Assembly (NCBI GenBank): GCA_032027085.1 | Contig: JAVSMS010000001.1 | Coordinates: 4,813,730 to 4,877,729 of the forward strand | Reading direction: 5' to 3' | From: Pseudorhodoplanes sp. | GTDB taxonomy: Bacteria; Pseudomonadota; Alphaproteobacteria; Rhizobiales; Xanthobacteraceae | DNA: 64,000 bases | Part shown: positions 1-64,000 of the stretch, one piece after another | Position numbering within the stretch: position 1 is the stretch's first letter | How the letters are laid out: each line of letters starts with the position of its first letter | Program-made: the position numbers and the translations under genes | The notes under the pieces: generated by a model | Database searches by the model: none | The model's input: the letters and a program-made list of their open reading frames with translations, nothing else | What the model was told of the DNA's origin: nothing

Positions 1-1
1 C

Positions 2-415
2 GACATCGGCACCGGCACCGGCGTGCTCGCCATCGCGGCGGCGCGGGCGCTGCGCCGAAAAGTTCTGGCGAGCGACATCGATCCCATTGCGGTGCGGGTG
101 GCGCGTGAGAACGTGCGGCACAACCGCGTTGCATCCTATGTCACGCTGTTCGCCGCTGCCGGCGCGATGCACGGCCGTTTCCGCCGCAGCGGCCAGCACA
201 GCCTGATCTTCGCCAATATCCTCGCCTCGCCGCTGAAACGCATGGCGACACCGCTCGCCAGATCGCTGGCGCCGCAGGGCGTGATCATTCTGTCCGGCCT
301 TCTGCCCGCCCATGCCAATGCGGTGATTGCGGCCTATCGCATGCAGGGCCTACGCCTGCGCCGCCGCTATCTGATCCATGGCTGGGTGACGCTGACCATG
401 CAGCGCGGCCGCTGA
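2..415 (+). CDS. prmA: Ribosomal protein L11 methyltransferase, C-terminal part (5' end outside window)
   Basis: This is the C-terminal 137 residues of an SAM-dependent methyltransferase. It opens in frame at base 2 with the glycine-rich SAM loop DIGTGTGVLAIAAA, followed by the acidic strand SDIDPIAV that normally holds the ribose hydroxyls. The later FANILASPLKRMA segment matches the PrmA active-site N-I-L pattern, and the LSGLL strand is also typical of the family. PrmA trimethylates ribosomal protein L11. The gene is cut by the window edge, so its start and N-terminal substrate domain cannot be seen. A clear hairpin terminator follows the stop codon. PrmA next to an aminopeptidase P and close to ligA is an arrangement I remember from Rhizobiales. 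Confidence 0.85.
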   Translation, partial: DIGTGTGVLAIAAARALRRKVLASDIDPIAVRVARENVRHNRVASYVTLFAAAGAMHGRFRRSGQHSLIFANILASPLKRMATPLARSLAPQGVIILSGLLPAHANAVIAAYRMQGLRLRRRYLIHGWVTLTMQRGR

Positions 416-419
416 CAGC

Positions 420-451
420 AAAATGCCCCGGCCGAGACCGGGGCATTTTTG
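420..451 (+). terminator. Rho-independent terminator between prmA and a convergent small gene
   Basis: The stem AAATGCCCCGG / CCGGGGCATTTTT has a short GAGA-type loop and starts five bases after the prmA stop. T-rich flanks on both strands mean it can serve prmA on the plus strand and the convergent gene ending at 502 on the minus strand. Confidence 0.85.
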
Positions 452-501
452 AGGGCACGTGTTTGAGAACGCCAGGAACGGCCGGAAACGCCGACCTCTT
501 G

Positions 502-705
502 TTACGGATTGATTTTCGGCTGATTGCGCTTCAACAGCTCTTCGAATTCGGCCGGCATCAGATGCCGGTGCAGGGAGATTTCGCGGATCGCCTGACGCGT
601 CCGCGCCTCGACGAAGGCATTCCAAAGCCGCGTCCAGATCGTGGTCGACGGTTTGGCGGTGACGGTACTGGCGGTCGGTGCGGCGCCATAGGTGATTGCA
701 GCCAT
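502..705 (-). CDS. Small conserved-type hypothetical protein, 67 aa
   Basis: A 67-residue basic protein with a threonine/alanine-rich start and a helical, Arg/Glu-rich second half (LWNAFVEARTRQAIREI). A strong ribosome binding site (AAGGAGA) lies 6-7 bases before the ATG, which argues that it is expressed. The layout (short, tryptophan followed by an Arg-rich helix) recalls DUF1127-like alphaproteobacterial proteins, but I cannot confirm that family. No signal peptide or membrane segment is visible. It converges on prmA and has its own leader with a repeated TGCAATGCA element. Function unknown. Confidence 0.6.
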   Translation of the reverse strand: MAAITYGAAPTASTVTAKPSTTIWTRLWNAFVEARTRQAIREISLHRHLMPAEFEELLKRNQPKINP

Positions 706-759
706 GGTGTGTCTCCTTCAGGAAATCGGCGGACACTCCGGGTCGGTCCTCCAGACTTT

Positions 760-796
760 CTGCATTGCAATATAGATCGATCTTTTTGCATTGCAC
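760..796 (-). promoter_or_regulatory. Duplicated TGCAATGCA element upstream of the 67-aa gene
   Basis: Read on the minus strand, the leader holds two copies of TGCAATGCA(A/G)AAAG with starts 26 bp apart. Between them lie a GATCGATC palindrome and a TATATT that could serve as a -10. The two copies would sit on nearly the same face of the helix (about 2.5 turns). This could be an operator for the 502-705 gene; no factor can be named. Confidence 0.35.
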
Positions 797-994
797 AAGA
801 AGCGTCAAAAGCGCATGGCGGGGACGATAAAGCCGCATAAATGCTTCATATTCCGGAAACAAATGGCCTGCTTCATCCAGTTTGATGAATCCTGGCTCGG
901 GGCCAATTTCGCGTCGCACAAGGTCCGGGCAGATGTTATGCGGACGGGCGATGGCCGGTTTGCCGGCCCCAATTCCCACCCCTACAGTCGGCCG

Positions 995-2824
995 ATGTTC
1001 CAAGCCCGATTCCAGAGCTTTGACGACCGCGCCGACGCCGGCGCGACCGCCCCCCGCATTGCCACCCTGCGCGCCGCGCTGAAGGCGCGAGGGGTCGACG
1101 GCTTCATCCTGCCGCGCGCCGACCGCCACCAGAACGAATATGTGCCCCCGGCGGAGGAGCGGCTGGCCTGGCTCACCGGCTTCACCGGCTCCGCGGGCGC
1201 CGCCATCGTGCTGGCGGACCGAGCCGTTCTGTTTGTCGACGGGCGTTATACGCTGCAGGCGCGCGAGGAAATCGACACCGCGATCTTCGCCATTGAACAT
1301 CTGGTGGAAACGCCGCCGTCGGTCTGGATCGAGCGCAACCTGCCGGCCGGCAGCAAGCTCGGCTATGATCCCTGGCTGCACACCGCCGAAGGCGCCGAGC
1401 GGCTGGCGAAAGCCTGCGCCGCGGCCGGCGCATCGCTGGTGCCGCTCGATCCCGATCCCATCGATGCGATCTGGTCGGACCGGCCGGAGCCGCCGCTCGG
1501 ACCGGTGACGCTGCATCCTGCGCGCTATGCCGGGGAGGAGGCCGCGGCCAAGATTGCGCGTGTGCAGGACGACATCGGCAAGGCGCGCGCCGACGCGCTG
1601 CTGGTGTCGGACCCGCATAACGTCGCCTGGCTGTTCAACATCCGCGGCTCGGACGTCGCACATACGCCGCTGCCGCTGTCCTTCGCGCTGGTCGGCAAGG
1701 ACGGGCGGCCCGCGCTTTATGTCGACGGCCGCAAGCTGACCAATGCGGTGCGTGACGCGCTGGAACAGCTCGCCGATCTGCGCGAGCCGGAGCGGCTGGC
1801 GGACGATCTCGCCGCGCTCGGCGCGGGCGGCAAGAGCATCCGCATCGATCAGGCAACCGCCGCCGACGCACTGACGCGGATCGTGAGCGAGGCCGGCGGC
1901 AAGCCCATGCGCGGCGCCGACCCGATCACGCAGATGAAGGCGGTGAAGAATGCGGCCGAGATCGACGGCGCGCACGCCGCGCATCGCCGCGACGGCGCGG
2001 CGGTGATTTCCTTTCTCGCCTGGTTCGACCGCGAGGCGGCAAGCGGCAAGCTGACCGAGATCGACGTCGTGGAAGCACTGGAAAGCTTCCGGCGCGACAC
2101 GGGTCTGCTCAAGGACATTTCCTTCCCGACCATTTCCGGCTCCGGGCCGAACGGCGCCATTGTGCATTACCGCGTCACCGCGCGGAGCAACCGCCGCGTT
2201 CAGCCGGGCGAATTGATGCTGATCGATTCCGGCGCGCAATATGAGGACGGCACGACCGACATCACCCGCACGGTGCCGGTCGGCGCGCCGAGCGAAGAGA
2301 TGCGGGCGCATTTCACGCTGGTGCTGAAGGGCCATATTGCCATCGCGCGGGCGATCTTTCCGGACGGCACCACCGGCGCGCAGCTCGATTCATTCGCGCG
2401 GCAATATCTGTGGCAGGCGGGGCTCGATTTCGACCACGGCACCGGCCACGGCGTCGGCAGCTATCTGTCGGTGCATGAAGGGCCGGCGCGCATCTCCAAA
2501 CTCGGCGCGACGCCGCTGAAGCGCGGCATGATCCTGTCGAACGAGCCCGGCTATTACAAGACCGGCGCCTACGGAATCCGCATCGAGAACCTCGTTCTGG
2601 TGGTGGAAGCCGACGCCATCGAGGGCGCGGAAAAACAGCTCAACACCTTCGAGACGCTGACTTTGGCTCCCATCGACCGGCGGCTGATTGACCCGACGCT
2701 GATGACCATCGGCGAAATTGCATGGCTCGACGATTATCATGCGCGCGTTGCAGAGACGATTGCACCGCTGGTTGATAAACAGACGGAAACCTGGCTGCGG
2801 GCGATGACGCAGCCGCTTCTCTGA
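995..2824 (+). CDS. pepP: Xaa-Pro aminopeptidase (aminopeptidase P, M24B)
   Basis: A 609-residue cytosolic metallopeptidase that removes N-terminal residues preceding proline. It has two creatinase-like N-terminal domains and a C-terminal pita-bread M24 domain. All five metal ligands are visible: Asp411 and Asp422 in IDSGAQYEDGTTDITRT, His485 in HGTGHGVGS, Glu517 in NEPGYY and Glu531 in RIENLVL. The length fits the long, eukaryote-like APP1 form common in alphaproteobacteria. The open frame runs back to 791, but that extension is Cys/Lys-rich and unlike the family, so the ATG at 995 (MFQARFQSF) is preferred; no strong ribosome site marks it, and 938 is an alternative. The exporter gene follows after 15 bases and may be co-transcribed. 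Confidence 0.9.
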   Translation: MFQARFQSFDDRADAGATAPRIATLRAALKARGVDGFILPRADRHQNEYVPPAEERLAWLTGFTGSAGAAIVLADRAVLFVDGRYTLQAREEIDTAIFAIEHLVETPPSVWIERNLPAGSKLGYDPWLHTAEGAERLAKACAAAGASLVPLDPDPIDAIWSDRPEPPLGPVTLHPARYAGEEAAAKIARVQDDIGKARADALLVSDPHNVAWLFNIRGSDVAHTPLPLSFALVGKDGRPALYVDGRKLTNAVRDALEQLADLREPERLADDLAALGAGGKSIRIDQATAADALTRIVSEAGGKPMRGADPITQMKAVKNAAEIDGAHAAHRRDGAAVISFLAWFDREAASGKLTEIDVVEALESFRRDTGLLKDISFPTISGSGPNGAIVHYRVTARSNRRVQPGELMLIDSGAQYEDGTTDITRTVPVGAPSEEMRAHFTLVLKGHIAIARAIFPDGTTGAQLDSFARQYLWQAGLDFDHGTGHGVGSYLSVHEGPARISKLGATPLKRGMILSNEPGYYKTGAYGIRIENLVLVVEADAIEGAEKQLNTFETLTLAPIDRRLIDPTLMTIGEIAWLDDYHARVAETIAPLVDKQTETWLRAMTQPLL

Positions 2825-2839
2825 TTTTTTGGAACTTTC

Positions 2840-4072
2840 GTGGACGCCACTCCTCCCAAGCCGCCGGCCGATACCGCGCGCCTGCGCACAGGCGCGGGAC
2901 CGCTGCTCGCTTTGCTGATGGCGATGACGGCGATCGGGCCGCTGTCGCTGAACATCCTGGTGCCGGCAACCCCCGGCCTCGTCGCCACGCTGAAGACCGA
3001 TCCGGCGACGGTGCAGCTCACGGTGTCGCTGTATCTCCTTGGACTTGCGGTGTCGCAGCTTGCGCTTGGCCCCTTATCGGACCGCTTCGGCCGCCGGCCT
3101 GTGGTGCTCTGCGGATTGCTCGTCACCGTGGTGTCGAGCTTTGTCGCGCTGTTCGCCTCCAGCATCGGCGAGATCATTCTGGCCCGGACGATCCAGGCTT
3201 TCGGCGCCTCCACCGGGCTGGTGATCGGCCGCGCCATCATCCGCGATCTCTATGAGCGCGAGCGCGCCGCCGCGATGATCGGATGGGTCGCGACCGTGAT
3301 GGTGGTGGCTCCGATGGTCACGCCGCTGATCGGCGGCATCCTCGACACCGCCTTCGGCTGGGAAGCCACCTTCGTCTTTGTCGGCGTCTACGCCTTGCTG
3401 GTGCTGTTCTGGTCCTGGACCAGCCTGCAGGAGACGCGGCCCGACCACGTCACCAGCGGCGGCTTGCGCTTTCTTGTCCGTGAAACCCGCGCGCTGTTCA
3501 AAAGTCGCGCCTTCAACGCCTATGTGCTCGCTGCGACGCTCGGCTCGGCTACCTTCTTCGCCTTCCTCGGGGGCTCGCCGCATGTGGTGATCGAGCTGAT
3601 GGGCGAATCCTCCGCCGCCTATGGCGCCTGGTTCATTATCACCGCCTTTGGATACATGCTGGGCAATTTCGCCGCGGCCAATCTGTCGCCGCGCTTCGGC
3701 ATCGACACCATGATCCGCGCCGGGCTCGGCATCGAATTGCTCGGGGCTCTGGTGACGATCCTTGCCGTCTGGCTGTTCCCGTTCGGCGGCCCGGCGACGA
3801 TCTTTCCGACGCAATTCCTGGTCTCCTTCGGCAACGGCACGCTGCTGCCGAGCGCGATCGCCGGTGCCGTCAGCGTGCGGCCGCAGGCGGCGGGCACCGC
3901 CTCGGGCATCGTCGGCTGCGCGCAGATGGCGGTCGGTGCGCTGGCCGCACAAGGCACAAGCTGGATTGTCGCCGGCTCGATGACAGCATTGCCGATGGCG
4001 TTCACAATCTTGCTGATCGTTCTCGCCGCGATCGGGAGTTATGCGGTGTTGATGTGGGGTATACGAGATTAG
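2840..4072 (+). CDS. MFS multidrug exporter, Bcr/CflA family
   Basis: A 410-residue inner-membrane protein with about 12 hydrophobic segments. The loop between helices 2 and 3 carries the major-facilitator motif A (GPLSDRFGRRPVVL), and the proline/glycine-rich helix 5 region (VAPMVTPLIGGILDTAFGW) is the drug:proton antiporter motif C typical of Bcr/CflA exporters. Substrates of this group vary (bicyclomycin, chloramphenicol, sulfonamides) and cannot be told from sequence. It starts at a GTG 15 bases after pepP and is probably read through from it. Confidence 0.85.
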   Translation: MDATPPKPPADTARLRTGAGPLLALLMAMTAIGPLSLNILVPATPGLVATLKTDPATVQLTVSLYLLGLAVSQLALGPLSDRFGRRPVVLCGLLVTVVSSFVALFASSIGEIILARTIQAFGASTGLVIGRAIIRDLYERERAAAMIGWVATVMVVAPMVTPLIGGILDTAFGWEATFVFVGVYALLVLFWSWTSLQETRPDHVTSGGLRFLVRETRALFKSRAFNAYVLAATLGSATFFAFLGGSPHVVIELMGESSAAYGAWFIITAFGYMLGNFAAANLSPRFGIDTMIRAGLGIELLGALVTILAVWLFPFGGPATIFPTQFLVSFGNGTLLPSAIAGAVSVRPQAAGTASGIVGCAQMAVGALAAQGTSWIVAGSMTALPMAFTILLIVLAAIGSYAVLMWGIRD

Positions 4073-4145
4073 TCGGCAACGCTTCGTCATCCTGAAGCAC
4101 GCGCCAGGCGAGCCTCAAAGGATAACGGTGCGAGATGATCAGACC

Positions 4146-6547
<2,402 letters not shown>

Positions 6548-6556
6548 GACGGCGCG

Positions 6557-8230
6557 CTAAGCCGCCTGCTGAATCAGCCGCTCCGCCGCGGCGCGGGCCT
6601 CGTTGGTGATTTCGGCGCCCGCCAGCATGCGGGCGATCTCCTCGCGGCGGCGCTCGGCGGCGACCGCGCTGACGCGCGTCGCCACCCGCTTGCCGCGATC
6701 GAGCGCGTCCTTGGCGATCACGTAATGGCGGTCGGCGCGGGCCGCGACCTGCGGCGCATGGGTGACGGCGATCACCTGCACGCGTGCGGCAAGCGCCGCA
6801 AGCCGCGCTCCGATCGCGTCCGCCACCGCGCCGCCGACGCCGGTGTCGATCTCGTCGAAGATGAGCGTCGGCGCCGAACCGCGATCGGCCAGCACCACCT
6901 TGAGCGCGAGCAGGAAGCGCGCGAGTTCGCCGCCCGAGGCGACCTTCATCAACGGGCCCGGCCGTGTGCCCGGATTGGTCTGCACCCAGAACTCCACACG
7001 GTCGATGCCGAAAGGTCCGGCGGCTGCCGCATCGGTGTCGATCTGCGTCGTGAACACGGCGCGTTCGAGCTTGAGCGGCCTGATCTCGGCATTCACCGCC
7101 TTGTCGAGTCTTGCCGCGGCCTTCTTGCGCGCGGCCGAAAGTTTCTCCGCAGCCCTGCAATAGATCTGGTCGGCCTCCAGCGCGGCCTTTTCCAGTGCGG
7201 CGAGCTTTTCGGTCCCGGCATCGATCAGCGCCAGCGCGTCGGCATATTTTTGCGCCAGCGCAGAAAGCTCGTCGACCGGCGTGTTGTATTTGCGCCCTGC
7301 GGCGCGCAAGGCAAACAGGCGCTCCTCGATACGCTCAAGCTCGTGCGGATCGAAATCGGCCGCACGCAAGGCGGCTTCCAGATGGCTGCGCGCGTCTTCG
7401 ATCGCATGCAACGCGATGTCGAGCGCCCGCACCGCGGGCTCTACCAGTTGCGGCGCTTGCGTGCCGCGCCGCTCAAGGCGGCGCACCGCGGCCGAAAAAG
7501 CCGGCACCGGCGACGCCGAGCCGGCGACCGCCTCATGCGCCTCCTGCAGATCGCCGGCGATCTTCTCCGCCTGCATCATCGCGGCACGGCGCGCGGCGAG
7601 CGCGGTTTCCTCGCCTGCTTCCGGCGCGAGCCTGGTCAGTTCAGCCACGGCGTGGCGCAAATAGTCGGCCTCACGCTGCGCATGTTCGATCTCGCGCCGA
7701 TGCGCTTCGACGGCCTCAGTGGCGGCGCGGCGCGCCTCCCAGCGCTTCTCGATATTGGCCACGTCGTTGTCGAGACCGGCATAGGCGTCAAGCAACTGGC
7801 GATGCGTTGCGGCATCGACAAGCGCCCGGTCGTCATGCTGGCCATGAATTTCGACCAGAGCGGCACCGAGACTCTTCAGCGCCTGCACACTGACCGGCTG
7901 ATCGTTGACGAAGGCGCGGGTCTTGCCGTCGGCGAGCTGCACCCGCCGCAAGATGAGAAGATCGTCGTCAGTCTCGATGCCCTGCGCCCGCAGAAGCTTC
8001 CAGACCGGATGGCGCGCCGGCACATCGAACACCGCCGTCACCTGCCCCTGCTCGGCGCCCTGCCGCACCAGCGTCGCGTCGCCGCGTGCGCCCAAAGCCA
8101 TGGCGAAGGCATCAAGCAGGATCGATTTGCCGGCCCCGGTCTCGCCGGTGAGCACGGCCAGTCCTTTCTCGAATTCAAGGTCGAGCTTGTCGATCAGGAC
8201 AATGTCGCGAATGGACAGACGGGACAGCAT
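6557..8230 (-). CDS. recN: DNA repair protein RecN
   Basis: A 557-residue SMC-like ATPase used in double-strand break repair. It has the Walker A motif GETGAGKS (residues 29-36), a central alpha-helical coiled-coil arm rich in Ala/Glu/Arg, the signature KVASGGELARFLLAL, and Walker B LIFDEIDTGVGG near the C-terminus, followed by the HAPQVAARAD switch. The ATG at 8230 (MLSRLSIRDIVLID) is the family start; 44 upstream in-frame codons are discarded. It lies between bamD and ligA as in other Rhizobiales. Confidence 0.95.
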   Translation of the reverse strand: MLSRLSIRDIVLIDKLDLEFEKGLAVLTGETGAGKSILLDAFAMALGARGDATLVRQGAEQGQVTAVFDVPARHPVWKLLRAQGIETDDDLLILRRVQLADGKTRAFVNDQPVSVQALKSLGAALVEIHGQHDDRALVDAATHRQLLDAYAGLDNDVANIEKRWEARRAATEAVEAHRREIEHAQREADYLRHAVAELTRLAPEAGEETALAARRAAMMQAEKIAGDLQEAHEAVAGSASPVPAFSAAVRRLERRGTQAPQLVEPAVRALDIALHAIEDARSHLEAALRAADFDPHELERIEERLFALRAAGRKYNTPVDELSALAQKYADALALIDAGTEKLAALEKAALEADQIYCRAAEKLSAARKKAAARLDKAVNAEIRPLKLERAVFTTQIDTDAAAAGPFGIDRVEFWVQTNPGTRPGPLMKVASGGELARFLLALKVVLADRGSAPTLIFDEIDTGVGGAVADAIGARLAALAARVQVIAVTHAPQVAARADRHYVIAKDALDRGKRVATRVSAVAAERRREEIARMLAGAEITNEARAAAERLIQQAA

Positions 8231-8458
8231 GAGCAAGGCCCTCGGCTGAGCGGCTCTGTGCCCGACGACCCGCAGCCGCGAATCCCCCAGCCTGCCGCGA
8301 AAAGAACAAAAGCAGAACATCGCGACTTTGGCAAGGATTTGTTGCTGAGGGATGAACGCCAACGCGTCAGTCTTGCCGACCAGACGTATGAACTTTGGGC
8401 TGGCGCCTCCGGCGCGCCCCGAATAACGAATGGAAATTACACGATTCGGGAAAGCCGC

Positions 8459-9334
8459 TCACGCGCTGCGCTTCTTGAACAGCTTGCTGATCCAGGAGTC
8501 CTTGTTCTCGCTCGGCTCGACCCCTCCGCCCTTCACCAGGCGGTAGGCGTCCTGATACCAGCGGCTGTCGGGGAAGTTGTGGCCGAGCACGGCGGCGGCG
8601 GTCTGCGCCTCCGGCACGATGCCGAGCGCCATGTAGCACTCGGCCAGCCGCATCAGCGCCTCTTCGACATGGCGTGTCGTCTGATATTGCGTCACCACGA
8701 TCTTGAAGCGGTTGATCGCACCGATGAAATCCTTGCGCTCGAGATAATAGCGGCCGACCAGCATTTCGCGCCCCGCCAACTGGTCGCGCGCAACATCGAG
8801 CTTCTTCTTCGCCGCGTTGGCGTATTCGGAATTCGGATATTTGCGCACCACCTCATCGAGCGCGGCCATCGCTTTCTCGGTGCGAGCCTGATCGCGGGTG
8901 ACGTCCGGAATCATGTCGAAATAGGACGACGCGATGAGATATTGCGCGTAAGCCGCGTCGTTGCTGCCGGGATGCAGCGTGACGTAGCGGGTCGCCGCAT
9001 TGATCGAGTCGTCGTATTCCTTTGCCTCGTAATAGGCATAGGCCTGCATGATCAGCGCCTTGCGGGCCCAGTCGGAATACGGGTGCTGGCGGTCAACCTC
9101 CTCGAACTTCTTGGCGGCGTCCTTGTAGTCGCGCCGCTGGTTCAGAAGATAAAGACCTTCATTGTAGAGCTTGTCGGCGGGATCGTCGGGGATCTGGATG
9201 TCGTCCTTGCCGGCACAGGCGGCGAGCGGGATGGCCAGCGCAATCAGCAGCAGGCCCAGCAGATTCCGGCGCAGAGCGGATGATATCCGCGCCCCAAAGG
9301 TCGCCGAAACGGTCTTGGCCGCACGCACCGTCAT
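8459..9334 (-). CDS. bamD: Outer-membrane assembly lipoprotein BamD (ComL)
   Basis: A 291-residue lipoprotein of the BAM complex, which inserts beta-barrels in the outer membrane. It has a lipoprotein signal with lipobox LAAC (Cys40) after a basic, slightly extended N-terminus, and then TPR-like helices starting at DPADKLYNEGLYLLNQRRDYKDAAKKF. YPNSEYANAAKKKLDVARDQLAGREMLVGRYYLERK is the central BamD core. Start at 9334 (MTVRAAKTV) is preferred over an extension that reads MGLGAFLGIYG. The gap to recN is about 230 bp. It is transcribed after lpxC, 150 bp downstream. Confidence 0.93.
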   Translation of the reverse strand: MTVRAAKTVSATFGARISSALRRNLLGLLLIALAIPLAACAGKDDIQIPDDPADKLYNEGLYLLNQRRDYKDAAKKFEEVDRQHPYSDWARKALIMQAYAYYEAKEYDDSINAATRYVTLHPGSNDAAYAQYLIASSYFDMIPDVTRDQARTEKAMAALDEVVRKYPNSEYANAAKKKLDVARDQLAGREMLVGRYYLERKDFIGAINRFKIVVTQYQTTRHVEEALMRLAECYMALGIVPEAQTAAAVLGHNFPDSRWYQDAYRLVKGGGVEPSENKDSWISKLFKKRSA

Positions 9335-9484
9335 GTACTGCAATTTCCCCAAACGGAGGCTGTCGGCGGACTGGCCTCTCCCGTTGCCATAGATACCCAA
9401 AAAAGCCCCAAGGCCCAAGCGGGCGAGGCAAGGTTTGTGCGGACAATCGGCCGGGAATAAGGCGGAAGGTTAAGGGCTTAGGCC

Positions 9485-10438
9485 TCAGGACACTTCCGGG
9501 CCATAGGCCGGAGCCACCAAACCGGTTGCCACATCGGCATGACCGCGAATGCGGCGCGGAGCCTCGGTCGCCGCCTCGACCAGCCGCCACGCGGACGGAT
9601 CGGACATCAGCGCCACCAGCACCGAATGATTGAGCTTGTGACCGCCGCGGAAGGATCGGTAGGCGCCGAGCAGCGGCGCACCCGCCAGCGCCAGATCTCC
9701 GACCGCGTCGAGCGCCTTGTGGCGCACGAATTCATCGGCGTAGCGCAGGCCCTCCGCGTTCAGGATGCGGTTCTCGCTCAGTACCAGCGTGTTCTCGAAG
9801 GAGGCGCCGAGCGCCTTGCCGGCGCTCCACAAAGCCGACACGTCCTTCATGAAACCGAAGGTGCGGGCGCGCGACAGGTCGCGGCGGAACGTGTCGGCGG
9901 TGACGTCGGTGTCGAAAATCTGGTGGCCGATCAGCGGCGTATCGAAATCGATCTCGATCTCGATACGAAAGCCATGCGCGTAGGGACGAAATTCGCCGAA
10001 CGCCTCACCGCGCGCCACGCGCACCGGCTTGAGGATCTCGATATAACGGCGCGGGGCGGCCAGCGTGACAATTCCGGCCTGATCGATGGCCTCAACGAAC
10101 GGCGCCGAGCTGCCGTCCATGATCGGAACTTCCGGACCGTCGAGCTCAATGACGAGGTTGTCGACGCCAAGACCGCGCAAGGCGGCGAGAATATGCTCGG
10201 CGGTGGAGCAGAGAATGCCTGACGCGTCGCCGAGAACGGTGGCGAGTTCGGTCGCGGTCACCGAGCGGTAATCGGCGCGCACTTCGCGTTCGCGACCTGA
10301 TTCGTCGGTGCGAGTAAAAACGATTCCCGTATTGGCTTCAGCCGGATTGAGCGTCAGCGTGACCGGCAAGCCGGAATGCACACCGATACCCGAAATGACA
10401 GCCTGCTCGCGAAGCGTGGTTTGCCTGACGGCTTTCAT
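9485..10438 (-). CDS. lpxC: UDP-3-O-acyl-N-acetylglucosamine deacetylase
   Basis: A 317-residue zinc deacetylase performing the first committed step of lipid A synthesis in the cytosol. The zinc-binding histidine motif CSTAEHILAALRGLG, the second metal motif HKALDAVGDLALAG and the catalytic GGHKLNHSV histidine are all present. The start at 10438 (MKAVRQTTLREQAVISGIGVHSG) matches the family. It follows ftsZ after a 440-bp spacer containing a terminator, so it probably has its own promoter. Confidence 0.95.
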   Translation of the reverse strand: MKAVRQTTLREQAVISGIGVHSGLPVTLTLNPAEANTGIVFTRTDESGREREVRADYRSVTATELATVLGDASGILCSTAEHILAALRGLGVDNLVIELDGPEVPIMDGSSAPFVEAIDQAGIVTLAAPRRYIEILKPVRVARGEAFGEFRPYAHGFRIEIEIDFDTPLIGHQIFDTDVTADTFRRDLSRARTFGFMKDVSALWSAGKALGASFENTLVLSENRILNAEGLRYADEFVRHKALDAVGDLALAGAPLLGAYRSFRGGHKLNHSVLVALMSDPSAWRLVEAATEAPRRIRGHADVATGLVAPAYGPEVS

Positions 10439-10878
10439 ACGCTTTGTTCCGCAACTTTTCGGCTGGACGCTGCCAGAGAAACCGCAGCGCAATCCCCCGA
10501 GATTGAACCCCAATCGATGTTGTCTTCTTTTCGCCCAGAAAACCCGGAGGGAGCGATTACGCCCGTCCGGCCCCGTTCAAGGCGAAAACCCCTTGAGACG
10601 TGAGAACCTTAGTCACGGTTCGGTCACCCACAAAGTCACGCTTTTTTACCGTTTGTTACCTTCAAGTGGCCGCATTCGGGTCGCCGGCCTGCCTTATTTC
10701 AGGGGCGCGACGATTAAATGCGGCAACTCAAGACGTTGCGGCCGCCCACGCCTATCCCACAGACCCTGCCGGTCCGTGAAAGCACATAATATTTCAATAA
10801 TTTACCGGGCCAGGCAGCAAAAACCCCGGCCCTTGCGGTCCGGGGTCTTGAATTGTGGCAACCATCCAAAATGGCTGG
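10439..10878. other. Intergenic region between ftsZ and lpxC (440 bp)
   Basis: No supported gene. It should hold the lpxC promoter on the minus strand, and it holds the ftsZ terminator at its right end. The middle part (10640-10820) is less GC-rich than its surroundings, with T-runs and an AATATTTCAATAATTTA stretch. I find no tRNA or other structured RNA here. Confidence 0.6.
10818..10847 (-). terminator. Rho-independent terminator of ftsZ
   Basis: On the minus strand the stem ACCCCGG/CCGGGGT closes a GC-rich loop and is followed by TTTTTG, about 30 bases after the ftsZ stop. This separates the ftsQAZ part from lpxC. Confidence 0.75.
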
Positions 10879-12594
10879 TTAATTGGCCTGCCGGCGCAGG
10901 AAAGCCGGGATATCAAGCTGGTCATCATCCGCCGGGTTATGCACAGGCGCCGGGCGGCCATGCTGGTCGAGGCCCTGGGGTTGGCCCTGCGGGGCGCGCG
11001 GAGCGTAGTCGGAAACCGGTCCCCGATTCTCCAGCGAGGGATTGGCCGGACGCGGTGCCGGCGGCCGCTGCGGCATTCGCTCGAACGCGGGCGGAGCCGG
11101 AGGCATGGCCGGCATGGCCGGCTCGGCAGACTGGGCCGGCTCCTCGACCTTGCGGCCGAGACCTGCCGCCGCGAGGCGCTGCAGCAGGGTCATGCGCTGC
11201 TTTTCCGGATGCTCGCTTTCCACCGGCTCGCCCTGACGGGCGCGCAACTGGCGCTGGGCCGGCGCCGGAAGTTCCTCGATGCGCGGCATGCGCGGCCGCT
11301 GCAGGACACGTTCGGGCTGCGGCGGCACAAAAACCGGCGGAATGTCACGCTGCGGTGTCTCAACCGGCGGCTCGACAAAAAGCGACGGCTTCTGCGGCAT
11401 GGCGCGCAGCGTCACGTCGTCGATTGAAACCGGCTGCGGCATCGGCTGCGACAGCGCTGCAGCGACAGCCGCGGTCGCGGCCTGTTCGACAGCCGGTGCG
11501 GCCGGACGCGCCGCCGGCGCCTGCGTGGACGGTGCCGCCCGCTCGATGCGCTCCGGGGTGCGCTCGGCGATGCGCGCGGCGGCCTCCGTGCGCGCACGCT
11601 GCACGGTCTCGGGCGCCTTCTGGACGCTCGGCTTGTCGATGCCGGTGGCGACAACCGACACGCGGATGATGCCGTCCAGGCTTTCGTCGAAGGTGGCGCC
11701 GACAATGATGTTGGCGTCCTTGTCGACTTCCTCGCGGATGCGGGTCGCGGCTTCGTCGACTTCGTACAGCGTCAGGTCCTTGCCGCCGGTGATGGAGATG
11801 AGAAGACCCTTCGCGCCCTTCATCGACGAATCATCGATCAGCGGATTGGAGATGGCGGCTTCGGCGGCGGTCGAGGCGCGCTTCTCGCCGGAGGCTTCGC
11901 CGGTGCCCATCATCGCCTTGCCCATCTCGCGCATGACGGCGCGGACGTCGGCGAAGTCGAGATTGATCAGGCCTTCCTTCACCATCAGATCGGTGATGCA
12001 GGCGACACCCGAATAAAGCACCTGGTCCGCCATCGCGAAGGCGTCAGCGAATGTGGTCTTCTCGTTGGCGACCCGGAACAGATTCTGATTCGGGATGACC
12101 AGCAGCGTGTCCACATATTTCTGCAATTCGACGATGCCGGCTTCCGCGTAACGCATGCGGCGGTCGCCTTCAAACTGAAACGGCTTCGTGACAACGCCGA
12201 CGGTGAGGATGCCGAGCTCGCGCGCCACCTTGGCGATGACCGGCGCGGCTCCCGTTCCCGTCCCGCCGCCCATGCCGGCGGTGACGAACACCATATGCGC
12301 GCCGCTGAGATGATCGCGGATCTCGTCGATCACCTCCTCGGCGGCGGCGCGGCCAACTTCCGGCTGCGATCCGGCACCGAGACCCTCGGTCACCTGCGCG
12401 CCCATCTGGATGATGCGCTCGGCCTTGGACGAGGTCAGCGCCTGCGCGTCGGTATTGGCGACGACGAATTCAACGCCCTGCAGGCCCGCCGAAATCATGT
12501 TGTTGACGGCGTTGCCGCCGGCCCCGCCAACACCCATGACGGTGATCCGCGGCTTCAGCTCACGGATATCGGGGACTTTCAGATTGATGGTCAT
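10879..12594 (-). CDS. ftsZ: Cell division protein FtsZ with long C-terminal linker
   Basis: A 571-residue tubulin-like GTPase that forms the Z ring. The GTP-binding core covers about residues 1-320: [14 protein letters not shown], the tubulin signature GGGTGTG (109-115) and the T7-loop region [11 protein letters not shown]. From about 325 to 555 it is a proline, alanine, glutamine and arginine-rich disordered linker. It ends in [12 protein letters not shown], the conserved terminal peptide that binds FtsA and other partners. Such long linkers are known in alphaproteobacteria. The start [13 protein letters not shown] at 12594 follows family practice; the frame runs 14 codons further. It is downstream of ftsA (88 bp). 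Confidence 0.97.
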
Positions 12595-12682
12595 GTCTGC
12601 CTCATTGCTACGCGGGCGTTGAAGACGTCTCCGCACCGGCCGGTCCGCCGCCGGCCTGTCCCGAGATCCTGCGTTCGGGTCA

Positions 12683-14005
12683 TCAGAAGCTTTCCTTCAG
12701 CCATCGTCCGACCCTTGAGAAATAGCCGCCCGTTCCTGTCATCAGGTGCCGCGTTCTTCGCGGTTCAAAGTGTTCGAGATGCGCCGCCTGCGGGTACACC
12801 AGGAGCCCTGTCGCGACGGCATAAGCCGGCCCCTTGGCAACGTCCGGCAATCCGGCGATGCCGAGCGGGCGACCGATCCGGACCGGACGCCTCAGAACGC
12901 GCGAAGCAAGTTCGGTCAGTCCGGTGAGCTGACTGGCGCCGCCGGTCAAAACCACCGTGCCGCCAGGCTCGGCGGCAAAGGGAGATGCCGCCAACCGGTC
13001 GCGCACCATTTCCAGGATTTCCTCGACGCGCGGCTGGATGATTTTCACCAGCGTCGCCCGGGAAATCACCTGAGGCGGCTCGCGCAGGTCGACGCTCACC
13101 GCTGGCACTGTGATCATGTCCCGCTCATCAGCTCCACCCGACAACACAGTGCCATAAATCGCTTTGATTCGCTCGGCATCTGCGATGCGTGTGTTGAGTC
13201 CGCGGGCCAGATCCATGGTGACGTGATGACCACCGAGCGCGAAGCCGTCGGCATGCACAAAGCGGCCGCCGGAGAAGACGGCGATGGTGGTGGTGCCGGC
13301 GCCCATATCGACGACGGCGGCGCCGAGATCTGATTCGTCATCGGCCAGAACCGACAAGCCGGCGACATAGGGCGAGGCGGCCATGGCCTCGACATCGAGG
13401 TGGCATTGCTCGACCGCCAGCATCAGGTTGCGCGGCGTCGCCGCGTCGGCGGTCGCAACATGCATGTCGAGACCGAAATGGCGCGCAAGCATGCCGCGCG
13501 GTTCCCGAATACCGCGCACATCATCAAGCGCGTAGCCGAGCGGAAGCGAATGCAGCACCACGCGGCCGTCGCGCACCGAATTCCTGTTCCCCGCGGAGAG
13601 AAGGCGCGCGATATCGCCATCGGAAACCGTCGGACCGGCGACATTGACCGAGGCCGTGTAGCGCTCACTGCCCAGCCGGCCACCGCCGACGGAGACCGCA
13701 ACCGACTCAAGCTGCACTATGGCCGATTGCTCGGCGAGCTCGACGGCATGACGAATGGCGTCTTCCGCCTGATCGAGATTGGTGACGTTGCCGGCCTTCA
13801 TGCCGGCCGCCTCGACATGGCCGAGACCGATGATCTCGACCGAGTGGCTGCGGCGGCGCAAGGCCTGGCGCGGCGACTGCGGCTGCAGCCGCGCGATCAG
13901 GCACACGATCTTGCTGGTGCCGAGATCGAGCGCGGCGACCAGCGCGCGCCGCTTCGGCGACACCGGCTTCATCTTGGGGGCAAGGCCGTAATGGAGCGGG
14001 TTCAT
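12683..14005 (-). CDS. ftsA: Cell division protein FtsA
   Basis: A 440-residue actin-like ATPase that anchors FtsZ to the membrane. The phosphate 1 loop [16 protein letters not shown], the phosphate 2 loop [16 protein letters not shown] and the adenosine motif [13 protein letters not shown] are present. The C-terminus, GRWLKESF, is the expected amphipathic membrane helix. AGAGGTGAG eight bases before the ATG at 14005 supports this start. It is separated from ftsQ by a 226-bp palindromic repeat region, whereas these genes usually touch or overlap. Confidence 0.95.
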
Positions 14006-14231
14006 GCGGCGCTCACCTCTTGTTCCCCTCCCCCTTGTGGGGAGGGGTTTGGGGTGGGGGTCGCGCGATTTTGAAAAGCGTCGACGTCAAACACCGACCC
14101 GCCTCCCCAACCTTCCCCCATCGCAAGTCGGGCCTGCCCGACTTGCGCATGATCATGTGCAACCCGGGCAAGCCCGGGTTGCATGGAGGAGGGAGAAAAA
14201 ACGGAGAGCGCGAGAGTGTTACGAACAGGGT
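14006..14231. repeat. Palindromic intergenic repeat cluster between ftsQ and ftsA
   Basis: Three imperfect or perfect inverted repeats in a row: a C-rich/G-rich arm pair near 14035-14075, a palindrome at 14123-14146 (GCAAGTCGGG / CCCGACTTGC) and one at 14159-14182 (GCAACCCGGG / CCCGGGTTGC). The last is nearly the same as one at 22198-22221, and the first resembles the repeat at 31238. These are dispersed, REP-like elements. No coding sequence is supported here. Confidence 0.7.
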
Positions 14232-15146
14232 TCATGCGTCACCCGCCTTGCGTCTGGTCTTCTTGTCCTTGAGCGCTTCGTCGCGTGCACGGTTGCGTTC
14301 TTGCGCGGCGGCGTCCGACAGGCGCACCGTGACGCGGTCGGCGAGCCGCAGATCGATCGCGGTGATGTCGCGCGTGAGCAGCTTCTTGTCGCGGTCGAGC
14401 GCGATCAGGGTCTCGATCGCGCGTTCGGGCTGCGCTTCCGGCAGCCGCACGTCGAGGCCGTTCTTCAGCTTGATGTTCCAGCGCCGCTCGGCGACCAGCA
14501 CATAGGCGCGCGCCTGATCGCGGATCGCCGGATAGCGGTCCATGAGCGCGAGAAAATCGGCAGCCCGCTGCGCGGCGCCCTGCCCGACCACCAGCGGAAG
14601 TTTGGCAAATTGCGGATCGACATAGGTTTCAAGCACGGTGCCGTCGCCGGCGATGACCGAGACGCGACCGTCCTTCTGCCAGAGCGCATAGGGCCTTCGC
14701 TCGGTCACCGAGATGTGCAGCCGGTCGGGATAGAGCTTGAGCACCGTGGCGTCGGCGATCCAGGGATTCGCCTTCAGGCGAAGGCGCGCATCGTCGGCGT
14801 TGAGAAAGAGCAGCGAGGTGCGGCCGGTGACGCCGGCGGTCGCCAGAATCTGTTCGCGCGTCAGCTGCGCCTGGCCGACCAGCGCAATGGAGGAAATGTA
14901 AAAGCCCGCGGCATTGGCGAGGGCGTCGCGCGCATCCTTGAACTGCACGACGATGGTATCGACATGGCCGCCGCGCACGGAACCATAAGCGACACTCGCG
15001 GCGATCAGCGTGAAAGCCGCCACATGGCCGGCGCCGCGCGGAATGCGATTTTCGAGCGTGGAAGCGAGACGATGGATCGCGCGCCCGAGACGGGCGAAGA
15101 CATGGGGCCGCTTCAGCGATTGAGCGAGGCGTCCTCGATCATCCAT
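14232..15146 (-). CDS. ftsQ: Cell division protein FtsQ
   Basis: A 304-residue bitopic division protein linking early and late divisome components. A basic cytosolic tail (1-39) is followed by a membrane helix (about 40-57), a POTRA domain beginning near ISSIALVGQAQLTREQI, and the FtsQ beta domain containing TVLKLYPDRLHISVTERRPYALWQ. The frame stays open to 15320, but the extra N-terminal codons are the relic of a ddl 3' end read in frame. The ATG at 15146 (MDDRGRLAQSLKRP) lies inside that relic, just as ftsQ starts normally overlap ddl. The intact ddl is 3.5 kb away. Confidence 0.9.
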   Translation of the reverse strand: MDDRGRLAQSLKRPHVFARLGRAIHRLASTLENRIPRGAGHVAAFTLIAASVAYGSVRGGHVDTIVVQFKDARDALANAAGFYISSIALVGQAQLTREQILATAGVTGRTSLLFLNADDARLRLKANPWIADATVLKLYPDRLHISVTERRPYALWQKDGRVSVIAGDGTVLETYVDPQFAKLPLVVGQGAAQRAADFLALMDRYPAIRDQARAYVLVAERRWNIKLKNGLDVRLPEAQPERAIETLIALDRDKKLLTRDITAIDLRLADRVTVRLSDAAAQERNRARDEALKDKKTRRKAGDA

Positions 15147-15318
15147 CTTACAAAACTCTTCGAACGTTACCCCCGCATGCGCGGCCAGCTCGGGAACGAG
15201 GGACGTTCGCTCATGCCCGGCGGCGATCGCGTCCTGGCAGGCCGGCCCCCTCATCCCCTGCCACGATCGGCAGCGGGCATCAGCGCGCGTCACACCCCGA
15301 CAAGCTAGGGCGCAATGC
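15113..15318 (-). pseudogene. Relic of a ddl 3' end upstream of ftsQ
   Basis: Translated on the minus strand this stretch reads [11 protein letters not shown]..., then [20 protein letters not shown], and, after a one-base shift, [11 protein letters not shown] and a stop at 15113-15115. The intact ddl C-terminus reads [11 protein letters not shown]..., [31 protein letters not shown], stop. The relic therefore covers about the last 66 codons of a D-alanine ligase gene, with one frameshift and many substitutions (by eye about two thirds of bases match the intact copy). It is not translatable as Ddl, but it still carries the ftsQ start codon. Confidence 0.85.
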
Positions 15319-15446
15319 ACTGAGAGAGTCAGTCTTCGGGCTTCTTGGTAAAGTTTCGGTAAAAATTGAGATTAATTGGAGGTTAAAGGTATTGGCCGTC
15401 AAGCAGTACCTTTTCGTGAAGGATCTTTGATCCATTCCACTATTGA

Positions 15447-16631
15447 ACTCATAAAGGCCCTGAGCTGCACCCCGTCTTTGGCCGCGGCGCCGGCAAGACG
15501 CGGCTCGGCGCCGAATGGATACGCGCGCTGGTGCATGGCACGCCGCCTTATGCCGAGCGTCGGCACCGCCGCATCGCGTTGGTCGGCGAAAGCATGCTTG
15601 ATGCCCGTGCGGTGATGATCGAAGGCGAATCCGGTCTGCTGCGCATTTCGCCGCGCGCGGAGCGGCCGATCTGGCTCTCCTCGCGCCGGCGGCTGGAATG
15701 GCCGAACGGCGCGGTGGCGGAGCTCTTCTCCTCGGAAGACCCCGACAGCCTGCGCGGGCCGCAATTCGACGCGGCGTGGTGCGACGAACTCGCCAAGTGG
15801 CACAACGCCGAGGCGACGTTCGACATGCTGCAATTCGCGCTGCGGCTGGGACGGCATCCGCGCCAGCTCATCACCACGACGCCACGCCCGATTCCACTGC
15901 TCAAGCGGCTAATCGCCGATCCGCGCACAGCGGTAACGCGCGCGACGACACACGCGAATGCCGCGCATCTGTCTCCGGCCTTTATCGACGAGGTGATCGG
16001 CCGCTATGCCGGCACGCGGCTCGGACGCCAGGAAATCGACGGCGAGATCATCGAGGACCGGCCGGACGCGCTGTGGTCGCGCGAGACCATCGAACGCGCC
16101 CGCGTCGTCGCCGCGCCGCCGCTGGTGCGGATCGTCATCGGCATCGATCCGCCCGCGTCATCGCGCGATGGCGCCAATGCCTGCGGCATTGTCGCGGCGG
16201 GGCGCAGCGAGGACGGCTGCGTGTATGTGCTTGCGGACGCGACGGTGCACGGCCTGCCGCCGGCGGGCTGGGCGAGCAAGGCGATCGCGCTCTACCGCCG
16301 GCTCAAGGCCGACATCATGGTGGCGGAGGTCAATCAGGGCGGCGAGATGGTGCGCGCGGTGTTGCGCGAGGTGGATGCGTCGGTGCCGCTCAAGATCGTG
16401 CATGCGACCCGCGGCAAATATCTGCGCGCCGAACCTGTCGCCGCGATGTATGCGCAGGGACGGGTGAAGCATCTCGACCCGCCGCTGGAACAACTGGAGG
16501 ACCAGATGTGCGATTTCGGACTGAACGGATTGTCCGACGGCCGGTCTCCCGACCGGCTCGATGCGCTGGTCTGGGCGGTGACGGAACTGACGGCGCCGCG
16601 GCACCAGGGGCCGCGGATCAGGTCTTTGTGA
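15447..16631 (+). pseudogene. GTA-type phage terminase large subunit, 5'-truncated relic
   Basis: The frame encodes a DNA-packaging ATPase/nuclease like gene 2 of gene transfer agents. It shows Walker A GRGAGKTRLGAEW (from base 15480), an adenine/DNA-contact region SLRGPQFDAAWCDELAKW (Walker B-like), the coupling motif LITTTPRPIPLLKRL, and the RNase H-like nuclease VIGIDPPASSRDGANACGIV ... AEVNQGGEMVRAVLREV ... SPDRLDALVWAV. An in-frame stop at 15444-15446 lies 11 codons before Walker A, and no ATG, GTG or TTG occurs between them. The first usable start (GTG 15531) falls after Walker A. About 50-60 N-terminal codons seem lost. No other packaging or capsid gene is nearby, so I call it a dead fragment, though the 366-residue remainder is otherwise intact. 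Confidence 0.8.
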
Positions 16632-16644
16632 TGCGCGAGCGCCT

Positions 16645-16739
16645 TACCGGATGGGCGCGGGTCGCCGGAAAGCGTATAATTTCAATAGTCCTTCGCGACA
16701 TGACCAAGATGCATGAAATATGTGCTGCTCGGCAATCTC
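16645..16739 (+). repeat. Direct repeat, left copy (leader and start of a GYD gene)
   Basis: Bases 16645-16707 match 18151-18213 with only three differences, all transitions. After a short indel, 16713-16739 match 18230-18256 exactly. The copy contains a TATAAT box (TATAGT in the right copy). It starts 14 bases after the terminase stop. Confidence 0.9.
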
Positions 16740-16757
16740 GGCAAGAAGCCCGCATGA
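16713..16757 (+). pseudogene. Truncated copy of the GYD-domain gene
   Basis: The left direct repeat carries the first nine codons of the GYD gene (MKYVLLGNL), then GKKPA and a stop. The Shine-Dalgarno box GGGAGG of the intact copy is deleted, so this 14-codon relic is unlikely to be translated. Confidence 0.75.
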
Positions 16758-16795
16758 AGCGAAGCGAGTTGACCTTGCTATCCCGGGTTTCGGTT

Positions 16796-17986
16796 TTATC
16801 GATCGATCTCTCCGAACACAATGTCGAGTGAGCCGATGATGGCCGCGACATCGGCCAGCATGTGCCCGCGGCTCAGATAGTCCATCGCCTGGAGATGGGC
16901 GAAAGAAGGGGCTCGAATCTTGCACTTGTAGGGCCGGTTGGTGCCGTCGGAGACGAGATAGACGCCGAACTCGCCCTTCGGCGCCTCGACCGCCGCATAG
17001 ACCTCGCCGGCAGGAACACGGTGCCCTTCGGTGTAAAGCTTGAAATGGTGAATCAGCGCCTCCATCGAGCGCTTCATTTCGGCGCGTGGCGGCGGGGCAA
17101 TCTTGTTGTCCTGAATGATTACAGGCCCCTGCCCTTCGGGCAGTCTTAGTTTCTCGAGGCACTGCTTCATGATGCGCACCGACTGGCGCATCTCTTCCAT
17201 GCGGATGAGGTAGCGGTCGTAGCAGTCGCCGTTCTTGCCGACCGGAATATCGAAATCGAGCTCGGGATAGCACTCGTAGGGTTGCGCCTTGCGCAAATCC
17301 CAGACGGCACCGGAGCCGCGCACCATCACGCCGGAAAATACCCAGGCCCAGGCGTCTTCCAGCTTCACCACGCCGATATCGACATTGCGCTGCTTGAAGA
17401 TGCGGTTGCCGGTGAGCAGGGCATCGAGATCGTCGACAACCTTGAGGAAGGGATCGCAGAAGGCCCAGATGTCATCGAGCAGCTTCGGCGGCAGATCCTG
17501 GTGCACGCCACCGATGCGGAAATAGTTGGCATGCATGCGCGCGCCCGACGCCTTCTCATAGAACACCATCAGTTTCTCGCGTTCCTCGAAGCCCCAGAGC
17601 GGCGGGGTGAGCGCGCCGACATCGAGCGCTTGCGTTGTGACGTTGAGGAGATGCGAGAGCAGCCGTCCGATCTCGCAATAGAGCACGCGGATCAACTGCC
17701 CGCGCTTCGGCACGGTGATGCCAAGAAGCTTCTCGGTCGCGAGGCAGAAGGCATGTTCCTGATTCATCGGCGCGACGTAATCGAGCCGGTCGAAATAGGG
17801 GATCGCCTGCAGATAGGTCTTGTGCTCGATCAGCTTCTCAGTGCCGCGATGCAGCAAGCCGATATGTGGATCGACCCGCTCGACCACCTCGCCGTCGAGC
17901 TCGAGCACAAGCCGCAGCACGCCGTGGGCTGCAGGATGCTGAGGCCCAAAATTGATCGTGAAGTTGCGCTCCGCAGGCCGAGCCAT
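16796..17986 (-). CDS. nuoD: NADH-quinone oxidoreductase subunit D (49-kDa), solitary copy
   Basis: A 396-residue NuoD/49-kDa subunit, which forms the quinone chamber of complex I on the cytosolic side. The family start [26 protein letters not shown], the [14 protein letters not shown] segment, the [16 protein letters not shown] helix and the C-terminal [28 protein letters not shown] are all intact, and length is normal. I chose ATG 17986 ([10 protein letters not shown]), preceded by GAGG; the frame continues to 18076. No other nuo gene is near, and it lies between direct repeats within the dcw cluster. It may be an extra copy or the organism's only nuoD moved out of the operon; the window cannot tell. 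Confidence 0.92.
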
Positions 17987-18150
17987 CGCAAGCCTCATCT
18001 CGGCTGCAAATGGAACGCTGCCCTGGTTCCCCGGGTTCCAGCCCGCAGGGTGCGACAGCGAAGCGTATCGCACCATTTTATCTATTGGCGATCAGCGGCA
18101 GGACATGTGTCGCGCTATTGTGATGCGCAAGCACACGCCGCATGGCGAGG

Positions 18151-18256
18151 TACCGGATGGGCGCGGGTCGCCGGAAGGCGTATAGTTTCAACAGTCCTTC
18201 GCGACATGACCAATGATCGGGAGGTGGCCATGAAATATGTGCTGCTCGGCAATCTC
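18151..18256 (+). repeat. Direct repeat, right copy (intact GYD leader)
   Basis: Partner of the repeat at 16645, 1,506 bp away in the same orientation. It includes the probable promoter region with TATAGT, the Shine-Dalgarno GGGAGGTGG and the first nine codons of the GYD gene. The two copies enclose nuoD. Confidence 0.9.
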
Positions 18257-18514
18257 AGCGCGGAATGGGCCAGCAAGCAGTCAGAGCGGACCGGCAAAGC
18301 CAGGGCAAAGCTCGACAAGCTTGGCATCAAGATCGAGTCGATCCATTACACGCAGGGCTATTACGATTTCGTCGACATCGTCGATGCTCCGTCTCCGGAG
18401 GCGATGCTCGCGTTTTCAGTCTGGTACTCGACGCAGGGCCTGGGCCGGATTCAAAGCATGCCGGCGTTCGACGCCGCGAGCTTCGAAACCGCAATCAAGG
18501 ACGCCGCAGGCTGA
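18230..18514 (+). CDS. GYD-domain (ferredoxin-like fold) small protein
   Basis: A 94-residue protein with the beta-alpha-beta pattern of GYD/YciI-like dimeric alpha-beta barrel proteins: MKYVLLGNL strand, a long helix with KARAKLDKLGIKIESI, then YTQGYYDFVDIVDAPSPEAMLAF, where GYYD is the family signature. The ATG at 18230 follows GGGAGGTGGCC, a good ribosome site; an upstream in-frame ATG (MTNDREVAM) is less well placed. It is on the plus strand, opposite to the dcw genes, and ends 142 bp before the convergent ddl stop. The biochemical role of the family is not settled. Confidence 0.8.
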   Translation: MKYVLLGNLSAEWASKQSERTGKARAKLDKLGIKIESIHYTQGYYDFVDIVDAPSPEAMLAFSVWYSTQGLGRIQSMPAFDAASFETAIKDAAG

Positions 18515-18656
18515 GACGGCGCCGCGGTATCGGGGGCCGAGAATCAGCAGGATGGGTTGAGCGCAAGCGAAACCCATCACGTTGGGTTACGCGCGGCGCG
18601 AAGGTTCGGACCTGTCGCTCGGCCGTGGCCGGTTTAACCCAACCTGCCACCGCCGT

Positions 18657-19574
18657 TCACCGCCCGAGCGAAGCGTCCTCTATCATCCAGCGCACCAGCT
18701 CCTCGAAGCTGATGCCGGCATGCGCGGCGAGCTCCGGCACCAGCGAGGTCTCGGTCATGCCCGGCTGGGTGTTGACCTCGAGACAGGCGAGGCCCTGCCT
18801 GCCCGCCGTGTCATCGTAGCGGAAATCGGCGCGCGTCACGCCGCGGCAGCCAAGCGCGCGATGCGCGGCGAGCGTGAGGCGCCGTATCTCTTCATAAACG
18901 TCGGGTGGAATCTTTGCCGGCAGGACGTGCTCGGAGCCGCCCGGCGCATATTTCGCCTCGTAATCGTAGAAGCGCACCTTCGGCACGATTTCGATCACGC
19001 CCAAAGCCGTCTCCCCCATCACCGCGCAGGTCAATTCCTTGCCGGGAATATACTGCTCGCACAACACCGTCTCGCCAAAGGTCCAGTCCTCGCGGAACAA
19101 TTCCTGCGGCGGATGTTCGTGCTTGTCGGTGACGATGAAGACGCCGACGCTCGAGCCTTCGGCGATCGGCTTGATCACATAGGGCCGCGGCAGCACGTGC
19201 TGCTTCGCCGCCTCGAAACGCGACACAACCATCCCCTCAGGCACCGGCACGCCGGCCGCCTTCAGCATGATCTTGGCGAGATCCTTCTGCATGGCGAGCG
19301 AGGACGCCAGCACCCCGGAATGCGTGTAGGGAATGCCGATCACTTCCAGCACGCCCTGCAACGTGCCGTCCTCGCCGGGACGGCCGTGCAGCACGTTGAG
19401 CGCAACGTCGGGCTTGAGATTTTGCAGCACGGTCGCGATATCGCGCTCAACGTCGATGCGGGTGACGCGATAGCCGGCACGCTCGGCGGCGGCTGCGCAG
19501 GCAGCCCCCGAGCGCAGCGACACCTCGCGCTCGGCCGACCAGCCTCCCATGAGAACGGCGACGTGTTTGCTCAT
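18657..19574 (-). CDS. ddl: D-alanine--D-alanine ligase
   Basis: A 305-residue ATP-grasp ligase making the D-Ala-D-Ala dipeptide for peptidoglycan. It has the N-terminal [17 protein letters not shown] motif, the [25 protein letters not shown] segment, the ATP loop [10 protein letters not shown], the [11 protein letters not shown] metal-site region and [18 protein letters not shown] with the metal-binding Asn. The ATG overlaps the murB stop by four bases (ATGA), so the two are translationally coupled. The usual next gene, ftsQ, is displaced by the 15.1-18.6 kb block. Confidence 0.95.
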
Positions 19575-20491
19575 TGCGCCACTCCGATGCGCTTGATTTC
19601 CCATTCCAGCGTCACGCCGGAATTCTCCTGCACGCGCCGGCGCACGGTCTCGCCCAGCGTCTCGATGTCATGCGCGGTCGCGTTGCCGCGATTGATTAGG
19701 AAGTTGCAGTGCAATTCGGAGACCTGCGCGTCGCCGACGACGAGGCCGCGGCAGCCGGCGGCGTCGATCAATTGCCAGGCCTTGTGGCCTTCCGGATTCT
19801 TGAAGGTGGAGCCGCCGGTACGGCTCTTGATCGGCTGCGTTGACTCACGCGCCTCGGTGATCTTGTCCATCTCCGCGGCGATCGCCGCGCGGTCGCCCGG
19901 TGCGCCCTGGAACAGCGCCTGCGTGAAAATGATGTCCTCGGGCGCGCCGCAATGGCGATAGGTGTAATGCATGTCGCCATTCTTGAAGACATGCAGCCTG
20001 CCGGCGCGGTCGACGCCGCGCGCCTCGATCAACGCATCTTTGGTCTCGCGGCCATAGGCACCGCCATTCATGCGCAGCGCGCCGCCGACGCCGCCGGGAA
20101 TGCCACGCATGAAGGAAAGACCGGCAATGCCGGCCTCCTGCGCCGCTCGCGCCACCTTCACATCCGGCACCGCGGTGCCGACGCGGATGCGTGCGCCCTC
20201 TTCCACCGTGATGTCGCTGAAGCCGCGGCCAAGCCGGATCACGACGCCGGGCACGCCGCCGTCGCGCACGATCAGGTTGGAGCCGAGACCGACGACGATG
20301 ACGGGAATGTCAGCCGGCAGGTTCTGCAGAAAGTAAGCGAGATCGCTTTCGTCCTCGGGCGTGAACAACACCTGCGCCGGCCCACCGACGCGAAACCAGG
20401 TGAGATCGGCGAGCGGCTGGTTGGCGATCAGCCGTCCGCGCAATTGCGGCATCTTCGCTTTCATGTCGGCGGTGATGTCAGGAAAGGTCAT
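19571..20491 (-). CDS. murB: UDP-N-acetylmuramate dehydrogenase
   Basis: A 306-residue FAD enzyme that reduces enolpyruvyl-UDP-GlcNAc to UDP-MurNAc. FAD-binding signatures include [14 protein letters not shown] and [35 protein letters not shown] carries the catalytic serine and ELHCNFLIN the C-terminal active-site region. The start at 20491 ([21 protein letters not shown]) fits relatives; an ATG five codons upstream (20506), right after GAGGGGG, cannot be ruled out. A palindromic repeat region separates it from murC by more than 200 bp. Confidence 0.94.
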
Positions 20492-20506
20492 GCGGGCACC
20501 AACCAT

Positions 20507-20700
20507 TCCCCCTCATGGCCGGGCTTGCCCGCCATCCACGCGATGCGAACACGGCGGCGCAGCCTCTTGCCCGGCACAAGTTTACACTCGGGCCGACCGA
20601 AGGCCGCACCCGTGTAACCGGGTATGAGAATGGAGAGACTAGGCAGGGCTTGTCCCGGCCATCCGCGAGCCATGACGATGGAGAGGCAATCGACTTGTCG
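20507..20700. repeat. Palindromic intergenic repeat region between murC and murB
   Basis: Two degenerate copies of a GCCGGGCTTG(T)CCCGGCCAT-type element are visible at 20514-20540 and 20646-20667, with a TTTACACTCGGG / CCCGTGTAA inverted pair between them. The same element occurs near 22140 and 61720. No gene is supported. Confidence 0.65.
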
Positions 20701-20713
20701 AAAACCCTCACCG

Positions 20714-22120
20714 CTACGCTCCCAGCGCCTTCAGTTCGCCGGGCAGCGCGTAGGCCCATTGCGTGATGTTGCCGGCGCCGAGGCACACAACCATGTCGCC
20801 CGGCTGCGCGATGCCCTTGATGAGAGATGCCAGCTTCTCGGAGCTTTCCAGCGCTATCACATCGCGATGTCCCCGCGCCCTCATGCCGGCGACAAGATGG
20901 TCGCGATCGATGCCCGCGATGGGCGCTTCGCCGGCGGGGTAGACATCCGCGATGACCACGGTGTCGGCGTCGTTGAAGCAGGTGCAGAACTGTTCGAACA
21001 ATTGCTGCAGGCGCGTGTAGCGGTGCGGCTGCATCACCGCGACCACCCTGCCCTTGCTCGATTCGCGCGCGGCTTTCAGCACCGCCGCGATTTCGACGGG
21101 GTGGTGACCGTAATCATCAACAATCGCAACGCCGTTCCACTCGCCGGTGCGGGTAAAGCGCCGCCTCACGCCGCCAAAGGCGGCAAGCGCCTTGCGGATG
21201 CGCTCGTCCGACACACCGAGCTCGTGCGCGACCGTGATGGCGGCGACGGCATTCAGCGCATTGTGGCGGCCCGGCATCGGCAAGGTGAGATCGCGGATCG
21301 TGTGTTCGCCGGCTCCGTCGCGGCCGCGGAAAACAACCGTGAAGGTCGAGGCGCCGTTGTCATGCGACAGGTCGATCAGCCGCGCATCGGCTTGCGGATT
21401 CTCGCCGTATGTAATGATGCGGCGGTCGACGATGCGGCCGACCAGCGTCTGCACGTCCGGATGATCGGTGCACATCACCGCAAAGCCGTAGAACGGCACA
21501 TTCTCCACGAACGCCTGGAAGGCCGCCTTCACGGCGTCGAAGGTCTGGAAATGATCGAGATGTTCGGGATCGACATTGGTGACGATGGCGATGTCGGCCG
21601 GCAGCTTGAGGAAGGTGCCGTCCGATTCGTCGGCTTCCACCACCATCCAGTCGCCGGCGCCGAGCCGCGCATTGGTGCCGTAGGCGTTGATGATGCCGCC
21701 GTTGATCACGGTCGGATCGAGTCCGCCGGCATCAAACAACGCGGCCACCATCGAGGTGGTCGTGGTCTTGCCGTGCGTGCCGGCGATGGCGACCGCCGAT
21801 TTCAGCCGCATCAACTCGGCGAGCATTTCCGCGCGCCGCACCACCGGCAGACGCTTGCCGCGCGCCGCGATCAGTTCAGGATTGTCCTTCTTGATGGCAG
21901 AGGAAACGACCACCACCGCGGCGTCGTCGACATTCCCAGCATCGTGGCCGACCACGATGCCGATCCCCTTCTCGCGCAGCCGCTTCACGTTGGCGCTCTC
22001 GGCGACATCCGAGCCGGTCACCTTGTAGCCCAGATTGGCCAGCACCTCGGCGATGCCGCTCATGCCGATGCCCCCGATGCCGACAAAATGGATCGGGCCG
22101 ATGTCGCGCGGAAGTTTCAT
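20714..22120 (-). CDS. murC: UDP-N-acetylmuramate--L-alanine ligase
   Basis: A 468-residue Mur ligase that adds the first residue of the stem peptide. It has the Rossmann motif [17 protein letters not shown], the ATP loop [12 protein letters not shown], the central-domain [11 protein letters not shown] and [12 protein letters not shown] motifs, and the C-terminal [10 protein letters not shown] and QPHRYTR motifs diagnostic of MurC. ATG at 22120. It is separated from murG by a 178-bp repeat region instead of a tight junction. Confidence 0.96.
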
Positions 22121-22136
22121 TCACATTCCTATAGAG

Positions 22137-22290
22137 GCGTCATGGCCGGGCTTGTCGCTCGAAGTCGGGTTTACGCGACTTCGGCTACAAACTTGACGCA
22201 ACTCGGGCAAGCCCGAGTTGCGATGCCATCTCGCTTAGAAAGGCACGGCATCCCTAAGCGGGATGCCCGGCACAAGGCCGGGCATGACGA
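22137..22290. repeat. Palindromic intergenic repeat cluster between murG and murC
   Basis: Contains CGAAGTCGGG / CGACTTCG, then GCAACTCGGG / CCCGAGTTGC (22198-22221) and a GGGATGCCCGGC / GCCGGGCATGAC arm pair at 22259-22288. The 22198 palindrome differs from that at 14159 by one compensated base pair (T-A for C-G), which means the hairpin has been kept. Confidence 0.75.
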
Positions 22291-22298
22291 ATTGGAGT

Positions 22299-23405
22299 TC
22301 AGGGCCTTAGGTTTTTACCCACCCTCAGTACCAATTCGGCCAGACGGGCCGCCGCGTCAAGCGTGCCCGCTGATTTCGCCGATTTCGCCATGTTTGCGAG
22401 GCGTTCGGGGTCGCCGGCGAGGTCGGCCATGTCGGTCGCGAGACGGCCGGGCGTGAAATCGGGCTGCAGCAGGCGGATTGCGCCGCCGGCCTCTTCCAGC
22501 ACGGCGGCGTTGGCGGCCTGGTCCTGATCCAGCGCATGCGGCAGCGGCACGAGAATTGCCGGGCGTCCGATGGCGGCGAGTTCGGCGACGGTGGACGCGC
22601 CGGAGCGCGAGATCACGAGATGCGCATCCGCCATGCGCGCCGGGAGATCGCCGAAGAACGGCGCGACATCCGCTTTGACTCCGGCCTGCGCATAGGCCTC
22701 GCGCACCGCCGGCAGATCTTCCTCGCGTGCCTGCTGCACGATCCTCAGCCGCATCTTCAGATGCTCGTCGAGCCGCGCGACGGCAGGCGGCACGATCTCC
22801 GACATGATGCGCGCGCCCTGGCTGCCGCCGAAGACCAGCACGCGGAAGGCGCCATCGGATTTCGGAATGTCGTAGGGCGTCGAGGCGGCATCGATCACTG
22901 CGGGGCGCACCGGATTGCCGACATGCGTCGTCTTGGCGGCGAGCGGCGGATCGCGATCGGTGACGCCGGCAAAGCCGGTGGCGATCGCGGTCACACGCGG
23001 CGCCAGAAATTTGTTGGCGCGGCCCATCACCGCGTTCTGCTCATGGATCACGGTCGGGATTTTGCGCAAGCCGGCGGCGAGCAAGGGCGGCACGCTCGGA
23101 TAGCCGCCGAAGCCGACGACCACAGATGGCTGCACGCGGCCGAGCATCGCAAACGCCTTGGCGACACCGAATGCGAGGGTGCCCGCCGTGCGCGCGAGCG
23201 AGATCGGATCGCGACCGCGCAGGGTTGCGCTGGGGATGACATGCACTTGCGAGAACCTGTCGCCGAATTTTGCCGCCCGCGCATCGGTCGCCAGCGCGAC
23301 CTCAGCACCATGCCGCAGCAGTGCCGCGCTCAGCGCCTCGGCGGGAAACAGATGCCCGCCGGTGCCGCCGGCGGCGAGGAGCACCAGCGGCCGACCGCCT
23401 GTCAT
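22299..23405 (-). CDS. murG: UDP-GlcNAc:lipid I N-acetylglucosaminyltransferase MurG
   Basis: A 368-residue peripheral membrane glycosyltransferase (GT28) that turns lipid I into lipid II. It shows the N-terminal G-loop AAGGTGGHLFPAEAL, a second G-loop FGGSQGARIM, and the UDP-GlcNAc site ISRSGASTVAELAAIGRPAILVPLPHALDQDQAANA. ATG at 23405. The 216 bp to ftsW is unusually long and contains partly decayed palindromes (for example GATGCCGGGAGTACCCGGCGAT near 23574). Confidence 0.96.
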   Translation of the reverse strand: MTGGRPLVLLAAGGTGGHLFPAEALSAALLRHGAEVALATDARAAKFGDRFSQVHVIPSATLRGRDPISLARTAGTLAFGVAKAFAMLGRVQPSVVVGFGGYPSVPPLLAAGLRKIPTVIHEQNAVMGRANKFLAPRVTAIATGFAGVTDRDPPLAAKTTHVGNPVRPAVIDAASTPYDIPKSDGAFRVLVFGGSQGARIMSEIVPPAVARLDEHLKMRLRIVQQAREEDLPAVREAYAQAGVKADVAPFFGDLPARMADAHLVISRSGASTVAELAAIGRPAILVPLPHALDQDQAANAAVLEEAGGAIRLLQPDFTPGRLATDMADLAGDPERLANMAKSAKSAGTLDAAARLAELVLRVGKNLRP

Positions 23406-23621
23406 GCAGTTATCCCGTGATCACGCCAAAGACGGGTTGGTCATACAAAAAAACGTGCCCTCAAGCCAGCAGCACGGTGGACACGTTGTCAAAGCGAGAT
23501 GATCTCGAAGTCGTCAGGCCCGCGCATGTCGCGGGCGTGACGCCTTGGCAGCGTTTCAGCAACAAAGAAGTGGGATGCCGGGAGTACCCGGCGATGACGG
23601 GACACTGTCAAGGCAGCCAGC

Positions 23622-24776
23622 CTAAGCGGTGCTACTCACCGGCCTGAAATGCCCGCGGCTGGTGAGTTGCTCGGCGCGCGGGCGCTCGCGCGTCAGCGCC
23701 AGCAGCATGCCCATGCCGTAAGCCAGCGAGAGCAGCGAGGAGCCGCCATAGGAGATGAACGGCAGCGTCATGCCCTTGGCCGGGATGAGATGCAGGTTCA
23801 CCGCCATGTTGATCGCCGATTGCGCGCCGAACAGAACGGCGAGACCGGTCGCGGCGAAGCGCGAGAACGCATCTTCGTTGCGCATCGCCCGCGCCAGCGC
23901 GCGCACCACGATGAAGGTGAACAGCGCGACCAGCACGATGCACAGCACCACGCCGAATTCCTCCGCCGCCACCGCGAAGATGAAGTCGGCATGGCTGTCC
24001 GGCAGAATGCGCTTGACCACGCCCTCGCCCGGCCCCTGGCCGAACCAGCCCCCGCGCACGAAGGACTCGACAGCGTTGTCGATCTGGAAGGTGTCCCCGG
24101 AGGAAGGATCCATGAAGCGCTTGAAGCGGCGTGCGACATGCGGAACGGTGAAATAGGCGACGGTCAGACCAAGAATGGCGGTGCCGCCCAGCCCGATCAC
24201 CCAGATCACGCGCATGCCGGCGATGAAGAACAGCGCGCCCCAGACCATGGCGACCAGCATGGTTTGTCCGAAGTCCGGCTGCATCACCAGCAGGCTTCCA
24301 ATCACCCCCAGCAACAGCAGCGCGATGGAATTCGCCGGCATTTCCGGGCGGTGCGCCGATTCGGCGAACAGCCAGGCAATGAGAATGACAAAGGCCGGCT
24401 TCACGAATTCCGACGGCTGGATATTGAGGCCGAGCAGCACGATCCAGCGCCGCGCGCCCTTGATCTCGGCGCCGACGAACAGCGTCGCCGCCAGCATCAG
24501 GGTGGAAATGACAAAGACGAGGAGCGCCAGCCGCCGTATCTGCCGCGGCGACAGGAACGAGGTGCCCATCATGATGGCGATGGCGGGAATGAGATAGAGA
24601 ATCTGGCGGTTGACGAAATGGAACGGGTCAAGTCCGAGCTTGGTCGCCACCGGAGAACTCGCGGCCAGAAGAAGAATGATGCCGGCCAGCATCAACGCGA
24701 AAATCGCCGCCAGTGTCAGGCGATCGACCGTCCACCACCATTCCGCGAAAGGCGTGCGTTGCGTGCGCGAAACCAT
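23622..24776 (-). CDS. ftsW: SEDS peptidoglycan glycosyltransferase FtsW
   Basis: A 384-residue membrane protein with about ten helices that polymerises septal glycan with FtsI. The conserved large periplasmic loop and catalytic region includes ESFVRGGWFGQGPGEGVVKRILPDSHADFIFAVAAEEFG, and the end of the protein has LPFISYGGSSLLSLAYGMGMLLAL, the SEDS signature. ATG 24776. It normally follows murD directly; here a CDF exporter gene sits between them on the same strand. Confidence 0.96.
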   Translation of the reverse strand: MVSRTQRTPFAEWWWTVDRLTLAAIFALMLAGIILLLAASSPVATKLGLDPFHFVNRQILYLIPAIAIMMGTSFLSPRQIRRLALLVFVISTLMLAATLFVGAEIKGARRWIVLLGLNIQPSEFVKPAFVILIAWLFAESAHRPEMPANSIALLLLGVIGSLLVMQPDFGQTMLVAMVWGALFFIAGMRVIWVIGLGGTAILGLTVAYFTVPHVARRFKRFMDPSSGDTFQIDNAVESFVRGGWFGQGPGEGVVKRILPDSHADFIFAVAAEEFGVVLCIVLVALFTFIVVRALARAMRNEDAFSRFAATGLAVLFGAQSAINMAVNLHLIPAKGMTLPFISYGGSSLLSLAYGMGMLLALTRERPRAEQLTSRGHFRPVSSTA

Positions 24777-24853
24777 GCGACTCCCCGAACGCTAGTGGTC
24801 GCCTGATTGTGTTTAGGTTTGATTAACGAACGCAGATCCCGCCCGTCAAAGGA

Positions 24854-25810
24854 TCAGGCAGCAACCGGAGGCGACGCGCATGCCTGCACCTCGACGGTAA
24901 TATGCGAAAGAGTGTCGAGGCCTTGCAGCCGCGCCTTGTAGATCTCCGGCGTCTTGGGACGATCGCTGACGATACAGGCGATCACGCCCATATGGCCCGG
25001 GCCCAACTGCCACAAATGCAGATCGGCGACGCGGTCGCCTTCAATTTCGAGTTTCTCGCGTATCTCGGCGGCAAGCCCGTTCTGCGGCTCCATGTCGAGC
25101 AGCACGGCGCCCACCGACCGCAGCAATCCCACCGACCAGCGCGCGATGACCAGCGCGCCGACAATGCCAATAACAGGGTCGAGGAAGACCCAGCCCTGAA
25201 AGCGGCCGACCAGAAGCGCGACGATAGCGAGAATCGAGGTCAGCGCGTCGGCCACGACGTGCAGATAGGCGGCGCGGATGTTGCTGTCATGGCTGTGGTG
25301 GTGATGATGATGACCGGCGTGATCGTCATGATGGTGGTGGCGGTGGTGATCCTCGTCGTCGAACAGAAGCCAGGCGCTGACCAGATTGACCAGGAGGCCG
25401 ATGACGGCGACGGTCAGCGCCTCGTTGAAACGGATCGAGACTGGAGAAAACAGGCGCACAAGGCTCTCATAGGCAATGAGAACCGCGATCAGGCCGAGAA
25501 TGCAGGCGCTGGCAAACGCAGCCAATTCTCCGACCTTGCCGGTACCGAAGGAAAACTGCGCATCGTCGGCGTGCTTGCGCGCGAAGCGATAGGCGAAGGC
25601 GGAAATGGACAAGGCGGCGGCATGCGTGGACATGTGCCAGCCGTCCGCAAGCAGGGCCATCGAGCCAAATATCGTGCCGGCGGCGATTTCGGCGACCATC
25701 ATGATCGCCGTCAGGCCAACCACGAGCCAGACCCTGCGCTCGTGCCGCGCATGCGACGCACCAAGAAACACATGCCGGTGTTGCCAAGGTTCGATCGAGT
25801 GAGAATGCAT
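24854..25810 (-). CDS. Cation diffusion facilitator metal exporter (DmeF-like) inside the dcw cluster
   Basis: A 318-residue inner-membrane exporter with six helices. The N-terminus (HRHVFLG...HERRVWLVVGLTAIMM) and ADGWHMSTHAAAL in helix 2 (residues 55-67) resemble the DmeF branch (Co2+/Ni2+) more than ZitB/CzcD. HVVADALTS in helix 5 (184-192) completes the metal site. Between helices 4 and 5 lies a very histidine-rich loop (about 151-176), as in many CDF proteins. ATG 25810 follows AAGGAGAG; the upstream codons are not used. It is codirectional with murD (40 bp) and ftsW (77 bp), so probably co-transcribed with division genes. The metal specificity is inferred. Confidence 0.88.
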   Translation of the reverse strand: MHSHSIEPWQHRHVFLGASHARHERRVWLVVGLTAIMMVAEIAAGTIFGSMALLADGWHMSTHAAALSISAFAYRFARKHADDAQFSFGTGKVGELAAFASACILGLIAVLIAYESLVRLFSPVSIRFNEALTVAVIGLLVNLVSAWLLFDDEDHHRHHHHDDHAGHHHHHHSHDSNIRAAYLHVVADALTSILAIVALLVGRFQGWVFLDPVIGIVGALVIARWSVGLLRSVGAVLLDMEPQNGLAAEIREKLEIEGDRVADLHLWQLGPGHMGVIACIVSDRPKTPEIYKARLQGLDTLSHITVEVQACASPPVAA

Positions 25811-25850
25811 TCCGCGTCTCTCCTTCGATCGCAAGATAGTGCGCGAGGGC

Positions 25851-27233
25851 CTAGGGGACCAGCCCCGGCAACGCCTTCACCAATTCACGGAAGGCGTCGC
25901 CGCGCACTTCGAAATTGCGGTATTGATCGAACGAGGCGCAGGCCGGCGACAGCAGTACCACCGCCTCGCCGCCATCCTTCGCGGCATCCGCTGCGGCCTG
26001 CGGCACGGCGCGGTCCAGGGTCTCGACAATTTCGAACGGCACCTTGCCGGCCAGCGTTTCTGCAAAGTCCTGCGCCGCCTCGCCGATCAGATAGGCCTTG
26101 CGGACGCGCGGGAAGAATTCGGCGAGCGGCGCGATGCCGCCCTCCTTCGGCTTGCCGCCCGCGATCCAATAGATGTTGCTGAAGGAGCCGAGCGCCTTGG
26201 CGGCGGAATCGGCATTGGTCGCTTTCGAATCGTTGACAAAGAGCACATTGCCCTCGCGGCCGACCTCTTCCATGCGATGGGCAAGACCGGGGAAGGACTG
26301 CAGACCTTTCCGGATGCGCTCGTCGTCGAGGCCAAGCGCCGTGCAGGCCGCGACCGCGGCCATCGCGTTCTGCGCGTTGTGCATCCCGCGCAGCGAGCCG
26401 ATGCCGGCGAGATCCGCGACTTCTTCTGCATCCGCACCGACGACGCGATAGATGTGCGTCTCGCCCGCGAGATAGCCCTGCGCGGGCATGTCCTTTGTCG
26501 AAATCCGGATCACGCCCTTGCCGGTCGCTGCGAGGTTACGCGCCATCTCTCGCCCATAATCGTCGTCGATGCCGATCACCGGAAATTTTGCGCGGCCGGG
26601 CACGCGCGACTTGATGAAGGCGTAACGCTCCATGGTGCCATGCCGGTCGAGATGATCGGGCGTGACGTTGAGCATGATGCCGATCGTCGGGTTGAGCGAC
26701 GGCGTCAGGTCGATCTGGTAGGATGACATCTCGATCACATGAAAGCGATCGTCACTCGGCGGGTCCAGCGCCAGGATCGGCGTGCCGAGATTGCCGCCGA
26801 CCTGCACGTCACGGCCGGCGCTTTTGAGAACATGCGCGATCAGCGCGGTGGTGGTGGATTTGCCGTTAGTGCCGGTGATCGCGACAAATGGCGCCGCCGG
26901 CGCCAGCGCCGCGCGCTCGCGGAAATACAGTTCCACATCGCCGATGACCTCGACATTGTGCTGCTGCGCGCGCTTGACGGTCCAGTGTGGCTCCGGATGC
27001 GTGAGCGGCACGCCCGGTGCGAGAACGAGCCCGTCGAATCTCTTCCAGTCGGCATCCTTCAGATCGCCAACGGGAATGCTCTCGCGCGACGCCGCTTCGC
27101 GGCTTTTTTCGGAATCGTCCCACACGAGCACATCGGCGCCGCCCGCCATCAGCGCTTTCGCCGAGGACAAGCCGGAGGAGCCGAGGCCAAACACGGCAAC
27201 GCGCCTGCCTTTGAATGAGGTGACCGGTGTCAT
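25851..27233 (-). CDS. murD: UDP-N-acetylmuramoyl-L-alanine--D-glutamate ligase
   Basis: A 460-residue Mur ligase adding D-glutamate. N-terminal Rossmann motif [21 protein letters not shown] loop [18 protein letters not shown], central [31 protein letters not shown] and the C-terminal [15 protein letters not shown] and [19 protein letters not shown] motifs, the last characteristic of MurD. ATG 27233, 11 bp after mraY. Confidence 0.97.
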
Positions 27234-27244
27234 GGGTCGCGCCG

Positions 27245-28333
27245 TCAGCGCAATTTCAGCGTCGACAGGCCGATCAGCGCCAGCACGATGGAAATGATCC
27301 AGAAGCGGATCACAATCTGCGGCTCGGTCCAGCCCTTCTTCTCGTAATGATGGTGGATCGGCGCCATTTCAAAGACGCGCCGACCGGTCAGTTTGAATGA
27401 CACCACCTGCACGATCACCGACACCGCCTCGAGCACGAACAGCCCGCCGATGATGGCGAGCGCGATCTCGTGCTTGGTGGCAACCGCAATGGTGCCGATC
27501 ATCCCGCCCATCGCCAGCGAGCCGGTGTCGCCCATGAAGATCGAGGCCGGCGGCGCGTTGAACCAGAGAAAGCCAAGGCCCGCGCCGACCACCGCGCCGC
27601 ACAGCACCGCCAATTCGCCGGAGCCAGCGACATAGTGAATCTGCAGATAGTCGGCGAAGACGACGTTGCCGGAGAGATAGGCGATCATGCCGAAGGACAT
27701 GGCCGCGATCATCACCGGCACGATGGCGAGGCCGTCGAGACCGTCGGTGAGGTTCACCGCATTGCCGGCGCCGATGATGATGAAGGCGCCGAAAATGACA
27801 TAGAACCAGCCCATATTGACCACGAAGTCTTTCAGGAACGGAAAGACCAGCGATGTTCCGAAGGGCGGGCGCGCGAGCTGCGCGATGGCGACGCACGCGG
27901 CAATGGCCACGATCGCTTCCAACGAAAGCCGCATGCGGCCGGTGAAGCCGGTGTCGCTCTTCTGCTTCCGGACTTTCAGCAGATCATCATAAAAACCAAT
28001 GGCGCCGAAGCATAATGTGACGCCGAGCACGATCCAGACATAGCGGTTGGACGGATTGGCCCACAATACGGTCGCCATGGTCACACCGAAGAGGATCATC
28101 AGACCGCCCATGGTCGGCGTGCCGATCTTCGTCTTCAGATGCGATTGAGGACCATCGGCGCGAATCGGTTGACCGCGACCCTGGCGCATGCGCAGCCAGT
28201 CGATGATCGGCGAACCGGCAATGAAGACGAACAGTGCCGACGTGATCATCGCGCCGCCGGTACGGAAGGTGATGTAACGGAAAACGTTCAGGGCCGAAAA
28301 TTTGTCCGACAGATCGACCAGCCAATAAAGCAT
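27245..28333 (-). CDS. mraY: Phospho-N-acetylmuramoyl-pentapeptide transferase
   Basis: A 362-residue polytopic membrane enzyme (about ten helices) that transfers phospho-MurNAc-pentapeptide to undecaprenyl phosphate, forming lipid I. Family motifs: [32 protein letters not shown] with the aspartate pair, [14 protein letters not shown], and [12 protein letters not shown], plus [23 protein letters not shown] near the end. ATG 28333 lies 12 bp behind murF, in operon order. Confidence 0.97.
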
Positions 28334-28345
28334 CGGATGAGAACC

Positions 28346-29776
28346 TTATGCCGACGCCGTCTCGTGCGCGTCCGCCGGCGCAAAATTGCGCTGCAGTGCT
28401 TTCACGATCGGCGCCATTTTCGAACCGTTGGAGCCCTTGACCATGATGGCGTCACCGCCCCGGATGGCATCGAGGACCTGCGGTTCGAGACCTTTCGAAT
28501 CCTCCGCATAGCCGCCCCGGCGATCCGAGGGAAGAGCCTGCCACAGATTTCGCATCGCCGGGCCGGAACAAAAGACAAGATCGACTTCGTTCGCGATCAC
28601 CGGCTCGACCAGCGCGCGGTGCAAGCTTTCAGCCTCGCGGCCGAGTTCCAGCATGTCGCCCAGAACCGCAATGCGGCGTCCGCGCGGCCCGAGCGCCGCC
28701 TGTCCGAGCAGCTCGAGCGCGGCGCGCATGGAGACCGGATTGGCGTTGTAGCTTTCGTCGATCAACAACGCGGAACCGCCGGGCACGCGCAAATCGATGC
28801 GGGTGCCACGGCCGGAGGCCGGTTTCAGATCGGCGAGCGCGAGCGCCGCGATGGCGAGATCGGCACCGGCGAGTTTGGCGGCCGCCAGCACGGCCAGTGA
28901 ATTCAGCACCAGATGCCGGCCGGGCGCGCCGAGCTTGTAGGCAATATTCTCGCCCAGAACATTCGCGCGCACGGTCGAACTCGCCGGCTGCAGCGCGCAA
29001 CTGATCACACGCGCATCGGCGCTTTCATCTTCGCCGAAGGACACGATGCGACCGACCTTCGCCGCCTTGGCCTTTTCAACCAGCCGGGAAAATTGAGCGA
29101 TATCGCAATTGAGAATCGCAGCACCGCCCGGCATCAGGCCCTCGAAGATTTCCGCCTTGGCGTCGGCGATCTCGTCGACCGACTTGAAATATTCGAGATG
29201 CACCGGCGCCACTGTCGTGATGATGCCGATATGCGGCTGCACCAGCTTCGACAGCGGACCGATCTCGCCGACATGATTCATACCCATTTCGAAGACGGCG
29301 AAACGCGCGTCCTGCGGGCAGCGCGCCAGCGAGAGCGGCACACCCCAGTGATTGTTGTAGGACGCCGCCGAGGCATGCGTCAGGCCTTCACGCGACAGCG
29401 CAAGATGCAGCGCCTCCTTGGTCGATGTCTTGCCAACCGAACCTGTGACACCGACCACTTTCGCGTCGGTGCGGGCGCGGGCCGCCTTGCCCAGATCGCG
29501 CAAGGCTTGAAGCACGTCATCGACGATGAGGTAGCCCCCGTCGCCGGGAAGACTGCCGCGCCTGTCGGCGGCAACAACCGCCAGCGCCGCGCCGGCCTTC
29601 AATGCCGCATCAACGAATTGATGACCGTCGCGATTGTCACCGGCGATCGCGAAGAAGGCCTCGCCCGGCACGAGCGTGCGGCTGTCGATGGAGATGCCGG
29701 AAATGTCCTGCGCCGTCACGCCGTCGGCGCTTGCGCGCATCGCCGCCGCCATCCTGTCGACGGTCCATAAAGCCAT
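28346..29776 (-). CDS. murF: UDP-MurNAc-tripeptide--D-Ala-D-Ala ligase
   Basis: A 476-residue Mur ligase that attaches the D-Ala-D-Ala made by Ddl. ATP loop VTGSVGKTSTKEALHLAL, then SYNNHWGVPLSLA, FEMGMNHVGEI, the APVHLEYF element and IDESYNANPVSMRAALELL. The C-terminal domain has LGDMLELG. The ATG (29774-29776) shares one base with the murE stop (TGATG), a translational coupling junction; a TTG one codon upstream is less likely. Confidence 0.96.
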   Translation of the reverse strand: MALWTVDRMAAAMRASADGVTAQDISGISIDSRTLVPGEAFFAIAGDNRDGHQFVDAALKAGAALAVVAADRRGSLPGDGGYLIVDDVLQALRDLGKAARARTDAKVVGVTGSVGKTSTKEALHLALSREGLTHASAASYNNHWGVPLSLARCPQDARFAVFEMGMNHVGEIGPLSKLVQPHIGIITTVAPVHLEYFKSVDEIADAKAEIFEGLMPGGAAILNCDIAQFSRLVEKAKAAKVGRIVSFGEDESADARVISCALQPASSTVRANVLGENIAYKLGAPGRHLVLNSLAVLAAAKLAGADLAIAALALADLKPASGRGTRIDLRVPGGSALLIDESYNANPVSMRAALELLGQAALGPRGRRIAVLGDMLELGREAESLHRALVEPVIANEVDLVFCSGPAMRNLWQALPSDRRGGYAEDSKGLEPQVLDAIRGGDAIMVKGSNGSKMAPIVKALQRNFAPADAHETASA

Positions 29777-31215
29777 CAAAGCTTCTCCCCCAAAGCCGCC
29801 GCGACCGCATCATGATCGCTGAACGGCAACACCCGGTCGCCGACAATCTGGCCGGTTTCATGGCCTTTACCGGCGATCACCAGCACGTCGCCGGGATTGA
29901 GTCCGGTCAGGCTTTGGCGGATCGCCTCGCCCCTGTCGGCAATCTCGGTCGCGCCGGGTGCCGCCGCAAGAATGGCGGCGCGGATGGCCGCCGGATTTTC
30001 GCTGCGCGGATTATCGTCGGTGATGACCACACGATCGGCCTTCTCGGCAGCGATCGCCCCCATGATGGGGCGCTTGCCGGGATCGCGGTCGCCGCCGGCA
30101 CCGAACACGGCGATCAGCCTGCCCTTCACATACGGACGCAACGCCTCCAGCGTCTTCGCCAGCGCGTCCGGCTTGTGCGCGTAGTCGATAAAAACCGGCG
30201 CGCCGTTATACGAGCCGGCATATTCAAGACGGCCCTTCGCGCCCTGCAGTTTTTCCAGCGCCGCGAATACGCGGGCGGCATCGCTTCCCGTCGTGATGGC
30301 AAGCCCCGCCGACACCAGCGCATTTTCAATTTGAAAGGCACCGACCAGAGGCAGGTGTAAGGAATATGTCCTGCCGGCGTGTGCGACCGTCAACTTCTGC
30401 GCATAGCCGTCAATCGCCGCATCGGTCAGGCGGATGCCCTCTCCCTTGCGACCAACGGTGAAGATATTCAAACCGCGCCTCCGCGCGGCATCGATCACGG
30501 GCGTGGCCTCGTCATGATCGGCGCAAATCACCGCGCTGCCGCCATCAACAACAAGACTGTCGAACAACCGCAGCTTGGCGCCGAGATAATGTTCGAGACT
30601 CGGATGATAATCGAGATGGTCGCGGCTGAGATTGGTGAAGGCGCCGCCGGCGACGCGCACACCATCGAGGCGATGCTGGTCGAGACCGTGCGAGGATGCT
30701 TCCATCGCCAGATGCGTGACGCCCTCAGCAGCAAGCTGATCGAGCGTGCGATGGAGCGCAACCGGGTCGGGCGTCGTCAGCGAGCCATAGACTTCGCGCT
30801 TGGGCGAAACGACGCCGATTGTGCCGAGGCTTGCCGCCTGATGCCCAAGCGCGGCCCAGATCTGGCGCGTGAAGGCGGCGACCGAGGTCTTGCCGCTCGT
30901 GCCGGTCACCGCCGTGATCACGCGCGGCTGGCGCGGATAGAGTTTCGCGGCCGCGAGTGCGAGCGCGCGCCGCACGTTCTTCACCTGTGCGAAGGCTGCT
31001 TCACCATCCGGCTTGCGCTCCGCGATGATCGCGACCGCGCCGTTGGCAATCGCCTGCGGGACATATTGCAATCCATCCGCTTTGGTCCCCGGCACCGCGA
31101 CGAACACATCGCCCGGCTTCACCGCGCGGCTGTCGGCGGTGATGCCTGTTACCTCCAGCGCGGCGAAGCGCGGGTCGAAGGTGGCATCGGGAGGTAGGAG
31201 TTCGGAGAGCTTCAT
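29776..31215 (-). CDS. murE: UDP-MurNAc-L-Ala-D-Glu--meso-diaminopimelate ligase
   Basis: A 479-residue Mur ligase that adds the third residue of the stem peptide. ATP loop VTGTSGKTSVAAFTRQ, the MEASSHGLDQHRLDGV and NLSRDHLDYHPSLEHY motifs, and the amino-acid selectivity motif DDNPRSENP: DNPR marks the meso-diaminopimelate enzyme of Gram-negative bacteria. ATG 31215. A 165-bp palindromic region lies between murE and the upstream ftsI. Confidence 0.96.
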   Translation of the reverse strand: MKLSELLPPDATFDPRFAALEVTGITADSRAVKPGDVFVAVPGTKADGLQYVPQAIANGAVAIIAERKPDGEAAFAQVKNVRRALALAAAKLYPRQPRVITAVTGTSGKTSVAAFTRQIWAALGHQAASLGTIGVVSPKREVYGSLTTPDPVALHRTLDQLAAEGVTHLAMEASSHGLDQHRLDGVRVAGGAFTNLSRDHLDYHPSLEHYLGAKLRLFDSLVVDGGSAVICADHDEATPVIDAARRRGLNIFTVGRKGEGIRLTDAAIDGYAQKLTVAHAGRTYSLHLPLVGAFQIENALVSAGLAITTGSDAARVFAALEKLQGAKGRLEYAGSYNGAPVFIDYAHKPDALAKTLEALRPYVKGRLIAVFGAGGDRDPGKRPIMGAIAAEKADRVVITDDNPRSENPAAIRAAILAAAPGATEIADRGEAIRQSLTGLNPGDVLVIAGKGHETGQIVGDRVLPFSDHDAVAAALGEKL

Positions 31216-31237
31216 GAGCGTCGTTGTTCATCCTTAT

Positions 31238-31361
31238 ACCTCCCCCTGCAAGGGGGAGGTCGGCGAGCTTCAGCGAGCCGGGTGGGGGGCAGCTTGTACT
31301 TTGTAAATGACCCCTCCCCGGACTGCCTTCGGCAGTCCGACCCTCCCCTTTCAGGGGAGGG
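31238..31361. repeat. Palindromic intergenic repeat between ftsI and murE
   Basis: A perfect hairpin ACCTCCCCCTGC / AAGGGGGAGGT opens the element (31238-31260), followed by GGGTGGGG, the palindrome GGACTGCC-TTC-GGCAGTCC (31320-31338) and a closing CCCTCCCC-TTTCA-GGGGAGGG hairpin (31341-31361). Such a composite of C-rich outer arms and an inner hairpin is a mobile palindromic unit; its outer arms resemble those at 14035-14075. Confidence 0.75.
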
Positions 31362-31380
31362 ATAGGACGACGGCACGGCT

Positions 31381-33129
31381 TTACCGTATCCCCGCCGTGG
31401 CGGCCAGAATCTGCTTGTCCGCAGTCGGAAGATCGAAGCGCGGTTCGACGCCCAATAATGGCGCAATCCGGGCCACCACCTTGCCGGCGGTCGGCGCTGC
31501 GTTCCAGCCAGAGGTCGCATAACCATGCGTCTCCGGGGTGGGCTGCGGCTCGTCCAGGATGATGGTGACGAGATATTTCGGCTGGTCGGAGGGAAACACC
31601 GCCATGAAGGTGGTCAAAAGCTTGGTCTTCGAATAGCGGCCGTTAATGACCTTCTCCGCGGTGCCGGTCTTGCCGCCGACATAATAGCCGGGGATGTCCA
31701 CCTTCTTCGCCGATCCCTTCTCTGCATTCAGCCGCATCAGATAGCGCATGCGCTCGCTGGTCTCCGGCTTGATCACCTGCTTTGCCAATTGGTCGGCTTC
31801 CGCCTGCGAGCGTTTCAGGAAAGTGGGCGGAATGAGCTTGCCGCCATTCATCAGCGCACCGACGCCCATCACCGCCTGCAGCGGCGCGACCGACAAACCG
31901 TGGCCGAAGGCGATGGTGACCGTGTTCAGCTCGCCCCAGCGCTTGGGCACCAGCGGCTCGGCGCTTTCCGGAATTTCCGTGCGCAACCGATCGAGCTGGC
32001 CCATCTTCTTCAGAAACGCCTTGTGGTGGTCGACGCCGAGCGCCAGCGCCATGCGGGCAGTTCCGATATTCGAGGAGTAAGTAAAAATCTCCGGCACCGT
32101 GAGTATGCGCTTCTGCGCATGATAGTCGCTGATGTTGAACTTGCCGTAGCGCAGCGATTGCCGGGCATCGAACGACGAATTGAGCGTGATCTTTCCCGAA
32201 TCGAGCGCCATCGCGACGGTGAGCGCCTTGAAGGTGGAGCCCATTTCAAAGACACCGGTGGTCAGGCGGTTGAGCCGTGTCTTGTCCAGCGCCTGGCGCG
32301 GATCATTCGGGTCGTAATCCGGCAACGACACCATGGCGATGATCTCGCCGGTGCGGACATCCGTCACCAGTCCTGACGCAGCGATCGCCTTGAACTTGTC
32401 CTTTGCGGCCAAAAGCTCGGCACGCAGCGCATGCTGCACCCGCAGATCAAGCGCGAGCTCGACCGGCTTCTGCTGGCGGTCGGTCGCAAAACCCAGCCGG
32501 TGCAGATCGGCAAGCCCGCGGCTGTCCAGCCACTTTTCGATGCCGGCGATGCCCTGATTATCGATATTGACGTGACCGATCACATGCGAGACTTCCGGCC
32601 CGTTCGGATAGACGCGCTTGTTCTCGGCGAGAAAGCCGATGCCGGGAATGCCGAGATCGTGAATCTGCTGCTGCTGCTTCGCCGTGATTTCGCGCCTAAG
32701 CCAGGCAAAGCCCCTGTTGGATGACAGCCGTTCGCGCACTTCCTTCCCGTCGAGATCCGGCAAGGTTGCGGTCAGCAATTCCACCGCCTCATCCACGTCG
32801 ATGATGCGGCGCGGTTCGCCGAACAGGGAAGGCATCCGTACGTCGGTCGCCAGCACCGCGCCGTTGCGATCCAGAATATCGGGCCGCGCAGTGGCGATCA
32901 CGTCGCCGCCGCCCGCCCGCCTGGAGGCATGGCTGTCAGCCGACATGCCATAGAGAACAAGGCGGCCGGCGATCACCGCATAAATGACGGCGAAGACCGC
33001 GATGGCGAGGCCGACGCGCGCCTTCGCCTTGGCGTTGCGGTCGACATTGCGGCCATAGAGAAGGCGATCGAGCAGCCTTTCCTTCGGCTCTGCCACCGGA
33101 CTGCCGGTCTGTGCGACGGGTTGCGTCAT
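31381..33129 (-). CDS. ftsI: Septal peptidoglycan D,D-transpeptidase FtsI (PBP3)
   Basis: A 582-residue class B penicillin-binding protein that cross-links septal peptidoglycan with FtsW. A basic cytosolic tail (1-37) and one membrane helix (about 39-61) come first, then the dimerisation domain (VIATARPDILDRNGAVLATD) and the transpeptidase with Ser298 in STFK, the SSN motif (352-354) and KTG (487-489). The ATG at 33129 overlaps the ftsL stop by four bases (ATGA); the longer frame to 33339 is read from the ftsL sequence and is rejected. Confidence 0.96.
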   Translation of the reverse strand: MTQPVAQTGSPVAEPKERLLDRLLYGRNVDRNAKAKARVGLAIAVFAVIYAVIAGRLVLYGMSADSHASRRAGGGDVIATARPDILDRNGAVLATDVRMPSLFGEPRRIIDVDEAVELLTATLPDLDGKEVRERLSSNRGFAWLRREITAKQQQQIHDLGIPGIGFLAENKRVYPNGPEVSHVIGHVNIDNQGIAGIEKWLDSRGLADLHRLGFATDRQQKPVELALDLRVQHALRAELLAAKDKFKAIAASGLVTDVRTGEIIAMVSLPDYDPNDPRQALDKTRLNRLTTGVFEMGSTFKALTVAMALDSGKITLNSSFDARQSLRYGKFNISDYHAQKRILTVPEIFTYSSNIGTARMALALGVDHHKAFLKKMGQLDRLRTEIPESAEPLVPKRWGELNTVTIAFGHGLSVAPLQAVMGVGALMNGGKLIPPTFLKRSQAEADQLAKQVIKPETSERMRYLMRLNAEKGSAKKVDIPGYYVGGKTGTAEKVINGRYSKTKLLTTFMAVFPSDQPKYLVTIILDEPQPTPETHGYATSGWNAAPTAGKVVARIAPLLGVEPRFDLPTADKQILAATAGIR

Positions 33130-33497
33130 TGGTCCCCCGCCGGATTGCCGATGCTGGCGGTCGGAATGTCGGTTTCCTCGATGATGGCCCCGATCGGATC
33201 GGCCTCTTCCGGAGTCGGCGGCTTGGGGCGCTCCGGCAGATTGTCGAGGCTCGACACCTGACGCGCATCGATCGGCTTCAGCGGCAGATGGCGCTGCGCG
33301 AGGCCCTCGATGCGGCGGGGTGTCGTCAGCTTCGCCCATTCCGCCCGGAGGGCGGCGATGGCGTCGCGCTCGCGCCTGATTTCAGCGCGCATCCCGGCCA
33401 GCCGCTCGGCGTCCAGCGTCGCCTGAAACTTGATTTCGTAGACATAAGCCGCCGCCGCGACCAGGCCGATGATGACCAGCAGATTGAGGATGCGCAT
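33126..33497 (-). CDS. ftsL: Cell division protein FtsL
   Basis: A 123-residue bitopic divisome protein: a short N-terminus, one membrane helix (about residues 3-20, LNLLVIIGLVAAAAYVYEIK), a coiled-coil heptad stretch (ATLDAERLAGMRAEIRRERDAIAALRAEWAKLTTP) and a proline/acidic tail. FtsL sequences diverge strongly; position between rsmH and ftsI, with a one-base gap and a four-base overlap, is decisive. The C-terminal Pro-rich extension (PERPKPPTPEEADP) is a feature of alphaproteobacterial versions. Confidence 0.9.
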   Translation of the reverse strand: MRILNLLVIIGLVAAAAYVYEIKFQATLDAERLAGMRAEIRRERDAIAALRAEWAKLTTPRRIEGLAQRHLPLKPIDARQVSSLDNLPERPKPPTPEEADPIGAIIEETDIPTASIGNPAGDQ

Positions 33498-33498
33498 G

Positions 33499-34536
33499 TC
33501 AGCGGCCCCTGATCACATCGGCCAAGGACGGCAGCCGCGGCAGGAGATCATCGAAGTCTGCGTCGCGCGGCGGCGCGCTCGTGCGCTCGGCGGCACGCAG
33601 TTTGGCGGAGCGCGCGCGCTGATTGGTTGCAACCTCGGCGTCGTCCGGCGTCACCGGCTTTTTGGTCACCAGCGTGAAGGTCGGCGCCGGGCCGCGTGCG
33701 TCCGGCTGATGCCGCGAGCCCTGCTTGTGTTTGCCGCGCCCGGCGAAGAAGGACTTCACAATCCGGTCTTCCAGCGAATGAAACGACACCACCGCAAGCC
33801 GCCCGCCAGGCTTCAGGATGCGCTCAGCCGCAACCAGCGCTTCGCAGAGTTCCTGCAACTCCTCGTTCACGAAAATGCGGAGCGCCTGAAAGGTCCGTGT
33901 CGCCGGATGAATGGCGCCGGGCTTTGTGCGCACCACGCGCGCGACAACCTCGGACAGCGCGCGCGTGGTCGCGATCTCCGCCCTGTCGCGTTCAGCGACG
34001 ATCGCACGCGCGATGGCGCGCGACTGCCGCTCTTCGCCGAGCTGATAGATGATGTTGGCGAGGTCGCGTTCGGACGCCTGCGCGATCACGTCGGCGGCGC
34101 TCGGTCCCTGCCGGCTCATGCGCATGTCGAGCGGACCGTCGAGACGAAACGAGAAGCCGCGCCCGGCCTCGTCAAGCTGCATCGAAGACACGCCGACATC
34201 GAGCACGATGCCGTCGACTGTGTCGAAACCGGCGCCGCGCGCAACATCATCCAGTGCAGAAAAACGATCCTCGGTCAGCATCAGCCGGCCTTTGGCGCTT
34301 TCGACAAGATCGGCGCCGCGCGCAATCGCGCTCTGGTCGCGATCGATGCCGATGACCCGGCAATTCGCCGCCGCGAGCATCAGCCGCGTGTAGCCGCCGG
34401 CTCCGAACGTGCCGTCGATGTAAACACCATCGTCCCTGATATTGAGTGCCGCGACCGCCTGCGGCCCCAGCACGGGAATGTGACGGGCCAGTCCGCCAGC
34501 GACCGCGGGTTCCCCGCCGTCGCCGCCCGTTGTCAT
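33499..34536 (-). CDS. rsmH: 16S rRNA (cytosine(1402)-N(4))-methyltransferase
   Basis: A 345-residue SAM-dependent methyltransferase (formerly MraW) acting on C1402 of 16S rRNA. Family motifs: [29 protein letters not shown] with the SAM loop, [33 protein letters not shown], and near the end [24 protein letters not shown] 34536 overlaps the mraZ stop (ATGA) and is preceded by AAGGAG. The frame to 35052 is antisense or mraZ-overlapping sequence and is not used. Confidence 0.97.
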
Positions 34537-35012
34537 TCCCGTGCTCCTTGCGGTTTCACCGCCGCCCCCTGCGCACCCAGCTTCCTTCTCAGCTCGCGCA
34601 TCTTTCCGGTGGCCGCGGAAAGCTGCGCCGAGAAGCGATCGGGCGCCCAGATCTGGAATTTGTGTCCAAGACCAACGAACGCGACCGCGTCCATGATCCC
34701 CGCATGGTCCTTCAAAGACTCGGGAAGCGTCACCCGCCCCTCGCCGTCCATCTTCAATGTTTCGCTGGTGCCGTAGAGCGCGGTGGCGAATTGCTCGCGC
34801 TCCTCCGAAAACGGCGGATAGCTTGCGATCAGTTGCTCGATCTCGGTCAGCAGCGCCTGGCCCCCGGCCTCGATCGCCGGCTGGTCGAGCGACGGGCAGC
34901 AATAGAGCCCCTCGAACGCATCGCGCGCCAGCACGGCCCGGAACGGCGCCGGCACAGAGACCCGGCCTTTTGAGTCCAGCCGCAGAATGAAATGAGAGAC
35001 GAACCGGTCCAT
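34533..35012 (-). CDS. mraZ: Transcriptional regulator MraZ
   Basis: A 159-residue protein with two AbrB-like SpoVT halves: [17 protein letters not shown] and [18 protein letters not shown], both with the conserved D-x-x-GR-x-x-x-P signature. MraZ forms rings and represses its own dcw operon by binding repeated TGGG boxes. It is the first gene of the cluster, and an array of such boxes begins 20 bp upstream. GGGCGAG may act as ribosome site. Confidence 0.95.
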
Positions 35013-35031
35013 CTCGCCCGCCGCACCGGTA

Positions 35032-35076
35032 TGGGAGAATATGGGCTATCATGGGAACATTTGGGCGTCAATGGAT
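35032..35076. promoter_or_regulatory. MraZ operator: TGGG boxes at 10-bp period
   Basis: On the plus strand TGGGA, TGGGC, TGGGA and TGGGC begin at 35032, 35042, 35052 and 35062, and a degenerate TGGAT at 35072, exactly 10 bp apart. In E. coli MraZ binds TGGGN repeats with 5-nt spacers, which is the same period. The array covers the likely mraZ promoter, fitting repression. Here the boxes read TGGG on the strand opposite to mraZ. Confidence 0.85.
35043..35071 (-). promoter_or_regulatory. Probable mraZ (dcw) promoter
   Basis: On the minus strand TTGACG (35071-35066) and a weak TAGCCC (35048-35043) are spaced by 17 bp. Both elements are embedded in the TGGG box array. The -35 is good; the -10 is poor, so the exact start is uncertain. 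Confidence 0.45.
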
Positions 35077-35123
35077 TCACGCCCCGTTCCCGCTGACGGG
35101 GATACCGGGCTGCTCGCTCGTGA

Positions 35124-35143
35124 TTAAGGATGGTTAAGATTAA
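35124..35143 (-). promoter_or_regulatory. Possible CtrA-type site upstream of the dcw promoter
   Basis: Minus-strand TTAACCAT (35137-35130), identical to the half-site I recall for the alphaproteobacterial cell-cycle regulator CtrA, is flanked by two more TTAA motifs at 35124-35127 and 35140-35143. The spacing TTAA-N6-TTAA is one base short of the classic N7. It lies about 55 bp upstream of the proposed -35. Confidence 0.35.
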
Positions 35144-35391
35144 GGAAGGGTTGAACGCCCGCACGCGCCCTTTCCGGCTCCCGCAAGAAGAAGATTTTCC
35201 TGCCCCGGGCGAATCGTTTCTGCGGCACCGCATCACGTCTCCGACACAACTTGCATGGCTCCTGTGATTCCTCGCCGCAGGCGAAGTTCCATCGGAACGC
35301 GCTCCGCCTCCGGACGTTTGCTCTGCGTGCGTGCGTCGCGCGTGTATGCGGCGCGCAACGAGTTTCTGTTTTTGAAAGCAAGGAGGCGAGC

Positions 35392-35952
35392 ATGTTGAAG
35401 AAATTGATGGTGACCACGGCGATTACCGGTTTGATGATCGGTGCTGCCGCGGCGCAGTCATCGCAGCCGTCGGGATCGCAATCGATGCCATCGGCGCAGG
35501 ACAAACCGGCAACCGACAAGGCTGCAACGTCGGCGCCTGCCGGCAATGCACAGTTCATCAATTCGCAAAGTGCGGACCAGATGCTGTCGTCGAATTTCAT
35601 CGGAACCGACGTGGTCGGGCCGGATAATGAAAAGATCGGCGACGTGAATGACGTCCTCTTCACCAAGGACGGCAAGATCGTAGGTTATGTCGTGGGCGTC
35701 GGCGGCTTCCTCGGCATCGGCAGCAAGAACGTCGCCTTGGCTCCGTCATCGTTTCAGATGGTCCCGGCCGGCTCCGGAACCACAGGCTCGGCGGCGGGCG
35801 CATCCGATGACATGAAGCTGAAGCTGAACATGACCAAGGATCAGCTGAAGCAGGCGGCAAGCTTTGAAACGAAGAAAGACCAGGACTCGAAGGCGCGGGC
35901 GACTTCGCCGTCGAGCAGCCCCGGAAGGCCGGCTGGTTCGCCGTCCAAGTAA
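35392..35952 (+). CDS. Exported PRC-barrel domain protein
   Basis: A 186-residue protein with a signal peptide (MLKKLMVTTAITGLMIGAAAAQ, cleavage near 22), a Ser/Gln/Pro/Ala-rich spacer, and a PRC-barrel fold at about 68-125 (FIGTDVVGPDNEKIGDVNDVLFTKDGKIVGYVVGVGGFLGIGSKNVALA). The tail is Ser/Pro/Lys-rich. The AAGGAGG box seven bases before ATG 35392 fixes the start. Periplasmic PRC-barrel proteins of this shape are common in Rhizobiales; function is not established. It is monocistronic, with a terminator right behind. Confidence 0.85.
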   Translation: MLKKLMVTTAITGLMIGAAAAQSSQPSGSQSMPSAQDKPATDKAATSAPAGNAQFINSQSADQMLSSNFIGTDVVGPDNEKIGDVNDVLFTKDGKIVGYVVGVGGFLGIGSKNVALAPSSFQMVPAGSGTTGSAAGASDDMKLKLNMTKDQLKQAASFETKKDQDSKARATSPSSSPGRPAGSPSK

Positions 35953-35994
35953 TTCGGGTGAGAGTGGCGTCAACAGTGTGTAGCGTGAGCGTGA

Positions 35995-36029
35995 GCGGTC
36001 CGGATACCCCCGTCCGGGCCGCTTTTTTT
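35995..36029 (+). terminator. Terminator of the PRC-barrel gene
   Basis: Stem GCGGTCCGGA / TCCGGGCCGC around an ATACCCCCG-type loop, followed by TTTTTTT at 36023-36029. Confidence 0.85.
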
Positions 36030-36033
36030 GCGA

Positions 36034-36258
36034 TCAAGAGAATGTCTGCTTCCACCACATCGTCAGCGCGGCCAGCGCGATCACCAGCGCCGGTGCAACG
36101 ATGCCGCGCCAGTCGGCGCCGAACGGATTGTGCCGTCCGCAATAATAGCAGCGCTGGAATTTTCGCAGGATCATATCCGAGAGCGGCAAGCTGGTCCCGC
36201 AAGAGCGGCACTTGCTGCGACGATCGAGTCTGTACAATTCAACGGCAGGCTCACGCAT
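36034..36258 (-). CDS. Small zinc-ribbon membrane protein, 74 aa
   Basis: The protein has two cysteine pairs, CRSCG and CYYCGRHNP, that look like one zinc ribbon (roughly residues 17-45), followed by a C-terminal membrane helix (IVAPALVIALAALTMWW). ATG 36258 is preceded by GGGAG at the right distance; the frame is open to 36330. It converges on the PRC-barrel gene and ends 5 bp after its terminator. Function unknown. Compact Zn-ribbon plus one helix proteins are often membrane-associated adaptors, but nothing here proves that. Confidence 0.55.
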   Translation of the reverse strand: MREPAVELYRLDRRSKCRSCGTSLPLSDMILRKFQRCYYCGRHNPFGADWRGIVAPALVIALAALTMWWKQTFS

Positions 36259-36778
36259 CACGGACTCCCGGTATCCTATGCATTCGCACGTTGAAGGACG
36301 GGATTTCGTTTGCGATTTTGAGCGTCGCACTTTGATATTTGCTTAACCAGGCGGTGCACATGCGTCGGCGAATCGAAAATGCGTGGACGCGTCTCAATCT
36401 GAAACAAGATTCGTCTTGTGTTCCTGAAGAACGAATCGAGGTCCGATTTTTTGGGACAGGTCAGGTGTTAAGCGAAGGTTTCCGCGTGCGCCGCCGCCGA
36501 CAAAAAAGCGAGCCATCATCATCTCGCCCCCCGAAACGAATCATCGTTATCCAGCTACCTCGAAAACATCCAGAGCCAGGATCGCGAATGAATGAGGCGG
36601 CGTTATCACGCGGTTGCGTGCACGATCAGGCGATTGCGTTGCGCGGCTACAACGGTTTCCGGTGCCCAGCCACCGTTTTACGGCGATATTTATCGACCAT
36701 CATTTTCGCTTGGCTTGCGGCGAACTGCCGCTGATTTAACGTGGCTATGGGACGGACATAGCAAGAGGGGGGCGCCAG
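36259..36778. other. Intergenic region before the outer-membrane protein gene (520 bp)
   Basis: Less GC-rich than the surroundings, with no supported gene. A 131-codon plus-strand frame (36339-36734) has no ribosome site, an Arg-rich unfolded-looking translation and no similarity I recognise. The promoter of the following gene is expected in the last 100 bases, but I see no convincing -35/-10 pair. Confidence 0.5.
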
Positions 36779-37510
36779 ATGCGTCGTCTGTTTGGACTTT
36801 CTCTCTCACTTCTCGGCATCGCCTTTTTCGCGCACACAGCGAACGCCGCCGATCTTCCCAGAAAGGCGCCGCCTCCTGCACCGGTTGTTGCCGCTTTCAA
36901 CTGGAGCGGTTTCTACGCCGGTATTCACGGTGGCTGGGCAACCGGCGATTTTGAGTCCAGCACGCTCGGAGGTTCAGCCGACATTGACGGTGGATTTTTC
37001 GGTGGCCAGATCGGCTGGAATTGGCAGGCCGCCGGTTCGCCGTGGGTTTGGGGTGTAGAGGTTGACAGCGCCTGGGCCGACATTGGCGACTCTGTCACGA
37101 CCGTCATTGCTCCCTTTACCGGGACAGCCTCATCCGATCTTGACTATTTCGGCACGGCCCGTCTGCGTGTTGGTTACGCTTGGGATCGCGTACTTTGGTA
37201 TGTCACGGGTGGCCTCGCCTGGGCGCACAACGAGATTTCCGGCAGCTTGGCAGGCCCCGGATTTGTCGCTGGCGCCTCCAGCGACAACACGCATGTTGGC
37301 TGGACCATTGGCGGCGGCGTGGAATGGGCTTTCGCCGATCCGTGGTCAGTCAAGCTCGAGTATCTGTTCATGGATTTCGGCAGCGAGGATTATTTTGGCG
37401 GACCCGGTGGCGGCGGCTTCGATGCCGATACACAGATTCACACCTTCAAGATCGGCCTGAATTATCGCTGGGGTGGCTACGGCAAATCGCCGGTTGTTGC
37501 CCGCTACTGA
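36779..37510 (+). CDS. Outer-membrane beta-barrel protein, Omp25/Omp31 type
   Basis: A 243-residue protein with signal peptide (cleaved after ANAA, about residue 24) and the ADLPRKAPPPAPVVAAFNWSGFYAGIHGGW entry that typifies rhizobial Omp25/Omp31 and Brucella immunogenic porin-like proteins. The rest is alternating strands with aromatic girdles (DYFGTARLRVGYAWDRVLWYVTGGLAWAHNE; WTIGGGVEWAFADPWSVKLEYLFMDFG) ending in an aromatic strand IGLNYRWGGYG. AGAGGGGGG precedes the ATG. It probably forms an eight-stranded barrel; role structural or permeability. Confidence 0.88.
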   Translation: MRRLFGLSLSLLGIAFFAHTANAADLPRKAPPPAPVVAAFNWSGFYAGIHGGWATGDFESSTLGGSADIDGGFFGGQIGWNWQAAGSPWVWGVEVDSAWADIGDSVTTVIAPFTGTASSDLDYFGTARLRVGYAWDRVLWYVTGGLAWAHNEISGSLAGPGFVAGASSDNTHVGWTIGGGVEWAFADPWSVKLEYLFMDFGSEDYFGGPGGGGFDADTQIHTFKIGLNYRWGGYGKSPVVARY

Positions 37511-37540
37511 ACCTGAGTGAGAGACTGCTTTACGCAACTG

Positions 37541-37567
37541 GCCCCGGCGCAAGCCGGGGCTTTGTTG
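37541..37567 (+). terminator. Terminator of the outer-membrane protein gene
   Basis: GCCCCGGC / GCCGGGGC hairpin with a 3-4 base loop, then TTTGTTG, 30 bases after the stop codon. Confidence 0.8.
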
Positions 37568-37594
37568 TGCGCCATCAGATCAGGCGCGCCCAGA

Positions 37595-37638
37595 CCAAAA
37601 ACCTGGCGGGGCGCCCGGCGGTTTGCGCCGGACGCCCC
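37595..37638 (-). terminator. Probable terminator of rnpB
   Basis: On the minus strand a stem GGGGCGTCCGGCG / CGCCGGGCGCCCC (37638-37608) is followed after six bases by a T-run (GGTTTTTGG). It lies 15 bp beyond the mature RNase P RNA end. Confidence 0.65.
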
Positions 37639-37652
37639 TTCATCAAGATGTC

Positions 37653-38093
37653 AGCCCGCCTGTAAGCCGGGTTCTGTATGGCCCGCATCTCGCGATGCGA
37701 ACGTGACGGCCATTCCTCTGCGACGCCGGTTGCCCGGCGCCTGAAGCAACCTACCCGAACGGCTGGTCCGGACAGACCTGAGAGTGTCCCGCTTTCGCGA
37801 AGACAAGTCCCGCGCCGTTCCTATTCGGTTTTGCTCCCGGTGGGGTTTGCCGTGCCGTCTGCGTCGCCGCAAACGCGGTGCGCTCTTACCGCACCGTTTC
37901 ACCCTTGCCTCGCGCCAATACGCAACGCGGCCGAGGCGGTCTCACTTTTCTGTGGCACTTTCCCTAGGCCCTGTCTCCGGGAAGCGGAGACCGGACTCGC
38001 CGGACGTTATCCGGCACCGTGTGTCCGTGGAGCCCGGACTTTCCTCCCCGGCGCCCTTTCGAGCCTTACCGGAGCGGCCGTCCGGCCGACTGA
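37653..38093 (-). ncRNA. rnpB: RNase P RNA component, class A
   Basis: On the minus strand the sequence starts AGTCGGCCGGACGGCCGC (the P1-P3 helices), then has the universally conserved GAGGAAAGTCCGGGCTCC (CR-I) near 38050-38033, ACAGAAA further on (CR-IV/V region), GGTGAAACGGTGCGGTAAGAG, and the 3' GAACCCGGCTTACAGGCGGGC end that pairs with the start. About 440 nt, typical for alphaproteobacterial type A RNAs. The ends are estimated to a few bases. RNase P RNA with the RnpA protein matures tRNA 5' ends. Open frames in this stretch are artefacts. Confidence 0.95.
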
Positions 38094-38125
38094 CGCCTTA
38101 GCAATGGGGAGTGCGGACGCCCGCG

Positions 38126-38962
38126 TCAAGTGTCGCTGAGGCTTTCGCGGGCGACGTCTCGCGGCATGGTTTCCGTCTGCTGCGCCATCAGATGCGAGGG
38201 CTGTGTCTCCAGCAGCGCCCGCAGCGTGATCAGCGTCGAGGAATCGAGCACGCCGTCAATGCGGGCCGGGCGGAAATGGCGCTGGAAAGCGGCGACGACG
38301 CAGCGGGTTTTCTCGTCGTAATAGCCGTCGGTCGGCAGACCGTAGCCATAGCGCGCGAGCGCCATCTGCAATTTGCCGATCGCCTCGCCGCGGTCGCCCA
38401 TTTCGAAATTTGGACTGTCCATGATCGGCGCCGGTTCGACCCAATGCCCGATGCCGGACTCCGACAGAAGGCGCCAGGGGAATTTCTCACCGGGGTCCTG
38501 CTTGCGTTCCGGCGCCACATCGGAATGCGCCAGCACCCGATCGGCCGGAATGGAATGGCGCAGCATGATGGCACGGCAGAGCGAGATGACGGCCGCAATC
38601 TGCCGGCGGGGAAAATCCGGATAGCCGAAATCATGGCCAGGATTGTGGATCTCGATGCCGATCGAACACGAATTGATGTCGGTCTCGCCGGCCCAGAAAC
38701 TGTGCCCCGCATGCCAGGCGCGGCGGCTCTCCGGCACAATCTGGACGATGCGCCCATCCTCGTGCACGAAATAATGGGCGGACACGCTGCTTTCGACGGC
38801 GGCGAGACGCTGCACGGCGGCATCCGCGTCCTCCATTCCGGTGTAATGCAGGACGATCATGTCCGGATCGCGATTATTCGCTCGCTCGCCATGATTGGGC
38901 GACGGCACGACTTCGGACACCAGGACGCTGTCGGGTTCGAACGGGAGCAACGGGGCGGGCAT
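38126..38962 (-). CDS. N-acetylmuramoyl-L-alanine amidase with PG-binding domain
   Basis: A 278-residue type 2 amidase. The zinc site is seen as IVLHYTGM (first His, about residue 39), the SIGIEIHNPGHD segment and VLAHSDVAPERKQDPGEKFPW (second His and Asp). SAHYFVHEDGRIVQIVPESRRAWHAG is the standard core. Residues about 190-250 form a peptidoglycan-binding type 1 domain (MGDRGEAIGKLQMALARYGYG...DEKTRCVVAAFQRHF). No signal peptide is seen, as in AmpD, but the PG-binding domain recalls AmiD. It may act in muropeptide recycling. Its stop is 33 bp from the start of rnpB on the same strand. Confidence 0.88.
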   Translation of the reverse strand: MPAPLLPFEPDSVLVSEVVPSPNHGERANNRDPDMIVLHYTGMEDADAAVQRLAAVESSVSAHYFVHEDGRIVQIVPESRRAWHAGHSFWAGETDINSCSIGIEIHNPGHDFGYPDFPRRQIAAVISLCRAIMLRHSIPADRVLAHSDVAPERKQDPGEKFPWRLLSESGIGHWVEPAPIMDSPNFEMGDRGEAIGKLQMALARYGYGLPTDGYYDEKTRCVVAAFQRHFRPARIDGVLDSSTLITLRALLETQPSHLMAQQTETMPRDVARESLSDT

Positions 38963-39141
38963 GGCGGCACAATAGCAAGCCAGACGCCAGAACGAGAAGG
39001 GGAAATGCCGACGGAGGTCAAGACGGCCGCCCCAAAAAACTTGCTCATCACTTTACCGCATGAAGCCAATGAATTCTCGGCGCTGGTTCGCGGTCCGAAA
39101 CGCAGCTAGCGTGCGTCTCCCTCCTCCCGACAATTGCCTGC

Positions 39142-40032
39142 ATGCTTTCCCAACGACAAAATCTCGGCCTGCTGCTCGGTTTCATCGGCATCGTCATCTT
39201 TTCCGGCACCATGCCGGGGACGCGCTATGCCATTCCATCTGTCGATCCTTATTTCCTGACGGCATTTCGCGTCAGCCTGGCGGGCTTTGGCGGCGTCGTC
39301 GCGTTGATCGTCACGCGCCGGAAATGGCCCTCGGCCAATGCCTTTGGACCGCTGATCCTGTGTGCGATCTGTCTGGTGCTGGGCTTTCCGCTGCTGATGG
39401 CGGTCGCGCTGGTCACGGTGCCGGCCGGACATAGCGGGGTCATCCTTGGCGTTCTGCCGCTCGCAACTTCGGTTGCCGCCGCATTGTTCCAGCATGAGCG
39501 CCCAAGCCGCGGATTCTGGATTGCCGGCGTGATCGGCGCCGTGCTCGTGATCGCATTCGCGCTCCATCGCGGCGGCGGAGGAACCATTACCATCGGCGAT
39601 ATGCTGGTTCTGCTTGCGGTGCCCTGCGCCGCCATTGGCTATGTTTATTCGGCGCGACTGGCTGCGACGATGCCGGGCTGGGAAGTCATTTCCTGGATCG
39701 TCGTTATATCGCTGCCCATCGCATTGCCGGCGACTTTCCTGTTATGGCCGGCAGACGCATCCAGCATCCCGGCGAGTGTCTGGGTGGCGCTGATCTATCT
39801 CGGCCTGATGAGCCAGTTCATTGGTTTCTTCGCCTGGAATGCCGGGCTGGTCATGGGCGGCATTTCGCGCGTCAGCCAGATTCAATTGCTGATGCCGTTC
39901 GTGGTGGTGCTGATGGCGGCGGTGGTCAACCGCGAGGCAATCGACCTCGAGACGATGCTGTTCGCCGCCGCTGTGGTGCTGACGGTTGCGATCGGAACTC
40001 GCATGCGGGTCGCGCGTCCCGCCAAGGCCTAG
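39142..40032 (+). CDS. EamA-family (DMT) transporter
   Basis: A 296-residue inner-membrane protein with ten helices in two EamA repeats (about 8-140 and 152-290). Features: FSGTMPGTRYAIPSVDPYFLTAFRVSLAG in the first repeat and YLGLMSQFIGFFAWNAGLVMGGISRVSQIQLLMPF in the second. Substrate unknown; members export amino acids or metabolites. Its stop overlaps the convergent dctM stop by four bases, without a visible terminator between them. Confidence 0.85.
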   Translation: MLSQRQNLGLLLGFIGIVIFSGTMPGTRYAIPSVDPYFLTAFRVSLAGFGGVVALIVTRRKWPSANAFGPLILCAICLVLGFPLLMAVALVTVPAGHSGVILGVLPLATSVAAALFQHERPSRGFWIAGVIGAVLVIAFALHRGGGGTITIGDMLVLLAVPCAAIGYVYSARLAATMPGWEVISWIVVISLPIALPATFLLWPADASSIPASVWVALIYLGLMSQFIGFFAWNAGLVMGGISRVSQIQLLMPFVVVLMAAVVNREAIDLETMLFAAAVVLTVAIGTRMRVARPAKA

Positions 40033-41336
40033 CGCACATCGAACATTGTCGACGGCAGCCACAAAGCGATTTGCGGGAAGATCACGATCAGCGCCACCGC
40101 CGCGCACATCAGGAAGAAGAGCGGCAGCGTGTACGCGCCGATGGTGAATATGTTGCGGCCGGTCATGCCCTGCAGAACATAAAGGTTGAAACCAACGGGC
40201 GGCGTGATCTGCGCCATTTCCACGACCAGCACCAGATAGATGCCGAACCAGATCAGATCAAAGCCCGCCCGATCGACCAGCGGAATGATGATGGACGTCG
40301 TCAGCACCACCATCGAAATGCCGTCGAGGAAACATCCAAGCAGGATGAAGAACACCGTCAGCACCGCAATCAATTGCCAGTGCGAAAAATTGAATCCGGC
40401 GATCCATTCCGCCAGCGCGCTCGGGATGCCGGTGAAACCCATTGCCGCCGTCAGATAGGCGGCCCCCGCCAGAATGAAGGCGATCATGCAGCTCGTTCGG
40501 GTCGCGCCCAGCAAGGCCTCGACGAAGGTGGTGCGTGTCAGCGTGTTGGACCACCATGACAGGGCCAGCGACAGAAACACGCCGACAACCGCCGCTTCGG
40601 TAGCGGATGCAAGTCCACCATAGATCGAGCCGATGACGCCAGCGATCAGCAGCACGATCGGAATCAGGCGGCGGCTGGCCACGACCCGATTGACGAAACT
40701 GACCGGCGGCTCGCGCGGCGGCATCCGCCGTGTATTCAACAACGCCCAGACGACGATAAAGCCCATGAACAGGGCTGCGAGCATGATACCCGGCACAACG
40801 CCGGCGATGAACAGGCGCGCGATCGACTGGTCGGTCGCCGTCGCATAGACGATCATGATGATCGAAGGCGGGATCAGAAGCCCCAGCGTGCCGGACCCGG
40901 CGAGTGTTCCGACCGCCATTTTCTCGTCGTAGCCGCGCTTGAGCAGTTCCGGCAGCGCGATGCGACCGATAGTGGCGCAGGTGGCCGCGGACGATCCCGA
41001 CACCGCGGCAAAGATCGCGCAACCCACGACATTGACGTGCAGCAGGCGTCCCGGAAGCCGCTGCAACCACGGCGCCAGCCCTTCGAACATGTCCTCCGAC
41101 AATTTGGTGCGATAGAGAATCTCACCCATCCAGATGAACATCGGCAACGCGGTGAGATCCCACGAATTGGAGGCAGACCACACGGACGTGGCAAGTACCT
41201 GGCCGGGAGGCGTCGCAATCTTGGTCATGACCGCGACGAGACCGGTAGCGGCAAGCGCAAATCCGATCCAGATCCCCGAGCCCAGAATGACGAACAGCAG
41301 GACAATGAGAACGAACGAGAGTTCTACGACGCCCAT
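40029..41336 (-). CDS. dctM: TRAP transporter large permease, DctM type
   Basis: A 435-residue integral membrane protein with about 12 helices that carries out Na+-driven uptake of the substrate delivered by DctP. The DctM motifs WDLTALPMFIWMGEILYRTKLSEDMFEGLAPW, VSGSSAATCATIGRIALPELLKRGYDEKMAVG, GTLGLLIPPSIIMIVYA and GCFLDGISMVVLTTSIIIPL are present. ATG 41336 overlaps the dctQ stop by one base (TAATG). Substrate is not readable, but the gene neighbourhood points to a pyroglutamate/hydantoin-like compound. Confidence 0.93.
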   Translation of the reverse strand: MGVVELSFVLIVLLFVILGSGIWIGFALAATGLVAVMTKIATPPGQVLATSVWSASNSWDLTALPMFIWMGEILYRTKLSEDMFEGLAPWLQRLPGRLLHVNVVGCAIFAAVSGSSAATCATIGRIALPELLKRGYDEKMAVGTLAGSGTLGLLIPPSIIMIVYATATDQSIARLFIAGVVPGIMLAALFMGFIVVWALLNTRRMPPREPPVSFVNRVVASRRLIPIVLLIAGVIGSIYGGLASATEAAVVGVFLSLALSWWSNTLTRTTFVEALLGATRTSCMIAFILAGAAYLTAAMGFTGIPSALAEWIAGFNFSHWQLIAVLTVFFILLGCFLDGISMVVLTTSIIIPLVDRAGFDLIWFGIYLVLVVEMAQITPPVGFNLYVLQGMTGRNIFTIGAYTLPLFFLMCAAVALIVIFPQIALWLPSTMFDVR

Positions 41337-41893
41337 TACGCCTCCTTGCCAAGCGTAATGGCGTCTTCGCTCGTCCGGAATGTCGGCCGACCCTGCCGCA
41401 GCACGATGAGAAACTCGTCAACAAGAGCGATGGTGAGAACCAGTGCGCCCACAGCCATCGCAGCCTGCGGAATTGTGAGTGGAACCCGGATCACGCCCGT
41501 CGACACCTCGTTGAATTGCCATGACACCCAGGCGAACAGCAGCAATTGCCAAGTCATGTATCCAGCGAACGCGGCCGAGGCGCCGAACGCCCATAATTCG
41601 GCCTTGTGCCGCCACTTTTCGGAAAGCATCGCCAGCAGCATGGTGACGCGGATATGCGCGCCCGCTTTCAGCGTGCCGGCCAACGCCAGGAAACTCGCGG
41701 CCGCCAGCAGATAGCCTGCGATTTCCGCCAGCGACAGAATGACGAGGCCAACCGGCGGCAACCCGACCAGCGGCAGGAGAATATCGATGAGGCGGCCGGC
41801 AAGCTGCGCGCCGACCATAACCGCAATCACGACAAGACACAGGGCCGAAAGCCAAAGTGCCGTTTGAAAGAGCGCGTCCAGAAACTTCCGCAT
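41336..41893 (-). CDS. dctQ: TRAP transporter small permease, DctQ type
   Basis: A 185-residue four-helix membrane subunit. Conserved DctQ features: the first helix after a short amphipathic start (MRKFLDALFQTALWLSALCLVVIAVMVGAQL), the LKAGAHIRVTMLLAML segment, and STGVIRVPLTIPQAAMAVGALVLTIALVDEFL. The ATG at 41893 is preferred; the frame continues upstream through a hairpin between dctP and dctQ. Partner of the DctM downstream. Confidence 0.88.
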   Translation of the reverse strand: MRKFLDALFQTALWLSALCLVVIAVMVGAQLAGRLIDILLPLVGLPPVGLVILSLAEIAGYLLAAASFLALAGTLKAGAHIRVTMLLAMLSEKWRHKAELWAFGASAAFAGYMTWQLLLFAWVSWQFNEVSTGVIRVPLTIPQAAMAVGALVLTIALVDEFLIVLRQGRPTFRTSEDAITLGKEA

Positions 41894-41946
41894 CACGATC
41901 CCCACATCGTCACGCCGGGCCTGCCCCCGCGTCCCGCGGCCGAAAG

Positions 41947-41978
41947 AAGAACTCCCGGGCCTGGGTCCGGGAGTTCTT
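41947..41978 (-). terminator. Intercistronic hairpin between dctP and dctQ
   Basis: Perfect stem AAGAACTCCCGG / CCGGGAGTTCTT with a GCCTGGGT-type loop, 12 bp after the dctP stop, followed by CTTTC. It may act as partial terminator or 3' stabiliser, giving more DctP than DctQM, as is common for solute-binding proteins. Confidence 0.6.
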
Positions 41979-41990
41979 GTCAGTGCTGAA

Positions 41991-42965
41991 TTACTTCTTG
42001 TAGGCGTCAATCATCGCTTTTCCATCGGCCCCGGCCGATTTCGCCCACTCGGCCGCAATCGTTTCGCCGATCTTGGTCAGACCATTCTTCAGTTCCGCAC
42101 TTGGGGGCAGCACAATAATTTTGGCATCCTTGAGCGCCTTGGTCTTGATCGCCATTTCCTCCTGCGAGGCCTTCCAGCCGCGCTCTTCTGCGGCCTTGGC
42201 GGCATCCAACAACGCCTTCTGCTCGTTCGGCTTCAGCTTGTCGAACGCCGCTTTGTTCACGAAAACGATGTTGCGCGGCAGCCAGGCCTGTGTGTCGATG
42301 TAATGCGTCAGGTAATCCTGCGCCTTGGTGTCGACGCCAGTCGAAGCGGAGGTGATCATCACATCGACGCGGCCGGTGGCGAACGCGGTCGGCAGGTCGG
42401 GCACCTCGATCTGCGTCGGGATCGAGCCGGCCAGCTGAGCGATGCGGCCGATCATCGGATTGTAGGTGCGGAATTTCAGCCCCTTGAGATCGTCGACCGA
42501 TTTTATCTCGCGCTTGGCATACAGACCTTGCGGCGGCCACGGCACCGAATACAGCAGCATCAGCCCTTCGGAGGCGAGCTGCTTTTCAAGAAACGGCTTC
42601 TGCGCAGCATAAAGCTTCTTCGCCGCATCATAGCCGGTGGCGAGGAACGGCAGCGCGTCAAAACCGTAAACCGGTGCTTCGTTGGCCGCCAGCGATTCCA
42701 GAATCTCGCCGATCGGCGCCGTACCCTGACGGACCGCACGCTTGATTTCAGGATGTTTGATCAGGGAACCGGCCGAATGAACCTTGATCTTGAGCGAACC
42801 GCCAGTGGCTTTCTCCACGTCAGCGGCAAAAGCGGCGACGGTTTTCGTGTGGAAATTGCCGTCCGGATAAGGGGTCGGCATGTCCCATGTAGTCTGGGCC
42901 GCAGCCGCAGTCGCCACGCTGCCGGCTACTGCCAGCCCAAGCAGTCCACGCATAACTATCGTCAT
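41991..42965 (-). CDS. dctP: TRAP transporter solute-binding protein, DctP family
   Basis: A 324-residue periplasmic binding protein with signal peptide (MTIVMRGLLGLAVAGSVATAAAAQ, cleaved about 24). The fold follows the DctP pattern: TPYPDGNFHTKTVAAFAADVEKATGGSLKIKVHSAGSL, the ligand-carboxylate arginine in LKGLKFRTYNPM, then LPTAFATGRVDVMITSASTGVDTKAQDYLTHYID. ATG 42965 follows GAGGGAG. It is 97 bp downstream of the MarR-type gene and the first structural gene of a marR-dctPQM unit. Confidence 0.92.
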   Translation of the reverse strand: MTIVMRGLLGLAVAGSVATAAAAQTTWDMPTPYPDGNFHTKTVAAFAADVEKATGGSLKIKVHSAGSLIKHPEIKRAVRQGTAPIGEILESLAANEAPVYGFDALPFLATGYDAAKKLYAAQKPFLEKQLASEGLMLLYSVPWPPQGLYAKREIKSVDDLKGLKFRTYNPMIGRIAQLAGSIPTQIEVPDLPTAFATGRVDVMITSASTGVDTKAQDYLTHYIDTQAWLPRNIVFVNKAAFDKLKPNEQKALLDAAKAAEERGWKASQEEMAIKTKALKDAKIIVLPPSAELKNGLTKIGETIAAEWAKSAGADGKAMIDAYKK

Positions 42966-43062
42966 CGTCGTTCTCCCTCGCGATTGCATCACACAGCCGT
43001 TCTGCTCTGACACTCACTCTAGCAGGGATCGCCTGCCCCTCGAATAGTCTTCCGTTCGAGTT

Positions 43063-43617
43063 TCATAAGCTCGCCGCCGATCGCGCGGCCTGATCGTAGT
43101 GACCGGACAAGGCGCGCATCAGCGCGGCAATCTCCGACAGGCGTCGCTCATCGCTGCCGGCGCCCTTGACCGGCGCGACCAGCAAGACCTCGCGGATTTT
43201 CGTGTAAGCGGCGACAACCGTTTCGCCCTTGCGCGTCAACGCAACCGTTTTCTCGTTGCCGCTGCGGCCCGAGGACACGAGTCCGGCCGCCTCCAGCTTT
43301 TTCACGGAATAGGTAACGAGATGCGTATCCTCGATATTCAGCACGAGGCAGATATCGGCGAGCCGCTTTGCTTTGCCGCGGTGCGCGATGGTGTGCACCA
43401 CCAGCACGTCCAGCGGCGAAAGATCGGGCACGCCGGCGGCCGCCATACAGCGGACGATCCAGCGCTCGAAAGCGTGACCGAGAAGAATGAGCCCGAATTC
43501 CAGTTCCGATAAAGCCGGCATCGCTCCGGCGGCCAGATGTGCCGAAGAAACCACCGGGCCAACCGGTTTCTCGCCGCTTCTTTGCGCTTGCTGCCTGGCC
43601 ATAAGCCGCGCTTCCAT
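43063..43617 (-). CDS. MarR-type winged-helix regulator of the TRAP/oxoprolinase locus
   Basis: A 184-residue protein with a MarR-like winged helix: SPLDVLVVHTIAHRGKAKRLADICLVLNIEDTHLVTYSVKKLEAAGLVSSGRSGNEKTVALTRKGETVVAAYTKIRE is helix-turn-helix plus wing, with dimerisation helices at both ends. ATG 43617 has GAGGG five bases upstream; an ATG three codons earlier is possible. It faces the oxoprolinase gene across a 91-bp gap with a palindromic operator, and precedes dctP on its own strand. It probably represses both units and responds to the imported substrate. Confidence 0.85.
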   Translation of the reverse strand: MEARLMARQQAQRSGEKPVGPVVSSAHLAAGAMPALSELEFGLILLGHAFERWIVRCMAAAGVPDLSPLDVLVVHTIAHRGKAKRLADICLVLNIEDTHLVTYSVKKLEAAGLVSSGRSGNEKTVALTRKGETVVAAYTKIREVLLVAPVKGAGSDERRLSEIAALMRALSGHYDQAARSAASL

Positions 43618-43646
43618 TGCCCTCATGGAAGGCTAGCGTCGTAAAA

Positions 43647-43679
43647 TAATTTGTCAACAAATCGTTGACGATTTATAGG
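43647..43679. promoter_or_regulatory. Palindromic operator overlapping divergent promoters (marR / oxoprolinase)
   Basis: TAATTTGTCAAC-AAATC-GTTGACGATTTA (43647-43675) is an imperfect inverted repeat with exact GTCAAC/GTTGAC cores and 10 of 12 paired arm positions. A plus-strand promoter TTGTCA (43651) -17 bp- TATAGG (43674) has the palindrome within its core. On the minus strand a perfect TTGACA (43657-43652) could be the -35 for marR. This is a typical target for a MarR dimer repressing both directions. Confidence 0.7.
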
Positions 43680-43708
43680 ATGAGCAGAGACCACAGCGAA
43701 CCATCAAA

Positions 43709-46700
43709 ATGGCGGCGCAGCAAAGCTGGGATTTCTGGATCGACCGCGGCGGCACGTTCACCGACATCGTCGGGCGCAAGCCCGACGGCACGTTGGTCGC
43801 GCACAAGCTTCTGTCGGAGAATCCTGAGGCCTACCGCGATGCCGCCGTGCAGGGCATCCGCGACCTGCTCGGACTGAAGGCCGGCGACGCTATTCCTGAA
43901 GGCCGCATCGCCGCCGTGAAAATGGGGACTACGGTCGCGACCAATGCACTGCTGGAGCGCAAGGGCGAGCGCACTTTGCTGGTGACGACCAAAGGTTTCC
44001 GCGACGCGCTGCGCATCGGCTATCAGGCGCGGCCGAAAATCTTCGCGCGGCAGATCATCAAGCCGGACATGCTGTTCGAACGCGTTGTCGAGGTCGACGA
44101 GCGCGTGCGCGCCGACGGCACTGTCGAGCGCAAGCCTGATCTCGCCGCTGTAGGCGACGAACTCGAAGCCTCGAAAGCCGACGGCATCAAGTCAGTCGCC
44201 ATCGTGTTCATGCATGCTTATCGCTATCCGGAACACGAAAAGGCTGTTGCCACGCTCGCGCGTGAGATGGGCTTTGCCCAGGTCTCGGTCAGTCACGAGG
44301 TCTCGCCGCTGATCAAGTTGGTGGGACGTGGCGATACGACTGTGGTCGATGCATATCTCTCGCCGATCCTGCGCAAGTATGTAGCGCAGGTAGGAAGCGA
44401 GCTTGTTGCTTCACCGACCTCGCTTGCTGAGAAAGTCGGCGCGCTCGGCGCGCCGGGAGGAGGCTCATCCACAAGAGTCCACCTCATGTTCATGATGTCC
44501 TCGGGTGGCCTCACCGCCGCCGATCTGTTTCAGGGCAAGGACGCGATCCTCTCCGGCCCCGCCGGTGGCGTCGTGTCGATGGCTGAAACCGCGCGCGAGG
44601 CCGGCTTCAAGTACGTGATCGGCTTCGACATGGGCGGCACCTCGACCGACGTGTCGCATTTCCACGGCGAATACGAGCGCGCATTCGAGACCGAAGTGGC
44701 GGGCGTACGCATGCGCGCGCCAATGATGCTTATTCATACGGTGGCGGCCGGCGGCGGCTCGATCCTGCATTTCGACGGCGCGCGCTTTCGCGTTGGTCCC
44801 GACAGCGCCGGTGCCAATCCCGGGCCAAAGTGCTATCGCCGCGGCGGCCCCCTCGCCGTCACCGACGCCAATGTCATGGTGGGCAAGCTGCTGCCTGACT
44901 TCTTCCCGAAAATCTTCGGACCGCGGCAGGATGAGCCGCTCGACGACAAGGCGGTGCGCGAAGCCTTCGAGAAACTCGCCAGGGAGGTCGGCGACGGCCG
45001 CAAGCCAGAAGAGGTCGCCGACGGCTTCATCAAGATTGCGGTCGAGAACATGGCCAACGCGATCAAGAAGATTTCCGTGCAGCGTGGCTATGACGTGACG
45101 CGCTATGCGCTGAACTGTTTCGGTGGCGCCGGCGGCCAGCACGCCTGCCTTGTCGCCGATGCGCTCGGCATGACCAAGGTCCTCATCCATCCTTTCTCGT
45201 CGCTGCTCTCGGCCTATGGCATGGGCCTCGCCGACATCCGCGCCACGCGTCAGCAGGCGATCGAAGAGCCGTTCGGTGTGAAATCACTTGCCGCGCTGAA
45301 GAAGATCGGAACGCGGCTCGGCAAAGAGACGAAGGGCGAAGTGGCGGGCCAGGGTGTACCTGCGAAATCGATCGACGTGATAGTCCGAGCGCACATCCGC
45401 TACGCGGGGACTGACACCGCCCTTGTGGTGAAAGCCGGAACGCTGGCAGCGATGAAGGCGGCGTTCGAGAAAGCGCACAAGGCGCAATTCGGCTTCGTCG
45501 ACCGCAAGAAGGATCTGGTGATCGAAGCCGTTTCGGTGGAAGCCGTCGGCGGCGGCGCCAAGTTCCGCGAGAAGACACTGAAGACGACGCGGGGCAAGCT
45601 CCCCTCGCCCACCCGCCGCACCAAATTTTTCTCCGCCGGTCAATGGCACAAGGCGAATGTCTATACGCGCGACCAGATCAAGCCTGGTCAGAAGATCAAA
45701 GGCCCGGCCATCGTCATCGAACCGCATCAGACCATCTTGGTTGAATCCGGCTGGCAGGCGGAGCTGACGAAGAAGAATCACCTGATTCTGGCGCGCGTCA
45801 GGAAGCTGAAACGGCAAAGCGCGATCGGCACCAAGGCGGATCCAGTGATGCTGGAGGTCTTCAACAACCTGTTCATGTCGATCGCCGAACAGATGGGCGT
45901 CGCTTTGCAGAACACCGCCTATTCGGTGAATATCAAGGAGCGGCTCGACTTCTCCTGCGCGGTGTTCGACGGCAAAGGATCGCTGGTCGCCAACGCGCCG
46001 CACATGCCGGTGCATCTCGGCTCGATGGACCGTTCGGTCGAGACCATCATCCGCGACAACAAAGGCAAGATCAAACCGGGCGACGTCTACGCGATCAACG
46101 CGCCTTACAACGGCGGCACGCATCTGCCCGACATCACGGTCTGCACGCCGGTCTTCGACAAGGCCAGGCGCAAGATCCTGTTCTGGGTCGCTTCCCGCGG
46201 CCACCACGCCGACGTTGGCGGCATTTCGCCCGGCTCAATGTCGCCGAACGCGACGACCATCGAGCAGGAGGGCGTGCTGTTCGACAATTTCAAGCTGGTC
46301 GACCGCGGACGCTTCCTCGAAAGGGAACTGATGGCCGCGCTGACCGGCGCCAAATATCCGGCACGCAACCCGATCCAGAACATCAACGACATCAAGGCGC
46401 AGATCGCCGCCAACGAGAAGGGCGTGCAGGAACTGCGCAAGATGGTTGCGCATTTCAGTCAGCCCGTGGTCGACGCCTACATGAAGCATGTGCAGGACAA
46501 CGCCGCCGAAAGCGTGCGGCGGGTGATCGACCGGCTGCATGATTCCGAGTTCAGCTACGAGATGGACCAGGGCACCGTGATCAAGGTGAAGATCACGGTC
46601 GACAAGAAAAAGCGGGAGGCGACGGTGGATTTCACCGGCACCTCGCCCCAGCAGCCGACGAATTTCAACGCGCCTGAGCCGGTGACTCGCGCGGCCGTGC

Positions 46701-47380
46701 TCTATGTGTTTCGCGTGATGGTGGACGATGACATCCCGATGAATGCCGGCTGCCTGCGGCCGATCAATATCGTGATTCCGAAAGGCACAATGCTGACGCC
46801 GGAATATCCCGCCGCTGTGGTCGCCGGCAATGTCGAGACCTCGCAGGCGGTGACCAATTGCCTGTTCGGGGCGCTCAATGCGCTCGCCGCTGCGCAGGGC
46901 ACCATGAACAACCTGAATTTCGGCAACAAAAAATATCAATACTACGAGACGATCTGCTCGGGCTCGCCCGCGGGCCCCGGCTTTGACGGCACCGACGCCG
47001 TGCATACGCACATGACCAACACGCGGCTGACCGATCCGGAAATCCTGGAATTTCGCTATCCGGTGCTGCTGGAGGATTTTCACGTCCGCAAGGATTCAGG
47101 CGGCAAGGGGCAATGGAAAGCCGGCGACGGCATCCGCCGCACCATCCGGTTCCTCGAGCCGATGGAATGCACGCTACTGACCGGACACCGCCGCGTGCGT
47201 CCGTTCGGACTTGCCGGCGGCGAAGCCGGTCAGGTCGGCGAAAATTCCGTGCGCCGCAAGGACGGCACGATCGAGAAGCTCAAGGGCTGCGATTCCACGA
47301 CGCTCGACGCCGGCGAAGCCATCATCATCCAGACACCCACTGCCGGTGGCTGCGGCGATCCGCGAAAGCGTCGATCATAG
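43709..47380 (+). CDS. Fused 5-oxoprolinase / hydantoinase (HyuA-HyuB), 1223 aa
   Basis: A full-length fusion of the two subunits that are often separate. Residues 1 to about 690 form Hyu[45 protein letters not shown], and the ASKHA-like ATP motif [22 protein letters not shown]. Residues about 710-1220 form Hyu[40 protein letters not shown] and the [10 protein letters not shown]...[13 protein letters not shown] region. The fused form is that of ATP-dependent 5-oxoprolinases (pyroglutamate to glutamate); hydantoinase or related activity is possible. No Shine-Dalgarno is obvious before ATG 43709. The divergent TRAP transporter likely supplies its substrate. Confidence 0.9.
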
Positions 47381-47680
47381 CCCGCGTTCAGGCCTCGGCG
47401 CGCGTGTCCTCTTTCCAGCAGAGGGATGACTTGCTGATCGCATCTTCCTGAGCCGCAACGGCGACGTTTTGGCCAGCGAACGCGGCTGACGCTTCGGCGT
47501 CCCAAGGACATGCGGACCTCCGCGGCCGGCCGCCATGCCGTAACCAGCGATGGGCAACAGCCCAAGACTGCGCCGTGCCGCCTCGATCTGTATCCAAGCC
47601 GCTTCGATGTCCCGCCGGCAGCGTTCGATGAGCCGCCATGCCAATGCCTGCGGGGCTTCCCCTTCCGCGTCGCTCTGCAT
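47375..47680 (-). CDS. Hypothetical protein, 101 aa
   Basis: A minus-strand frame whose first half ([31 protein letters not shown]) is a regular amphipathic helix resembling short hypothetical proteins I recall from Bradyrhizobium relatives; the second half is basic and low in structure. It overlaps the oxoprolinase stop by six bases, convergently. ATG 47680; a TTG three codons earlier is also possible. No ribosome site stands out, so this is tentative. Confidence 0.4.
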
Positions 47681-47878
47681 GCCGGTCAACGCTCACAATC
47701 TGCGGCCGTTCCTGCAAAAAGCAGCTGGCATTGCGATTTCCGCAGTGGCGTCGCGAAAATCCTGCTGTCCTTGGCAATCTGGAAATGGCCTGAGCTCGCG
47801 GAGCGCCTTCCCGCCTTCGCCCGGCGCTACAATCAGCCTTGACCACACGTGCCAGGAGGCCACTGGCGCATGACGTGA

Positions 47879-48826
47879 CTAGTCCCGCGTCTTGATGTCG
47901 CGCGCTTGACCGCGGATCACGCTGCCCGTCCTGTCGAGTGCGTGCGCCGCCTCGACATCCGACGAGGAAACAACACGATTCCGGCCACCCGATTTGGCCA
48001 TGTACAAGGCCATGTCGGCGCGACGCAACAATGTGTCGATGTTGTCGCCGATCTGGTAAGCGCTGACGCCAAAACTGCTCGTCAGGCTGATCCGGCCTTG
48101 ACCGGCACTGATTGACAGATCCGTCACCCGCACGCGCAACCGTTCAGCCAGCGCGACGGCGTCATCCGCCGTCTTGCCTGGCAGAAGCATGGCAAATTCC
48201 TCGCCGCCAAGGCGGCCGGTTATCGCCTCTTCCGATGCTGCGAGCGCGGCAACACAGCGAATCGCTTCGTCGCCCACATCATGACCAAACGTGTCATTGA
48301 TTCCCTTGAAGTGATCTATGTCGATCATGATGGCTGCGATAGGGCCGACGACGGACGGGCTGAAATATTCGGCCGCCGCTTCAAAAAAACCGCGGCGATT
48401 GGAAATGCCCGTGAGCGGGTCCAATGTCGCCATGCAGATCAAATCGCGCTGCAACGTCCCGAGACGCTCGGCGGCCCTCAGCCGGGCGTAGAGTTCTTCC
48501 GCATTTGGCGGCTTGTTGATGAAGTCGTCGGCGCCTCCATCGATCGCCTCGACGAGATTGTGCCGCTCGTGGCTGGCGGACATCATCAAAATATAGATGG
48601 GCCGCCGCTTGCCCGCGAGACGGCGCACCTTGAGGCACATTTCAGCTCCCGACATGGACGTGAGTTCGGCGCTGGTCAGCAGCACTCCGACATTGGTGTG
48701 AGCGGAGATATAATCGAGCGCTTCCGGCGCATCCTGGAACGGAAATACCTGATGGTCGCGTGCCTCCAGCAAGCGCCCCACACATTTCAGGACCGTTCGG
48801 CTTGGATCGACGACGACCGTATCCAT
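47879..48826 (-). CDS. Diguanylate cyclase with degenerate receiver domain
   Basis: A 315-residue cytosolic protein. The N-terminal 118 residues have a response-regulator fold, but the phosphoacceptor Asp appears replaced by Ser52 (VLLTSAELTSMSGAEM instead of ...D..MP.MDG); the conserved Lys105 (FINKPP) and one acidic residue (Asp7) remain. A GGDEF domain follows: LDPLTGISNRRGFFE, IDIDHFKGINDTFGHDVGDEAI, active-site GGEEF (207-211), FGVSAY and ADMALYMAKSGGRN. No RxxD inhibitory site precedes GGEEF. It should make c-di-GMP, controlled by something other than simple phosphorylation. ATG 48826 follows GGAGGGG. Confidence 0.88.
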   Translation of the reverse strand: MDTVVVDPSRTVLKCVGRLLEARDHQVFPFQDAPEALDYISAHTNVGVLLTSAELTSMSGAEMCLKVRRLAGKRRPIYILMMSASHERHNLVEAIDGGADDFINKPPNAEELYARLRAAERLGTLQRDLICMATLDPLTGISNRRGFFEAAAEYFSPSVVGPIAAIMIDIDHFKGINDTFGHDVGDEAIRCVAALAASEEAITGRLGGEEFAMLLPGKTADDAVALAERLRVRVTDLSISAGQGRISLTSSFGVSAYQIGDNIDTLLRRADMALYMAKSGGRNRVVSSSDVEAAHALDRTGSVIRGQARDIKTRD

Positions 48827-49037
48827 CGCATCCCCTCCATTCTCTCCACTTGCTTGGAATGCATTCTCCGATTGCCGGAGCAATTTTTCTCAACTTCCGC
48901 GTTCAAGAATGATGGGGGAGCGTTAGCAGTTTAATGCGGAAAATGCGAAAATTTGACGAGAATGCATTGCCCCGGAAAAACACATCGGCGACCAGAATTT
49001 TGTCCCGGTTGGTCGAGAAGGCCATTTTGCGCGTTAC

Positions 49038-49451
49038 ATGTGGAAAGATAGTCAGACTGCTCCAGTCAGAATAAGCCATGATCAAAGCGCCCTGATTTTC
49101 GTTGTGGTCGTCACGGCGCTGGCCGTGGCGCCACCTGCGGCACGGGCCCAGTCCTATCCAGTCTCAGGCAAATGGACCTATGAAAATCCGCACGGCGAAG
49201 GGCCGGCCAAGGATTGCGGCCGGCGCTACATGACATTCCATTCGCCGCAGCGCTTCGACACCGGTGGCGGTGTGCCGAGCTATCGCAATGTCAGCGTCGA
49301 CAACGCCGGAAACGCGACCTATCGCATTGTCGATGAATTCGCCACCGGCCAGATCCGGGCACGCTTAAGTTACACCCTGCGCCAGATCGATGCCGACCAC
49401 ATCGTGATCCAGGTTGCGGGAAACACGATTCCGTTGCGGCGCTGCCAGTAA
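49038..49451 (+). CDS. Small exported hypothetical protein, 137 aa
   Basis: A signal peptide-like N-terminus (SALIFVVVVTALAVAPPAARAQS, cleavage near residue 38) precedes a mature part of about 100 residues with strand-like alternation (YPVSGKWTYENPHGEGPAKDCGRRYMTFHSPQRFD; LSYTLRQIDADHIVIQVAGNTIPLRRC) and two cysteines that could form a disulfide in the periplasm. ATG 49038 has no good ribosome site, and a later start just before the signal is possible. The stop is one base from the convergent extensin-like gene. Function unknown. Confidence 0.6.
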   Translation: MWKDSQTAPVRISHDQSALIFVVVVTALAVAPPAARAQSYPVSGKWTYENPHGEGPAKDCGRRYMTFHSPQRFDTGGGVPSYRNVSVDNAGNATYRIVDEFATGQIRARLSYTLRQIDADHIVIQVAGNTIPLRRCQ

Positions 49452-49452
49452 A

Positions 49453-50802
49453 TCAGTCATCGCGGCGGCGCGGGCCGTCATCTTCCACCCAGTCATCGTC
49501 ATCTTCTTCCGGTGCGAAGAATTTCTTCAGCTTGGGTTTTGCTTTCGTCTTCGCCGCGGCTTTCATCTTGTTCACCGAACCGGTGACGCCGGAATCCCGG
49601 CCGAGCGCATAGCCACGCTCCTGCGCCGCGCGCGCGGCGATGATCTCGCCCGACACCGCATCGGGATTGCAGATCGTGCGCCCGCTGTCGCGCCGCATCA
49701 GATCGACATGGATATGATCGTAATGGAAGCGGTTGGAGCCCGGCGCCAGCACCGTGGTGAATTGCTCGCAGGCCGCGCCCTGGACGTCGCGCAGGAAGCC
49801 CTGCTCTTCCGGCGTACCGCGCCAGCCGTTGTTCACCGTGATGCGGCGCCCGTCCGCAAGCGTGAATGAGGAAATGTCGAGCGCGTTGCCGAAGGCATGT
49901 TCGGAGATGCGCGCGCCCGGTTGGGCGTTCATGCCCCGGCAGGAATAGGCGGAAATCTGCCGGATCTCGGACACCGGTTGCCCGAACCAGCGCCGCGCCG
50001 CCGGCTGCACCGAAGACGCGATCCATTGATCGAGCGCAGACACAATCGGACAGGCAAGCGTCGCCGCCGGCTTGATCTCCACCGGACCGATCGACCCGGT
50101 ATATTGCCCGCGCGGCGACAGCGGCACGCTTTGCGCACGGGGATAAGACGACCGCGGCTGATATTGCGGCTGGCTTTGTCGAACCGGCGCGCGCGAGGAC
50201 GATGCATCGGACACATCGTCTTCGTTGTCGGGCGGCGGCGCGTCATAGATCGATGGCCGCCGCGACGTGGCAGCTGCGGGAGCGGCGCGCATCCCCGGCT
50301 GTTCGTGTCTGCCCAAAGACGACGCCTGCTGATCCAGGCTTTGCGGCGTGAGCGACAGCGGCGCCTGCAACGGCGCCGACTGCACGGCGCTGCGCGGCTG
50401 ATAAGTCTGCGGCGCGGCAACCTGCGGCACAGATCGCGGCTGGCTGTAAGGATTGCCGTAGCGTGGCTCCGCCGCCGGCCATGACGGCTGCGACGACGGC
50501 CGGGACCTGGCCCCACCCGGAATGGCGCCCGGCGGGCGCAGCTCTTCGGAATAGCCCATCGCGCTCGAGACCTCGCCGAGCGCCGTCACCTTCAGCGGAT
50601 AGTCCGCCCCGCAAATGCCTGGGCCGTTGATCGGCTCCGCCCGCACCAGCACTTGGCTTTCTTTCACTGCGCCGGATTTCAGACAGGCGAGCTCAGCTTC
50701 CTTCCGCCAGGGCTCACGCTGCGCAAAAAAATAGCGCCCGCAGCCAGCCAGGGCGACGAGAACGAGGGAGCCGACGAGACACAAACGCACTCCGCGGGAC
50801 AT
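49453..50802 (-). CDS. Extensin-like C-terminal domain protein (probable cell-wall lipoprotein)
   Basis: 449 residues. The N-terminus looks like a lipoprotein signal (LVLVALAGCGRYFFA, lipobox LAGC near residue 21). A long Ser/Pro/Gln/Arg linker (about 95-240) leads to the extensin-like C-terminal domain: CPIVSALDQWIASSVQPAARRWFGQPVSEIRQISAYSCRGMN, RISEHAFGNALDISSFTLADGRRITV and RFHYDHIHVDLM. The His/Asp pattern (SEHAFGNALD, HYDHIHVD) is that of M15-like zinc D,D-peptidases, so peptidoglycan hydrolysis is likely. The tail is Lys- then Asp-rich (DDDDW), possibly an electrostatic anchor. Confidence 0.82.
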   Translation of the reverse strand: MSRGVRLCLVGSLVLVALAGCGRYFFAQREPWRKEAELACLKSGAVKESQVLVRAEPINGPGICGADYPLKVTALGEVSSAMGYSEELRPPGAIPGGARSRPSSQPSWPAAEPRYGNPYSQPRSVPQVAAPQTYQPRSAVQSAPLQAPLSLTPQSLDQQASSLGRHEQPGMRAAPAAATSRRPSIYDAPPPDNEDDVSDASSSRAPVRQSQPQYQPRSSYPRAQSVPLSPRGQYTGSIGPVEIKPAATLACPIVSALDQWIASSVQPAARRWFGQPVSEIRQISAYSCRGMNAQPGARISEHAFGNALDISSFTLADGRRITVNNGWRGTPEEQGFLRDVQGAACEQFTTVLAPGSNRFHYDHIHVDLMRRDSGRTICNPDAVSGEIIAARAAQERGYALGRDSGVTGSVNKMKAAAKTKAKPKLKKFFAPEEDDDDWVEDDGPRRRDD

Positions 50803-50952
50803 GACGCGGACAATGCGAATGACTCTGTTAACGTCTCATCAATCCTGCCGAGGGCGCAAAACCCCGGTCTGGTTAGCGTTACCAAATGGTTTCGCGCTTG
50901 ATGGGGCGCCGACGTTGCGTTCAACTTCCGCCGTGCAAAGGGACCCTGCGCC

Positions 50953-51186
50953 ATGGACTGGAAGACACGGCTGCTCACCGCGTCGCTGATGACCATCGTC
51001 ATGGTGGCGATGGTCACCTTCATCGCCACATTCCTGAATCTCGGTCTTGACCCGGGCTTTTTCCGGCAATGGGGCAAGGCGTTTGTCGTTGCCTGGCCGG
51101 TTGCTGCCATCACGGGCTTCATGGTCATGCCCAAGGCGCGCCGTCTCGCCGACCAGATCCTGATGCGGCTGGGGCGGCCAATGTGA
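50953..51186 (+). CDS. DUF2798 small membrane protein
   Basis: A 77-residue protein with two hydrophobic helices (LLTASLMTIVMVAMVTFIATFLNLGL and WGKAFVVAWPVAAITGFMVMPKARRLADQIL), the helix-WxxAFVVAWPVA pattern that defines DUF2798. Inner-membrane, function unknown. ATG 50953, no very strong ribosome site. Confidence 0.75.
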   Translation: MDWKTRLLTASLMTIVMVAMVTFIATFLNLGLDPGFFRQWGKAFVVAWPVAAITGFMVMPKARRLADQILMRLGRPM

Positions 51187-51441
51187 CGCCGCAGAAGTGC
51201 GACAATTCAACCCAGAATTGTTCTCATGCCATTTACCTATGCCAAGGAAATCAATGGCTTCCCGCAGCGCCCCATGACTGGTGTGGAAAATATTTTATGT
51301 AGAAATATCAGGTTCTTAGTAGCAAAAAGGTGACGATTTCGCGATCCGCTTGGACACTTTTGGGCAGATGCCGCGTTGTGGGCTTCGAGCCAGCCACCGC
51401 ATCTGTTAAGCTGGCATTCATCTCAACACAAGGGAGGCCTT

Positions 51442-51525
51442 ATGCACCTAGCCTTGAAACTGAATGTCCTGGCTGTCTGCGCCGTCTTTGCATTCGTTGG
51501 CGCAGTCCTGCTTGGAGCGTTTTGA
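51442..51525 (+). CDS. 27-residue membrane peptide
   Basis: ATG 51442 is preceded by AAGGGAGG at ideal distance. The peptide MHLALKLNVLAVCAVFAFVG continues AVLLGAF and stops at 51523-51525: one hydrophobic helix and nothing else. A strong terminator (51588-51624) follows. The ribosome site, clean helix and terminator together indicate a real short gene. I recall similar tiny proteins in Rhizobiales but cannot name one. Confidence 0.6.
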   Translation: MHLALKLNVLAVCAVFAFVGAVLLGAF

Positions 51526-51587
51526 TTTCGAGACTGCAGGACAAGCCATAAGACCAGGCCGCACTGAAGCGGCTCAAAGTTTCAGCG

Positions 51588-51624
51588 GACACCGGAGCGG
51601 GGCATCTCCGGTGTCTTGCTTTTT
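51588..51624 (+). terminator. Terminator behind the 27-residue ORF
   Basis: GACACCGGAG / CTCCGGTGTC stem with an 8-base loop and TTGCTTTTT tail. It also separates this short transcript from the convergent metH. Confidence 0.85.
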
Positions 51625-51657
51625 GGGGCTCTCTCTTGCGTTTTCAGACTCTGAAAG

Positions 51658-55395
<3,738 letters not shown>

Positions 55396-55412
55396 GCAGT
55401 CTGTCACTCGTG

Positions 55413-55533
55413 CTGGTCATTCCGGGGCGCGTGCGAAGCACGCGAACCCGGAATCAAGAGACACAACGAAGCGTGCCGTGATGGTTCTGGATTCGGGGTT
55501 TCGCCGCCTTCAGCGGCTCGCCCGGAATAACGG
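55413..55533. repeat. Palindromic repeat between metF and metH
   Basis: Two related arm pairs, ATTCCGGGGCGCG ... GCGAACCCGGAAT (55419-55454) and ATTCGGGGTTTCG ... CTCGCCCGGAAT (55491-55528), each with a hairpin tip. They are two tandem copies of the same dispersed intergenic unit. Confidence 0.7.
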
Positions 55534-55543
55534 ATGATATTGT

Positions 55544-56458
55544 TCACGCCGCTGCCCTCGTTTCCGGCCGCAGGCCGAGCAGATGGCAGATCGCGTAGAC
55601 GAGATCGGCGCGGTTCATGGTGTAGAAGTGGAAATCGGTGACGCCGCGATCGACGAGATCCATCACCTGCTCGGCGGCGACGGCGGCGGCGACGAGCTTG
55701 CGGGTGGCGACATCGTCATCGAGCCCATCGAAACGCTCTGCCAGCCAGGACGGAACGGAGGCGCCGGTCCGCTCGGCGAAACTCTTCGCCTGCTTGAAGT
55801 TCTGCACGGGCAGAATGCCGGGAACGACCGGCACATCGATGCCGCGCGCGCGGACGCGGTCGAGATAGCGGAAATAGAGATCGTTCTCGAAGAAGAATTG
55901 CGTGATGGCGCGCGTCGCGCCGGCATCAACCTTCGCCTTCAGCATGTCGATGTCGGCTGCGACGGTGGGGCTGTCCGGGTGTTTCTCCGGATAGGAGGCA
56001 ACCGAGATTTCAAAATCAGCGACGCGCTTGATGCCCGCGACAAGATCGGCCGCATTCACATAGCCGCCCGGATGCGGGGTATAGCGCGTGCCGGCGCCCG
56101 TGGTCGGATCGCCGCGCAAGGCCACGATGTGACGCACGCCGGCGGCGGCATAATTCCGGATCACCTCGTTCACCTCGTCGCGCGTCGCCTCGACGCAGGT
56201 GAGATGCGCGGCCGGCGTCAGCGCGGTTTCATTGAGCATACGCTTGACGGTTGCATGCGTGCGCTCGCGGGTCGAACCGCCGGCGCCGTAGGTTACCGAC
56301 ACAAAATGCGGCGTGAGCGGCGCGAGCCGGCTGATGGATTCCCAGAGGGTCGCCTCCATCTCTTCCGTCTTGGGCGGAAAGAATTCGAACGATACGCGGA
56401 TCCGGCTGGCCAGTCCGTTCTGCAGCAGGCGGCTGGCGCGCGTTGCGGATTCGGTCAT
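55544..56458 (-). CDS. metF: Methylenetetrahydrofolate reductase
   Basis: A 304-residue FAD-dependent TIM-barrel enzyme producing 5-methyl-THF, the methyl donor for MetH. Family motifs: VSFEFFPPKTEEMEATLWE with the catalytic glutamate, FVSVTYGAGGSTRERT, HLTCVEATRDEV, IVALRGDPTTG, and the RAITQFFFENDLYFRYLDR segment. Its ATG shares a base with the stop of the upstream ArsR-methyltransferase gene (TGATG), so the two are translationally coupled. Confidence 0.95.
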   Translation of the reverse strand: MTESATRASRLLQNGLASRIRVSFEFFPPKTEEMEATLWESISRLAPLTPHFVSVTYGAGGSTRERTHATVKRMLNETALTPAAHLTCVEATRDEVNEVIRNYAAAGVRHIVALRGDPTTGAGTRYTPHPGGYVNAADLVAGIKRVADFEISVASYPEKHPDSPTVAADIDMLKAKVDAGATRAITQFFFENDLYFRYLDRVRARGIDVPVVPGILPVQNFKQAKSFAERTGASVPSWLAERFDGLDDDVATRKLVAAAVAAEQVMDLVDRGVTDFHFYTMNRADLVYAICHLLGLRPETRAAA

Positions 56459-57453
56459 CAGGCCACCTCCCGGCTGCGGCCGGCGATGCGAAGGCGCGGA
56501 TCATGCGCGAGCCAGAGCGAGACCGCGATCTTGCCTTCGGAGCCGAGCTCCGGCGCGATGCTTCGTTGCATCGTGACGTCCAGACCCGCCGCTTCCAGCC
56601 ATTGCGACACCGTTTCCGGCGGGAAACCGAGGCGGCGATGCGCGTGCTCTTCGCGCAGGAATTCCAGATCATGCGGCGCGAAATCCACCACCAGCAGCCG
56701 CCCACCGGGTTCGAGCACACGCGCAGCTTCGCGCACGGCGCGCCCGCCGTCATCGAGATAATGCAGCACCTGATGGATGATCACGACGTCGAAGGATTCA
56801 CGCGCCAGCGGCAGATTGTAGATGTCGCCCTGCCGCACGCTGCAATGTTTCAAGCCGGCGCGCTCGAGTCGCGCGCGCGCGATCGACAGCATGGCCGGCG
56901 ACAGATCGATGCCAAGGCCGCGCTCGATCTGCGGACCGAACAATTCCAGCATGCGTCCGGTGCCGGTGCCGAGATCGAGAAGCGCCCGGAACGGCTTGTC
57001 GGAAAGCGCCATGATGATGGCGTCCTCCACGGCGGAATCGGCGGTGTGCAATTTGCGGATGCGGTCCCACTCCGCGGCATGCGAGCGGAAGTAATCCTGC
57101 GCCTGCTTGGCGCGCTGCTCGCGCACGGCGGCCAGCCGCTCGCGGTCGCGGGACAGCGTCGGGTCGTCGGCATCGAGCCGCTCCACCAGCAACCGGCCGA
57201 GCTGCGCATTCTCGCCGCGGTCGGCCATGCGGAAGAAGGCCCAGGCGCCCTCGCGATGGCGTTCGATCAGCCCGGCTTCTGCCAGCAGCTTCAGATGGCG
57301 GGAGATGCGCGGCTGCGACTGACGCAGGATTTCGGTCAGGTCGGAGACCGTGAGCTCGGTCTCGGCCAGCAGCGCAAGGATCCGCAGGCGCGTGCCCTCG
57401 GCGCTCGCCTTGAGCGCGCTGTGCATGGCCTCAAAAGACAGGTTCGCCACCAT
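56458..57453 (-). CDS. ArsR-type regulator fused to SAM methyltransferase domain
   Basis: 331 residues. Residues about 1-90 form an ArsR winged helix (ALKASAEGTRLRILALLAETELTVSDLTEILRQSQPRISRHLKLLAEAGLIERHREGAW). After a linker, residues about 125-300 form a class I methyltransferase fold (LLDLGTGTGRMLELFG at 157-172, GIDLSPAML, GDIYNLPLA, DVVIIHQVLHYLDDGG). Coupling to metF-metH suggests that the domain senses SAM or SAH and that the HTH controls this operon. ATG 57453 has GGTGGA five bases upstream; an ATG at 57465 abuts the operator and is less likely. A catalytic role cannot be excluded. Confidence 0.85.
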   Translation of the reverse strand: MVANLSFEAMHSALKASAEGTRLRILALLAETELTVSDLTEILRQSQPRISRHLKLLAEAGLIERHREGAWAFFRMADRGENAQLGRLLVERLDADDPTLSRDRERLAAVREQRAKQAQDYFRSHAAEWDRIRKLHTADSAVEDAIIMALSDKPFRALLDLGTGTGRMLELFGPQIERGLGIDLSPAMLSIARARLERAGLKHCSVRQGDIYNLPLARESFDVVIIHQVLHYLDDGGRAVREAARVLEPGGRLLVVDFAPHDLEFLREEHAHRRLGFPPETVSQWLEAAGLDVTMQRSIAPELGSEGKIAVSLWLAHDPRLRIAGRSREVA

Positions 57454-57464
57454 TCGATCCACCA

Positions 57465-57482
57465 TATAAGGATATCTTTATA
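57465..57482. promoter_or_regulatory. 18-bp palindromic operator of the methionine operon
   Basis: TATAAGGATATCTTTATA is a palindrome with one mismatched pair, centred on GATATC, 12 bp upstream of the start codon. On the minus strand TTGCGC -16 bp- TAAAGA forms a possible promoter whose -10 lies within it. I recall similar TATAAAGATATCTTTATA sites assigned to ArsR-family SAM/SAH regulators in alphaproteobacteria, but could not check. Confidence 0.7.
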
Positions 57483-57700
57483 CCTTAATTTGGTGGGCGC
57501 AAGCCCATTCATTGGGCGACAGAAGACCCCTTGCCAGTCAGGGTTTCAAAGCGGTTTCTCCGGCCGAACAGCGCATTATCCGGCGAAGTGAAATCACTTC
57601 GCCGTAAAGATCATGCGCCATGTCAACAAGTTAGCGCGCGATGGGACGCAAAATTGCTATCCACTTTTGCTGATCGCGCGCTAGAGGCTAGGGTCTCGCC

Positions 57701-58234
57701 ATGACAGAAAAAGCTCTAAACGACCCCGGCGCCAGCATCCGGGACGGCGAGATGGCGATCCCCCTGCCTGGCCACTTCGACGCCCAGCTCTATTTCATCG
57801 GCCGCATCCGCACGCCATGGACCCGCCGGCAGGACTGCCCGCACAATGCCCGCGAGGCGCGCGAGCGGGGCGACGTCTGCGTCGTGGAGGTGGACCCCCG
57901 CTACCAGGCTGCCCTGAAGGACGTCGCCGGCTGTTCGCATCTGATCCTTCTCTACTGGATGAGCGAAGCGCGCCGCGATCTGGTGCAGCAGATGCCAAAG
58001 CATGTCAGCGAGCCGCGCGGCACCTTCGCGCTGCGTTCGCCGGTGCGGCCGAATCCGGTGGCGCTTAGCGTGGTGCGGCTTCTGAAAATCGAGGGAACGA
58101 CCCTCTCTGTCGTCGGCGTCGATTGCCTCGACAACACGCCGCTGATCGACATCAAACCCTATTTTGCATCGACGGATGCTGTCCCCGAGGCCAGCGTGGC
58201 CTGGCACAGACCGCAATCCGAAAACGGAGTCTGA
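57701..58234 (+). CDS. trmO: tRNA (N6-threonylcarbamoyladenosine(37)-N6)-methyltransferase TrmO
   Basis: A 177-residue SAM-dependent enzyme of the TsaA/YaeB (VirR-like) beta-barrel family that methylates t6A37 of some tRNAs. Motifs: FIGRIRTPWTRRQDCPHN, VDPRYQAALKDVAGCSHLILLYWM, GTFALRSPVRPNPVALSVVRLLKIEG and VDCLDNTPLIDIKPYF; the SPVRPNPVALS signature is characteristic. It is followed five bases later by panE, probably as an operon. Confidence 0.85.
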   Translation: MTEKALNDPGASIRDGEMAIPLPGHFDAQLYFIGRIRTPWTRRQDCPHNAREARERGDVCVVEVDPRYQAALKDVAGCSHLILLYWMSEARRDLVQQMPKHVSEPRGTFALRSPVRPNPVALSVVRLLKIEGTTLSVVGVDCLDNTPLIDIKPYFASTDAVPEASVAWHRPQSENGV

Positions 58235-58238
58235 CATC

Positions 58239-59162
58239 ATGCGCATTGCGATCATGGCCGCGGGTGCGGTCGGCGGCTATTTTGGCGCGCGGCTGGCCGA
58301 TGCCGGCCACGATGTTGTTTTCATCGCGCGCGGCAAGCATCTCGACGCCATCCGCAGGAGCGGGCTGAAGATCGAAAGCGTGCTGGGCGACCTGCATCTG
58401 AAGAATGCGAAGACGACCGACGATCCAGCCAGCGTCGGCTCAGTCGATATCGTGATGTTCGCAGTGAAGCTGTGGGACACCGAGGCTGCGGGTGAACAGA
58501 CGAAGCCGCTGGTTGGTCCCGATACACTCGTCATTACATTGCAGAACGGCGTCGACAGTGTGGAGCGCCTCACACCTATTCTCGGCGCCGATCATGTTGT
58601 CGGCGGTACGACGCATGTCGTCACCGTAATGCCCGAGCCTGGCGTGATCCGCCAGACCAGCAAGTTTGCAAAATTCACCTGCGGATTTTCGGATCGCCGC
58701 AGCGACCCGAAATTGCAAGCCTTTGTCGCCGCCGCACAAGCGGCGGGCATCGAGGCCATCCTCTCCGACGACATTGAACGCGAACGCTGGCAGAAATTCA
58801 TTTTTCTCGCGGGCACATCAGGCGTCACGGCGTCGACCCGCATGCCGCTTGGCCCGGTCATGGCCGACCCTGACACGCGTGCCTTTTTCCGAAAAGTGAT
58901 GGAAGAGGTGCAGGCGGTCGCGCGTGCGAAGGGGGTCGCCATCGCCAATGATTTCATCGACAGCCAGATGGCCTTTGCGGCTGCTGCGTCCCCGACGACA
59001 AAAGCCTCGCAGCTCAACGATCTGGAAGCCGGCAACCGGCTCGAACTCGACTGGCTGGCCGGCAAGGTGGTGGCGTTCGGGCGCGAATTGGGCGTGCCGA
59101 CGCCGGCCAATGAAGCGGTTTACGCAATGCTCAAATTGCACCGCATGGGGCGCAAAGGCTGA
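58239..59162 (+). CDS. panE: 2-dehydropantoate 2-reductase family protein
   Basis: A 307-residue NADPH-dependent reductase for pantothenate synthesis. The N-terminal Rossmann strand is MRIAIMAAGAVGGYFGARLADAGHDVVFIARG: the first glycine of the usual GxGxxG is an alanine here, though GAVGGYFG is intact. LQNGVDSVERL and the C-terminal KASQLNDLEAGNRLELDWLAGKVVAFGRELGVPTPANEAVYAMLK motif, with substrate-binding residues, are as in PanE. ATG 58239 is just after the trmO stop. Paralogues with other ketoacid substrates exist, so the pathway assignment is probable, not certain. Confidence 0.8.
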   Translation: MRIAIMAAGAVGGYFGARLADAGHDVVFIARGKHLDAIRRSGLKIESVLGDLHLKNAKTTDDPASVGSVDIVMFAVKLWDTEAAGEQTKPLVGPDTLVITLQNGVDSVERLTPILGADHVVGGTTHVVTVMPEPGVIRQTSKFAKFTCGFSDRRSDPKLQAFVAAAQAAGIEAILSDDIERERWQKFIFLAGTSGVTASTRMPLGPVMADPDTRAFFRKVMEEVQAVARAKGVAIANDFIDSQMAFAAAASPTTKASQLNDLEAGNRLELDWLAGKVVAFGRELGVPTPANEAVYAMLKLHRMGRKG

Positions 59163-59310
59163 AACCGCCGAATTCTACTGAAATGTAAGAGAACGCTGTA
59201 AGGTAAACCTAGTCCTTTCGAGGTATCCCCAAAATCTCCCGGAACCGAAACGCCTTCCTTCACTTGTCTTCTGCAGAACAGGTGGACGGTCTGGCCTTCG
59301 GGAGTGTGTC

Positions 59311-60006
59311 ATGGCGAGCAAGCGCCGCGCGTGCCTGGGAAGTGTGTTTTTTGCAGCGACGATCCTGACCTGCAGCGCAGCCGGCGCCCAAACGCTGGCT
59401 TACAACGAGCCCGGACGCTTTCTGCTATTTCCGCCGCTTTTCACCCAGCCGCCGCTTCAAACTCAACCTCAGATCCAGCCGGAGGTTGCGCGCGAGCCGA
59501 TCGCTGCGACGCCGCAGGCCGACACAGATATCCCCGCGCATCTGCGCCGCCAGATTGTCAGCTATTCCGGGAAGGAGCCGGCCGGCACCATCATCGTCGA
59601 TACGCCCAACACCTATCTCTATTACGTGCTCGGCAACGGCCGAGCGATGCGCTACGGCATCGGCGTCGGTCGCGACGGTTTCCGCTGGTCGGGCGTGAAG
59701 TCGGTCGAGCGCAAGGCGGAATGGCCGGACTGGGTGCCGCCAGCGGACATGATCGCACGCCAGCCCTATCTGCCGCGCTTTGTTGCCGGCGGCCCGCATA
59801 ATCCGCTGGGCGCGCGCGCACTCTATATCGGCGGCACCATTTATCGCATCCACGGCACCAATGTGCCGTCCAGCATCGGACAGCGCGTCTCGTCGGGCTG
59901 CATCCGCATGCTTAACGAGGATGTGATCGATCTCTATGAGCGCGCCAAGGTCGGCACCCGGGTGGTTGTGCTGCCCGACAACCGCCACATGGCCGGGCGG
60001 CTCTAA
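59311..60006 (+). CDS. L,D-transpeptidase (YkuD family), exported
   Basis: A 231-residue protein with signal peptide (cleavage after GAQ, about residue 27), a Pro/Gln-rich spacer and a YkuD domain from about 92 to 225. The catalytic motif is complete: HGTNVPSSIGQRVSSGCIRM with His181 and nucleophile Cys197. Such enzymes form 3-3 cross-links or attach proteins to peptidoglycan in the periplasm. The upstream 148 bp are relatively AT-rich; an own promoter is likely. Confidence 0.9.
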   Translation: MASKRRACLGSVFFAATILTCSAAGAQTLAYNEPGRFLLFPPLFTQPPLQTQPQIQPEVAREPIAATPQADTDIPAHLRRQIVSYSGKEPAGTIIVDTPNTYLYYVLGNGRAMRYGIGVGRDGFRWSGVKSVERKAEWPDWVPPADMIARQPYLPRFVAGGPHNPLGARALYIGGTIYRIHGTNVPSSIGQRVSSGCIRMLNEDVIDLYERAKVGTRVVVLPDNRHMAGRL

Positions 60007-60120
60007 GGCCGCACGGAATTTCGGCGCGGCAATCTGCCATGCCGGCGCCCTAGCCTGCGCCGACGCCCCGCATTAAACTCTGCCCCCGCCGATTCATTTT
60101 GGCAGGGCGAAGGGGACGCA

Positions 60121-61686
60121 ATGCGGGGGATGTCCCGGACAATTCCAGGCGCGACCCTGCTTGGCGGCGTTGCGGTCGTGCTTGTGTTCTTCTTCGGCAC
60201 CCTGTGGGTGATGGAGAAGCTTTCGCCGGGCGCGTCCGATGCGCCCCCGGTGCTGGCGCAATTGCCGCCGCTGCCTGCTGCCACGCGCACATCCACCATC
60301 ATCACACCGGCCGCCATTGCGCTCACCGCCATCCGTGACACATTGGAGCGCGCCGCACCGCGCGACTTCTCCGGCCGGCCTGACAATCCGATCAGCAAAT
60401 TGCTGTCGAAAGCCGAAATCGGCTGGACGGTGACGCGCTCGCCGCTCGCCATTAGCGGCCGCAGCGACGGCGTGACCATCGCGACGACGTTGAACGGCTC
60501 CCTGCGTGTCACCGGGCAGATTGCGGATCAGGCCGGCAATATCACCGGCGCGCTGGCGGGTCTCGTCAACAACAACCTCGGTTCCGGCATCCAGAAATTC
60601 ACCGGCAAGACGCTCGACCAGCGCGCTGACATCCGCGGCAACGTCGCGGTGCTGTCGCGGCCGGCGATCACCACCGACTGGCGGCTGGAGCCCAATCTCA
60701 GCGCACAGGTATCGATCGCCGAAGCCAATCTGTCGGTTGCCGGTTTGAAGCTGAGCGCTTCGAACGAAGTGCGCCCGCTGCTCGACAAGGCGGTGGCCGA
60801 GCAAATGTCGGCGCTGCAGGCGCGGCTGCGCAACGACCCCTTCCTCGAACAGGCGGCGCGCCGCGAATGGGCGAAGATGTGCCGCTCGATTTCCCTCGGC
60901 GCGGCCGGCGCCGGCTTGCCGAATCTGTGGCTGGAATTGCGCCCGACGCGCGCCTTTGCCGCGCAGCCGCGCACCGACGCGAACGCCGTGACGTTGACGC
61001 TCGGCGTGCAGGCGCAGACCCGCATCGTCGCAGAGGAAACAAAGCCGAGCTGCCCGTTCCCGGCCAAGCTCGATCTGGTGCCGCAGATGGACCGGGGGCG
61101 CGTCAGCATCGGCCTGCCGATCGACGTGCCGTTCACCGAGCTGAACCGCGTTCTCGAGCCGCAACTGAAGAATAGATCATTTCCCGAAGACGGCTCCGGC
61201 CCGGTCCAGGTGACCGTGTTGCGCGCCTCCGTGGCCGCAGCCGGCGAGCGCCTGCTGATTTCGTTGCGCGTCAAGGCCACCGAGCGCAAGAGCTGGTTCG
61301 GCTTCGGCACCGAAGCCACGATCCATGTCTGGGGCCGGCCAATGCTCGACAAGGCCGAGCAGATACTGCGGCTGACCGACATTTCACTCGCGGTCGAATC
61401 GGAAGCGGCCTTCGGCCTGCTCGGCGCCGCCGCGAAAGCCGCCGTTCCCTATATGGAGGCGGCGCTGGCAAAGAATGCCGTGGTGGATTTGAAACCCTTT
61501 GCAGCCTCGGCACGCAAGAGCATCGAAGCGGCCATCACCGATTTCCGCAAGCAGCAGGACGGCGTGAGCGTGGACGCCGCCGTCACGGGCTTGCGCCTCG
61601 TCGGCATCGAGTTTGACTCGAAGATGCTGCGGGTCATCGCCGAAGCCGACGGCAATGTGCGCGTCGCGGTGAGCAGGCTGCCGTAG
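60121..61686 (+). CDS. DUF4403 family protein
   Basis: A 521-residue protein with one N-terminal hydrophobic helix (GATLLGGVAVVLVFFFGTLWVM, about 10-31), probably an uncleaved anchor or signal, then a long, strand-rich periplasmic part of DUF4403 type (GRSDGVTIATTLNGSLRVTGQI; DWRLEPNLSAQVSIAEANLSVAGLKLSASNEVRPLL; WLELRPTRAFAAQPR; FAASARKSIEAAITDFRKQQDGVSVDAAVTGLRLVGIEF). These predicted tubular lipid-binding-like repeats suggest an envelope role, but the function is unknown. It follows the L,D-transpeptidase gene by 114 bp on the same strand. Confidence 0.75.
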   Translation: MRGMSRTIPGATLLGGVAVVLVFFFGTLWVMEKLSPGASDAPPVLAQLPPLPAATRTSTIITPAAIALTAIRDTLERAAPRDFSGRPDNPISKLLSKAEIGWTVTRSPLAISGRSDGVTIATTLNGSLRVTGQIADQAGNITGALAGLVNNNLGSGIQKFTGKTLDQRADIRGNVAVLSRPAITTDWRLEPNLSAQVSIAEANLSVAGLKLSASNEVRPLLDKAVAEQMSALQARLRNDPFLEQAARREWAKMCRSISLGAAGAGLPNLWLELRPTRAFAAQPRTDANAVTLTLGVQAQTRIVAEETKPSCPFPAKLDLVPQMDRGRVSIGLPIDVPFTELNRVLEPQLKNRSFPEDGSGPVQVTVLRASVAAAGERLLISLRVKATERKSWFGFGTEATIHVWGRPMLDKAEQILRLTDISLAVESEAAFGLLGAAAKAAVPYMEAALAKNAVVDLKPFAASARKSIEAAITDFRKQQDGVSVDAAVTGLRLVGIEFDSKMLRVIAEADGNVRVAVSRLP

Positions 61687-61714
61687 GGCGCAAATCATTC
61701 GGATAAAATTATCA

Positions 61715-61842
61715 TGCGTCATGGCCGGCCTGTCCCGGCCATCCGCATCTTTGATCTTGCTCCGTTTGAAGAGGTCAATGCCCGCGACACGTTTACACGC
61801 GGGCCGCGCTTCGTGCGGACCAGGCTGCGCGGGCATGACGAT
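61715..61842. repeat. Dispersed palindromic repeat (GGCCGG...CCGGCC type)
   Basis: CATGGCCGGCCTGTCCCGGCCATCCGC opens the element and GCGCGGGCATGACG closes it; inside are GACACGTTTACACGCGG and a CCGCGCTTCGTGCGG hairpin. Its start resembles the elements at 20514, 20646 and 22140. It lies between convergent genes. Confidence 0.7.
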
Positions 61843-61885
61843 TCAATTGAAGCAACACGCTCTTATCGTAAGGCTTGCTTCGCCT

Positions 61886-62905
61886 TCAGCGGATCGGCAA
61901 CGACCGCGCCGTCGCCGGAGAAGGCCGCTCTTTCGCCGCCGCAAGCCACGCCACGAATTCCGCCAGCGCTTGCCGGACCGGACGCGGCGCATAGCCCAGT
62001 TCGCGCCGCGCCTTGCTGTCGTCGAGCCGCGCCGATCGCAGCGCCAGCCGCACGCCTTCGACGGTCGCAATCGGCCGGCGATGCGACAGCCAGGATGCAA
62101 AGGATTCCGCGAGCGCCGACACGCCGAGCGCGACGGCGCCGGGAATGCTCATCTTGATCCGCTCACGCCCGGTGATCTCGTCAAGGGCCGACAGGATCTG
62201 TCCGAGCGACATGTTCTCGCCGCCCAGAATGTAACGCTCGCCACTGCGCCCCCTCTGCGCGGCGAGGATCATTCCGGCGGCCACGTCGCGAACATCGACG
62301 ACATTCAACATGCTGTCGAGATAGATGTGAAATCTCTGCGAGACGAAATGCGCAAGCATCGCGGCCGGCGGCGTGAAGCCGAAATCATTGGCGCCGACCG
62401 GCAATGTAGGGTTGACGATCACCACATGGAGGCCAGCCGTCGCCGCCTCCGCCGCTGCCTGCTCGGCCAGGCATTTCGAATGCGTATAGGGCCCCAACGC
62501 ATGGCCGTCGCTTGCGATCACGCTTTCGTCGATCACGTCGGACGAGCGCAGGGAGGACAGCAGAACGGTTTCACTCGAACAATGCACGACACGGCGGATT
62601 CCATTCTCACGCGCGGCGGACAGCACGATCGCGGTGCCAAAGCCGTTGACGCGATCGAAGTCGTCCACGTTTTCGGTCCACAGATGCGGAATGCCGGCGA
62701 GATGATAGACCTCGTCCACGCCGTCCATGGCGCGCGGAACCGCATCCCGATCAGTAATGGAAGCGCGAACAAAATCGCAGCGCGGTCTGAGGCGCCGCGG
62801 AGGTGCCTGATCAAGAATACGCACATGGTCGCCGCGCTGCAGAAGCGCAGCGACAAGATGCTGGCCGATGAATCCGCTTCCGCCGGTGACCAGTGATCGA
62901 TGCAC
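61886..62905 (-). CDS. NAD-dependent epimerase/dehydratase (extended SDR)
   Basis: A 339-residue Rossmann enzyme. Cofactor loop VTGGSGFIGQHLVAALL, DEVYHLAG, the active-site Ser in HCSSETVLL and YxxxK in YTHSKCLAEQ, and the NPTLPVGANDFGFTP segment place it in the extended SDR group near dihydroflavonol reductase/HpnA-like epimerases. The exact substrate cannot be told. Upstream on the same strand, 37 bp away, is an ATP-grasp gene, so the two may work in one pathway, perhaps for an envelope sugar or small peptide-like metabolite. Confidence 0.8.
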   Translation of the reverse strand: MHRSLVTGGSGFIGQHLVAALLQRGDHVRILDQAPPRRLRPRCDFVRASITDRDAVPRAMDGVDEVYHLAGIPHLWTENVDDFDRVNGFGTAIVLSAARENGIRRVVHCSSETVLLSSLRSSDVIDESVIASDGHALGPYTHSKCLAEQAAAEAATAGLHVVIVNPTLPVGANDFGFTPPAAMLAHFVSQRFHIYLDSMLNVVDVRDVAAGMILAAQRGRSGERYILGGENMSLGQILSALDEITGRERIKMSIPGAVALGVSALAESFASWLSHRRPIATVEGVRLALRSARLDDSKARRELGYAPRPVRQALAEFVAWLAAAKERPSPATARSLPIR

Positions 62906-62942
62906 AACCGGACCTCATGCTTGCATAGCCGACGTGAAACTG

Positions 62943-64000
62943 TCAGGACGGCGATAGGTTCGGCACGACTTCACTTTCTATGATCCGCATGGCTTTAAGG
63001 GTTAGCAAGTGGTTGCCCCACCCTCTTTTGGCCAATCTGCCCGCCCATCCCGGATTTGTGATCAAAAGCAGCGCCGTCATCCCGGCCGGGACGGCGCTCA
63101 GCCAGTCCCGGTTCACGGGCGTGAGTTCCTCCTCGCTATTCATGTAAGGGCCGCATCTCGACCACAATTGCCGGCATTCGGACAGAATATCGCGCCGTGA
63201 TGCGCCGCGTTCGGCCGCGCCAAGCAGCGCCAGCATCGCAAGATGCGTGCGGACGCCCGGCCGGCTCGGCGGCACCTCCCCGATCTTTGCGTCGCAGGAC
63301 ACCTGCACCAGCAGCCCGGCGAGATCGAGACCGCACAGCCAGGCGCTCATCGGTTCGACGAGCCGTGGATTGCAGTCGATATAGAAGGGTCCCGCTTCGG
63401 TCAGAACGTAGTCAATCGACAGCGCGCCGTGCCAGGCGAGCTTTTGCCCGATCCTGCGCATGTGCGATTCAACAAGTGGGCGCGACACGCTGTCCTTGAT
63501 CGCATCGCCTCCGCCAATGCCTTCGACAATCCGTCGATAAGCATGCATCGCCACCAGTTCGCCGCGCCTGAACACGGCCTGTGCATGCTCAACCTCGCCG
63601 CTGACGAAATCCTGCACCAGCACTGTCCCGTCAAAACCGCCGGCTGACTGCAATTCGGCTGATGCAGCGGCGAGATCCGCACTGGATTTCACCAGCCAGG
63701 TGCCGCGGCTCGCGGTTCCGATCGCGGTTTTCACGACGTTTGGAAAACGAGAGATGTCCGCCAATTGACCGGCATTTGCGACAAATTGCGTGCGCGGTTG
63801 CGGAAGGTCGAGCTCTTTCAGCAGAGCATGGAATCCCGCCTTGTTGTGAGCATGCCGGTAACTCTCGAAGCTTGGCAGGGCGACATGGACCAGCGCGGCG
63901 AGCTGCTCCTGCGCCGCGGCGAACAGATAGCCCTGTTCGTGAACCGGTAGCAGCACGTCGAAACGGCGGCGGGACAGCAAATCCTGAACAAAGGACAGAT
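62943..64000 (-). CDS. ATP-grasp domain protein (5' part outside window)
   Basis: The frame is open to the right window edge, so the N-terminus is missing; 352 codons are visible. PSFESYRHAHNKAGFHALLKELDLPQPRT begins the ATP-grasp fold, VVKTAIGTASRGTWLVKS is the ATP-binding glycine loop, GTVLVQDFVSGEVEHAQAVFRRGELVA the second strand pair, and FYIDCNPRLVEPM the metal-binding Glu/Asn motif. It resembles carbamoyl-phosphate synthase-like ligases that join a carboxylate to an amine. C-terminal extension (LSECRQLWSRCGPYMNSEEELTPVNRDWLSAVPAG) is not recognised. Substrate unknown. Confidence 0.75.
   Translation of the reverse strand, partial: LSFVQDLLSRRRFDVLLPVHEQGYLFAAAQEQLAALVHVALPSFESYRHAHNKAGFHALLKELDLPQPRTQFVANAGQLADISRFPNVVKTAIGTASRGTWLVKSSADLAAASAELQSAGGFDGTVLVQDFVSGEVEHAQAVFRRGELVAMHAYRRIVEGIGGGDAIKDSVSRPLVESHMRRIGQKLAWHGALSIDYVLTEAGPFYIDCNPRLVEPMSAWLCGLDLAGLLVQVSCDAKIGEVPPSRPGVRTHLAMLALLGAAERGASRRDILSECRQLWSRCGPYMNSEEELTPVNRDWLSAVPAGMTALLLITNPGWAGRLAKRGWGNHLLTLKAMRIIESEVVPNLSPS

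Follow-up and report, generated by a model that had tools for sequence, protein, structure and literature searches.

In Escherichia coli the promoters of ftsQ lie inside the upstream gene ddlB, and it is common in operons that neighbouring genes overlap, with the start of one gene lying within the end of the other. A separate body of theory, duplication-degeneration-complementation (subfunctionalisation), holds that two gene copies may divide between them the functions that were once held by one. Passages of the published literature describe the ddlB-ftsQAZ operon of E. coli (PMC3265435), report that CtrA controls ftsQA in Caulobacter (PMC4433202), and give TTAA-N7-TTAAC as the CtrA consensus (PMC7200025).

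In this study, we analysed the joint between ddl and ftsQ in a window of 64,000 nucleotides from Pseudorhodoplanes sp. together with the same joint in related bacteria. As in E. coli, ftsQ control DNA appears to lie within the coding sequence of an upstream ddl, but the element embedded here, a direct-repeat box, has a different sequence and has repeatedly been freed by a second ddl tail. As in Caulobacter, there is an apparent ftsQ site with an 11-bp period, as in TTAA-N7-TTAAC; however, the half-site here is TTTACC and sits inside the ddl frame, and none of 15 Caulobacterales loci carried the box in ddl. The arrangement differs from other overlapping operon pairs in that a putative regulator site lies within the overlap as well, and in that the overlap has come apart repeatedly. 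It resembles subfunctionalisation in that the copies share out the functions of a single copy, but the second copy is only part of a bacterial gene, and the functions divided would be protein coding on the one side and the control DNA and start codon of a neighbour on the other. We found no description of an ftsQ box in an alphaproteobacterial ddl, or of such a separation, in the titles, abstract starts and passages of the open-licence PMC literature.

The ddl-ftsQ joint in the window

The dcw genes of the window run on the minus strand in the order murC, murB, ddl, a mixed stretch of 3.3 kb, and ftsQ (Table 1). While murC was named by reading, FtsQ, the terminase large subunit, Complex1_49kDa (nuoD), GYD and Ddl were recognised by Pfam matches. 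From the relic towards the intact ddl, the mixed stretch holds a truncated terminase, a truncated GYD head, an extra nuoD and a GYD gene. A preliminary description of this DNA had recognised a foreign block with terminase, GYD and nuoD splitting ddl from ftsQ, and a frameshifted ddl 3' end that holds the ftsQ start, with a full ddl on the far side; Pfam matches and reading of the sequence bore out both points. The similarity which that description had seen between the relic and ddl is significant by alignment, with 71% DNA identity between positions 15107-15332 and the 3' end of the intact ddl of the same genome (E 6.6e-17), and against the ddl genes of three members of the same genus (G002, G003 and G004) it reaches 15370 at 76-78.5% identity. 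The start codon of ftsQ (15146) lies within the relic.

Table 1. Positions of the features at the ddl-ftsQ joint, numbered from the first letter of the window
Feature	Position	Strand	Basis
ftsQ, 304 aa	14232..15146	-	Pfam POTRA_1 and FtsQ_DivIB_C; start placed by reading the sequence
ddl 3'-end relic, frameshifted	15107..15370	-	DNA identity to own ddl and to ddl genes of the genus
Element CCGAAGACTG, adjoining the box on its downstream side and retained in several relics	15330..15339	-	Sequence comparison
Direct-repeat box TTTACCGAAACTTTACC, putative ftsQ regulator site	15347..15363	-	Family-wide pattern
TTAA-N7-TTAA adjoining the box, also in G005	15372..15386	-	Motif scan
Terminase large subunit gene lacking its N-terminus and start codon	15464..16631	+	Pfam Terminase_6N, 6C
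Truncated duplicate of GYD head and upstream DNA	16645..16742	+	Direct repeats D1, D7
Solitary second nuoD, 396 aa	16796..17986	-	Pfam Complex1_49kDa
GYD-domain gene, 94 aa	18230..18514	+	Pfam GYD; rare across the family
Intact ddl, lacking both the box and an embedded ftsQ start	18657..19604	-	Pfam and codon analysis

Overlap of ddl and ftsQ in relatives

Comparison of the ddl-ftsQ intervals in close genomes showed that the arrangement of the window is not common to all relatives. Most of the relatives sampled have overlapping ddl and ftsQ genes, with the box inside the ddl frame at a single codon register and the ftsQ ATG spanning two ddl codons. Within the genus, G002, G003 and G004 have a single ddl tail, within which ftsQ starts; the ddl frame also contains an AT-rich element bearing TTTACC-N5-TTTACC.

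A total of 116 ddl-ftsQ loci were scored, drawn from 61 relatives, a family sample of 198 genomes and 20 genomes without a ddl match. In the family sample, 142 of 198 genomes had a ddl match, of which 60 were fetched and 58 were usable, and 19 of the 20 fetched without a match gave ftsQ. At a threshold of E 1e-60, 56 of the 198 family genomes had no ddl match, and 14 of the 20 no-match genomes examined further have a ddl of 32-35% identity upstream of ftsQ. The 116 loci comprise 96 with a native ddl, 17 with another or a broken ddl and three without ddl in the stretch. The box was counted in ddl at up to two mismatches of 12 and in the interval at up to one.

With a native ddl and an interval shorter than 250 bp, the box lies in ddl in 76 of 79 loci, the exceptions being G041, G055 and G057. 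With a native ddl and a longer interval (17 loci), the box is kept in ddl in four (G056, G079, G159 and G171) and is found in the interval in ten; a TTAACC-type box, assigned afterwards, occurs in two more (G063 and G099), and G040, with an expanded interval, has no box. Not one of the 96 native-ddl loci has the box in both places. G005, which stands outside the 96, carries the box in its relic. In 14 of the 17 loci with other or broken ddl the gene is 32-35% identical, and in each of these the box lies between that gene and ftsQ; of the rest, G009 resembles a frameshifted native ddl, and G073 and G092 are without box. Among the three loci without ddl, G019 has the box, and G074 and G103 have the TTAACC type. 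Two elements on which ftsQ appears to depend lie within ddl, and they are found with ftsQ once the genes part.

In a set of 80 named loci, the box was in ddl at nine of 20 labelled Hyphomicrobiales, at one of 20 without an order and at none of 40 from other orders. Two of the other 11 Hyphomicrobiales-labelled loci (L104 and L106) have the box in the interval and one (L112) has the TTAACC type; the rest, including Parvibaculum and Reyranella, showed no box. Some genomes are shared between this set and the 116 loci (L104 is G036 and L112 is G063), thus the two sets are not independent. The distance from box to ftsQ start was 224 bp in each of five overlapping genomes measured, and 105-251 bp in relics (22 of 26 relics with a recognised start).

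Codon constraint on ddl

The codon analysis covered 79 genomes with a ddl box and excluded G009 and G030. When the 293 ddl codon columns are ranked by the AT content of the third position, four box codons take the first four places (1.00, compared with a mean of 0.22); the codon that gives the A of the ftsQ ATG comes fifth (0.95). The leucine of the box is TTA in 51 of 51 cases, compared with 41 of 2214 leucines elsewhere; the putative control site forces rare codons on ddl. In 13 relic-type ddl genes, the Leu, Ser or Lys of the box residue has become Pro (8), Ala (4) or Ser (1), and the Gln of the box region, present in 79 of 79 box-bearing ddl genes, is Glu in 8 of 13. The embedded ftsQ ATG occurs in 73 of the 79 genomes with a ddl box and in only two of the 13 relic-type ddl genes (G006 and G036). 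Independent pairs agreed in six of six cases for loss of the box (p 0.03) and in about five of six for loss of the start (p 0.06), the former test being partly circular because the relic-type grouping used the absence of the ddl box. The coding ddl has lost the box and mostly the ATG and the relic has lost coding, which would amount to a different functional loss in each copy if the box acts as supposed.

We consider it probable, on the whole, that across much of Hyphomicrobiales a control site of a division gene is locked in the frame of ddl, which encodes a cell-wall enzyme, and that it fixes there the residues Leu/Ser/Lys-Pro-x-x-Val/Ile-Tyr-Gln; that escape has occurred repeatedly, through a second ddl tail or replacement of ddl; that the freed enzyme converges (on Pro or Ala, and mostly on Glu); and that the spacer then takes up foreign DNA within an otherwise tight dcw cluster. 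The loci would provide repeated natural cases in which a control site and a start codon part from protein-coding sequence, and with the states before and after standing side by side, the cost of embedding becomes measurable. If true, the proposal would also explain the rigid ddl-ftsQ order in these bacteria until the overlap opens, and it predicts an ftsQ regulator site that is invisible to scans excluding intragenic matches; according to passages of a Sinorhizobium study of transcription start sites, only CtrA matches without ORF overlap were retained there (PMC3616915).

Retention and origin of the relic

The preliminary description had suggested that the block entered together with a duplication of the ddl tail. 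This is unsupported, since clear ddl-tail relics of 148-298 bases and 66-73% identity (blastn of the own tail against the interval) occur in the block-free relatives G006, G024 and G036. By the same comparison the relic of G007 amounts to 25 bases only, and G001 gave none, though its box is present; the ddl-ftsQ intervals of these five genomes are 314-671 bp long and hold no block. As relatives have relics without the block, the relic is not a by-product of it, and the cause of the split is more general than the block.

When relic segments were aligned to the best among 17 chosen overlapping tails, 11 native relics kept 80% of the box, 77% of the start and 64.9% of the middle, compared with 46.5%, 62% and 64.2%, respectively, in 104 shuffled control sequences, so that the middle of native relics is no higher than shuffled. 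In 15 of 17 displaced-state loci, 87% of the box, 84% of the start and 70% of the middle were kept. On a tree of FtsQ and FtsA from 117 genomes, built by a quick search, the relic state requires seven changes (six forced, on starred branches) and the displaced state eight (seven forced, on starred branches).

The relic is likely a retained control region of ftsQ, as far as sequence comparison can tell. In most sampled Hyphomicrobiales relatives, where the pattern itself is seen, the DNA driving and starting ftsQ would lie within the 3' end of ddl. In the genus of the window the ddl tail would have been doubled, either because the tail was duplicated in tandem or because a second ddl arrived; the upstream copy has retained coding and lost box and start codon, and the downstream copy the reverse. 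DNA inserted between the copies breaks neither gene, and the spacer would thus tolerate foreign DNA. To judge from the relatives, the terminase piece appears to have entered before the split of this genome (G000) from G005, and GYD and nuoD, seen only in G000, probably arrived later. The preliminary description had also held that the split uncouples ftsQAZ: read-through from ddl should indeed be lost, but ftsQ has kept its putative box.

It has a reasonable, if minority, chance of being right that no tandem copy of the tail was made, and that the old ddl decayed after a related second ddl arrived upstream, the relic being kept for the same reason. The genomes with a displaced ddl show such a route, and the ddl of G001 falls outside its genus, in a ddl tree that is weak (11 of 93 branches starred). 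On the other hand, the nearest rows of the ddl genes of G000, G005, G006 and G007 are mostly genus members among the matches listed, and their highest ddl identity is to G005, G007 and G004. Decay of an older ddl had been the second suggestion of the preliminary description; it suits other relatives, in which a 32-35% identical ddl lies upstream and a native-type tail beside ftsQ, and for the relic of the window the ddl tree does not separate it from tandem duplication.

Very improbable is the entry of a prophage or integrative element into the ddl 3' end with a replacement tail, followed by decay to the terminase, which would make the relic the displaced tail on the attachment side. While in G000 and G005 the two tails do flank a phage-type terminase, the relics of G006, G024 and G036 are terminase-free, and such an entry does not predict a box that is lost from the coding ddl yet retained beside ftsQ. 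Duplication of a phage attachment site was rejected, as relics exist without the block and duplication and element are not coupled. Least credible is unselected debris with box and start conserved by chance or common descent only, since, although some relics are ddl-like over most of their length (e.g. G080), native relics on average retain box and start but resemble ddl in the middle no more than shuffled sequences do, the coding ddl has lost the box in the same genomes, and the tree holds several independent changes.

Putative regulator of the box

For the retained control region proposed here, the box would be the binding site of a response regulator of OmpR type that times ftsQ in the division cycle, with CtrA the foremost candidate. 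Like CtrA sites, which have N7 between TTAA and TTAA, the box has a half-site period of 11 bp, and such a period suits OmpR-type regulators. Each half-site is one base off the CtrA half-sites TTAA and TTAAC, so the box is degenerate relative to the CtrA consensus. Immediately upstream of the box, G000 and G005 carry a TTAA-N7-TTAA, and one also lies within the G099 interval; a scan of 81 overlapping and 17 displaced genomes gave no such motif beside the box. In the genome as a whole TTAA-N7-TTAAC is not enriched, with 19 matches against 16 for the control. That CtrA binds the box is put forward tentatively, as a motif-based proposal with somewhat less than an even chance. BvrR would be an alternative, as ChIP-seq signals at ftsQ and ftsA are given for it in passages on Brucella (PMC9491525). 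Two other regulators were rejected on motifs given in passages of the literature, namely CenR, with the Rhodobacter motif TGA-N8-TGA (PMC9275681), and NtrX, with GCA-N9-TGC (PMC7240162), neither of which resembles the box.

The exact pattern TTTACC-N5-TTTACC has two sites in the 4.97-Mb genome, and a reversed control pattern has none. The other exact site (L184 1501-1517, G000:C1:4495178-4495194) lies between an MlaE-type permease gene and a gene of the mandelate-racemase family, both of which may be cell-envelope genes. TTAACC-N5-TTAACC also has two sites in this genome, one of them preceding a chemotaxis-receptor-like gene. A scan of 14900-18700 for sigma-70-type promoters gave no match where 1.0 was expected, and a search of 15140-15345 for a structured leader RNA found no structure above chance (z -0.21).

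Contents of the block

The terminase insertion is common to G000 and its sister G005 and to no other relative. The block terminase, which lacks its N-terminus and start codon, is 88% identical in DNA to the G005 copy, with a dN/dS of 0.21 for the pair. That copy lies beside ddl and ends at the ddl stop; the G005 relic is on a different contig, and both are at contig ends. The block runs from terminase to GYD and nuoD without portal or structural genes, unlike the order of a gene transfer agent. A gene-transfer-agent fragment was considered as a possible source. A portal gene lies some 6 kb from the second terminase of this genome, rather than next to it, and the ORFs tested between the two matched no phage structural family.

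DNA matches to GYD were found in nine of 198 family genomes, including G000; of the remaining eight, four match over a long stretch, one has a short match at a contig end, and in three the match is confined to a dispersed repeat. The other seven members of the genus gave no match.

The block nuoD encodes a protein 88% identical to that of the copy at 3.43 Mb (dN/dS 0.11; 0.09-0.12 against three nuoD copies), and the sequence most similar to it is the operon nuoD, at 84.6% DNA identity and a dS of 0.67. A quick tree with 33 rows places the block nuoD together with a copy from G028, outside the genus; a recent copy of the operon nuoD is disfavoured by this placement.

Two features had not been reported by the preliminary description: the block nuoD is on the same strand as the dcw genes, and it is flanked by two copies of the GYD head with its upstream DNA, the truncated one of Table 1 and another at 18151-18259. 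In addition, the 3' end of the terminase is duplicated (16589-16621 and 18515-18547, 85%), the second copy lying right after the GYD gene, thus the block has nested duplications of its own. Positions 18549-18581 belong to a short dispersed repeat, with further occurrences in this genome and in G064, G097 and G216. In G019 (L052 8525-9934, G019:C83), a terminase 79% identical in DNA to that of the block lies between genes read as murB and murC, so that a terminase is found in the dcw cluster there too, at a different joint.
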